DNA from: a virus | Reading direction: 5' to 3' (one strand) | IMG/VR virus record: IMGVR_UViG_3300007559_000016 | Span: 1-31,044 of that record | Length of the DNA: 31,044 nt | Shown: piece by piece, positions 1 to 31,044 of the stretch | Position numbering within the stretch: the stretch's first letter is position 1 | Layout of the letters: each line of letters starts with the position of its first letter | Program-made: the position numbers and the translations under genes | The notes under the pieces: generated by a model | The model's input: the letters and a program-made list of their open reading frames with translations, nothing else | Told to the model about the DNA's origin: nothing | Database searches by the model: none

Positions 1-2
1 CA

Positions 3-815
3 ATGTCTATTACAGATAGAATCATCACACCAACTAAATTAGAGTACAAACAAACATTCTTACAAGAATCATTAAGAGCTGGTCGTTTTGGTCGTTCAAT
101 GAATCCTGGAGCTTTCAACATTGAATCTTCTGAATTTGCTTCTACTGTACTAGCACAATATGCTCCTAACGTTTCACAAGATGGTGAATCAATATTTTGG
201 GGTGGTATTACTTCAACTCAAAAAACAGCAATCGCTGCATTAACTCCTGGTGCTTCTCAAGGTTCTATGACTGCTGCAACTCAAACTGCTGTTGCTGCTT
301 TGACTGCTGGTTTGGTTGACGGTGTATTCTCAAAAGTTCTTTACGATAATTCTGCATTAGGTGGATATATCAAAGTAACGGGAACAACAGTAACTGCTGC
401 AAATGCAAGTGCTGAAATGGCAAAAATTTACGCTGCTATTCCTGCGGAGAATTTAGCAGATACAGTTTCACCAGTTTGTATTTACGCACCAAGAGCTTGG
501 AAGCAATTATTTAGAATTGCTAACAACGCAACGGGAGCAGCACAACAAGTTAATTTCCAATTTGAATCAGGAGATAATAACTCAAGATGTTTCTACAACG
601 GTGTTGAGGTTCTTTTCGTACCAACTCCAAACAACTTAATGGCTTATGCACAAAGAAAAGCAGCGGTTATTTGGTGTACAGATTTAGCAGATGACTACAA
701 CAGATTTGAGGTTGGTAAATTGGTTAACGACGGAGATACTCAATTCGTAAGAGCAATTTATACAATGGGTGTATTTGTAGGTCAAGCGACTAAAGGTGTT
801 CTTTACGGAGGATAG
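3..815 (+). CDS. Probable major capsid protein, possibly 5'-truncated
   Basis: The 270-aa reading frame begins two bases inside the window, so its ATG may be an internal methionine of a longer gene. The protein is rich in Ala, Thr and Ser. Its C-terminal half has alternating beta-like segments and ends in a conserved-looking stretch (IYTMGVFVGQATKGVLYGG) of the kind found at the end of HK97-fold capsid proteins. A strong terminator follows at once, as is common for the most abundant virion protein. The window's last gene resembles an XkdF-type prohead protease, which usually precedes scaffold and capsid genes, so the genome probably joins there. The capsid role comes from position, length and composition rather than a decisive motif. 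A different abundant structural protein is possible. Confidence 0.6.
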   Translation: MSITDRIITPTKLEYKQTFLQESLRAGRFGRSMNPGAFNIESSEFASTVLAQYAPNVSQDGESIFWGGITSTQKTAIAALTPGASQGSMTAATQTAVAALTAGLVDGVFSKVLYDNSALGGYIKVTGTTVTAANASAEMAKIYAAIPAENLADTVSPVCIYAPRAWKQLFRIANNATGAAQQVNFQFESGDNNSRCFYNGVEVLFVPTPNNLMAYAQRKAAVIWCTDLADDYNRFEVGKLVNDGDTQFVRAIYTMGVFVGQATKGVLYGG

Positions 816-840
816 TAATTAATTAAATTAATAATCTAAG

Positions 841-871
841 GGGGTGGTGAGAAATACACTACCCCTTTTTT
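841..871 (+). terminator. Intrinsic terminator after the capsid gene
   Basis: A 9-bp stem (841-849 with 857-865, GGGGTGGTG against CACTACCCC, one G.T wobble) closes a 7-nt loop and runs into six Ts. It sits 25 bases after the capsid stop codon and would cap an abundant transcript. Confidence 0.85.
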
Positions 872-886
872 AATAAAAAAAACATT

Positions 887-1432
887 ATGCCAATAACAAT
901 TGCTAACGGAAGAAAAGAACAAGATAAAGATTCAGTAGGTGGATTCAAAGCACTTTACTTTATCAATAATCAAATTGTAAAAAGTGATATTACTTATGAT
1001 GCGACAAACACAGATGTAATTGATACAATTATAAATGTAGATACACTTTACAAATTTGAATTAAAGGGAGAAAATAGTTTTAATCAAAACATTATGGCGG
1101 ACCCACTCGCTGGGACAACTTATTTTGAGCAAAATTTATCTATCAAATTAAAAAAACAAGATGCTGCAACTTCCAAGAATGTAAAATTACTTGCTTATTC
1201 TATGCCTCACTGCGTACTACAAGATTACAACGGGAAGTTTTATATTGCTGGTCTGTTGAATGGCTTAGATGTAACGGGTGGAGAAATTTCAGGCGGTGGA
1301 AAAATGGCTGACTTTAACGGTTATTCTTTAACTTTCAAAGGTCAAGAAGTTTGTTATGCTAATTTATTAGATGCTACAACAGAAGCGGCTATGTTAACAT
1401 TGTTTACAAGTGCTACAATGGTTACAGTTTAA
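887..1432 (+). CDS. Probable major tail tube protein
   Basis: This 181-aa protein lies between two strong terminators directly after the capsid gene, an arrangement expected of a second very abundant virion protein. The middle (FEQNLSIKLKKQD, about residues 80-92) and the Gly-rich segment DVTGGEISGGGKMADFNGY (about 128-146) followed by SLTFKGQE look like tail-tube proteins of Bacteroidota phages, which have a beta-sandwich with a GG loop. No catalytic motif is seen. The ATG at 887 follows an A-rich leader with no Shine-Dalgarno. The alternative is a head decoration protein. A structural role is fairly sure; tail tube specifically is inference from resemblance. Confidence 0.55.
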   Translation: MPITIANGRKEQDKDSVGGFKALYFINNQIVKSDITYDATNTDVIDTIINVDTLYKFELKGENSFNQNIMADPLAGTTYFEQNLSIKLKKQDAATSKNVKLLAYSMPHCVLQDYNGKFYIAGLLNGLDVTGGEISGGGKMADFNGYSLTFKGQEVCYANLLDATTEAAMLTLFTSATMVTV

Positions 1433-1451
1433 TACTTACTACTACTACTTT

Positions 1452-1483
1452 AAAGGCTATCTTAATCGGTAGCCTTTTTTTTT
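1452..1483 (+). terminator. Intrinsic terminator after the probable tail tube gene
   Basis: A 10-bp stem (AAAGGCTATC at 1452-1461 with GGTAGCCTTT at 1468-1477, one T.G wobble) closes a 6-nt loop and is followed by a run of Ts to 1483. Confidence 0.88.
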
Positions 1484-1516
1484 GAATACAATTTATAAAA
1501 TTATCGTTTAATCAAT

Positions 1517-1936
1517 ATGATAGTATTAACAACAGATTCGACAGCACAAACGTTTAATTTTGTCCCTAGAACGGAGGATGTAGATTTTGACGTTTTCCCA
1601 ATTCAGGACGAGCAAACAAATGTTATATTTAATTTTAGGGTAAATACTTCTTACACAGATTATAATAAACTAGAATTAACAGATGAACAAACAAATACAA
1701 GTGTTACTTATAATGTATCTAGTTTTACTAGTTCTGAATACTATCATACAATTACACTTGCTTTTAGTGGATTGATTGAGGGACATACTTATGTAATGAG
1801 AATTTACAGAGATTCTAAAACAAATACTCGCTTTTTAGGTAAAGTTTTAGTTACGGACCAATCATTACCATATACGGTTAACGAGGGTATTTATAACAAG
1901 AGAGAAACGACAAATGATTTTATAATATATGAATAA
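1517..1936 (+). CDS. Structural protein of unknown role (small beta-rich)
   Basis: This 139-aa protein is rich in Thr, Asn and Tyr, with repeated short beta-like strands (NVIFNFRVNTSY, YHTITLAFSGL, HTYVMRIYRD). It ends with a Thr/Asn/Ile/Tyr-rich tail (ETTNDFIIYE). Proteins with a similar TDQ...ETTN-(D/E)-(F/Y)-I-I/V-YE ending are encoded near portal genes in flavobacterial phages, as I recall them. The stop overlaps the start of the portal gene by 8 bases, which suggests translational coupling and a virion role. There is no signal peptide or membrane segment. The exact function is unknown. Confidence 0.6.
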   Translation: MIVLTTDSTAQTFNFVPRTEDVDFDVFPIQDEQTNVIFNFRVNTSYTDYNKLELTDEQTNTSVTYNVSSFTSSEYYHTITLAFSGLIEGHTYVMRIYRDSKTNTRFLGKVLVTDQSLPYTVNEGIYNKRETTNDFIIYE

Positions 1937-3635
1937 AGTAATTGAGTTAAGTCAGTATACTACTCCCGTAATTACTGAACAAAGAAATGAGGGTTGGGTT
2001 GATTTTGGTCAGGGTAATAACCATTATAATTTTTTGATAGACCGATTTCAAAATTCGGCTACAAATAACGCAGTAATAAATAATATTTGCAAACTTATTT
2101 ACGGTCGTGGAATTACAGCCTTAGATGCTTCGCAAAAACCAACGGATTACGCTAACTTTTTAAGTTTAGTTTCTAAGGACGATATTAAACGTATTATTAG
2201 TGATACTAAAATGTTAGGTCAAAGTGCTATTCAAGTTCATTACAACAAAGATAGAACGGTTAAGCAGTTTCTACATTTGCCCGTTAATTTAGTTCGTTCT
2301 GCAAAATGCAATGAAGATGGGGACGTGGTGGCTTATTACTATTCAGACAATTGGCAAAAAACTAGAGAGTACAAGCCAATTAGATTTGATGCTTTTGGAA
2401 CTTCAAAAAGTGAAATTGAGATTTTAATGATTCAACCGTATAGTGCTGGCATGAAGTACTATTCATATGTTGATTATCAAGGTGCTTTGGATTATTGTTT
2501 ATTAGAGGAGAAAGTTAGTGAATACCTTATAAATGAGGTTAGTAACTCCTTTGCCCCGACCAGTATTTTAAATTTTAATAATGGACAAGCGACCCCCGAA
2601 CAAAAAAGACAAATATCGGACGATGTTACAAACAAGTTAACTGGTTCTACGGGTAAAAAAGTTATTATTTCATTTAACGATAACCCCGAAGCGAAAACTA
2701 CTATTGATACTATTCAATTGCAAAAGGCTGCGGACCAATATCAATACTTAAGTGATGAAGCGAGAAACAAGATTTTAGTAGGTCATAACGTAACAAGTCC
2801 ATTATTATTTGGTATTTCAACAAGTACAGGATTCAGCTCAAATGCAGACGAATTAAAGAATAGTGCTATACTATTTGATAATATGGTTATTAGACCGTTT
2901 CAAGAATTGATTATAGATGCTTTTGATAAGATACTAGCGGTTAATGGAATTAGTTTAAAACTATACTTTAAAAAGTTAAATGTTTTAGATGAAGATGGAG
3001 AAATAAAACAAGCACCGCAACAAACTACTTTAAGTGCTGAGGTATTTGATTTTGAAAGTATAGGTGAAGAGATAAACGATGAATGGCTTTTAGTGGATTC
3101 AAGAAAAGTTGATTACGATGAAGAAATTACTTTAGACGAAGAAATTGAAAACTTAAAGCCTAAAAAATCATTCTTAGCAAAGTTAGTTAGCACGGGTATT
3201 GCAAGAGGTAACGCAAAGAGTGAACAAGATGGAAACATTTTTAAAACTCGTTATAGATATGCTGGTGATAAACCTGGTGAACGTTCTTTTTGTGTTAAAA
3301 TGAGCCAACAAAAAAAAGTATATCGTAAAGAGGATATTGTTAATATGAGTAATTCTAACTTAGGGGATAGTTACACAAATAAAGATGGTAGAGTAATTGG
3401 ATGGGGACCGAATGGAGCAATTACATTCGATAGATTTTTATTCAAAGGTGGAGGAAACTGTCATCATTACTGGGTTCGTGAAACTTATTTAAAGAAATCA
3501 GATGTAAATTCACCTTTAGCACAAACTTACACAGCTTCACAAAGTAGAAAGTTGGGAGAGATTGCACCCGTTAATGATTCGAGAGTTTACCAACGTCCTA
3601 TTGATATGCCTAATAGAGGCTTTTTACCTAAATAA
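1929..3635 (+). CDS. Portal protein with C-terminal MuF-like minor head domain
   Basis: The 568-aa product has a portal body of about residues 1-400: an N-terminal phage-connector pattern with NNAVINNICKLIYGRGI, a wing and stem region, and GHNVTSPLLFGI followed by FDNMVIRPFQELIIDAF typical of the portal crown. After an acidic linker (about 395-415) comes a second domain. Its FKTRYRYAGDKPGERSFC segment (about 437-454) and GGGNCHHYW (507-515, Cys511 His512 His513) resemble the C-terminal domain of Mu gpF/SPP1 gp7-type minor head proteins. The portal forms the DNA-entry dodecamer, and MuF-like proteins sit beside it in the procapsid. The gene follows the 139-aa structural gene by overlap and is followed 8 bases later by a connector. 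Having both functions in one polypeptide is the notable feature. Confidence 0.85.
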   Translation: MNKVIELSQYTTPVITEQRNEGWVDFGQGNNHYNFLIDRFQNSATNNAVINNICKLIYGRGITALDASQKPTDYANFLSLVSKDDIKRIISDTKMLGQSAIQVHYNKDRTVKQFLHLPVNLVRSAKCNEDGDVVAYYYSDNWQKTREYKPIRFDAFGTSKSEIEILMIQPYSAGMKYYSYVDYQGALDYCLLEEKVSEYLINEVSNSFAPTSILNFNNGQATPEQKRQISDDVTNKLTGSTGKKVIISFNDNPEAKTTIDTIQLQKAADQYQYLSDEARNKILVGHNVTSPLLFGISTSTGFSSNADELKNSAILFDNMVIRPFQELIIDAFDKILAVNGISLKLYFKKLNVLDEDGEIKQAPQQTTLSAEVFDFESIGEEINDEWLLVDSRKVDYDEEITLDEEIENLKPKKSFLAKLVSTGIARGNAKSEQDGNIFKTRYRYAGDKPGERSFCVKMSQQKKVYRKEDIVNMSNSNLGDSYTNKDGRVIGWGPNGAITFDRFLFKGGGNCHHYWVRETYLKKSDVNSPLAQTYTASQSRKLGEIAPVNDSRVYQRPIDMPNRGFLPK

Positions 3636-3643
3636 TTTATAAA

Positions 3644-4147
3644 ATGGCTGAAGTACTATTAATTTCAAACAAAGATTTAGTAAAGTTTACTGCTTTAAAT
3701 GGGAATTTAGACCCCGACAAGACAGTTCATTTTATCAAGATTGCTCAAGATATTTACATTCAACAATATCTAGGTAGTAATTTGTTAAACAAGTTAAAAA
3801 CAGATTACCAAAACAACACCTTAACAAGTGATTACAGTAACTTAATAACGAATTTTGTAAAGCCTATGTTAATTCACTTTACAGCTGTTGAGATGTACCC
3901 GTTTATTGCTTACTCAATTACGAATAAAGGAATGTACAAACATAGTGCAGAAAATAGCGAGGTTGTAAGTAAGAATGAAGTAGATTATTTGGTAGAGAAA
4001 GAACGCAAAATTGCGGAGAATTATGCCGAACGTTTTATAAAATATATGTCATTTAACTATCCTTTGTTTCCAGAGTATTTGACAAATATAGATGAGGATA
4101 TAGCACCTAAAACAAAAACAGATTTAACTAATTGGTATTTATGTTAA
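3644..4147 (+). CDS. Head-tail connector protein (DUF6712-like)
   Basis: A 167-aa largely helical protein. The segment HFIKIAQDIYIQQYLGSNLLNKLK (about residues 30-53) is typical of the DUF6712/gp6-like adaptor family of Bacteroidota phages, which makes the ring below the portal. It starts 8 bases after the portal stop, in the expected head-completion position. Helices continue through NFVKPMLIHFTAVEMYPF and a charged helix (VEKERKIAENYAERFIKY). No enzymatic motifs are visible. The family is named from memory of its sequence pattern. Confidence 0.7.
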   Translation: MAEVLLISNKDLVKFTALNGNLDPDKTVHFIKIAQDIYIQQYLGSNLLNKLKTDYQNNTLTSDYSNLITNFVKPMLIHFTAVEMYPFIAYSITNKGMYKHSAENSEVVSKNEVDYLVEKERKIAENYAERFIKYMSFNYPLFPEYLTNIDEDIAPKTKTDLTNWYLC

Positions 4148-4178
4148 ACACAATTTTAATAAAACACGTTAATAAATC

Positions 4179-4631
4179 ATGTCAATAGAAAGAAAATTTA
4201 CAGATTTCACAGCAAAAACGGGAGCGTTAAAATCTACCGATGTTATGATGGTTGACGATTGGAATGGCTCAATATTTACAACAAAGAAAATACTAGGTAA
4301 TCAGATTGTTCCGTACAAAGTTTACATAACAAATATTACACAAACGGGAACCGCAGCACCAACTACTTCGGGAGGTTATTCGCAATTAACGGGAACTTTA
4401 ACATTTGCACGTACAGCAGTTGGAACATATACAATTACAAACTCAGTAGCAGAATTTACAGCAAATAATACTTTTCTTTTTTTTCAAAATAGCGGTGGAG
4501 CAGTAACTAGATTGTTTCAGTATGGGATGACAAGTACAACGGTAATAACAATTTATACTTGGACGGGTGCTGGTGCTTTATCAGATGGTCTATTAAGTAG
4601 TGATTCAATCGAAATTAAAATAATTAATTAA
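4179..4631 (+). CDS. Fibre-associated structural protein sharing its N-terminus with the next gene
   Basis: The 150-aa protein opens with a module of about 45 residues (FTDFTAK...GNQIV) that aligns with the start of the following tail-fibre-like gene (ISELTAK...GNQLV). The remainder is Thr-, Gly- and aromatic-rich, with strand-like repeats (GTLTFARTAVGTYTITNSV, SSDSIEIKII), consistent with a small beta-rich virion protein. It lies one base before the next ATG. A shared N-terminal virion-anchoring module with different distal domains is the likely reading. No enzymatic function is seen. Confidence 0.6.
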   Translation: MSIERKFTDFTAKTGALKSTDVMMVDDWNGSIFTTKKILGNQIVPYKVYITNITQTGTAAPTTSGGYSQLTGTLTFARTAVGTYTITNSVAEFTANNTFLFFQNSGGAVTRLFQYGMTSTTVITIYTWTGAGALSDGLLSSDSIEIKIIN

Positions 4632-4632
4632 T

Positions 4633-6594
4633 ATGGCAGTAATTAAAAAAATATCGGAGTTAACCGCTAAAGGCTCTAATATTGGAGCAAATGATTTGGT
4701 TATAGTTGGTGTTTCAAATGGGACAGATTACGACTTAAAATATGTAACGGGTAATCAATTAGTTGGTGCTGCGGTTGCTCAGACAATAACAAATGGAGTA
4801 ACTACAACCGCACCTAGTCAAGATGCTGTTTTTGATGCTTTAACAGATAAAGTTGATAAAGTTGTAGGTAGTCGACTTATTACAAGTGCAGAAAGTACAT
4901 TAATAGGTAATACAAGCGGAACGAATACGGGAGATGAAACGGTTACAACGATTAAAAGTAAATTAGGTGTAACTACATTATCAGGTTCTAATACGGGAGA
5001 CCAAGATTTGAGCGGTTATCAATTAACTTCGGGCAAAGATGCTTCTAGCGGTTATGTTGGTATTTCAGCTGGTAATGTTATAACCTTACCCTTAGGTCGT
5101 GGTTTTGTTTCAAACAATGTAACACCCAATCAAATTGCTCATTTCGACGCAAGTGGGAATTTATTAACTTTATCCGTAGCTACTTATCCAAGTATAGCAG
5201 AGTTAGCTTACGTTAAAGGCGTAACAAGTGCAATTCAAACACAGATAAATGCTAAGGTAACGGGTTCAGGGACTTCAAGCGGAACAAATACGGGCGACCA
5301 AACTATCTCAGATGCTACAATTACAACTACTGACATAACGACTAACAATTTCACAACCGCAAAACATGGTTTCGTACCAAAAGGTACAAATGTAGGTAAC
5401 TTTTTAAAAGACGATGGGACTTGGGGAACTCCTGCGAGTGGTTCATCAGGCGGTATATGGGGAATAGCTAATGCAAGTGGTGTTTATACTTATTATGCAA
5501 CTTATCAATTAGCTGTAGCGGCAGCTGCATCAGGTAAAACTATTGAAATGTTTGGTTCACAAACTGAATCAATAGCAAACCATATTTTAAAAACAGGTGT
5601 AAATATTAATTATAATGGTTATACCTTAACTTTTACTACTGGATTTGGAATAATTGATAATGGCGTAGCTTGTGACGTTCAACTATTAAATGGAGAAATT
5701 AAAAAAGGTGTTAGTGGTCAGATTGCTATTTATATATCAAGTTCATCTACTATATTAAGCGGAAATGTTTTAGTTAATAGTTCATTAGCAGGAGGAAGTG
5801 GAACAGGTTCTTACGGATACTATGGAATAGGTAAAGTATATGGGTTAAATTTTAAAGGAAATGATTGTGTCTATGGGTTTGCATCATTAGGAGATATTTT
5901 TAACGTCACAGTTAATTGTACTTCTGGCGCAGCAGTTGGTTCTTTAGCGTCACTTATTAACTCAACTATAAATTCAACGTCAACCACAGGTAGTGCTATT
6001 GCTTCAGTTCCATTAGTAGATGGTTGTAATATAAAAACAAATGGTTCTAGTGGTTATTCAAACTCTGGTGCAGGAATTGTTAATAACTCAACATTTTACA
6101 GTTTAACAAATAGAATTATAGATGGTTCTCAAAATGGATTAACATTTAATAACTGTTCTTTTAATTCTAGGGCAAGTGCGGTATATAATTTTGGTGGAGG
6201 TGGTGGAAATAGTGTATTTAATAACTGTACTTTGCGTTCTCTTTCATATGTAAATAATTATGCTTCTGGTGGAAATATGAATTATTGTACAATAATTTCT
6301 GAAACAGATATGTGTTTATTATATCCATACGGTATATTTGCTAATAATAATTTTACATCATTATTAAATTCAGCATCAGGTAGAATTGCTGGAGAAATTC
6401 AAGATGGGACTAGATTTATCAGTAACACCTTCTATTTAACAAGCTCTAGTGCTGTAGCATTATATTCAACAGGAGCTCCCGTTATATATATTTCTGGAAA
6501 CAACCTTAAGGGTAGTTCACTTTTAAAAAGTGCAGGTGTAGTAAATGGTCAAACTAATACAGCAGATGCACAAGGCAATACAATTTTAAACTAA
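4633..6594 (+). CDS. Tail fibre / receptor-binding protein with beta-helix region
   Basis: The 653-aa protein has three parts. The N-terminal 45 residues form the module shared with the upstream gene. Residues about 60-270 carry phage-fibre repeats with the motif (S/T)G(T/S)NTGD(E/Q) occurring three times, and AELAYVKGVTSAIQTQINAK, a pattern seen in many phage fibres. From about residue 275, GGIWGIANASGVYTYYATY leads into a long run of short Asn/Ser/Gly-rich turns with hydrophobic strands, as expected for a right-handed parallel beta-helix. It probably binds or trims cell-surface glycans. No conserved catalytic site can be pointed out, so depolymerase activity is only possible. Confidence 0.75.
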   Translation: MAVIKKISELTAKGSNIGANDLVIVGVSNGTDYDLKYVTGNQLVGAAVAQTITNGVTTTAPSQDAVFDALTDKVDKVVGSRLITSAESTLIGNTSGTNTGDETVTTIKSKLGVTTLSGSNTGDQDLSGYQLTSGKDASSGYVGISAGNVITLPLGRGFVSNNVTPNQIAHFDASGNLLTLSVATYPSIAELAYVKGVTSAIQTQINAKVTGSGTSSGTNTGDQTISDATITTTDITTNNFTTAKHGFVPKGTNVGNFLKDDGTWGTPASGSSGGIWGIANASGVYTYYATYQLAVAAAASGKTIEMFGSQTESIANHILKTGVNINYNGYTLTFTTGFGIIDNGVACDVQLLNGEIKKGVSGQIAIYISSSSTILSGNVLVNSSLAGGSGTGSYGYYGIGKVYGLNFKGNDCVYGFASLGDIFNVTVNCTSGAAVGSLASLINSTINSTSTTGSAIASVPLVDGCNIKTNGSSGYSNSGAGIVNNSTFYSLTNRIIDGSQNGLTFNNCSFNSRASAVYNFGGGGGNSVFNNCTLRSLSYVNNYASGGNMNYCTIISETDMCLLYPYGIFANNNFTSLLNSASGRIAGEIQDGTRFISNTFYLTSSSAVALYSTGAPVIYISGNNLKGSSLLKSAGVVNGQTNTADAQGNTILN

Positions 6595-6614
6595 TAAACT
6601 AATAAACTAATAAA
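6591..6614 (+). repeat. Tandem 8-bp repeat CTAATAAA x3 at a gene end
   Basis: CTAATAAA occurs at 6591-6598, 6599-6606 and 6607-6614, followed by the related TAAATAAA. The first copy contains the fibre gene stop codon, and later copies supply stops in other frames. It also forms the A-rich leader of the 57-aa gene. It probably arose by replication slippage. Confidence 0.8.
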
Positions 6615-6625
6615 TAAATAAAAAT

Positions 6626-6799
6626 ATGGAAACAGTAGAAATAGGACAAATCATAGCACAGTTGAAAATGACTGAAAATATGAGAATCATAACTCAAGAT
6701 TTAAACGGTAATAACGTGAAAGTCTTAGTTTGGGAAGTTTTCACAGTTGAGGAACAATCACAACTGAATGCTTGTGTTGAAATGATTAAAAATAAATAA
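6626..6799 (+). CDS. Small protein of unknown function, 57 aa
   Basis: ATG at 6626 follows an A-rich leader; the frame runs to TAA at 6797-6799. The product contains a Met/Leu/Lys-rich helix and a strand segment (NNVKVLVWEVFTVEEQSQ) and is soluble. It lies between the fibre gene and a strong terminator, so it is the last gene of the structural operon. Proteins of this size at this position may be fibre chaperones, but nothing in the sequence shows that. The length, leader and terminator placement make it a likely real gene. Confidence 0.55.
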   Translation: METVEIGQIIAQLKMTENMRIITQDLNGNNVKVLVWEVFTVEEQSQLNACVEMIKNK

Positions 6800-6809
6800 C
6801 AAAAATATT

Positions 6810-6849
6810 AAAATTACGTTTTCAAACATAAAATGAGAACGTAATTTTT
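6810..6849 (+). terminator. Intrinsic terminator with long stem
   Basis: A 15-bp stem (6810-6824 with 6834-6848, one T.G wobble) closes a 9-nt A-rich loop and ends in five Ts. The left arm begins with As, so it could terminate on both strands. It separates the fibre genes from the lysis block. Confidence 0.88.
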
Positions 6850-6866
6850 AAAAAAATAATTTTATA

Positions 6867-7529
6867 ATGTTCGATTTCTTAACACATATTAATTTACCGC
6901 CTTACTTACTATTTATAGTAATAGTTTTAGGAATATTAACGTACTACTTTCATAAAGATATAAGTAAGTTAATTACTCGTAAAGAAGTGGAGGAAGACAT
7001 TAAGGACTTGAAGTCGCATGATATATTTAACACTTTGGAACGAGTTAAGCAAGACGTATCTCACATGAAATTCTACTCTCATGGAAAATATGATGCTGTT
7101 AAATCTAAGATGTGTACAGATTTTGCTAAATTTAAATGTGAAGTTTGTTACGATAAATTTGTTGAATTTTTGGATAACGATTTTAGTAAAATATCTAGTG
7201 ATGAATTAAAGCAATTAGTACTTTCGGAAATGTGGGGAATGCACCAGGAGTATATTAAGCAAATTCGAGCTTATTGGCTAGAGAAAGGAATAAGCAATAG
7301 TGATGTTGACTATGTAATTGAATTGTTTGAGAAATTCAGATACGATGTTGTTGTCTCTTTTCAAAATAGAATAAACGGTATCTTTTCTTCTTCATACCAT
7401 AAAAACAACTTTGAAAAAATATTAGCTTGTTATGAGATGTATTCAATGGGAATTGACTTGTTACCTAAAGATATGTTGACTACATTTGAAGCATTAAACG
7501 GAAAATTTGCAAAAATAAATTATAATTGA
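6867..7529 (+). CDS. Membrane-anchored protein of unknown function in lysis block
   Basis: The 220-aa protein has one N-terminal transmembrane segment (about residues 11-27, PPYLLFIVIVLGILTYY) preceded by a short polar leader. A basic stretch (HKDISKLITRKEVEED) follows, then a long, mostly helical soluble domain with Lys, Asp and aromatic residues. Three cysteines lie in SKMCTDFAKFKCEVCYDKF (about 80-98). The arrangement resembles an inner-membrane anchored lysis or superinfection factor, but I recognise no family. It is followed one base later by a holin candidate and then the endolysin, so a role in lysis or its timing is an inference from context only. Confidence 0.6.
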   Translation: MFDFLTHINLPPYLLFIVIVLGILTYYFHKDISKLITRKEVEEDIKDLKSHDIFNTLERVKQDVSHMKFYSHGKYDAVKSKMCTDFAKFKCEVCYDKFVEFLDNDFSKISSDELKQLVLSEMWGMHQEYIKQIRAYWLEKGISNSDVDYVIELFEKFRYDVVVSFQNRINGIFSSSYHKNNFEKILACYEMYSMGIDLLPKDMLTTFEALNGKFAKINYN

Positions 7530-7530
7530 T

Positions 7531-7737
7531 ATGAAAATATTTGACAAAATTAAAGCAGAAAGTACAACAGACAACAGATTTAAAGGTCAGTTCAAAACTA
7601 TCTTAGTTTCGATGTTAGGAGTTATAACCGCTTCGGGAATATTAGATACTAAGCCAGTTATTAAGACATTAGTAGATGTAACACTAGGGATATTAACTAG
7701 AGATGTTATTAACCACGCAACAACGTACAACAAGTGA
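7531..7737 (+). CDS. Putative holin-like small protein
   Basis: The 68-aa product has a charged N-terminus (KIFDKIKAESTTDNRFKG), a moderately hydrophobic helix (FKTILVSMLGVITASGIL, about 21-38), and a second weaker amphipathic helix (VIKTLVDVTLGILT). It lies immediately upstream of the lysozyme gene, which is the usual holin position. The hydrophobicity is modest for a holin, so an accessory lysis protein remains possible. It overlaps by 4 bases (GTGA) a downstream 26-codon membrane peptide frame. Confidence 0.5.
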   Translation: MKIFDKIKAESTTDNRFKGQFKTILVSMLGVITASGILDTKPVIKTLVDVTLGILTRDVINHATTYNK

Positions 7738-7814
7738 TTTCAGCAAGTGCTATATTATTAGCGATAGTAGTAATTTTATTAATTGAGAAAAATGAAAACA
7801 TCAGAAAACGGTAA
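7734..7814 (+). CDS. Possible 26-aa single-pass membrane peptide
   Basis: A GTG at 7734 overlaps the upstream stop codon (GTGA) and opens a 26-codon frame that ends inside the start of the lysozyme gene. The product is almost one transmembrane helix (ISASAILLAIVVILLIE) followed by a basic tail (KNENIRKR). This is the usual layout of tiny phage lysis peptides, with the positive tail in the cytoplasm. The position between a holin candidate and the endolysin and the tight overlaps on both sides support reality. The GTG start and small size count against it. Confidence 0.4.
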   Translation: MISASAILLAIVVILLIEKNENIRKR

Positions 7815-8229
7815 GCAACTAATCATAAGTTTTGAGGGCATAAAATTAAATGCCTATAAATGTCCTGCTGGAGTGCCTACAATTGGAGTAGGTAACACTT
7901 TTTATTTAAACGGTAATAAGGTTAAAATAGGTGATAAGATAACTTTACCTCAAGCAATGGAGTTATTTGAAAGCCTACTACCTAAATACGAAAAGACTGT
8001 CTTAGATGCCATTAAAGTACCATTAACACAGAGTCAATTTGATGCTTTGGTTTCATTTTGTTGGAATTGTGGAAGTTCAAAGACGTTATTTAAAATGATC
8101 AATGAAAAATTCAGCGAAATGAATATCGTTAATTGGTGGACTAGCCATTATATTATGGGTGGAGGAAAAGAGTTACCAGGTTTAGTTAGAAGAAGAAAAG
8201 CAGAATCAGTATTATTCATTAAAAAATAG
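7792..8229 (+). CDS. Endolysin, GH24 phage lysozyme
   Basis: The 145-aa lysozyme cuts the beta-1,4 bond between N-acetylmuramic acid and N-acetylglucosamine. The start is the ATG at 7792; an in-frame TTG lies 9 bases upstream. The active-site region reads FEG-(7 residues)-C-(5)-TIG. Glu15, Cys24 and Thr30 sit at exactly the spacing of Glu11, Asp20 and Thr26 of T4 lysozyme. Cys in place of Asp is a known GH24 variant. The FDALVSFCWNCG segment (about 83-94) and the C-terminal GLVRRRKAE match the family. There is no signal peptide, so export depends on a holin. It is followed by a terminator that closes the late region. Confidence 0.93.
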   Translation: MKTSENGKQLIISFEGIKLNAYKCPAGVPTIGVGNTFYLNGNKVKIGDKITLPQAMELFESLLPKYEKTVLDAIKVPLTQSQFDALVSFCWNCGSSKTLFKMINEKFSEMNIVNWWTSHYIMGGGKELPGLVRRRKAESVLFIKK

Positions 8230-8269
8230 TATATTTGTAATTCATAATTTTAGGTTTAGGTTAATTAAG

Positions 8270-8301
8270 GCGAGTGGTTTTATACTACTCGCTTTTTTTT
8301 T
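8270..8301 (+). terminator. Intrinsic terminator closing the structural/lysis region
   Basis: A 9-bp stem (GCGAGTGGT at 8270-8278 with ACTACTCGC at 8284-8292, one G.T wobble) closes a 5-nt loop and is followed by nine Ts. It separates the late genes from the early promoter at 8325-8354. Confidence 0.92.
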
Positions 8302-8324
8302 GTTAAAATAAATAATAAAAGGTA

Positions 8325-8354
8325 TTGTTTATTAAAATAAGTTTCGTAGATTTG
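8325..8354 (+). promoter_or_regulatory. Bacteroidota-type promoter for the recombination operon
   Basis: The -33-like TTG (8325-8327) and -7 box TAGATTTG (8347-8354, fits TAnnTTTG) are 19 bases apart. The ATG follows 28 bases after the box. The surrounding sequence, AATAATAAAAGGTA before the -33 and TTAAAATAAGTT between the boxes, recurs almost unchanged in the promoter at 14204-14231. Confidence 0.7.
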
Positions 8355-8382
8355 TCGAAGTAATAACTAAAAACAAAAAATT

Positions 8383-8598
8383 ATGGAAACAACAATCGAG
8401 TACAGAGATGTACAATTAAGATGTGAGTATCAACTAGAACCTTACAATGAGCAAACTTACTGGCAACCTGCTGAGGGTGGATATATGTATGACTTGTTTA
8501 TTTATGTGCAAGAAACGGAAATCAGTGAAATGTTTGAACACGACCAATTACTTGAAATTGAAAAAATTATTTACGAATCAATTGAAAACGAATTATGA
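8383..8598 (+). CDS. Small acidic protein of unknown function, first early gene
   Basis: The 71-aa acidic, Tyr-rich protein is the first gene after the 8325-8354 promoter. It has no signal peptide or membrane segment. Its C-terminal half (LLEIEKIIYESIENEL) looks like a helix. The stop overlaps the ERF start by ATGA, so the two are probably co-translated. I recognise no family. The promoter, leader (ATTATG) and coupling make the gene real. An overlapping frame in the same interval is a shadow. Confidence 0.7.
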   Translation: METTIEYRDVQLRCEYQLEPYNEQTYWQPAEGGYMYDLFIYVQETEISEMFEHDQLLEIEKIIYESIENEL

Positions 8599-9107
8599 AA
8601 ATCTACAAAAAAATACACGAAGCAAAGAAAGAAATAGGTATCGTTAAGAAGAACGCAAAGAACCCGCATTTCAAAAATACTTATGCCGATTTAAACGCAT
8701 TAATCGAAGCAGTTGAGCCGATACTACTAGAGAAAGGTTTAATACTCTTACAACCTATTAAAGACGGTAAAGTTTACACGCAAATAATTGACATTGATAA
8801 CGGGGAAATGATTGAGAGTAGTATCGACTTAAGCCCAAACTTAACCGCACAAGCACTCGGTAGTCAAATAACCTATTTTCGTAGGTATCAAATTTCTGCG
8901 ATTTTATCGTTAATGTCGGACGACGACGACGGTCAAAAAGCAAGTCAGCCGCAACCTAAACAGTTGCCAATTTGCTCAGAACTTCTTTTTGACAAAGCGG
9001 TTGCAAGATATGAAGGGCTAGAGTTAGATGTATTTGACAAATTAATTAAAGCCTATACATTAACACCTAAACAAATTTTAGAAATTAACGAAATAACTAA
9101 TAAATAA
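8595..9107 (+). CDS. erf: ERF-family single-strand annealing recombinase
   Basis: The 170-aa protein fits the ERF superfamily, ring-forming proteins that bind phage ssDNA and anneal complementary strands for genome circularisation and recombination. The diagnostic parts are NPHFKNTYADLNALIEAVEPIL (about residues 22-43), LTAQALGSQITYFRRYQISAILSL (about 83-106) and the acidic SDDDDGQ that follows. After a Gln/Pro-rich linker (about 114-122) is a small C-terminal helical region that may bind partner proteins. It sits in a short operon with an unknown 146-aa protein, a usual place for recombination partners. Confidence 0.85.
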   Translation: MKIYKKIHEAKKEIGIVKKNAKNPHFKNTYADLNALIEAVEPILLEKGLILLQPIKDGKVYTQIIDIDNGEMIESSIDLSPNLTAQALGSQITYFRRYQISAILSLMSDDDDGQKASQPQPKQLPICSELLFDKAVARYEGLELDVFDKLIKAYTLTPKQILEINEITNK

Positions 9108-9111
9108 GATC

Positions 9112-9552
9112 ATGGAAAATTTACAAAGACAAAGCGTTATAGAAGTAACACCAACAACATTACAGGACTATTTCGGGATATTAATCGAAGCGGTTAGAAA
9201 TGGAGAACTTAACCCGTTAGAACTTTACGGAAAAGCAAAAGAGATTGAAGACTTAGCTCAGAAAGTAAAAATAGAGGTGCAAATGTTAGCAATAGAAGAA
9301 GCCGAAAAACGTACAGAAAAAACTTTTAACTTCGGTAATTTTAAAGTTACAAAAGTAGAGGGTAGACGTATGATTGACTATTCTAACATTGAGGAGTATC
9401 AAATCGCTAAGGCTAACCTTAAAGAGATTGAGGATAAATATAAACAAGTTGCTTTATCATCATTGACAAGTTTAGATGAATCAACTGGAGAAATTCTTAA
9501 ACGTCCGATTATTACGTTTAGCAAAAATTCAATATCAATTAAGAATGTTTAA
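9112..9552 (+). CDS. ERF-operon protein of unknown function
   Basis: The 146-aa protein starts 4 bases after the ERF stop. The N-terminal half is a long charged helical hairpin (AKEIEDLAQKVKIEVQMLAIEEAEKRTEKTF). The second half has a strand (FNFGNFKVTKVEGRR) and another helix (ANLKEIEDKYKQ). The shape recalls Gam/gp157-like nuclease-modulating proteins found next to annealing recombinases, but the resemblance is only in architecture. Function unknown. Confidence 0.7.
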   Translation: MENLQRQSVIEVTPTTLQDYFGILIEAVRNGELNPLELYGKAKEIEDLAQKVKIEVQMLAIEEAEKRTEKTFNFGNFKVTKVEGRRMIDYSNIEEYQIAKANLKEIEDKYKQVALSSLTSLDESTGEILKRPIITFSKNSISIKNV

Positions 9553-9573
9553 AGTCTTAATTCCATCTTGTAT

Positions 9574-9600
9574 CGGAGTAGTGTTAATATTGCTACTCCG
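9574..9600 (+). other. Stable stem-loop without a T-tract
   Basis: CGGAGTAG (9574-9581) pairs perfectly with CTACTCCG (9593-9600) around an 11-nt AT-rich loop. No T-run follows, so it is not a typical terminator. It lies between the 146-aa gene and the 51-aa gene and may stabilise mRNA. The flanking region 9553-9638 holds no gene I can support. Confidence 0.6.
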
Positions 9601-9638
9601 TACACACAAAGAAAAAGAAACAATACCAAATTTTTATT

Positions 9639-9794
9639 ATGAAGAAAGAGAAGAAATATGTAACGGAGATAGTTCCAATTACCTACGAGAAAGCAGGTCG
9701 CCCGAAGATAAACAACGCAAAGATAGTCAAGGCATTGATACCAATTGAGAGAATTTGCGAATTTAAAGAAGTGGTTAAGTCATTTCAGAAATAG
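9639..9794 (+). CDS. Small basic protein of unknown function, 51 aa
   Basis: ATG at 9639 opens a 51-codon frame to TAG at 9792-9794. The basic product contains AGRPKINNAKIVKALIPIER and a C-terminal Lys/Val helix (EFKEVVKSFQK). The stop codon touches the first hairpin site of the cassette-like array (site A). The gene may therefore be the last gene of the phage operon or the end of a cassette whose left border is not visible. No family is recognised. An overlapping longer frame (9545-9748) is an alternative, but its sequence looks non-coding. Confidence 0.55.
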   Translation: MKKEKKYVTEIVPITYEKAGRPKINNAKIVKALIPIERICEFKEVVKSFQK

Positions 9795-9864
9795 CGTATA
9801 ACGGTTACAGCTATGCGTCAGGTTTTGTTTTTCACAAAACTTGCGTATAGGTGGTGTTACCTGC
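9794..9864 (+). repeat. attC-like hairpin site A (left end of array)
   Basis: TAAC (9799-9802) faces GTTA (9856-9859). Inside, CTATGCG (9811-9817) pairs with CGTATAG (9844-9850, one wobble), and GTTTTG (9822-9827) pairs with CAAAAC (9835-9840) around a 7-nt loop. The spacer after TAAC is about three bases longer on the left side than on the right. The right arm GTTACCTGC matches, reverse complemented, the left arm of site B. The left arm GCGTATAAC has no visible partner upstream, so A may be the original insertion point. Confidence 0.75.
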
Positions 9865-9929
9865 TGGTGCGGTTAATTTAGGACAAACTTAATACGAAGA
9901 ACGAAATAAAAATTTTAAATAAAAAAAGC

Positions 9930-10736
9930 GTGGGAAATTTTAACTTAGATACAGACGAACAAAAAGAATGGTATAGTATAAGCACTAACCGAAGTAGTGA
10001 ACACTTAGGAGATTGCTTAGAATTGATGCCATTGATAGCAGATGAAAGTATTGATATGATACTTTGTGATTTACCTTATGGAACAACGGCTTGTAAATGG
10101 GATACGATAATACCATTTGACAAACTTTGGGAACAATACGAAAGGATTATAAAGCCAAATGGAGCAATAGTGTTGACTGCCTCACAGCCATTTACAAGTG
10201 CATTGGTAATGAGCAATACATCATTATTCAAATACGAATGGATTTGGGAAAAGCCAAAAGCAACAGGACACGCATTAAGCAAAGTGCAACCGATGAAAGC
10301 ACACGAAAATATTTTGGTTTTTGGCAAAGGTAAAATAAATTACTACCCACAATTTGAAAATGGCGAACCATACAAAGGGAGGAACAAACCAAAATATAAA
10401 GAGAGTGATGAATTTTCAACTGGATATGGAAACAGAAATAATAATGATGGATTTAGATTTCCAAGAAGTGTGCAGTTTTTTAGAAACACGCAATATGTGA
10501 ATGAGCAAATACACCCTACGCAAAAACCGACAACTCTTTGGGAGTATTTGATTAAGACATACACTAATGAAGGAGATTTGATACTTGATAATTGTGCAGG
10601 AAGCGGAACGACTGCAATAGCCTGTTTAAATACGAATAGAAAGTATATTGTAATGGAGCAAGAAAAGGAATACTATAACAAAGGATTAAAACGAATACTT
10701 GAATGGGAACGAGAACAAAAAAACAAATTGTTTTGA
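9930..10736 (+). CDS. DNA methyltransferase, beta-class, N6-adenine/N4-cytosine type
   Basis: The 268-aa enzyme should transfer a methyl group from S-adenosylmethionine to an exocyclic amine of adenine or cytosine. The catalytic motif IV is DLPY (residues 47-50, in LCDLPYGTTACKWD), followed by IKPNGAIVLTASQPFTS. The SAM-binding motif I, DNCAGSGTT (220-228), comes late, as in the beta order. HPTQKP lies before it. The start is a GTG at 9930; no ATG lies before the conserved LGDCLELMP region. It is the gene of cassette unit 1. No restriction partner is nearby, so it probably protects phage DNA against host restriction. The target sequence is not predictable. Confidence 0.88.
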   Translation: MGNFNLDTDEQKEWYSISTNRSSEHLGDCLELMPLIADESIDMILCDLPYGTTACKWDTIIPFDKLWEQYERIIKPNGAIVLTASQPFTSALVMSNTSLFKYEWIWEKPKATGHALSKVQPMKAHENILVFGKGKINYYPQFENGEPYKGRNKPKYKESDEFSTGYGNRNNNDGFRFPRSVQFFRNTQYVNEQIHPTQKPTTLWEYLIKTYTNEGDLILDNCAGSGTTAIACLNTNRKYIVMEQEKEYYNKGLKRILEWEREQKNKLF

Positions 10737-10813
10737 AAAAACAAAAGTGCGGTGGCTTTTTATTTAAAATTTTTGAACACGAAAGTTTGATACGAAGCAC
10801 TAATGTAGCACTT

Positions 10814-10893
10814 GCAGGTAACGGGTTGCAACTAGCTATTGGGCTTTCTGGAATATGTATTTTCAAGCCTAATTGCTAGATGCTGTTAGTGGC
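10814..10893 (+). repeat. attC-like hairpin site B
   Basis: Left arm GCAGGTAAC (10814-10822) and right core GTTAGTGGC (10885-10893) enclose a long stem: 10832-10846 against 10865-10879 pairs at 14 of 15 positions, counting one wobble. GCA (10828-10830) pairs with TGC (10881-10883). The spacer after TAAC is five bases on the left and one on the right. The left arm is the exact reverse complement of the right arm of site A. Confidence 0.85.
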
Positions 10894-10927
10894 TGTATTT
10901 AATTTCAAACAATAATTTTAAAACAAT

Positions 10928-11167
10928 ATGAATTTAATAGATAAAAAGTCAAAAGTTGCATTATGCACAAACTGTAAAGGATTCGTTTTAGCTTCTCATA
11001 TAGACTATATTACTAAACAAACAGAAAAAGAGTTTACAGAGTTTACAAATGAAGGATATGAAGTTAAAATTGAAACACTTCAAGAAACAAAAAAAAGAGA
11101 TTTTGTTTTCAGTTCAGTATTAAATAATGGCAAATGTGAAGATTGTAATGGTAAAACGGGCAACTAA
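10928..11167 (+). CDS. Small zinc-ribbon-like protein (cassette gene)
   Basis: The 79-aa product carries CTNC (near residue 14) and CEDC (near residue 71), two CxxC knuckles on either side of a charged helix-strand middle (YEVKIETLQETKKRDFVFSS). This arrangement suggests a zinc ribbon that could bind nucleic acid or a protein partner. It is the only gene in cassette unit 2. The leader is A-rich and ends AAACAATATG. No family is recognised; metal binding is inferred from the cysteines. Confidence 0.65.
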   Translation: MNLIDKKSKVALCTNCKGFVLASHIDYITKQTEKEFTEFTNEGYEVKIETLQETKKRDFVFSSVLNNGKCEDCNGKTGN

Positions 11168-11176
11168 CATCATATT

Positions 11177-11258
11177 GCCACTAACGTTTTGCAACTAAGT
11201 GCTACGGCTTAACAAACACAGTATATTTCAGCCGTTGCTCTTAATTGCTGTTAGCAGA
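11177..11258 (+). repeat. attC-like hairpin site C
   Basis: Left arm GCCACTAAC (11177-11185) is the exact reverse complement of the right arm of site B. GCAA (11191-11194) pairs with TTGC (11245-11248). TAAGTGCTACGGCT (11196-11209) pairs with 11230-11243 apart from two mismatches. The right core GTTAGCAGA is at 11250-11258. The left spacer GTTTT is four bases longer than the right one. The terminal loop is about 20 nt. Confidence 0.85.
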
Positions 11259-11289
11259 TGCTTTTTTTATACAATTAATAATAAAATAT

Positions 11290-11652
11290 ATGTCAAGAGA
11301 ATTAAAGTTTAGAAGTTGGAATTTAGAAACAAAATTTATGTACGATAACATTGAAAATGGCGTTGTTGCTAAAAATCAAAAAGGTAATTTTGTTTTAGGT
11401 CTTTCTTTTAATGCAATATGTAGAGATTTAAACTCTATTGTAATGCAGTTTACAGGCTGTAAAGATAAAAATGGTAAAGAAATTTACGAATATGATATTG
11501 TTTCATTTGAAGATTTCCCAAATGAAACAATAGTTTTTAAATATGGAACTTTTGGATATGATGGAATTATAGGTTTTAATTCTTTGTTAGACACCAATCT
11601 ATCTATTTCAGAAGTAGTCGGTAATATCTACGAAAATTTAGATTTGTTGTAG
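11290..11652 (+). CDS. YopX-family protein (cassette gene)
   Basis: The 120-aa product fits the YopX family of small phage proteins, whose molecular role is unknown. MSRELKFRSWNLETKFMYD opens the N-terminal domain. QFTGCKDKNGKEIYEYDIV and the final VVGNIYENLDLL form the characteristic second half. The start is the ATG at 11290, after the leader AATAAAATAT; an in-frame TTG upstream lies inside site C. It is the gene of cassette unit 3. YopX proteins are common in phages of many phyla, so a cassette carrying one may have come from another phage. Confidence 0.8.
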   Translation: MSRELKFRSWNLETKFMYDNIENGVVAKNQKGNFVLGLSFNAICRDLNSIVMQFTGCKDKNGKEIYEYDIVSFEDFPNETIVFKYGTFGYDGIIGFNSLLDTNLSISEVVGNIYENLDLL

Positions 11653-11664
11653 TCGTAGTAAGTT

Positions 11665-11800
11665 TCTGCTAACGGTTGAGTATAACCGAAGTTGGCGATT
11701 AAATAGTAATAACTTTCAAAATACAGATAAAGATGGAAAATGACACAAAAGCAACAACCACAGATACCACCGCCAATTGCGGTTATACTGTGTTACCAAC
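11665..11800 (+). repeat. attC-like hairpin site D with long loop
   Basis: Left arm TCTGCTAAC (11665-11673) is the exact reverse complement of the right arm of site C. AGTATAACCG (11679-11688) pairs perfectly with 11780-11789, and TTGGCG (11692-11697) pairs with CGCCAA (11771-11776), nearly a continuous 19-bp stem. The right core GTTACCAAC is at 11792-11800. The terminal loop is about 73 nt and contains the ATG of the next reading frame. The left spacer is longer than the right, as at the other sites. Confidence 0.85.
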
Positions 11801-11981
11801 TGTGCTTTCATTAGAGGAAATTCTAAGGGATGCAGTAAGAAGGCAAGTAACATATCAAGTGCAATTTGCCGACTATGACTTAAACACTTGGACAGTTCCT
11901 TGTATATTGACACAGAATAGAATGGATATGTTACTTACCGATGCTTCAATTCGCAAAGTTCGTTTGGAACTGGAATTTTAG
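11733..11981 (+). CDS. Small protein of unknown function (cassette gene), start uncertain
   Basis: The 82-aa reading frame starts with ATG in the loop of site D and runs through the right arm of the hairpin. The first 23 residues are Thr/Asn-rich. They come from site DNA and would not travel with the cassette if the break is at GTT. An in-frame GTG at 11802 would give a 59-aa product (LSLEEILRDAVRRQV onward) that lies wholly inside unit 4. The C-terminal part (VTYQVQFADYDLNTW, KVRLELEF) looks like a compact alpha/beta domain. No family is recognised. I list the longer frame but consider the start open. Confidence 0.55.
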   Translation: MENDTKATTTDTTANCGYTVLPTVLSLEEILRDAVRRQVTYQVQFADYDLNTWTVPCILTQNRMDMLLTDASIRKVRLELEF

Positions 11982-11994
11982 CATTGTTGGTAAC
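11981..11994 (+). repeat. Left arm of a fifth attC-like site (site E, degenerate)
   Basis: GCA-TT-GTTGGTAAC mirrors GTTACCAAC-TG-TGC at 11792-11805, so it closes cassette unit 4. A weak inner pairing (ACAATAT with ATGTTGT, around 12010-12030) follows, but no clear right core with GTTA-N5-TG is seen. The site is either degenerate or fused to flanking phage DNA. Confidence 0.6.
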
Positions 11995-12040
11995 TACCTA
12001 CTACCCGAACAATATCGCATAAATGTTGTATAACCGATAC

Positions 12041-12077
12041 AAATAACTGTCTAAATATTAGGCAGTTATTTTTTTTT
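12041..12077 (+). terminator. Intrinsic terminator after the cassette array
   Basis: An 11-bp stem (12041-12051 with 12061-12071, one T.G wobble) closes a 9-nt loop and is followed by Ts to 12077. It ends any transcript of the array before the promoter at 12110-12140. Confidence 0.9.
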
Positions 12078-12109
12078 GTTAATTATTTTAAAAATAATGT
12101 GAATAAAAC

Positions 12110-12140
12110 TTGTGAGATCAATATATGTTCCGTAGATTTG
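12110..12140 (+). promoter_or_regulatory. Bacteroidota-type promoter for small early genes
   Basis: TTG (12110-12112) and TAGATTTG (12133-12140) are 20 bases apart. CCGTAGATTTG closely matches TCGTAGATTTG of the 8325-8354 promoter. The ATG of the next gene follows 30 bases later. Confidence 0.65.
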
Positions 12141-12170
12141 CAGTATACAAAAACGAAATACTTAGAAATT

Positions 12171-12365
12171 ATGAAAACAGAAATTTACAAACTAGCATCA
12201 GAGATTACAGAAAAAGAATTTAACAATGTGTTATTTAACTTTAATAAAATAGAATTAGAATTATTTAATTCATTAGTAAAATTAGGAGATACAAAAGAAG
12301 TTGCTTTATTTACTGTAATTAGTGAGAAATACGAAAATAAAAAATCAATACAAATTCAAGATTAA
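12171..12365 (+). CDS. Small early protein of unknown function, 64 aa
   Basis: The first gene after the 12110-12140 promoter. The ATG at 12171 (leader AGAAATTATG) is preferred over an in-frame GTG at 12099 that lies upstream of the promoter. The helical, charged protein contains LASEITEKEFNNVLFNFNK and a second helix (LVKLGDTKEVALFTVISEKY). No membrane segment. No family is recognised. Confidence 0.65.
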   Translation: MKTEIYKLASEITEKEFNNVLFNFNKIELELFNSLVKLGDTKEVALFTVISEKYENKKSIQIQD

Positions 12366-12369
12366 TATT

Positions 12370-12564
12370 ATGGAAGCAGAAGAAAAAGCAAAGCAACTAG
12401 TTGAAAAATTTAAACTAGAACCTATTAAACCATTATGTATAATGCACCCACAACATAGTAAACAATGTGCTTTAATTGCAGTTGATGAGATACTAAATGA
12501 AATTAAAATATTATATGATATATCTTGGTGGTGTTTAGTTAAAGAAGAAATTAAAAAATTATAA
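12370..12564 (+). CDS. Small early protein, paralogue of the 12979 gene
   Basis: The 64-aa protein has the pattern KAKQLVEKF...KQCALIAVDEI...WWCLVKEEIKKL, the same as the product of the gene at 12979-13200 (KAKELIRKF...EKALIAVDEI...YWLEVKSEIEKL). Proteins of this form are common in Bacteroidota phages, in my recollection, but have no known function. The start is the ATG at 12370; an upstream in-frame GTG overlaps the preceding gene and is not needed. The protein is likely an all-helical dimer. Confidence 0.7.
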   Translation: MEAEEKAKQLVEKFKLEPIKPLCIMHPQHSKQCALIAVDEILNEIKILYDISWWCLVKEEIKKL

Positions 12565-12585
12565 ACAACTAAAAACTAAATAATT

Positions 12586-12741
12586 ATGAAAACAATTAGA
12601 ATCTCAAAAACAGTATTTCCAAAAGACAGACCCGAGAATTTTAATCAATGGTCGATGTGGTTCTTCGGAATGTACTCAACAGAATTAGCAAAAGTAAAAC
12701 AAGGATTTGACAAAAATAGTTACACACCAAAAAACAAATAA
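12586..12741 (+). CDS. Small protein of unknown function, 51 aa
   Basis: ATG at 12586 after an A-rich leader (TAAATAATTATG) opens a 51-codon frame to TAA at 12739-12741. The product starts MKTIRISKTVFPKDRPENF, has an aromatic centre (QWSMWFFGMY) and a basic tail. The gene fits tightly between neighbours with the same leader style. No family is recognised. Confidence 0.6.
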   Translation: MKTIRISKTVFPKDRPENFNQWSMWFFGMYSTELAKVKQGFDKNSYTPKNK

Positions 12742-12745
12742 GATT

Positions 12746-12982
12746 ATGAAAACAAAATTAGACTTAGTGACAAAATTACACTACGAATTGAATTTAGAAA
12801 ACTTCTTTAACGTAGATATTACAGAATATAAAGTTAGTTTATTAGGCTGGTACACACCTGAAATGGAGAAACTATTATTCGATAAAGGCTACCAAATACA
12901 ATGGAGCGAATTGTATAAAAACATGAGATTCGAGAGTGAAACAATAGCAATTGCATTAGCTGAAAAACCGATAACAATATGA
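12746..12982 (+). CDS. Small early protein of unknown function, 78 aa
   Basis: ATG at 12746 is 4 bases after the previous stop and is preferred to an upstream in-frame TTG inside the previous gene. The product is a compact alpha/beta protein with Trp and Tyr (VSLLGWYTPEMEKLLFDKGYQ). The stop overlaps the next start (ATGA), so the two are coupled. No family is recognised. Confidence 0.65.
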   Translation: MKTKLDLVTKLHYELNLENFFNVDITEYKVSLLGWYTPEMEKLLFDKGYQIQWSELYKNMRFESETIAIALAEKPITI

Positions 12983-13200
12983 CACCAAAAGAAAAAGCAA
13001 AAGAGTTAATTAGAAAATTTACTATTATAGCAGATGATAGTAATGGAATGTATTATATGAGTATTACCACAAAAGAAAAGGCGTTAATTGCAGTTGATGA
13101 GATAATAAATTCAAATCCTCATAGCAATCCATTTAATACATCAGTATATTCAACAATGGAATATTGGTTAGAAGTTAAATCTGAAATAGAAAAATTATGA
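12979..13200 (+). CDS. Small early protein, paralogue of the 12370 gene
   Basis: The 73-aa product shares KAKELxxKF, ALIAVDEI and the W-xx-VK-x-EI-xKL ending with the 64-aa protein at 12370-12564. The middle is longer and Ser/Asn-rich (NSNPHSNPFNTSVYST). Two diverged copies two genes apart suggest an old tandem duplication. The gene is coupled at both ends by 4-base overlaps. The function is unknown. Confidence 0.7.
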   Translation: MTPKEKAKELIRKFTIIADDSNGMYYMSITTKEKALIAVDEIINSNPHSNPFNTSVYSTMEYWLEVKSEIEKL

Positions 13201-13625
13201 AGAACTTACAAATGCTGAAAGATTTGGGATATGAATTGAATATCCTACAGTCGATTAGGTTTAACACCAAAATACAATTTGATTTAAACGGTTTAGACAA
13301 ATTTGTTAACGAAGTCCTTGAATACACACCGACAGAAGAAGTTGAGCCAAGTGAAGAAACACCGATTAAGTTACTAGATTTAATTGATATGTATGGGCTT
13401 AAAAATAGAAGCCGAAAGCAAATGTTAGTCTATAATAGAATAGTGCTTGTGAACTACTTAAAACAGAATACAACGATGACTCTACAATTTATTGGAAGTT
13501 TCTTTGAATTGCAGCACGATACTATCATCTACTATTTAGGTCAATATCAGAAACTAAAGAGTGATAAATATTTTCGTGAGGTTACTAGCAGTTTGAAATC
13601 TGATTTAAAAAAACTTGTACTATGA
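13197..13625 (+). CDS. DnaA C-terminal-domain-like DNA-binding protein
   Basis: The 142-aa protein has an acidic linker (EVEPSEETPIK, about 48-58). It is followed by SRKQMLVYNRIVLVNYLKQN and FIGSFFELQHDTIIYYLGQYQKL (about 73-120). That layout (a helix with RK, a helix-turn-helix, then HDTIIYY in place of the DnaA signature DHTTVLHA) resembles DnaA domain IV, the origin-binding domain. The AAA+ part of DnaA is absent. It could bind the phage origin or act as a repressor. The similarity is moderate. Confidence 0.6.
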   Translation: MKNLQMLKDLGYELNILQSIRFNTKIQFDLNGLDKFVNEVLEYTPTEEVEPSEETPIKLLDLIDMYGLKNRSRKQMLVYNRIVLVNYLKQNTTMTLQFIGSFFELQHDTIIYYLGQYQKLKSDKYFREVTSSLKSDLKKLVL

Positions 13626-13966
13626 AAGATATTAAACAAATTAGGCACAAAAGAAAGTTAGCGAAAGAATATCGTCAACAAATGTACTTAGAAGATAAAA
13701 ACAACTTCGACGTTAAGGCTTGTGTTATTGCTGGATGTCTTCCAGTGTTCGTTGAGTACCTTGAAGACCTTAACAAAGTGTTTCCTGAGCATTATACAAA
13801 TGAGGCTGTTAAGGTATTGAATCAAAATATAAATAGTATCTTCTACAAATGTCCTGAGGACGAAAAAGAAGCAGTAGCAGAGCAAATGAATGCTATTACA
13901 ATATCATTTGAGAAATGGATTGAGAACAATTTTTATGTATGGAACGATGGATTTAAAGTTAAGTGA
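13622..13966 (+). CDS. Early protein of unknown function, 114 aa
   Basis: It overlaps the preceding stop by ATGA. The basic N-terminus (IRHKRKLAKEYRQQMYLED) is followed by a mostly helical domain with several Asn, Cys and aromatic residues and a C-terminal aromatic run (WIENNFYVWNDGF). No motif identifies a function. The length and coupling make it real. Confidence 0.65.
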   Translation: MKDIKQIRHKRKLAKEYRQQMYLEDKNNFDVKACVIAGCLPVFVEYLEDLNKVFPEHYTNEAVKVLNQNINSIFYKCPEDEKEAVAEQMNAITISFEKWIENNFYVWNDGFKVK

Positions 13967-13967
13967 G

Positions 13968-14186
13968 ATGGATAGAGAGATAAGATTTAAGTGTTATTTG
14001 CATAGTAATGGAGCAAATAATCATAGAAAGTTGTACAACTTCTTTAAAACGATTAAAAGCATAAAAGAAATAGCATACGGTGAACATCTACGAAGCAAAG
14101 TACTAATGAAGCACAACAAACGAGAGTTATTCGGCTTTAATGTAACTAATTTTAAAAGTAAATATATTTGCGATGATGGTGAATAA
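13968..14186 (+). CDS. Small basic protein of unknown function, 72 aa
   Basis: The frame runs from ATG at 13968, one base after the previous stop. An in-frame start at 13890 lies inside the previous gene and gives a less convincing N-terminus. The protein is basic with Asn/His (CYLHSNGANNHRKLYNFF), a Lys-rich centre, and FGFNVTNFKSKYICDDGE at the end. No family is recognised. It is the last gene before the 14204-14231 promoter. Confidence 0.55.
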   Translation: MDREIRFKCYLHSNGANNHRKLYNFFKTIKSIKEIAYGEHLRSKVLMKHNKRELFGFNVTNFKSKYICDDGE

Positions 14187-14203
14187 AAATAATAAAAAGG
14201 TAC

Positions 14204-14231
14204 TTTAATTAAAAAAAGTTAACTATATTTG
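14204..14231 (+). promoter_or_regulatory. Bacteroidota-type promoter for the helicase-methyltransferase
   Basis: The -7 box TATATTTG (14224-14231) has a weak -33 (TTTA at 14204-14207) 16-17 bases upstream. The surrounding AATAATAAAAAGGTA and TTAAAAAAAGTT match the first early promoter almost base for base. The ATG follows 21 bases after the box. Confidence 0.55.
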
Positions 14232-14252
14232 CACAAATTAAAACTAAAAATT

Positions 14253-16418
14253 ATGAATGATTACACAAAATTTCTTGAAACAAAGAAAAAAACTTTTATA
14301 TCGAGTGGATTCGATATAGATGAAAATGAATTAAATATCAATCTTTTCGACTTCCAAAAATATGCAGTTAAAACCGCTTTAAATAAAGGCAGATTTGCAT
14401 TATTCTTTGATTGTGGTTTGGGTAAAACTTTGATGCAATTAGAATGGGCTTCACAAGTAGTAAAAGAAACGAAAGGAAATGTTTTAGTTTTAACTTCTCT
14501 TGCAGTTGTTGAACAAACAAAAAAAGAGTTTCTTAAATTTGGTATAGATAATTCAAATATTGATGTTTTAAATTACGACCAATTATCAAATATTGATACT
14601 TCAAAATATACTGGAGTTGTTTTAGATGAAAGTAGTATTTTAAAAAATAATACAGGAAAAACAAGCCAGTTTATAATTGATAATTTTAAAAAAACTCCTT
14701 ATAAATTAGCTTGTACTGCTACACCTTCACCAAACGATCATATTGAGTTAGGTCAACATTTAGAGTTTTTCGGTTATGATACTTATGAAAATATGAAATC
14801 AATGTTTTTTGTTCAAGATCAAAAGATAAAAACAAATGATAAATGGAGACTTCGAAAACATGCTATTGATGATTTTTGGAAATATATAGCGACTTGGTCG
14901 ATGGCTTGTGATAACCCAAAAACATTAGGTTTTAATAATGATGGTTATGATTTACCTGAAATTGAATTTATTGAGCATATTATACCAGTTGAAAATAATA
15001 CCGATAATTTATTTGGAGATGTTGCAGTTTCAGCTACTGATTTACATAAAGATTTAAATCGTTCATTTGATTTAAGAATTGAAAAAACAATTGAATTAGT
15101 TAATCAAAATGATAATCAATGGTTAATTTGGGGATTGAAAAATTCAGAAACAGATTTAATTGTTAAAAAATTAGATAATGCTATAAATGTGCAAGGTTCT
15201 GATAAACCTGAATATAAAGCAAAGTATTTAAATGGTTTTGCAAATAATGAATTTAAAACATTAATTACAAAGACTTCTATTGCTTCATTTGGTATGAACT
15301 ATCAAAACTGTAATCAAATGATTTTTATGAGTTATGATTTTAAATTTGAGGCTTTTTATCAAGCAGTAAGAAGATGTTATAGATTTGGACAAAAGAATAA
15401 AGTAACGGTTCATATTTTAATACCTGAATCGCAAATTAATGTTAGAAATACAATATTGAAAAAACAAGAACAACACTTTGAAAGAATTAAACAAATGGCT
15501 AAATATACCGCAGATATGAATTATAAAGAAAATATTGAAATTGACGAAGTAAAAGAAACTGAAATAAAAACAGAAAATTACTGGTTATTAAATGGTGATT
15601 GTGTAGAAGAAATTAAAAAACTAAAAGATAGTAGTGTTGACTATTCTTTTTTTAGTCCCCCATTTTCAGACTTATATACTTATTCCGATGATCCTAGAGA
15701 TTTTTCAAATGTTAAAAATGATGATGAATTTTTTGCACACTTTCAATATTTAGTTCCTGAATTAAATAGGGTTTTAAAAAACGGTAGATTAGTTTCAATG
15801 CATATAATGCAAGGTACTACTGGAATTGGAAAAGATGGGTTTTTATCAATCAAAGATTTAAGAGGTGATTTAATTCGTTTATTTCAATCTAATGGTTTTT
15901 ATTTTCATGCTGAGGTTATGATTCGTAAAAGTCCGCAATTAGCCGCTATAAGAACTAAAAACACTCAATTAATGCATGGTCAAACAAAACGAGATAGTTC
16001 AATTAATAGACCAGGACTTGCAGATTATATTATTACATTTAGAAAACAAGGTAAAAATGAAGTGCCAATTAAAAATGATATTGATTTTGATACTTGGTGC
16101 AAACTTGCAGAACCAGTATGGATGGATATAAATGAAAGTGATACTATTTCTAATTTTAGAAAAGCAAGAGGATGCAACGATGAAAGACATATGACACCAA
16201 CGCAATTAACTGTTATAAGAAATTGTTATTTATTATGGAGCAATAAAGGAGATGTTTGTTTTAGTCCATTTGGCGGTGCTGGTTCTGAGGGTTGTCAAGC
16301 TTTAAAAATGGACCGTAAAAGTATTAATATTGAATTAAAAAAATCATATTTTAATCTAAATGCTTATAATCATAAAGCATTTGAAACTGAAAAAAACAGT
16401 ACGTTAACACTATTCTAG
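14253..16418 (+). CDS. SNF2-like helicase fused to a DNA methyltransferase
   Basis: The 721-aa protein has two enzymes. The N-terminal part carries helicase motifs: Walker A-like DCGLGKT (53-59), Walker B DESS (125-128), motif III TATPS (155-159) and motif VI QAVRRCYRFGQ (370-380). This is an ATP-driven DNA translocase. The C-terminal part (from about 445) is a beta-class amino-methyltransferase with catalytic SPPF (468-471) in the segment VDYSFFSPPFSDLY and the SAM-binding FSPFGGAGSEG near 670-680. SPPF suggests N4-cytosine or N6-adenine. The start is the ATG at 14253; an in-frame TTG at 14229 lies inside the promoter. Such fusions occur in phages, probably for DNA modification coupled to replication. 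Confidence 0.88.
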   Translation: MNDYTKFLETKKKTFISSGFDIDENELNINLFDFQKYAVKTALNKGRFALFFDCGLGKTLMQLEWASQVVKETKGNVLVLTSLAVVEQTKKEFLKFGIDNSNIDVLNYDQLSNIDTSKYTGVVLDESSILKNNTGKTSQFIIDNFKKTPYKLACTATPSPNDHIELGQHLEFFGYDTYENMKSMFFVQDQKIKTNDKWRLRKHAIDDFWKYIATWSMACDNPKTLGFNNDGYDLPEIEFIEHIIPVENNTDNLFGDVAVSATDLHKDLNRSFDLRIEKTIELVNQNDNQWLIWGLKNSETDLIVKKLDNAINVQGSDKPEYKAKYLNGFANNEFKTLITKTSIASFGMNYQNCNQMIFMSYDFKFEAFYQAVRRCYRFGQKNKVTVHILIPESQINVRNTILKKQEQHFERIKQMAKYTADMNYKENIEIDEVKETEIKTENYWLLNGDCVEEIKKLKDSSVDYSFFSPPFSDLYTYSDDPRDFSNVKNDDEFFAHFQYLVPELNRVLKNGRLVSMHIMQGTTGIGKDGFLSIKDLRGDLIRLFQSNGFYFHAEVMIRKSPQLAAIRTKNTQLMHGQTKRDSSINRPGLADYIITFRKQGKNEVPIKNDIDFDTWCKLAEPVWMDINESDTISNFRKARGCNDERHMTPTQLTVIRNCYLLWSNKGDVCFSPFGGAGSEGCQALKMDRKSINIELKKSYFNLNAYNHKAFETEKNSTLTLF

Positions 16419-16481
16419 TTGCGTGGTACGGATTAGAGTAAAAAAATAAAACTTGAATTAATTTCCTTTATTGATAGTTTT

Positions 16482-16513
16482 AACCTCGTTCGTAATTGAG
16501 CGAGGTTTTTTTT
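16482..16513 (+). terminator. Intrinsic terminator after the helicase-methyltransferase
   Basis: A 10-bp stem (AACCTCGTTC at 16482-16491 with GAGCGAGGTT at 16498-16507, one wobble) closes a 6-nt loop and runs into Ts to 16513. Confidence 0.92.
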
Positions 16514-16525
16514 ATCTTTATACCT

Positions 16526-16711
16526 ATGAAATACCTTTTAATTTTATTGCTCTCCAGTTGCTCTTATAGTTTGCACGAACACAACTTAAGCACACAACGT
16601 AAAGTGATGCTGAAATACGATAAGCAAAGTAGGAAAGTTCAGCAGAAAATTAGAAGTGGGAGGGAGAATAAAAAAAAGTTAGTGAAAAGAACGAATAATA
16701 AATATATTTAG
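16526..16711 (+). CDS. Small lipoprotein with basic tail
   Basis: The start at 16526 gives a 61-aa protein with a textbook lipoprotein signal: MKYLLILLLSSC with the lipobox LSSC at residues 9-12, so Cys12 would be lipidated after cleavage. The mature part is short, polar and strongly basic (Lys/Arg-rich, ending VKRTNNKYI). The -7-like TATCTTTA just upstream may be its promoter. Phage lipoproteins of this kind act as outer spanins or superinfection-exclusion factors. The gene lies away from the lysis block, so exclusion or surface change is at least as likely as lysis. Confidence 0.6.
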   Translation: MKYLLILLLSSCSYSLHEHNLSTQRKVMLKYDKQSRKVQQKIRSGRENKKKLVKRTNNKYI

Positions 16712-16712
16712 T

Positions 16713-16720
16713 TATATTTG
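16713..16720 (+). promoter_or_regulatory. Possible promoter -7 box for structured RNA leader
   Basis: TATATTTG fits TAnnTTTG, and TAGTTATATTTG recurs exactly at 20222-20233. No clear -33 element is seen at the right distance, so the promoter is tentative. Confidence 0.4.
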
Positions 16721-16726
16721 TACTCG

Positions 16727-16792
16727 AAGCTGGACACTTCCAAAGAAATTTTATAGTAAGTCATTTATCAAAGGTAGTCCAGCACCTTTTTT
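16727..16792 (+). ncRNA. Candidate structured leader/attenuator or small RNA
   Basis: A terminator-like hairpin, AAAGGT (16770-16775) with ACCTTT (16784-16789), has an 8-nt loop AGTCCAGC and a T-tail to 16792. Seven bases of the loop (16777-16783) are the exact complement of GCTGGAC at 16729-16735. The RNA could form a pseudoknot, or the upstream segment could compete with the hairpin. The predicted transcript from the promoter would be about 65 nt. It precedes the 16806 gene, so it may be an attenuator for it or a separate small RNA. Confidence 0.5.
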
Positions 16793-16805
16793 AAATGGCT
16801 TTTTT

Positions 16806-17036
16806 ATGTTTACTAAAAGTTACTGGTTATCTAAAAACCTTTATTTTATTATGGCAGTATCATTAATGTTTCACGACTTTATAGATGAAACAACATTATC
16901 AATTCACGTTAAAGAAGATAGATTTTTAAGTCTATATACAGAAAGTGAGGAATCAGGTACTTGTATTTATTTAGATAAATTAACAGCAATTAAACTGTCT
17001 AAAGAGTTAAGAAAATTAATTGCTTTATTAGATTAG
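16806..17036 (+). CDS. Small protein of unknown function
   Basis: The frame has ATGs at 16806 (76 aa) and 16851 (61 aa). The second follows a TTTATTATTATG context like other starts here, and its product (AVSLMFHDFIDETTLSI onward) looks more natural, so the shorter form is possible. The C-terminal half contains LDKLTAIKLSKELRKLIALLD, a helix. It is 2 bases upstream of the replication-initiation gene and is probably co-transcribed with it. No family is recognised. Confidence 0.6.
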   Translation: MFTKSYWLSKNLYFIMAVSLMFHDFIDETTLSIHVKEDRFLSLYTESEESGTCIYLDKLTAIKLSKELRKLIALLD

Positions 17037-17038
17037 TT

Positions 17039-17767
17039 ATGGCTAAGAACTTCCCTTATTTTAAATTCATAGCAACTGAATGGTTGACTGGTGATATAGT
17101 TTATGAAGACTTTGAAACTCAAGGTTTATTTATAAATATTTGTGCATTATATTGGCAAAGAGATGGTAAATTATCTATTGAAGATATTACTAGAAGATAT
17201 AAAAACGAAAGTATTATACAATCGTTAAGCGGTCGCTTTTTTTCGGTTAATGATGGTCTTATTTCAATTAACTTTTTAGATGAACAGTTAGAAGATGCGA
17301 ATCATATTAGTAAAGTTAACTCTGAAAACGGTAAAAAAGGAGCTGAAAAGAGAAAAATGTTAGCGACCGCTAAACAATCGTTAAGCGACGCCTCAGCGAA
17401 TTTTAGCAAAGAAAAGAAGAATAAAAGAAAAGAAGAAGAAGAAATAAATATTGAAAAATCGCTATCGCTTGAATTAGCCTTTAATACTTTTTGGGATTTA
17501 TACGATAAAAAAACAGATGCTAAAAATTGTAAGGCTAAATTTTTAAAGTTAAATGATACGGAACGAGCAATGATTTTTAAGGTAGTTAAAAATTATGTTG
17601 ATTCAACTCCTGATAAAAAATTTAGAAAGAATCCTTCAACTTGGTTAAACGGTAAATGTTGGGAAGATGATTTTAATAATTTAGAACATACGGTTGAAAA
17701 AGATAAACCATTAAAAATTTCACACGATGAGTTAGTTAAACAAGGTTTTTTTAAAATTACGTTATGA
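17039..17767 (+). CDS. Helicase-loader-like replication protein (Lin1244/Lin1753-type N-terminus)
   Basis: The 242-aa protein begins with FPYFKFIATEWLTGDIVYED, followed by FETQGLFINICALYWQRDGKLSIEDI (about 5-50), the winged-helix N-terminal domain of DUF4373/Lin1244-like phage replication proteins. A Lys/Glu-rich flexible linker spans about 118-145. The C-terminal part has KKTDAKNCKAKFLKL and KFRKNPSTWLNGKCWED, frequent in DnaD-like helicase loaders. It overlaps the primase-helicase start by ATGA, so it probably brings that enzyme to the origin. Confidence 0.75.
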   Translation: MAKNFPYFKFIATEWLTGDIVYEDFETQGLFINICALYWQRDGKLSIEDITRRYKNESIIQSLSGRFFSVNDGLISINFLDEQLEDANHISKVNSENGKKGAEKRKMLATAKQSLSDASANFSKEKKNKRKEEEEINIEKSLSLELAFNTFWDLYDKKTDAKNCKAKFLKLNDTERAMIFKVVKNYVDSTPDKKFRKNPSTWLNGKCWEDDFNNLEHTVEKDKPLKISHDELVKQGFFKITL

Positions 17768-19545
17768 ATAAATTTTTTGATTTCGATTCAATTCAGGTTC
17801 GTGGTTCACGTTCAGGAGTTAAAAAAACAATTTGTCCAGTTTGTTCTGCTGATAGGAAAAAGAAAAACGACCCTTGTTTGTACGTTAATTTTGATTCTGG
17901 CGTAGCGAAATGCTTTAATTGTACCTCACTATCATTTGCGGAAAGTAACGCTCTTAAAACGAATAAAAAAGAGTATTCAATTATTTTGCAAGAGTGGAAA
18001 AATTATACTGAACTTTCAGATGATTTAGTAAAATGGGTTTGGAGTGATAGAAAAATATCTCAAAACACTTTAAATCAATTAGAAATTAGCGAAGAAAAAC
18101 ACTATCAACCATCTAAACAAAAAGAATTAAATAATATTGTTTTTAATTATTTTGAAGGTGAACAATTAGTAAATAAAAAATTTCGTTCAGGCGGTAAAGA
18201 CTTCACGCAAATTAAAGGTGGTAAACCAATTCTTTACAATATCAATTCTGTGATAGGTCAAGAAGAAATTTACATTTGTGAGGGTGAGTTTGATGTATTA
18301 GCACTTTATGAAATAGGAATTAAAAATGCAGTATCAATTCCAAACGGTGCAAATGATAATGATGAGTACTGGATAAATTCAGAACCTTATTTAAAAGATG
18401 TTAAAAATTTTATAATTTGCACAGATACAGATGAAAAAGGGATTGAAATTAGAGAAAAGATAGCTCAAAGATTAGGACGTTATAGATGCACATTTATAGA
18501 GTTTGATAATAAAGATGCTAATGGAGATTTAATAAATGGAAACTTAGAAAAAACAATAAAAAATAGACAAAGATTTTCAATAGGTGGAACATTTACTTCA
18601 TTTGATTTATTAGATGACATTTTAAAACTTCATTCAGATGGTTTACCTAAAACAATTTGTCCTAGAAAAGATGTTTTTGGAGATTTATACAAGGATTTTA
18701 GTATAATGATGGGACAGTTAACGGTTGTAACTGGCATTCCTTCACATGGTAAATCTACATTTGTTGATTGGTTTACTTTAAATTTAGTTCATGAGTTTGA
18801 TTTAAAGGCTTCTTTTTATTCTCCAGAACATTCACCGCTTGAATTATACAATGCTAATTTTATACAAAAAGCAATAGGAAAACCATTTTTTGGAAAAGAT
18901 GAAAAAAGAATAAATCAAACTGATATTTTACGTTATGTTGAATGGTCAAGAGAAAAACTTTACTTTACAACTGCAAACGAGGGAAGTAATGCTGATTGGG
19001 ATTGGTTGTTTGAAAAATTTAAAGAACAAATGTTTACTTATGGTATTAATATATTTATTATTGATGCTTGGAATAAAGTAAATATGCCTAAAGGATTGGG
19101 AGGTAAAGAAGGAATTGATAATATTTTAACTAGATTAACTTTATTTTGTCAACAGAATAATGTACATATTTTTTTAATTGCTCACCCTACAAAAATGAAA
19201 AGGAATGAGAAAACAAAACTTTATGAAATTCCAACTCTTTATGATGTTTCAGGATCTTCAGATTTTAGAAATCAAACACACAATGGATTTACTATTTACA
19301 GAATGTTTGAAGATGAAAATAGTCAAGGATTTACACAATTTATAAATCAAAAAACAAAATATTCTTTTCAGGGAAATATTGGGGCTAGTGTTAAATTTAA
19401 TTATGATATTGATTCAGCTCGTTATTATGTTGATGGGACTTTTCCAAATACATTTGATTTAACAGAAAAATATATTGAAGTAGAAGATATTGATATTTTT
19501 GACTCAATAAAACCAAACGAACAATTTGATAACGTACCATTTTAA
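17764..19545 (+). CDS. Primase-helicase (T7 gp4/Twinkle-like)
   Basis: The 593-aa enzyme combines a zinc finger, a TOPRIM domain and a RecA-fold helicase. Cys24, 27, 50 and 53 form a zinc ribbon (CPVC and CFNC). The TOPRIM domain has CEGEFD (172-177) and DTDEKG (221-226), giving acidic metal ligands. The helicase has Walker A GIPSHGKST (324-332), Walker B FIIDAW (431-436) and HIFLIAHPTK (468-477). It should synthesise primers and unwind the replication fork. It is coupled to the loader-like gene upstream. No DNA polymerase gene is visible, so the phage probably relies on host polymerase. Confidence 0.9.
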   Translation: MNKFFDFDSIQVRGSRSGVKKTICPVCSADRKKKNDPCLYVNFDSGVAKCFNCTSLSFAESNALKTNKKEYSIILQEWKNYTELSDDLVKWVWSDRKISQNTLNQLEISEEKHYQPSKQKELNNIVFNYFEGEQLVNKKFRSGGKDFTQIKGGKPILYNINSVIGQEEIYICEGEFDVLALYEIGIKNAVSIPNGANDNDEYWINSEPYLKDVKNFIICTDTDEKGIEIREKIAQRLGRYRCTFIEFDNKDANGDLINGNLEKTIKNRQRFSIGGTFTSFDLLDDILKLHSDGLPKTICPRKDVFGDLYKDFSIMMGQLTVVTGIPSHGKSTFVDWFTLNLVHEFDLKASFYSPEHSPLELYNANFIQKAIGKPFFGKDEKRINQTDILRYVEWSREKLYFTTANEGSNADWDWLFEKFKEQMFTYGINIFIIDAWNKVNMPKGLGGKEGIDNILTRLTLFCQQNNVHIFLIAHPTKMKRNEKTKLYEIPTLYDVSGSSDFRNQTHNGFTIYRMFEDENSQGFTQFINQKTKYSFQGNIGASVKFNYDIDSARYYVDGTFPNTFDLTEKYIEVEDIDIFDSIKPNEQFDNVPF

Positions 19546-19557
19546 AAACAAACAATT

Positions 19558-19932
19558 ATGGAAACTTGGATAAAAATAAAAGATTATGAAGGACTTTATG
19601 AGATAAGTTCTTACGGTAGAATTAAAGGATTTTATAAAAACGGTAAATTTGAAGAAAGAATAATTAATCATCATATGAGTGGTGTTTTAAGAAGAAACTA
19701 TCCTCAGATAAGTTTATATAAAAATGGATTAAAAAAAACTTTAAGAGTTCATTCGTTAATGGCTTTATGTTTTTTAGACTATGTTAAAACAGATAGAAAA
19801 ACAGTTATAGATCATATTGATAACAACCCTTTAAATAATAAAATTGATAACTTACAAATAGTATCAATGGCTTATAATAATATAAAAGATAGAAAAAATG
19901 GAACAAATAAATATAAAAGCATTAAGTGTTAA
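19558..19932 (+). CDS. Free-standing HNH endonuclease with NUMOD4 domain
   Basis: The 124-aa protein opens with NUMOD4 (ETWIKIKDYEGLYEISSYG, residues 2-20), a DNA-recognition module of homing endonucleases. The HNH core follows: VHSLMAL (His65), VIDHIDNNPLNN (Asp85, His86) and IDNLQIVS. It probably nicks or cuts DNA near its own insertion site to promote its spread. It sits between the primase-helicase and RusA genes and overlaps the RusA start by 35 bases, which looks like a late insertion. Length and motif order are normal for the family. Confidence 0.88.
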   Translation: METWIKIKDYEGLYEISSYGRIKGFYKNGKFEERIINHHMSGVLRRNYPQISLYKNGLKKTLRVHSLMALCFLDYVKTDRKTVIDHIDNNPLNNKIDNLQIVSMAYNNIKDRKNGTNKYKSIKC

Positions 19933-20224
19933 TAGTTGCTATCAGGGTAGACGATTTAAAAACCAAGTACATAAAGACTATGTAAAAGAGGTGTTAAGCC
20001 AGTTACCTATTAAATTTATAGGTCGACCGCCTTATAAATTAATACTAGAATTTGGTTTATCTTCTAAACTTCAAGACTTAGATAATTGTATTAAAGTTTT
20101 TCAGGATTGTTTGACAAAGAAGTATGATTTTAACGATAGGGACGTATACGAATTACAAGCTCAAAAGTTTAATGTAGAAAAAGGGAAAGAATTTATAAAA
20201 TTTGATATCATTGAAAAAAAATAG
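19898..20224 (+). CDS. rusA: RusA-like Holliday junction resolvase
   Basis: The 108-aa protein fits RusA, a dimeric nuclease that resolves Holliday junctions during phage recombination. IKALSVNSCYQGRRFK gives the N-terminal strand. KLQDLDNCIKVFQDCL (58-73) has the acidic pair Asp60/Asp62 with Asn63, and DFNDRDVYEL (77-86) supplies the later acidic residues Asp80 and Asp82. The ATG lies within the HNH gene's tail, so translation is presumably coupled. It complements the ERF protein in the recombination system. Confidence 0.85.
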   Translation: MEQINIKALSVNSCYQGRRFKNQVHKDYVKEVLSQLPIKFIGRPPYKLILEFGLSSKLQDLDNCIKVFQDCLTKKYDFNDRDVYELQAQKFNVEKGKEFIKFDIIEKK

Positions 20225-20233
20225 TTATATTTG
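20201..20233 (+). promoter_or_regulatory. Bacteroidota-type promoter for the DUF3127 gene
   Basis: TTTG (20201-20204) and TATATTTG (20226-20233) are 21 bases apart. The ATG is 22 bases after the box. The promoter lies inside the 3' end of the RusA gene. Confidence 0.55.
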
Positions 20234-20255
20234 CTCACACAAAAATTTAAAAGTC

Positions 20256-20531
20256 ATGAAGATTACAGGAGCATTAAAAGTAAAAAAAGATACGATACAA
20301 GTATCTGAAAGTTTCTCAAAGCGAGAATTTGTCTTAACAGTTGTAGATGGTGCATTCTCGAATGACATTTTGATTCAGTTGACGAAGGACAAAGTTACGT
20401 TGATTAATGATATAAATATCGGGGATATGTTGGAAGTTGAGGTTAATTTATCTGGTAAATGCTGGGTGAATGCTGAAGGAGTTGAGAAGTATTTTAATAG
20501 TTTGAACGCATGGAAGGTAACGAAGCTTTAA
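20256..20531 (+). CDS. DUF3127-family OB-fold protein, probable ssDNA-binding
   Basis: The 91-aa protein matches DUF3127: MKITGALKVKKDTIQVSESFSKREFVLTV followed by DILIQLTKDKVTLINDINIGDMLEVEV and WVNAEGVEKYFNSLNAW. These are Bacteroidota single-stranded-DNA-binding-like proteins with an OB fold. The start is the ATG at 20256; the in-frame TTG at 20202 lies upstream of the promoter's -7 box. It could coat replication or recombination intermediates with ERF and RusA. The function is known only by family resemblance. Confidence 0.75.
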   Translation: MKITGALKVKKDTIQVSESFSKREFVLTVVDGAFSNDILIQLTKDKVTLINDINIGDMLEVEVNLSGKCWVNAEGVEKYFNSLNAWKVTKL

Positions 20532-20644
20532 AATTATTCGAGTTTTTTCTTTGGTTTAGAGAAAACGGTGAAAAATACGTTTGTCATCCAATAGAACATA
20601 TGATTCAAATTTACTTAAATGAAAAATATAATAGCGAAAAGTAA
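20510..20644 (+). CDS. Small protein of unknown function, 44 aa
   Basis: ATG at 20510 overlaps the end of the DUF3127 gene by 22 bases. The frame runs to TAA at 20642-20644 and overlaps the next gene. The product is aromatic and charged (LKLFEFFLWFRENGEKYVCH, then EHMIQIYLNEKY). This is a plausible small phage protein, not a shadow, because it fills a gap and starts and ends in the overlapping style seen nearby. Confidence 0.5.
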   Translation: MEGNEALKLFEFFLWFRENGEKYVCHPIEHMIQIYLNEKYNSEK

Positions 20645-21245
20645 AACGACTGATTTAATAATTCAAGTTAAATACATGGATAGTCATATTACTAGAGGGC
20701 AAGTACTTGTTGGCGATACATTTAACAAGGTAGGTGCAGTTGATTACTGGAGTACATCTACGCTAGATATAAAAGGAAACGATATGAAAAAGATAGCAAA
20801 AGGTACAAAGTTAGTTTGTTGCAATGATTTCTATTTAGATGGAAATAAATGTTTAACAAAAGGTAAAGAATATACTGTTTCAATGATTGGAGAAGATAAA
20901 GAATCTTTTTTTATTATTGATGATGAATTAGAAGCTCATAAATTTTGCTTCTCAGATGTTCCAAATGTATGGTTTAATTTTGCTAAACATAAAGAAGACC
21001 CAATAGTTAAGCAAGTAGTTGATAGTTTTCAGGAACGTTCAAAAGTTGGAATTGAAAAGTACGGTACTACTTTAAACGAGAATAATACAGATGACTTTTA
21101 CCAACATTTGTCGGAGGAATTAATGGATAGTTTACTTTATTTACAAAAGTTGAAAACTATCAAACTATCTTTAAACGATTTCTCTGAAAACGAAATAGTT
21201 GAGTACTTAAGATATAATGGATATAAAGTTAAGTATAAATTTTAA
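20619..21245 (+). CDS. Two-part protein with MazG/DUF550-like C-terminal domain
   Basis: The 208-aa protein has a Cys-containing N-terminal/middle part (KGTKLVCCNDFYLDGNKCLTKGKEY, about 60-84) that looks like a small phage beta-domain. The C-terminal part (about 128-182) is DPIVKQVVDSFQERSKVG, IEKYGTTLNENN and LSEELMDSLLYLQKL. That matches the all-alpha NTP-pyrophosphatase (MazG/DUF550/dATP-dGTP diphosphohydrolase-like) layout with EE..D helices. Such enzymes hydrolyse nucleotides and may adjust pools or counter host alarmones. Whether all metal ligands are present is uncertain. Confidence 0.6.
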   Translation: MKNIIAKSKTTDLIIQVKYMDSHITRGQVLVGDTFNKVGAVDYWSTSTLDIKGNDMKKIAKGTKLVCCNDFYLDGNKCLTKGKEYTVSMIGEDKESFFIIDDELEAHKFCFSDVPNVWFNFAKHKEDPIVKQVVDSFQERSKVGIEKYGTTLNENNTDDFYQHLSEELMDSLLYLQKLKTIKLSLNDFSENEIVEYLRYNGYKVKYKF

Positions 21246-21420
21246 AGAAAAATTGTTATTTTTATCAAACCAAAAGGGAGTTAATTCTCCCATAGGTTAT
21301 TTACAAGATATGCACAGTACAGTTAGACTATTCGATGAAAACAAACCAGAAGATAATCTTTGCTTAAAGGCTTTATATGAAAACTATGACAACATTAAAG
21401 CAAGAGTTAAGAGAAAGTAA
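21217..21420 (+). CDS. Small protein of unknown function, 67 aa
   Basis: It overlaps the previous gene by 29 bases. The product begins MDIKLSINFKEKLLFLSNQKG and ends with a Lys/Arg-rich tail (YDNIKARVKRK). It has no signal or membrane segment. A later in-frame ATG would shorten it by half. No family is recognised. Confidence 0.5.
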   Translation: MDIKLSINFKEKLLFLSNQKGVNSPIGYLQDMHSTVRLFDENKPEDNLCLKALYENYDNIKARVKRK

Positions 21421-21604
21421 AGTAAAAAAGTATATACCCGAAGCAGTGTTTGTTGATGGTAGATTAGTTTCACCACTTCCTACGATTAAAGTAGGACATA
21501 GGATAGTTCAGTACCCAAACTATATTGAAATGGCTTTTATTCGTTACGATTTTAAAACGGTTATTGAAGCAATGAAAAATAAGAAAATAATATTAAATTT
21601 ATGA
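21377..21604 (+). CDS. Small protein of unknown function, 72-75 aa
   Basis: Two in-frame ATGs lie at 21377 and 21386, both inside the previous gene. The product is basic and strand-rich (YIPEAVFVDGRLVSPLPTI, VQYPNYIEMAFIRYDF). The stop overlaps the next start (ATGA), so it is co-translated. No family is recognised. Confidence 0.5.
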   Translation: MKTMTTLKQELRESKVKKYIPEAVFVDGRLVSPLPTIKVGHRIVQYPNYIEMAFIRYDFKTVIEAMKNKKIILNL

Positions 21605-21738
21605 CAAAATATAGCATACTAATTAAGAAAGAAAAGAAGAAATTACTATACGGTAACTTCATTAACCATAAGATTAAAGAGATTGTTGGTATATCGTTTG
21701 AAATCTACTGTAAAGAATATATTAAAGCACTTGTATAA
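21601..21738 (+). CDS. Small basic protein of unknown function, 45 aa
   Basis: ATG at 21601 overlaps the previous stop, and the TAA at 21736-21738 overlaps the sigma-like gene's ATG. The product is basic with alternating Ile/Lys (YSILIKKEKKKLLYGNF, then HKIKEIVGISFEIY). The tight coupling on both sides supports it as a real gene. Confidence 0.55.
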   Translation: MTKYSILIKKEKKKLLYGNFINHKIKEIVGISFEIYCKEYIKALV

Positions 21739-22199
21739 TGACGATTCAAGACCTAACAAAACACCATAAGAAGTGGATAAACATAGCGAAACAGTTTGGA
21801 GGGTGTGAGGACGAGGTACAAGATATGTACATTAAACTAATTGAACTAAATAAAGATATTAATACAGCTTACGTTTGGTGTACTTTACGTTCGATTTGCG
21901 TGGATAAGATAAGATTAGAAAGTAGATTTAAGAAAGTAGACTTAAACGACGTTAAAGAGCTTGTAAGCGATGAAATTGATATAGGTAAATTCATTAGATT
22001 TGAAGAGATACAATCACAAATTGAAAAGGTACGATACAAAACACACTACTCAGACGTTATTATATTAGATGCTTATTACAAGAAAGGTTTAACGATTCGA
22101 GGAATAGCAAGTAAATTTAACATAGCACCATCTACGGTGATGAGAAGTTTAAAAACAACTAAAGAAAAAATAAGAAATGAAATATTTGATATTAATTAG
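21738..22199 (+). CDS. Sigma-70-like transcription factor
   Basis: The 153-aa protein has a region-2-like segment GCEDEVQDMYIKLIEL (about 22-37) and a C-terminal helix-turn-helix (LTIRGIASKFNIAPSTVMRSLKTTKEKI, about 119-146), the layout of ECF-type sigma factors and related phage late regulators. It would recruit host RNA polymerase to phage promoters. It lies just upstream of a lipoprotein and the terminase genes, which fits a late-gene switch. It is shorter than a full ECF sigma, so it could also be a partial or anti-type factor. Confidence 0.7.
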   Translation: MTIQDLTKHHKKWINIAKQFGGCEDEVQDMYIKLIELNKDINTAYVWCTLRSICVDKIRLESRFKKVDLNDVKELVSDEIDIGKFIRFEEIQSQIEKVRYKTHYSDVIILDAYYKKGLTIRGIASKFNIAPSTVMRSLKTTKEKIRNEIFDIN

Positions 22200-22422
22200 C
22201 CTAATAATTTTAGGTTGTAAAAAAGAGAGTAACACAACAACTAATTCAGCACAGCAAACAGTTGTAAAAGATTGTAATTGTGATAGGGTAGTTTTTGTTA
22301 ATGAGTTTAATTTAAACGACGGCTCAAAGTTTGGAGGTTATTCAACTATAAACGATTGCAGCGGTGTTCAAAGAGATAAGGACTGGAAAGGTAGTAAACC
22401 TGTAATGGGTCAATGTAGATAA
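22177..22422 (+). CDS. Small lipoprotein with conserved cysteines
   Basis: The 81-aa protein starts with MKYLILISLIILGC; lipobox IILGC puts the lipidated Cys at residue 14. The mature part is short, with Lys/Glu, Thr/Asn, two Cys in KDCNCDR, and further Cys in NDCSG and MGQCR, so disulfide bonds in the periplasm are likely. It overlaps the sigma-like gene by 23 bases. A lipoprotein beside the late regulator may block superinfection or act as an outer spanin. No family is recognised. Confidence 0.65.
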   Translation: MKYLILISLIILGCKKESNTTTNSAQQTVVKDCNCDRVVFVNEFNLNDGSKFGGYSTINDCSGVQRDKDWKGSKPVMGQCR

Positions 22423-22445
22423 TTGAATAATCAATACTTTTTTCG

Positions 22446-22718
22446 ATGGCTGGTAAAGGAGGAAAAACAGAAGGAGCAGGTCGTAAACCAATAGCAGATG
22501 AACAAAAAACAAATGCTATTTTTATCGCTGCAATTAAACAAGTTAAGAATGTTGATACAGATGAAGAAGCAAGAATTGAACTCGCTAAAGATTTGTTAAC
22601 TTTTGAACGTGGGAAAATATTTATTTCAGAGCATTTATTTGGTAAAGCAAAAGAAACAATTGAAAGTAATATTTCATTAAACGACTTTAGCATTAAAGAC
22701 CTTGTTAACATTAAGTAA
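22446..22718 (+). CDS. terS: Probable terminase small subunit
   Basis: The 90-aa protein has a Gly/Lys-rich N-terminus (GKGGKTEGAGRKPIADEQK) as in DNA-binding terminase small subunits, then helical segments including ELAKDLLTFERGKIFISEHLFGKAKETIE. Its position directly before the large subunit, with a 17-base overlap, supports the call. It should recognise the packaging site and guide the large subunit. It is somewhat short, which is common in phages of this type. No helix-turn-helix can be pinned down. Confidence 0.7.
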   Translation: MAGKGGKTEGAGRKPIADEQKTNAIFIAAIKQVKNVDTDEEARIELAKDLLTFERGKIFISEHLFGKAKETIESNISLNDFSIKDLVNIK

Positions 22719-23901
22719 AAAATATAACGGTTTATTTTCAGACTCACGTTACTTTGTAATAACTGGAGGTCGTGGTAGTGGAAAATCTTTTTCTGTTACC
22801 ACGTTTTTACTTACACTAACTTACGAGGTTGGTCACGTTATTTTATTTACTCGTTATACTTTAACGTCTGCTCACGTTTCAATCATTCCTGAGTTTATCG
22901 AAAAGATTGATTTAATTGATAGGCATTCAGATTTTCATATTACAAAGGACGAAATTATAAATATCCGTACAGGTTCAAAGATTATCTTTAAAGGAATAAA
23001 AACAAGTTCAGGACAGCAAACAGCTAACCTTAAATCTTTGGCAGGTGTTACAACGTGGATACTCGATGAAGCTGAAGAGTTAACAGACGAAGAAACATTT
23101 GATAAGATTGATTACTCGATAAGACATAAAGAAAAACAAAATAGAGTTATATTAGTTTTAAACCCATCAACTAAAGAGCATTTTATTTATCAAAAATTTT
23201 TTGAGAATAAAGGAGTTGATGGAGGAACAACGATTGTAAACGACGATATTACATACATTCATACTACTTACTTAGATAATGAAGAAAACCTCTCTAAATC
23301 ATTCCTAGAGCAAATTAACGACATTAAAGAACGTAGACCTGAAAAGTATAAACACACTATTCTAGGCGGTTGGTTAGATAAGGCTGAGGGAGTTATTTAT
23401 AACAACTGGCGAATAGGAGAATTTAACAATGATAACGGTAGTGTATTTGGTCAAGATTATGGATTCAGTAACGACCCTACAACATTGGTAGAAACTTCAA
23501 TTGATAAGGGAAGAAAATTAATTTATCTAAAGTTACATATTTATCAAACTCAATTAGTAACAACAGAACTCGCTAGGCTAAACAATCATTTTACTAAAGG
23601 CGGTTTAATAGTTGGAGATAACGCAGAACCTAGATTGATAAGTGAATTAAAACATCAGGGTAATAATGTAGTGGCTTGTGTTAAGCATAAAATCACAGAG
23701 GGTATTGAGATGTTAAGAGATTACGAAATGATAATAGATTGTGATTCGATTGATTTAATTAAGGAGTTGAATAATTACTCATGGTTAGAACGTAAAAGCG
23801 AAACACCAATAGATAAATTTAACCACGCATTAGATGCTGTTAGATATGCTGTATCTTATCAACTATCAAATCCAAACAAAGGTAACTATTCAATCTATTA
23901 A
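22702..23901 (+). CDS. terL: Terminase large subunit (packaging ATPase/nuclease)
   Basis: The 399-aa motor has Walker A GGRGSGKS (22-29), Walker B WILDEAEE (119-126) and motif LNPS (153-156), giving the ATPase that drives DNA into the procapsid. The C-terminal RNase H-like nuclease has Asp252 (GQDYGFSND), Asp306 (VGDNAEP) and Asp378 (HALDA), which cleaves concatemers. The start is a TTG at 22702 because no ATG lies between it and the Walker A. This matches the 17-base overlap with the small subunit. The length is normal. The portal gene is far away in this order. Confidence 0.95.
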   Translation: MLTLSKKYNGLFSDSRYFVITGGRGSGKSFSVTTFLLTLTYEVGHVILFTRYTLTSAHVSIIPEFIEKIDLIDRHSDFHITKDEIINIRTGSKIIFKGIKTSSGQQTANLKSLAGVTTWILDEAEELTDEETFDKIDYSIRHKEKQNRVILVLNPSTKEHFIYQKFFENKGVDGGTTIVNDDITYIHTTYLDNEENLSKSFLEQINDIKERRPEKYKHTILGGWLDKAEGVIYNNWRIGEFNNDNGSVFGQDYGFSNDPTTLVETSIDKGRKLIYLKLHIYQTQLVTTELARLNNHFTKGGLIVGDNAEPRLISELKHQGNNVVACVKHKITEGIEMLRDYEMIIDCDSIDLIKELNNYSWLERKSETPIDKFNHALDAVRYAVSYQLSNPNKGNYSIY

Positions 23902-23932
23902 ATACATTTACAAAATTAAACGTTTAAAAACT

Positions 23933-24640
23933 ATGAAATTAAATTTAACAATTCCAACTTCATTAAGTGAAATACCATTACTTCACTATCAAAAGTATAT
24001 GGATATTTGTAAGAACAATACAGACCCCGAATTTCTAGGGCAAAAGATGATTCAGATATTTTGTGGCATTGAACTGAAAGAAGTAGTTAAGATTAAGTTC
24101 AATGATATGGTTGAATTAGTAAACCATTTTAACAAACTATTTTCTGAGATTCCAAAGTTACAAACGACATTTAAAATTAACGAATTAGAACTTGGCTTAA
24201 TTCCTAACTTTGATAAGATTAGTTGGGAAGAATATATCGAAGCAGAAACACACATTGTAAACTTTGATTCATTCCATAAAGCCTTAGCGGTCTTATATCG
24301 TCCCGTAACTGAGAAGAATAAGAAAGGGCAGTATTTAATTGCACCATTTAACAACGTCGATGAGTTTGGTGAAATGATGAAGTACACACCTTTATCGGTT
24401 GCTTTGAGTTCACACGTTTTTTTTTTGAATTTAGAAAAGGAGTTACTGAAGGCTACAGTAAATTATTTAGAGAAGAGCCTCAAGACGTTGACGATGAGCA
24501 ACCAACAGATTTTAGCGAAGAGGCTCAATTTTCAAAACAGTGGGGTTGGTATCAATCAATATATCAAGTTGCTAAAGGAGACATTAGAAAGTTCGATGAA
24601 GTCCTACGACTCGAATTATTTACCGTCCTTAACTTTCTGA
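23933..24640 (+). CDS. Tail assembly chaperone, zero-frame product
   Basis: The 235-aa zero-frame product begins at ATG 23933 (leader TTTAAAAACTATG). Its first 160 residues (LNLTIPTSLSEIPLLHYQKY, then a helical core through EMMKYTPLSVALSSHV) form the chaperone domain. After the T-run at 24417-24426, the zero frame continues for about 70 residues of unusual sequence. The -1 frame continues with a conserved-looking domain. The pair resembles G/GT tail chaperones, which bind the tape measure. The zero-frame tail may therefore be non-functional or, as in lambda, the more abundant form. Confidence 0.7.
   Translation: MKLNLTIPTSLSEIPLLHYQKYMDICKNNTDPEFLGQKMIQIFCGIELKEVVKIKFNDMVELVNHFNKLFSEIPKLQTTFKINELELGLIPNFDKISWEEYIEAETHIVNFDSFHKALAVLYRPVTEKNKKGQYLIAPFNNVDEFGEMMKYTPLSVALSSHVFFLNLEKELLKATVNYLEKSLKTLTMSNQQILAKRLNFQNSGVGINQYIKLLKETLESSMKSYDSNYLPSLTF
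24421..24427 (+). promoter_or_regulatory. Slippery site for -1 frameshift (T TTT TTG)
   Basis: Ten Ts (24417-24426) precede G. In the zero frame they read GTT TTT TTT TTG, so the heptamer T TTT TTG fits the X XXY YYZ pattern. A slip by -1 enters a frame open to 24702 with convincing coding content. An eleventh T in the real sequence would fuse the frames without slippage. Confidence 0.7.
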
Positions 24641-24702
24641 CATTTGAGAAACAAAAGACACAAATAGAAATAAACCAAATTAAAAAAAATCAATTAAAAT
24701 GA
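24427..24702 (+). CDS. Tail assembly chaperone, -1 frame extension
   Basis: After the slip, 91 more residues are read in the -1 frame to TGA at 24700-24702, giving a 256-aa fusion. This part is acidic, then contains QWGWYQSIYQVAKGDIRKF, DEVLRLELFTVLNFLTFEK and a Lys-rich tail, the pattern of the T domain of Bacteroidota tail chaperones. It has no start codon of its own and is blocked upstream at 24370. Its stop overlaps the next gene's ATG (ATGA), the usual spacing here, which the zero-frame stop at 24640 does not give. Translation by frameshift is the likely explanation. Confidence 0.7.
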   Translation, partial: EFRKGVTEGYSKLFREEPQDVDDEQPTDFSEEAQFSKQWGWYQSIYQVAKGDIRKFDEVLRLELFTVLNFLTFEKQKTQIEINQIKKNQLK

Positions 24703-25148
24703 GTTACTTCGACATATCAACAAAATTATACGATACATTAAACACCGACCCACTTGTTAACCAAGTTACTAAAGGTGATTTATCAGCAGTATTATTGCAG
24801 AAGCAAAATATGTTTCCACTTTGTCATATAATGTTTAACAATACAACGTTTTCAAATCAAGTTGTTAACTACAATATTTCTATTATTTGCATGGATGCTG
24901 TCGATTTTAGTAAAGATGAAACTGTTACTTTATTTGTTGGCAATAATAATGAAGACGATGTAATGAACTCAACTTTAGCGATACTTAATAGATTGTATGA
25001 ACAAATGTATAGAGGAAGTTTAAAGATTAATTACGATATACTTTCAGATGCAACGTGTGAACCATTCTTTGATAAATTTACAGATTCGGTCGCAGGTTGG
25101 ACTATGACTTTTGATATATCAACAGAGAATACAATGGTAATTTATTGA
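24699..25148 (+). CDS. Probable tail terminator protein
   Basis: The 149-aa protein has the pattern FDISTKLYDTLNTDPLVNQVTKGDL (about 4-28), a hydrophobic strand region (FPLCHIMFNN), and VVNYNISIICMDAVDFSKDE (about 55-74), then EDDVMNSTLAILNRLYEQM. These features match tail terminator-like proteins of Bacteroidota phages, which cap the growing tail tube. It overlaps the chaperone frame by ATGA. The role is inferred from resemblance and position. Confidence 0.65.
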   Translation: MSYFDISTKLYDTLNTDPLVNQVTKGDLSAVLLQKQNMFPLCHIMFNNTTFSNQVVNYNISIICMDAVDFSKDETVTLFVGNNNEDDVMNSTLAILNRLYEQMYRGSLKINYDILSDATCEPFFDKFTDSVAGWTMTFDISTENTMVIY

Positions 25149-25149
25149 T

Positions 25150-25695
25150 ATGTTAGAAACTGAAAAAGAGTTAGAAAAGTTTGTTAAGTATATAATACAA
25201 CAAAGTAGAAGCAATTTAACCAAACTTAAAAAGAACAGTTCTAAGAAGCTTTACGATTCATTAAAGGGTGAAAGTAAGTTATTCAAAAATTCTTTTGGGG
25301 TTTACTTCTCAATGGAAGACTACGGACATTACCAGGATAAAGGAGTTAATGGAGTTGGTCCTGCAACTAAAGATAAAAACGGTAATTTAAAAACTGTTGT
25401 AAGAAATGGTAAGTATAGTTATACAACTAAAAGACCGCCAATTTCAGCACTTGATAAATGGATAGTAAGAAAAGGAATAGCACCAAGAAATAAAGAGGGT
25501 AAATTTATAAGTAGAACTTCTTTAAAGTATGCAATAGCAAATTCTATTTATCGTAACGGAATTAAACCAAGTTTATTTTTTACAAAACCATTTGAGGCTG
25601 CATTTAGTAAACTACCAAGTGAATTAATTGAGAAATACGGATTAGATGCAATTACGTTATTTAATAGTACAATTGAACAACCAAAAATAAAATGA
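25150..25695 (+). CDS. HK97 gp10-like tail completion protein
   Basis: The 181-aa basic protein has a helical N-terminus (KYIIQQSRSNLTKLKKNSSKKLYDSLKG) and the segment GVYFSMEDYGHYQDKGVNG (about 50-68), typical of HK97 gp10-like head-tail completion proteins. The basic C-terminal part is PPISALDKWIVRKG and SRTSLKYAIANSIYRNGIK. It is followed by a 4-base overlap with the next tail gene. The call is from pattern resemblance. Confidence 0.65.
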   Translation: MLETEKELEKFVKYIIQQSRSNLTKLKKNSSKKLYDSLKGESKLFKNSFGVYFSMEDYGHYQDKGVNGVGPATKDKNGNLKTVVRNGKYSYTTKRPPISALDKWIVRKGIAPRNKEGKFISRTSLKYAIANSIYRNGIKPSLFFTKPFEAAFSKLPSELIEKYGLDAITLFNSTIEQPKIK

Positions 25696-26732
25696 GTAGA
25701 ATATTTGCAAAAAGTCCGTATATTATTGAAATCAACGAAGCGAGTCAGATAGGTGCTAAAGTTGAAATTTATTTAAAAAAACCACAAAACGGAGTAGTTG
25801 TATATCCAACGCTACCAAGTTACACGCTTAGCAAATTAATTGCTTCGTCAAATGCTCCAACTTGTTATTTTGATATTTCGGAATATATACAAAACTTTTT
25901 AAGTACATTAAGTTATACGGTAAACACAACTACTGAGCCTAACTTTATGAGTGAGCAAAGTTTTTGTTTTGCTAGAATTAAACGATATAAATTAATAGGT
26001 TCTACATATACGTTAATTGATACAGTTAATTATACTTGCTTTAATGGTTACGTTTATAATACGGAAGGAATTAATATTGACTTAGGGGCTTATCTACTAC
26101 CTGAGGGAACTTACTACTATAATAAAGACTTAAATCCTGGTGATTTATCGGTTGATAATGTAAGCGGTTATAAATATAAATATACTGACTTGGTAACGGG
26201 AACAAATAGAACTTATACAAGTGTAGATTCAAGAGTTTTGCAACCGTTTAGAGTATTTTCAAGTTACCTTGCTAATGGTAATAAGTTAGAGATATTAAAC
26301 GCTTCAAATACAGTTTTAAAAACGTATTATTTTAAACCTATCGAAGCGAATAAATACGGAAGTGTTACGATTGATTTTGTAAATAAATACGGTGCTTTTC
26401 AAAGGGAGTTTTTTCTAGGTGCTTCGGTTGATTCTATGAACGTATCTAATTCTGAATATAAAAGTTATAGAAATGTAGAAACGACATTTAACAGTCAAGA
26501 GAATTTAATACAAACATTTAATGTTAATGGGACTGAGTCAATTAAAGTTAATAGCGGTTGGGTAGATGAGTCATTTAAGGACACGATTAAACAACTTTTG
26601 TTAAGTGATAGGATATTAGTAAACAATAGACCCGCAAAATTAACGACTAAGCAACTAGATTTACAGAAAAATATCAATAATAAAATGATTAACTATCCTT
26701 TAGATTTCACTTACACAAATGACATTATATGA
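25692..26732 (+). CDS. Tail structural protein of unknown type
   Basis: The 346-aa protein is Thr/Tyr/Asn-rich with many beta-like strands (VEIYLKKPQNGVVVYPTL, TCYFDISEYIQNFLS, KYKYTDLVTGTNRTY). Its end has helical charged segments and MINYPLDFTYTNDII. It overlaps both neighbours by 4 bases and lies before the large tail protein, so a distal tail or baseplate role is likely. No enzymatic motif is visible. Confidence 0.6.
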   Translation: MSRIFAKSPYIIEINEASQIGAKVEIYLKKPQNGVVVYPTLPSYTLSKLIASSNAPTCYFDISEYIQNFLSTLSYTVNTTTEPNFMSEQSFCFARIKRYKLIGSTYTLIDTVNYTCFNGYVYNTEGINIDLGAYLLPEGTYYYNKDLNPGDLSVDNVSGYKYKYTDLVTGTNRTYTSVDSRVLQPFRVFSSYLANGNKLEILNASNTVLKTYYFKPIEANKYGSVTIDFVNKYGAFQREFFLGASVDSMNVSNSEYKSYRNVETTFNSQENLIQTFNVNGTESIKVNSGWVDESFKDTIKQLLLSDRILVNNRPAKLTTKQLDLQKNINNKMINYPLDFTYTNDII

Positions 26733-29104
26733 ATAGAGAAGTTGAGATTTATATTGAGGGGACAGAGCCAAATACTACTTTGGGATATGGTTATAACTAT
26801 GAAAAAATTGATTTGTTCAAGGATGAATTTATTAATATTTCAAGTTCAATACAGAATATACAAGATTTATCTAAGGTCTATACAGATTTTAGTCAATCAT
26901 TTACCGTTCCAAGTACTCCCAACAACGACAGAATATTTGAATATTTTTATCAGAATGATGTAGATAATTCTATCGACCACAACTTAAGAAGATATGCATA
27001 CATTGAAGTAGGTAAAACACCGTTTAGAAGTGGAAAAATTCAGTTAGAGGGTTCAATAGTAAAGAATAGCAAAGCAGAACACTATACTATTACTTTCTAT
27101 GGGGACTTAGTTAGTTTAAAAGATACGTTTAGTAATAAGAAACTTTCAGATTTAGACTATTCAGCAATATCTAACCCATATACGGGTGCTGGTGTTAAAG
27201 CAAGATTGACAGATACTGCAACGGATTACGATGTACGTTACCCAATGATTTCGAGTAACGGTTATTGGACGTATGCAGATAATACAAGTACAGATTTAAG
27301 TACATCAACGGGTAAATTATATTGGGACGAGTTGTTTCCTGCTATTAAAGTTTCAAAGATATTTGAGGCAATTCAAACAGATTTCGGATTGACATTTAAT
27401 TCTAACTTCTTAAATTCTGAGTTATTTAAAAAGTTGTTTTTGTGGTGTAAAAATACAGATAACCAAGATGCTAAAATGAATGGTTATTCTATGGTTATTG
27501 ATTCAAATACAGAATTTGCTAACTCTATAACTGGATTAAGTCAAAGTATTTATGATTCATCTACAAACTCATATAATTTAATATCTATATTTTCAAACAA
27601 GGCTAAAACTTCAGTTAGAATAATAATAGACAAACCAATTTGGTTAATTAATTCTACATATATATTTTACATTGATGTATATGCCAATGGAATACTTACT
27701 TCTACAACTAAAATAGATTATAGCACCGATAATAGTGCAACAGTTTTACAAGTTCCGTTTGGCACTTACTCATATAATGTAAATTTTAAAATACGTTCAG
27801 AACAAAATGTAAACGTTCAATATACAATAGAAGTTTCAAGAGAAAATGTTGACGGTTCTGAATTTTTAGGCGGTTGTTTAGCAGTTAAAAATACTGACTT
27901 AATTTTATCTAATTCTTCTAACTCAATATATTTAAACGTTCCAAACATAACAATAGCAGACTTCTTTAGTGGTATTTTAAAGCAGTTTAATTTAACTTGT
28001 TATGCAACCGCTTTTAATACTTTTCAAATTGAGCCACTAGATGATTGGTATTCTAAAGGTGCTATAATTGATATTACAAAGTATGTAGATGTTAATGATA
28101 TTAATATTGACAGATTACCTCTTTATAAAAACATTTCATTCAACTACGAAAAAAGCGAAAGTTTTATTAATAGAGGTTTTGGTGATGCTTCAAATAGAGA
28201 GTGGGGAGATACTTCATTAAATTACGATTACGACGGGGGAGATTATACCGTTAAGTTACCATTTGAGAATTTACAGTTTAGTAAGTTTAGCACAACACCA
28301 ATGCAAGTGGCTTTTAGTTTGACAAAATATCCCGATTATAAATCTTATATTCCGAAGCCTGTACTTTTATATTATAACGGAGCAATGACAACAGCAATTA
28401 GATTCTACGATGGTACGACAGAAACAACAGAAACTAACTTGGCTTTATTTGGGAATGACTTATCTTATAACAATCAAATATATTCTTTAAACTTTGCTCC
28501 CGAAACTTCAACTTGGTATGACAAGCCAATTGAAAATAGTTTATTTGCAAACTATTATTTTGGTTACTTATCGAATTTATTTAATTCTAAAAACAGATTA
28601 ACAAAATTAACTGCATACTTTCCAATATCGTTAATTACTTCATTGAAATTGAATGACAGATTAGTGATAAAAGATAAACGATATTTAATCAATACAATTA
28701 ATTCTGAGATCACAAACGGTAAAGTTCAACTAGAATTGATAAACGATTTTAGACCGATTAGAAATTCAACGGGCTTGTTTACAGTTGGTGATTTAGGTGG
28801 AACGGTTGAGGTTGGTGTAGGTTTAAGTACAACCGCACAAAGCAGTAATATATCGACAGTAACAACGGGGGTAACATTTTCAACATCTACAATTACAACA
28901 GATACAAATGTTTTAGTTACTATTCCGTCCAATCCAGACCCTAAATATATTTTAACGTCTCAAAGTGGTGAAATACTAATTAGTCAAGATTCGTTTAATA
29001 TAAGAAGCCAACAAGGAGACGATGCAACAATAGTGATTGATGTAGACGAAACGATGAGAGATGGAAGCACAGATGCTTATACAATTAATATACTACAAGA
29101 ATGA
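26729..29104 (+). CDS. Large tail hub/tip-like protein
   Basis: The 791-aa protein has an N-terminal beta-rich region beginning EVEIYIEGTEPNTTLGYGY and SKVYTDFSQSFTVPSTPNND (about 46-65), widely seen in tail proteins of Bacteroidota phages, as I recall. A central region includes TKYVDVNDINIDRLPLYKN and a Trp/Asp-rich turn (FGDASNREWGDTSLNYD). The C-terminus is Thr/Ser-rich (about 695-735) and ends in a small beta domain (GEILISQDSFNIRSQQGDD). It probably forms the tail hub or tip that contacts the cell. No lysozyme or peptidase motif can be seen. Confidence 0.65.
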   Translation: MNREVEIYIEGTEPNTTLGYGYNYEKIDLFKDEFINISSSIQNIQDLSKVYTDFSQSFTVPSTPNNDRIFEYFYQNDVDNSIDHNLRRYAYIEVGKTPFRSGKIQLEGSIVKNSKAEHYTITFYGDLVSLKDTFSNKKLSDLDYSAISNPYTGAGVKARLTDTATDYDVRYPMISSNGYWTYADNTSTDLSTSTGKLYWDELFPAIKVSKIFEAIQTDFGLTFNSNFLNSELFKKLFLWCKNTDNQDAKMNGYSMVIDSNTEFANSITGLSQSIYDSSTNSYNLISIFSNKAKTSVRIIIDKPIWLINSTYIFYIDVYANGILTSTTKIDYSTDNSATVLQVPFGTYSYNVNFKIRSEQNVNVQYTIEVSRENVDGSEFLGGCLAVKNTDLILSNSSNSIYLNVPNITIADFFSGILKQFNLTCYATAFNTFQIEPLDDWYSKGAIIDITKYVDVNDINIDRLPLYKNISFNYEKSESFINRGFGDASNREWGDTSLNYDYDGGDYTVKLPFENLQFSKFSTTPMQVAFSLTKYPDYKSYIPKPVLLYYNGAMTTAIRFYDGTTETTETNLALFGNDLSYNNQIYSLNFAPETSTWYDKPIENSLFANYYFGYLSNLFNSKNRLTKLTAYFPISLITSLKLNDRLVIKDKRYLINTINSEITNGKVQLELINDFRPIRNSTGLFTVGDLGGTVEVGVGLSTTAQSSNISTVTTGVTFSTSTITTDTNVLVTIPSNPDPKYILTSQSGEILISQDSFNIRSQQGDDATIVIDVDETMRDGSTDAYTINILQE

Positions 29105-29250
29105 TAAAGAATATTTTAGAAATGTTAGCCTTATCTAACTTCTACGGAGAAAGCGAAGCAATTGATATTGTAAAGGGGAAAAACGAAATTCCTAAAACAA
29201 TAAAAGAAGCATTTAAGCAAGGTGTTAGACAAATTAAAGCGGTGAAATAA
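29101..29250 (+). CDS. Small protein of unknown function, 49 aa
   Basis: ATG at 29101 overlaps the preceding stop by 4 bases, and the TAA at 29248-29250 overlaps the tape-measure ATG. The product is helical and basic in its second half (PKTIKEAFKQGVRQIKAVK). The tight fit on both sides makes it a likely real gene. A tail-tip accessory role is only inferred from position. Confidence 0.55.
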   Translation: MIKNILEMLALSNFYGESEAIDIVKGKNEIPKTIKEAFKQGVRQIKAVK

Positions 29251-30965
29251 TGGCAGAAACTAAAGTAGTAAATTTAGAAGTAAAGACAAACGTAGAACCG
29301 TTAAAAAAGCAACTTAAAGAAGCACAAAAAGAAGTCGAAGCATTAAGCGAAAAGTTTGGAGCAACTTCGTTACAAGCAATTAATGCAGCTAAAAGAGCTG
29401 GGGAGTTAAAAGATGCAATAGGAGACGCAAAGGCTTTAACAGATGCTTTTAATCCTGATGCAAAATTTAAGGCTTTAAGCAGTTCTTTGGGTGGTGTTGC
29501 TAGTGGTTTTGCAGCTTATCAGGGAGCGATGGGGTTAGTTGGTGTTGAATCTAAAGAATTAGAAGCACAACTATTAAAAGTCCAGTCAGCAATGGCGATT
29601 TCTCAAGGTTTACAAGGACTTGGAGAATCAATTGATTCATTTAAGCAATTAGGAGCTGTAATAAAAAATAGTGTTGTTACTGCATTTAGTTCTTTAAAAA
29701 GTGCTTTAATAACAAGTGGAATAGGTTTATTAGTTATTGCTGTTGGTGTATTAATAGCAAATTTTGATAAGTTAAAAAATATAGTTTCTTCAAATACTGC
29801 AGCTGCTCAAAAATTTGTTGATAGTACAAAATTACAAGGAGATGCAGCAAGAAAAACAGCGGGAGATTTTGCAGAATATGAAAGAACTTTAAAAAGATTA
29901 GGATTTACAGAAGATGAAATAAGAAAGAAAAGAGGTGGTAAATTAAAGGATGCAATTTCAGACACTGAAAAAGAAATAGCAGCTAATAAAAAACTATACA
30001 AAGAACAATTAAAGAATTTAGAAACAGTCCAATCATTTGATAAATTTGGTTTAAATGCAACGGGTAGAGCTTTATATGGTAGCGAAGAAGATGCAAAGAA
30101 AACTAGAGAAAATATAGGTGGTTTAAGAGATGAATTAACTAAACTTAAAAATGATTTATTCGAGTTTGATAACCAACAAAAAAAGGAAGCGGAAAAAGAA
30201 GACCCAGTTGTAAAAAAATATAAAAAAAGAATTGAGGTAATAAAGGAACATGAAGAAATAAAGTTTAATGAAGTTGAATTTGAAAAATATTGGAATGGTG
30301 AACTTCAAAAAATAACAGATTTAGAACAAGCTAAAAAAGATGCTCAAATTGAAAAAGAAAAAGAAGATATTGAAATGTTATCAGCTTTTCAAATTGGAAT
30401 ATGGGAATATGAAGCAAAAAAACAAAAAGAAATAGACGATAAGGCATTAGCCGATAAAAAAATAATACAAAATCAACAACTAAAAGCGGTTCAAGATACA
30501 TTTACAATTATTGGCAATTTAGCCGAATTGTTTGCTGGTAAATCTAGGAAGCAACAAGAAACAGCATTTAAAATTCAAAAGGCTGCGAACATAGCAAACG
30601 CAACAATAGATACTTATAAGGCGGTTATGTCAACTGTTGCTTCAACTCCAGGTGGACCTGTAATAAAAGGTATAGCGGGTGGAGTTGTTTTGACTGCTGG
30701 TTTATTAAATGTTAAAAAAATTGCCTCTACTCAATTTTCAAGCGGTGGCGGTTCTAGTAGCGGTGGCGGAGGTTCAACTCCTTCGGGCGGTGGCGGTGAA
30801 AATAACGCACAAATTCAAGCTCCTTCGTTTAACATTGTAGGGAATAATGGATTGAATCAATTGAGCCAATTAAAACAAGCACCCGTTCAAGCATATGTAG
30901 TAAGTGGTGCAATGTCAACAGCACAAAGTTTAGATAGAAATAGAGTAAGGAACGCAACATTATAA
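29250..30965 (+). CDS. Tail tape measure protein
   Basis: The 571-aa protein sets tail length and is ejected with the DNA. The N-terminal coiled-coil (KKQLKEAQKEVEALSEKF, about 19-36) and the Ala/Gly-rich zone with ALSSSLGGVASGFAAYQGAMG (about 74-94) are typical. One hydrophobic segment (about 150-172, ITSGIGLLVIAVGVLIANF) could cross the membrane during injection. Long charged helices follow, then ANATIDTYKAVMSTVASTPGGP and a Gly/Ser-rich linker near the end. It is short for the family, so the tail is probably short (inference). It lies well apart from the chaperone gene. Confidence 0.85.
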   Translation: MAETKVVNLEVKTNVEPLKKQLKEAQKEVEALSEKFGATSLQAINAAKRAGELKDAIGDAKALTDAFNPDAKFKALSSSLGGVASGFAAYQGAMGLVGVESKELEAQLLKVQSAMAISQGLQGLGESIDSFKQLGAVIKNSVVTAFSSLKSALITSGIGLLVIAVGVLIANFDKLKNIVSSNTAAAQKFVDSTKLQGDAARKTAGDFAEYERTLKRLGFTEDEIRKKRGGKLKDAISDTEKEIAANKKLYKEQLKNLETVQSFDKFGLNATGRALYGSEEDAKKTRENIGGLRDELTKLKNDLFEFDNQQKKEAEKEDPVVKKYKKRIEVIKEHEEIKFNEVEFEKYWNGELQKITDLEQAKKDAQIEKEKEDIEMLSAFQIGIWEYEAKKQKEIDDKALADKKIIQNQQLKAVQDTFTIIGNLAELFAGKSRKQQETAFKIQKAANIANATIDTYKAVMSTVASTPGGPVIKGIAGGVVLTAGLLNVKKIASTQFSSGGGSSSGGGGSTPSGGGGENNAQIQAPSFNIVGNNGLNQLSQLKQAPVQAYVVSGAMSTAQSLDRNRVRNATL

Positions 30966-30969
30966 TAGT

Positions 30970-31044
30970 ATGAAAAAAGAACTGCAAACAATTGAGTTAA
31001 CAATTAAAGACGAATTAAAAGAGGGGGTTTTCGCTATTTCTTTA
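30970..31044 (+). CDS. Start of a probable XkdF-like prohead protease, cut by window end
   Basis: The 25 visible residues (KKELQTIELTIKDELKEG, then VFAISL) resemble the opening of XkdF-like prohead serine protease proteins, where ...GV-x-(A/M)-(I/V)-S-(L/F)-V is followed by PAIE. The rest is outside the window. If right, protease, scaffold and capsid would lie between this end and the first base of the window. The evidence is short, so the call is tentative. Confidence 0.45.
   Translation, partial: MKKELQTIELTIKDELKEGVFAISL

Follow-up and report, generated by a model that had tools for sequence, protein, structure and literature searches.

An integron-type cassette array in a tailed Bacteroidota phage, most likely recombined by a host-supplied tyrosine recombinase

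In the usual account, integrons are concentrated in Proteobacteria and depend on the integrase IntI; the spacers of canonical attC sites are roughly equal in length. An IntI-specific additional domain is given as a defining feature (PMC9668308), and for Bacteroidetes itself the IntegronFinder 2.0 paper lists a single complete integron, that of Salinibacter (PMC9024848). Clusters of attC sites without an integrase (CALINs) have been published in virulent phages, Polaribacter phage P12002L among them. When two attC sites of that phage were assayed in E. coli, IntI1 recombined one of them with attI1, and in the paper's main text two P12002L sites, lying in divergent directions, are treated as IntI-type (PMC9892861). 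For Baltic Flavobacterium phages, Nilsson et al. 2020 linked a methyltransferase difference to plating efficiency with strain LMO6, and the main text makes no mention of integrons or cassettes (PMC7077304).

The window analysed here is the whole stretch of 31,044 nucleotides of the tailed-phage record IMGVR_UViG_3300007559_000016. The array occupies positions 9794–12024 and holds four units, each consisting of a long imperfect hairpin and one gene, with hairpins A–D where the original prediction had placed them; that prediction ended the array at 11994, however, and missed the attI-like fifth element. The last gene before the array (9639–9794, plus strand) ends in a TAG stop codon that is the constant left flank (..TTTCAGAAATAG); this flank is kept in related phages, and phages with an empty site show ..TTTCAGAAAAAATAATTTATYAATAACTGTC in the flank comparison. 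All four sites and units lie on the plus strand. Site A (9794–9862) comprises R'' GCGTATAAC, a hairpin at 9796–9862 and R' GTTACCT, and matches the bacterial-site model at E = 1.2e-5. Unit 1 (9802–10821), whose first base is the C of TAA|C at 9802, joins hairpin A to a DNA methyltransferase gene (9930–10736) and closes with GTTACCTGC/GCAGGTAAC. Site B (10816–10891; E = 1.2e-4), which also shows closure, is followed by a zinc-ribbon-like gene (10928–11167) in unit 2 (10822–11184; closure GTTAGTGGC/GCCACTAAC), and site C (11179–11256; E = 1.1e-7) by a YopX gene (11290–11652) in unit 3 (11185–11672; closure GTTAGCAGA/TCTGCTAAC). Site D (11667–11798; E = 2e-13) has a long loop of 73 nt, which contains the start codon of the next gene (11733–11981), a gene without an assigned family in unit 4 (11673–11993; closure GTTACCAAC/GTTGGTAAC). 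The attI-like end E (11986–12024) is a minus-strand feature, in which GTTGGTAAC is followed by TACCTACTACCCGAAC.. and the minus strand reads ..GTTCGGGTAGTAGGTAG|TTACCAAC. A repeat search places a terminator-like hairpin (12043–12078, plus strand) in the constant right flank, and flank alignments show it in empty-site phages too. The four sites cluster within 2.0 kb, and no gene for Bint, the name used here for the tyrosine recombinase beside such arrays in bacteria, occurs in the window, although the record may be incomplete; with at least two clustered sites and no integrase nearby, the window has the form of a CALIN.

A covariance model was made from 42 bacterial sites, with the window sequence excluded. 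On the 31-kb window it gives exactly four matches, sites A–D, and no match reaching E = 1 in the rest of it. In the 42 host sites, compensatory double changes are found in 17 of 18 stem pairs, and the consensus stem contains mismatches and no consistent bulge. The ends of each unit are exact inverted repeats of 9 nt, which run from the core and extend no further. Such closure is present in 4/4 units of the window, where cognate end pairs agree at 9/9 positions and non-cognate pairs at 5–7/9, and in 190 of 272 adjacent hairpin pairs at related loci, whereas 500 shuffles gave 6.2 on average and never more than 15. These inverted 9-mers, overlooked in the original prediction, are the strongest sign of the system. 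Individual sites, folded as DNA, score only moderately lower than their shuffled versions (z −1.4 to −4.5), so that covariation and closure bear the argument. The complementary R''/R' ends and the folded imperfect hairpin of integron sites are thus both present. The cores had been suspected of being non-canonical, but the flanking R cores are of the ordinary RYYYAAC/GTTRRRY type, and the oddities are the spacer asymmetry and the recombinase. As anticipated, the left spacer is longer than the right (about 5 nt versus 1–2 nt in the window), and the 73-nt loop was found at site D. Integron attC sites carry extrahelical bases, and their unpaired central spacers are similar in length; the spacers of the modelled sites are about 5 and 1 nt.

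The bacterial arrays end at an attI-like motif next to one type of tyrosine recombinase in 11/11 genomes examined, which is the arrangement expected of an integron, with an attI point adjoining a recombinase at one array end. The recombinase lies at the hairpin-free end in all 11 host arrays, at most 206 nt from the last closure in 10 of them and 2.6 kb from it in the exception, L216. The attI-like position of the window corresponds to the host motif AAC-TNNYWWATATNCGMAAC adjoining the recombinase genes, with 14 of 16 positions matching as judged by eye; the window keeps this motif but without a recombinase, and the right end of the Mumin phages matches it poorly. The IntI profile TIGR02249 was dropped as a recombinase marker: 0/15 genomes reached its cut-off and its matches were split in two, which led to the finding of a missing insert. 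The spacing from GxRxxE to HxLRH is 91–94 aa in 44 Bint sequences versus 133 aa in 5/5 IntI, and the IntI-specific insert of about 40 aa is missing from 44/44 Bint sequences. In a tree with only five IntI sequences, which were taken from plasmids because no true IntI was found among six non-Bacteroidota genomes, Bint groups with IntI (100/97) and separately from Xer and XerA, and IntI forms its own clade (100/100) with Bint outside. Bint therefore has neither the additional domain near patch III nor the place inside the IntI clade by which IntI integrons are defined.

Sites of this kind were found in 184 of 247 Bacteroidia genomes and in 1 of 79 genomes from a control phylum. About three quarters of the sampled Bacteroidia thus carry integron-type sites, and about half have Bint, the matching recombinase without the IntI-specific domain. 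Sites and Bint co-occur across the 247 genomes (odds ratio 18.7, p = 8e-16), and in evenly drawn genomes 8 of 30 recombinase loci have closed units next to Bint, despite flanks of 1.5 kb. There is no strong Bint match in 119 genomes, 62 of which nonetheless have sites, so either many arrays have no enzyme next to them or a different enzyme takes part. A search of Bacteroidota for the same hairpins without an integrase had been suggested; the hairpins occur across the phylum, and in bacteria they adjoin a recombinase. This integron-like system is widespread in Bacteroidota and, judged by the open-access literature, apparently undescribed.

Among phages, the array varies by whole units. The array position is empty in some relatives (L003, L007, L008, L009, L010, L015) and holds other units in others (L004, L005, L011, L013/L014, L033/L035, L036), and related phages with other units end at the same right boundary. 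Cultured Flavobacterium phages of the Mumin group carry 9–15 such units each, and one array differs from another in entire units, the breaks falling exactly at TAA|C. Hairpin A has near-identical copies in phage mymlan6-1 and L005, with identity from exactly TAAC on; one hairpin-methyltransferase cassette is common to three phages, with its identity beginning exactly at TAAC. The final unit U35 of lillamy9-7 measures 2.4 kb and has a reverse ORF, and probably represents a unit chain extended beyond the true right end. Since the boundaries fall at the left core, each hairpin forms a unit with the gene downstream of it, and the two travel together. The phage breakpoints at TAA|C equal G|TT on the bottom strand, which puts the crossover at the left core and not, as first proposed, at the GTT of the right core. 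Retention of all four genes with gradual divergence, which would have spoken against a cassette array, was not seen; the relatives show precise presence or absence of single units. A recombinase directly follows the array in 2 of 15 phage records.

Gene polarity differs between hosts and phages. Cassette genes of integrons point away from attI; the host cassettes agree (149 reverse vs 13 forward), and the phage cassettes are opposite, with genes toward attI (53 forward vs 1 reverse). All window genes point toward the attI-like end. An initial reading, based on phage units alone, had the genes of Bacteroidota integrons in general pointing toward attI; it was rejected, as host units are opposite. 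The proposal of a captured cassette array thus stands as regards the integron-type array, but the array is not simply captured from a host, its genes being inverted relative to host cassettes. The inverted polarity would fit transcription that reads into the array from the left, out of the phage operon there.

The cargo assignments of the original prediction (methyltransferase, YopX and one unassigned gene) agree with the Pfam search. The methyltransferase of unit 1 matches N6_N4_Mtase (PF01555, 1.3e-29) and, in PADLOC, MTase_II (1.8e-93); the YopX gene of unit 3 matches PF09643 (2e-19); the gene of unit 4 has neither a Pfam nor a PADLOC match. The zinc-ribbon-like call for unit 2 is retained, though only a weak Yippee match under the cutoff (0.0068) was found. 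When the array was compared by blast with phages outside the Mumin group, most matches were plain methyltransferases. Some phage cassettes may serve to evade host restriction.

The locus is, in our judgement with high confidence, an integron-type array in a tailed Bacteroidota phage, most likely recombined by host-supplied Bint, and the unit-wise variation together with the Bacteroidota-wide hairpins adjoining a recombinase supports the integron-like reading. The folded hairpins are attC-type sites, presumably folding as single strands in vivo, and cleavage of the bottom strand at G|TT (plus strand TAA|C) is most likely the work of Bint, so that whole units would be inserted, removed or reordered at the attI-like end. 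Judging from the sequences, the host recombinase probably acts on the array in trans, during phage replication in a host that supplies the enzyme, and the cargo (methyltransferases, YopX and small genes without an assigned role) would be selected in phage-host conflict.

Other explanations account for part of these observations. It is improbable that the array is a canonical CALIN, that is, ordinary IntI-type attC cassettes without an integrase captured by a phage, as already reported. The published phage CALINs and the IntI1 recombination of a P12002L site favour this explanation, and P12002L itself holds four closed units of the present kind; against it, the array-side host recombinase stays below the IntI cut-off and lacks the IntI insert, the sites have 5/1-nt spacers and no consistent bulged bases, and the phage genes run opposite to those of host cassettes. 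That only homologous or illegitimate recombination among phages is at work, the hairpins being relics or regulatory elements such as terminators or mRNA structures, is very unlikely: many different junctions break at the same core nucleotide without common flanking sequence, exact inverted 9-mer unit ends are not a product of homologous exchange, and in hosts the same sites end at a recombinase. Phages are nevertheless mosaic, most phage arrays lack a recombinase, the hairpins could affect transcription as well, and the whole-unit differences could partly spread via homologous recombination between phages. Terminators or structured RNA were rejected as an explanation in their own right, as Rfam gave nothing above chance and the unit-private closing ends would be left unexplained. 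A transposon or MITE array with terminal inverted repeats is scarcely credible and was likewise rejected; each unit does have a short inverted repeat at its ends, but these repeats are private to each unit and differ between units, the empty site shows no target-site duplication, the array contains no transposase, and the mobile unit is a hairpin plus a gene.

The best reading of the system is an integron variant outside the IntI-defined family. A broader reading, to which we give somewhat better than even credence, is that Bacteroidota have their own integron lineage with an IntI-sister recombinase that dispenses with the IntI domain held essential, and that phages, few of which carry the enzyme, domesticated a polarity-inverted cassette pool that is swapped via the host enzyme and exchanged between unrelated phages. 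If Bint is active, the IntI-specific domain is dispensable for integron-type recombination, and a comparison of Bint and IntI would show what the domain contributes. Lytic phages would have a concrete route for swapping anti-restriction genes one at a time, which would explain some of the extensive variation in gene content among those Flavobacterium phages. The idea is directly testable, since Flavobacterium phages whose arrays differ are already in culture and fully sequenced, and a methyltransferase-tied plating difference is on record.

Compared with known systems, the arrays share with IntI/attI/attC integrons (class 1, Vibrio, archaeal) the RYYYAAC/GTTRRRY R''/R' cores, cassette-private closing ends, folded imperfect hairpins, an attI-like site adjoining a tyrosine recombinase, and mostly single-gene cassettes, which in bacteria point away from attI. 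Unlike in those integrons, Bint lacks the additional domain of about 40 aa and scores below TIGR02249, the stem has no consistent extrahelical bases and has spacers of 5 and 1 nt, and the phage cassettes have inverted genes. Most tested Bint score best against NF040815, 'site-specific tyrosine recombinase/integron integrase', and their catalytic-box spacing (91–94 aa) is near Xer-like, which recalls XerA/XerC/XerD; unlike Xer/XerA, however, Bint groups with IntI and adjoins cassette arrays. The phage CALINs of Qi et al. 2023 (PMC9892861) are similar in being integrase-free attC clusters in virulent phages with methyltransferase cargo, and P12002L has sites of the present kind, but the main text of that study does not contain the host system, the attI-like end, the gene polarity or the unit-wise variation. 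In Muminvirus/Lillamyvirus, the Baltic Flavobacterium phages (PMC7077304), part of the variable gene pool consists of such cassette arrays.

The viral contig is linear (31,044 bp, 30.6% GC), has no terminal repeats, and carries genes for a portal, large terminase, tape measure, primase-helicase, and a helicase-methyltransferase fusion. Its cassette array lies downstream of an ERF recombination gene and is bounded by a stop codon at 9794 on the left and a terminator-like hairpin at 12043 on the right; between them, four units on one strand encode a methyltransferase, a zinc-ribbon-like protein, a YopX protein, and an unknown protein. Outside the array, 14229–16418 encodes a 729-aa protein that combines an SNF2/DEAD-type helicase with a DNA methyltransferase domain. 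The attC-like hairpins A–D were recovered by an AAC..hairpin..GTT scan of the window, and R1, a covariance model trained on 42 bacterial sites alone, matched these four and nothing else across 31 kb, which bears out the original prediction of four like hairpins. Hairpins A–D are real and all of one kind. Each site reads RYYYAAC, about 5 nt, a stem of 18–20 bp with fixed mismatches, a loop of variable length, about 1 nt, and GTTRRRY, and compensatory changes support 17 of the 18 pairs of the bacterial stem. In each window unit, the sequence from GTT is the reverse complement of the stretch ending at the next AAC over exactly 9 nt, after which the identity stops; such exact closure is what would be predicted if a cassette were excised as a circle. 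In related loci, exact closure is seen for 190 of 272 pairs of neighbouring hairpins, where 6.2 would be expected.

In a set of 38 viral contigs that share the gene upstream of the array, six lack the array, TTTCAGAAA being joined directly to AAATAATTTATYAATAACTGTC, and others carry different units inside identical flanks. Cultured Muminvirus, Lillamyvirus, and Hattifnattvirus isolates, which are ~97–100% identical over shared DNA, have arrays of ~9–15 units in which whole units have been inserted, lost, or reordered from one isolate to another: U05 and U16 are present in hemulen6-1 and missing from stinky9-1, U17 is present in lillamy9-6 and missing from lillamy9-7, and the position of U04 along the array varies. 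The unit-by-unit presence and absence anticipated for related phages is thus seen both as empty and differently filled sites and as whole-unit differences in cultured isolates. Breakpoints in the cultured-phage arrays fall at TAA|C, and a hairpin-methyltransferase cassette common to the phages mymlan6-1 and L005 and to the window is identical from exactly TAAC on, the sequences to its left being different. It follows that the hairpin moves with the gene after it and that crossover occurs at the left core, where the bottom strand reads G|TT, and not between the G and TT of the right core. In the window, the gene of unit 4 (11733–11981) has its start codon within the loop of hairpin D (11667–11798) and its frame crosses the right core, an arrangement that makes sense only if the hairpin and the following gene are one unit; a start inside the hairpin is also found in 22 of 66 forward units elsewhere.

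A degenerate pattern from the phage sites matches chiefly Bacteroidota genomes, where the original prediction had proposed looking for the same hairpins and where long arrays with closure are present; fewer matches bear non-Bacteroidota names, and closure is mostly absent in them. Sites in host arrays (L042–L217) fall into length classes of ~75–90, 122–130, and 184–190 nt, the second being most frequent. In all 11 genomes where an array and a recombinase both lie within reach, the best tyrosine recombinase stands at the array end that lacks hairpins, and in 10 of them the last unit closes ≤206 nt from its gene at AAC-TNNYWWATATNCGMAAC, an attI-like motif derived by eye from about 12 array ends. 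In loci from evenly drawn genomes, a closed unit adjoins the recombinase gene in 8 of 30, despite flanks of 1.5 kb. The R1 training loci were originally found with the phage-derived pattern, and a sample of 247 Bacteroidia genomes was drawn independently of it. With the recombinase called present at E < 1e-80 and ≤13 sites scored per genome, 128 genomes have the recombinase and 184 have sites (both, 122; recombinase only, 6; sites only, 62; neither, 57; odds ratio 18.7, p = 8e-16), and a site occurs in 1 of 79 genomes of a control phylum. It appears common for an array to have no enzyme beside it, as 62 Bacteroidia genomes have sites and no strong recombinase match; these genomes possibly represent degraded integrons, assembly gaps, or use of another recombinase.

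No recombinase was found in the window. When 15 viral records were searched over their full length, a recombinase of the Bint type, the type found beside such arrays in bacteria, turned up in two (L169, 1546–2349, minus strand; L188, 3966–4799), ~45–50 nt past the last closure and downstream of forward-polarity units. Each of the two appears to contain a complete integron carried by a phage, with its genes in forward polarity; a terminase of one broad family was not found in either, and it is the IMG/VR classification that identifies them as phage. Most phages would rely on a host enzyme. Of the lytic Mumin phages isolated on LMO9, those that plate less efficiently on LMO6 are reported to lack a methyltransferase carried by the others (Nilsson et al. 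2020, PMC7077304).

With attI placed on the right and strand called from the longest ORF, host cassette genes are 149 reverse and 13 forward, and genes on the opposite strand in this orientation are the classical integron arrangement. Phage cassette genes are 53 forward and 1 reverse (43 and 1 for distinct units of cultured phages and the window), a pattern that the window units follow, and one methyltransferase family is encoded in minus frames in the cassettes of hosts and in plus frames in those of phages. A single bacterial MAG contig, L140 (JADLGN010000018.1), accounts for three of the 13 forward host units; it looks phage-derived because one of its units matches a Mumin-group unit at 53% identity, and it is probably a misbinned phage contig.

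Qi et al. 2023 (PMC9892861) found both integrons and CALINs in phages, one of these being Polaribacter phage P12002L, for which two sites were assayed with IntI1 and one recombined; the present analysis counts four closed units in P12002L. Within Bacteroidetes proper, one complete integron has been named, in Salinibacter (IntegronFinder 2.0, PMC9024848). Open-access papers searched for a Bacteroidota or phage system of this sort gave no description of one. The nearest NCBIfam model to Bint is NF040815, a XerA-type model whose name includes "integron integrase", in 4 of 5 proteins tested and TIGR02249 in the other, and the TIGR02249 cut-off is never reached. A maximum-likelihood tree with only five sequences of IntI, the canonical integron integrase, joins Bint and IntI with Xer and XerA apart (100/97); IntI forms its own clade, and Bint is not settled as one, partly owing to one long-branched Agrobacterium sequence. 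N-terminal extensions differ greatly within the Bint family, from 274 to ~600 aa (L205 and L210 versus L207 and L209), and the longer ones contain a WSxxxxxWYLPD-type domain. Unlike all five IntI, Bint lacks a stretch of ~40 residues between the catalytic boxes, which are 91–94 residues apart in Bint and 133 in IntI; PMC9668308 describes this domain as a defining feature of IntI that its activity requires.
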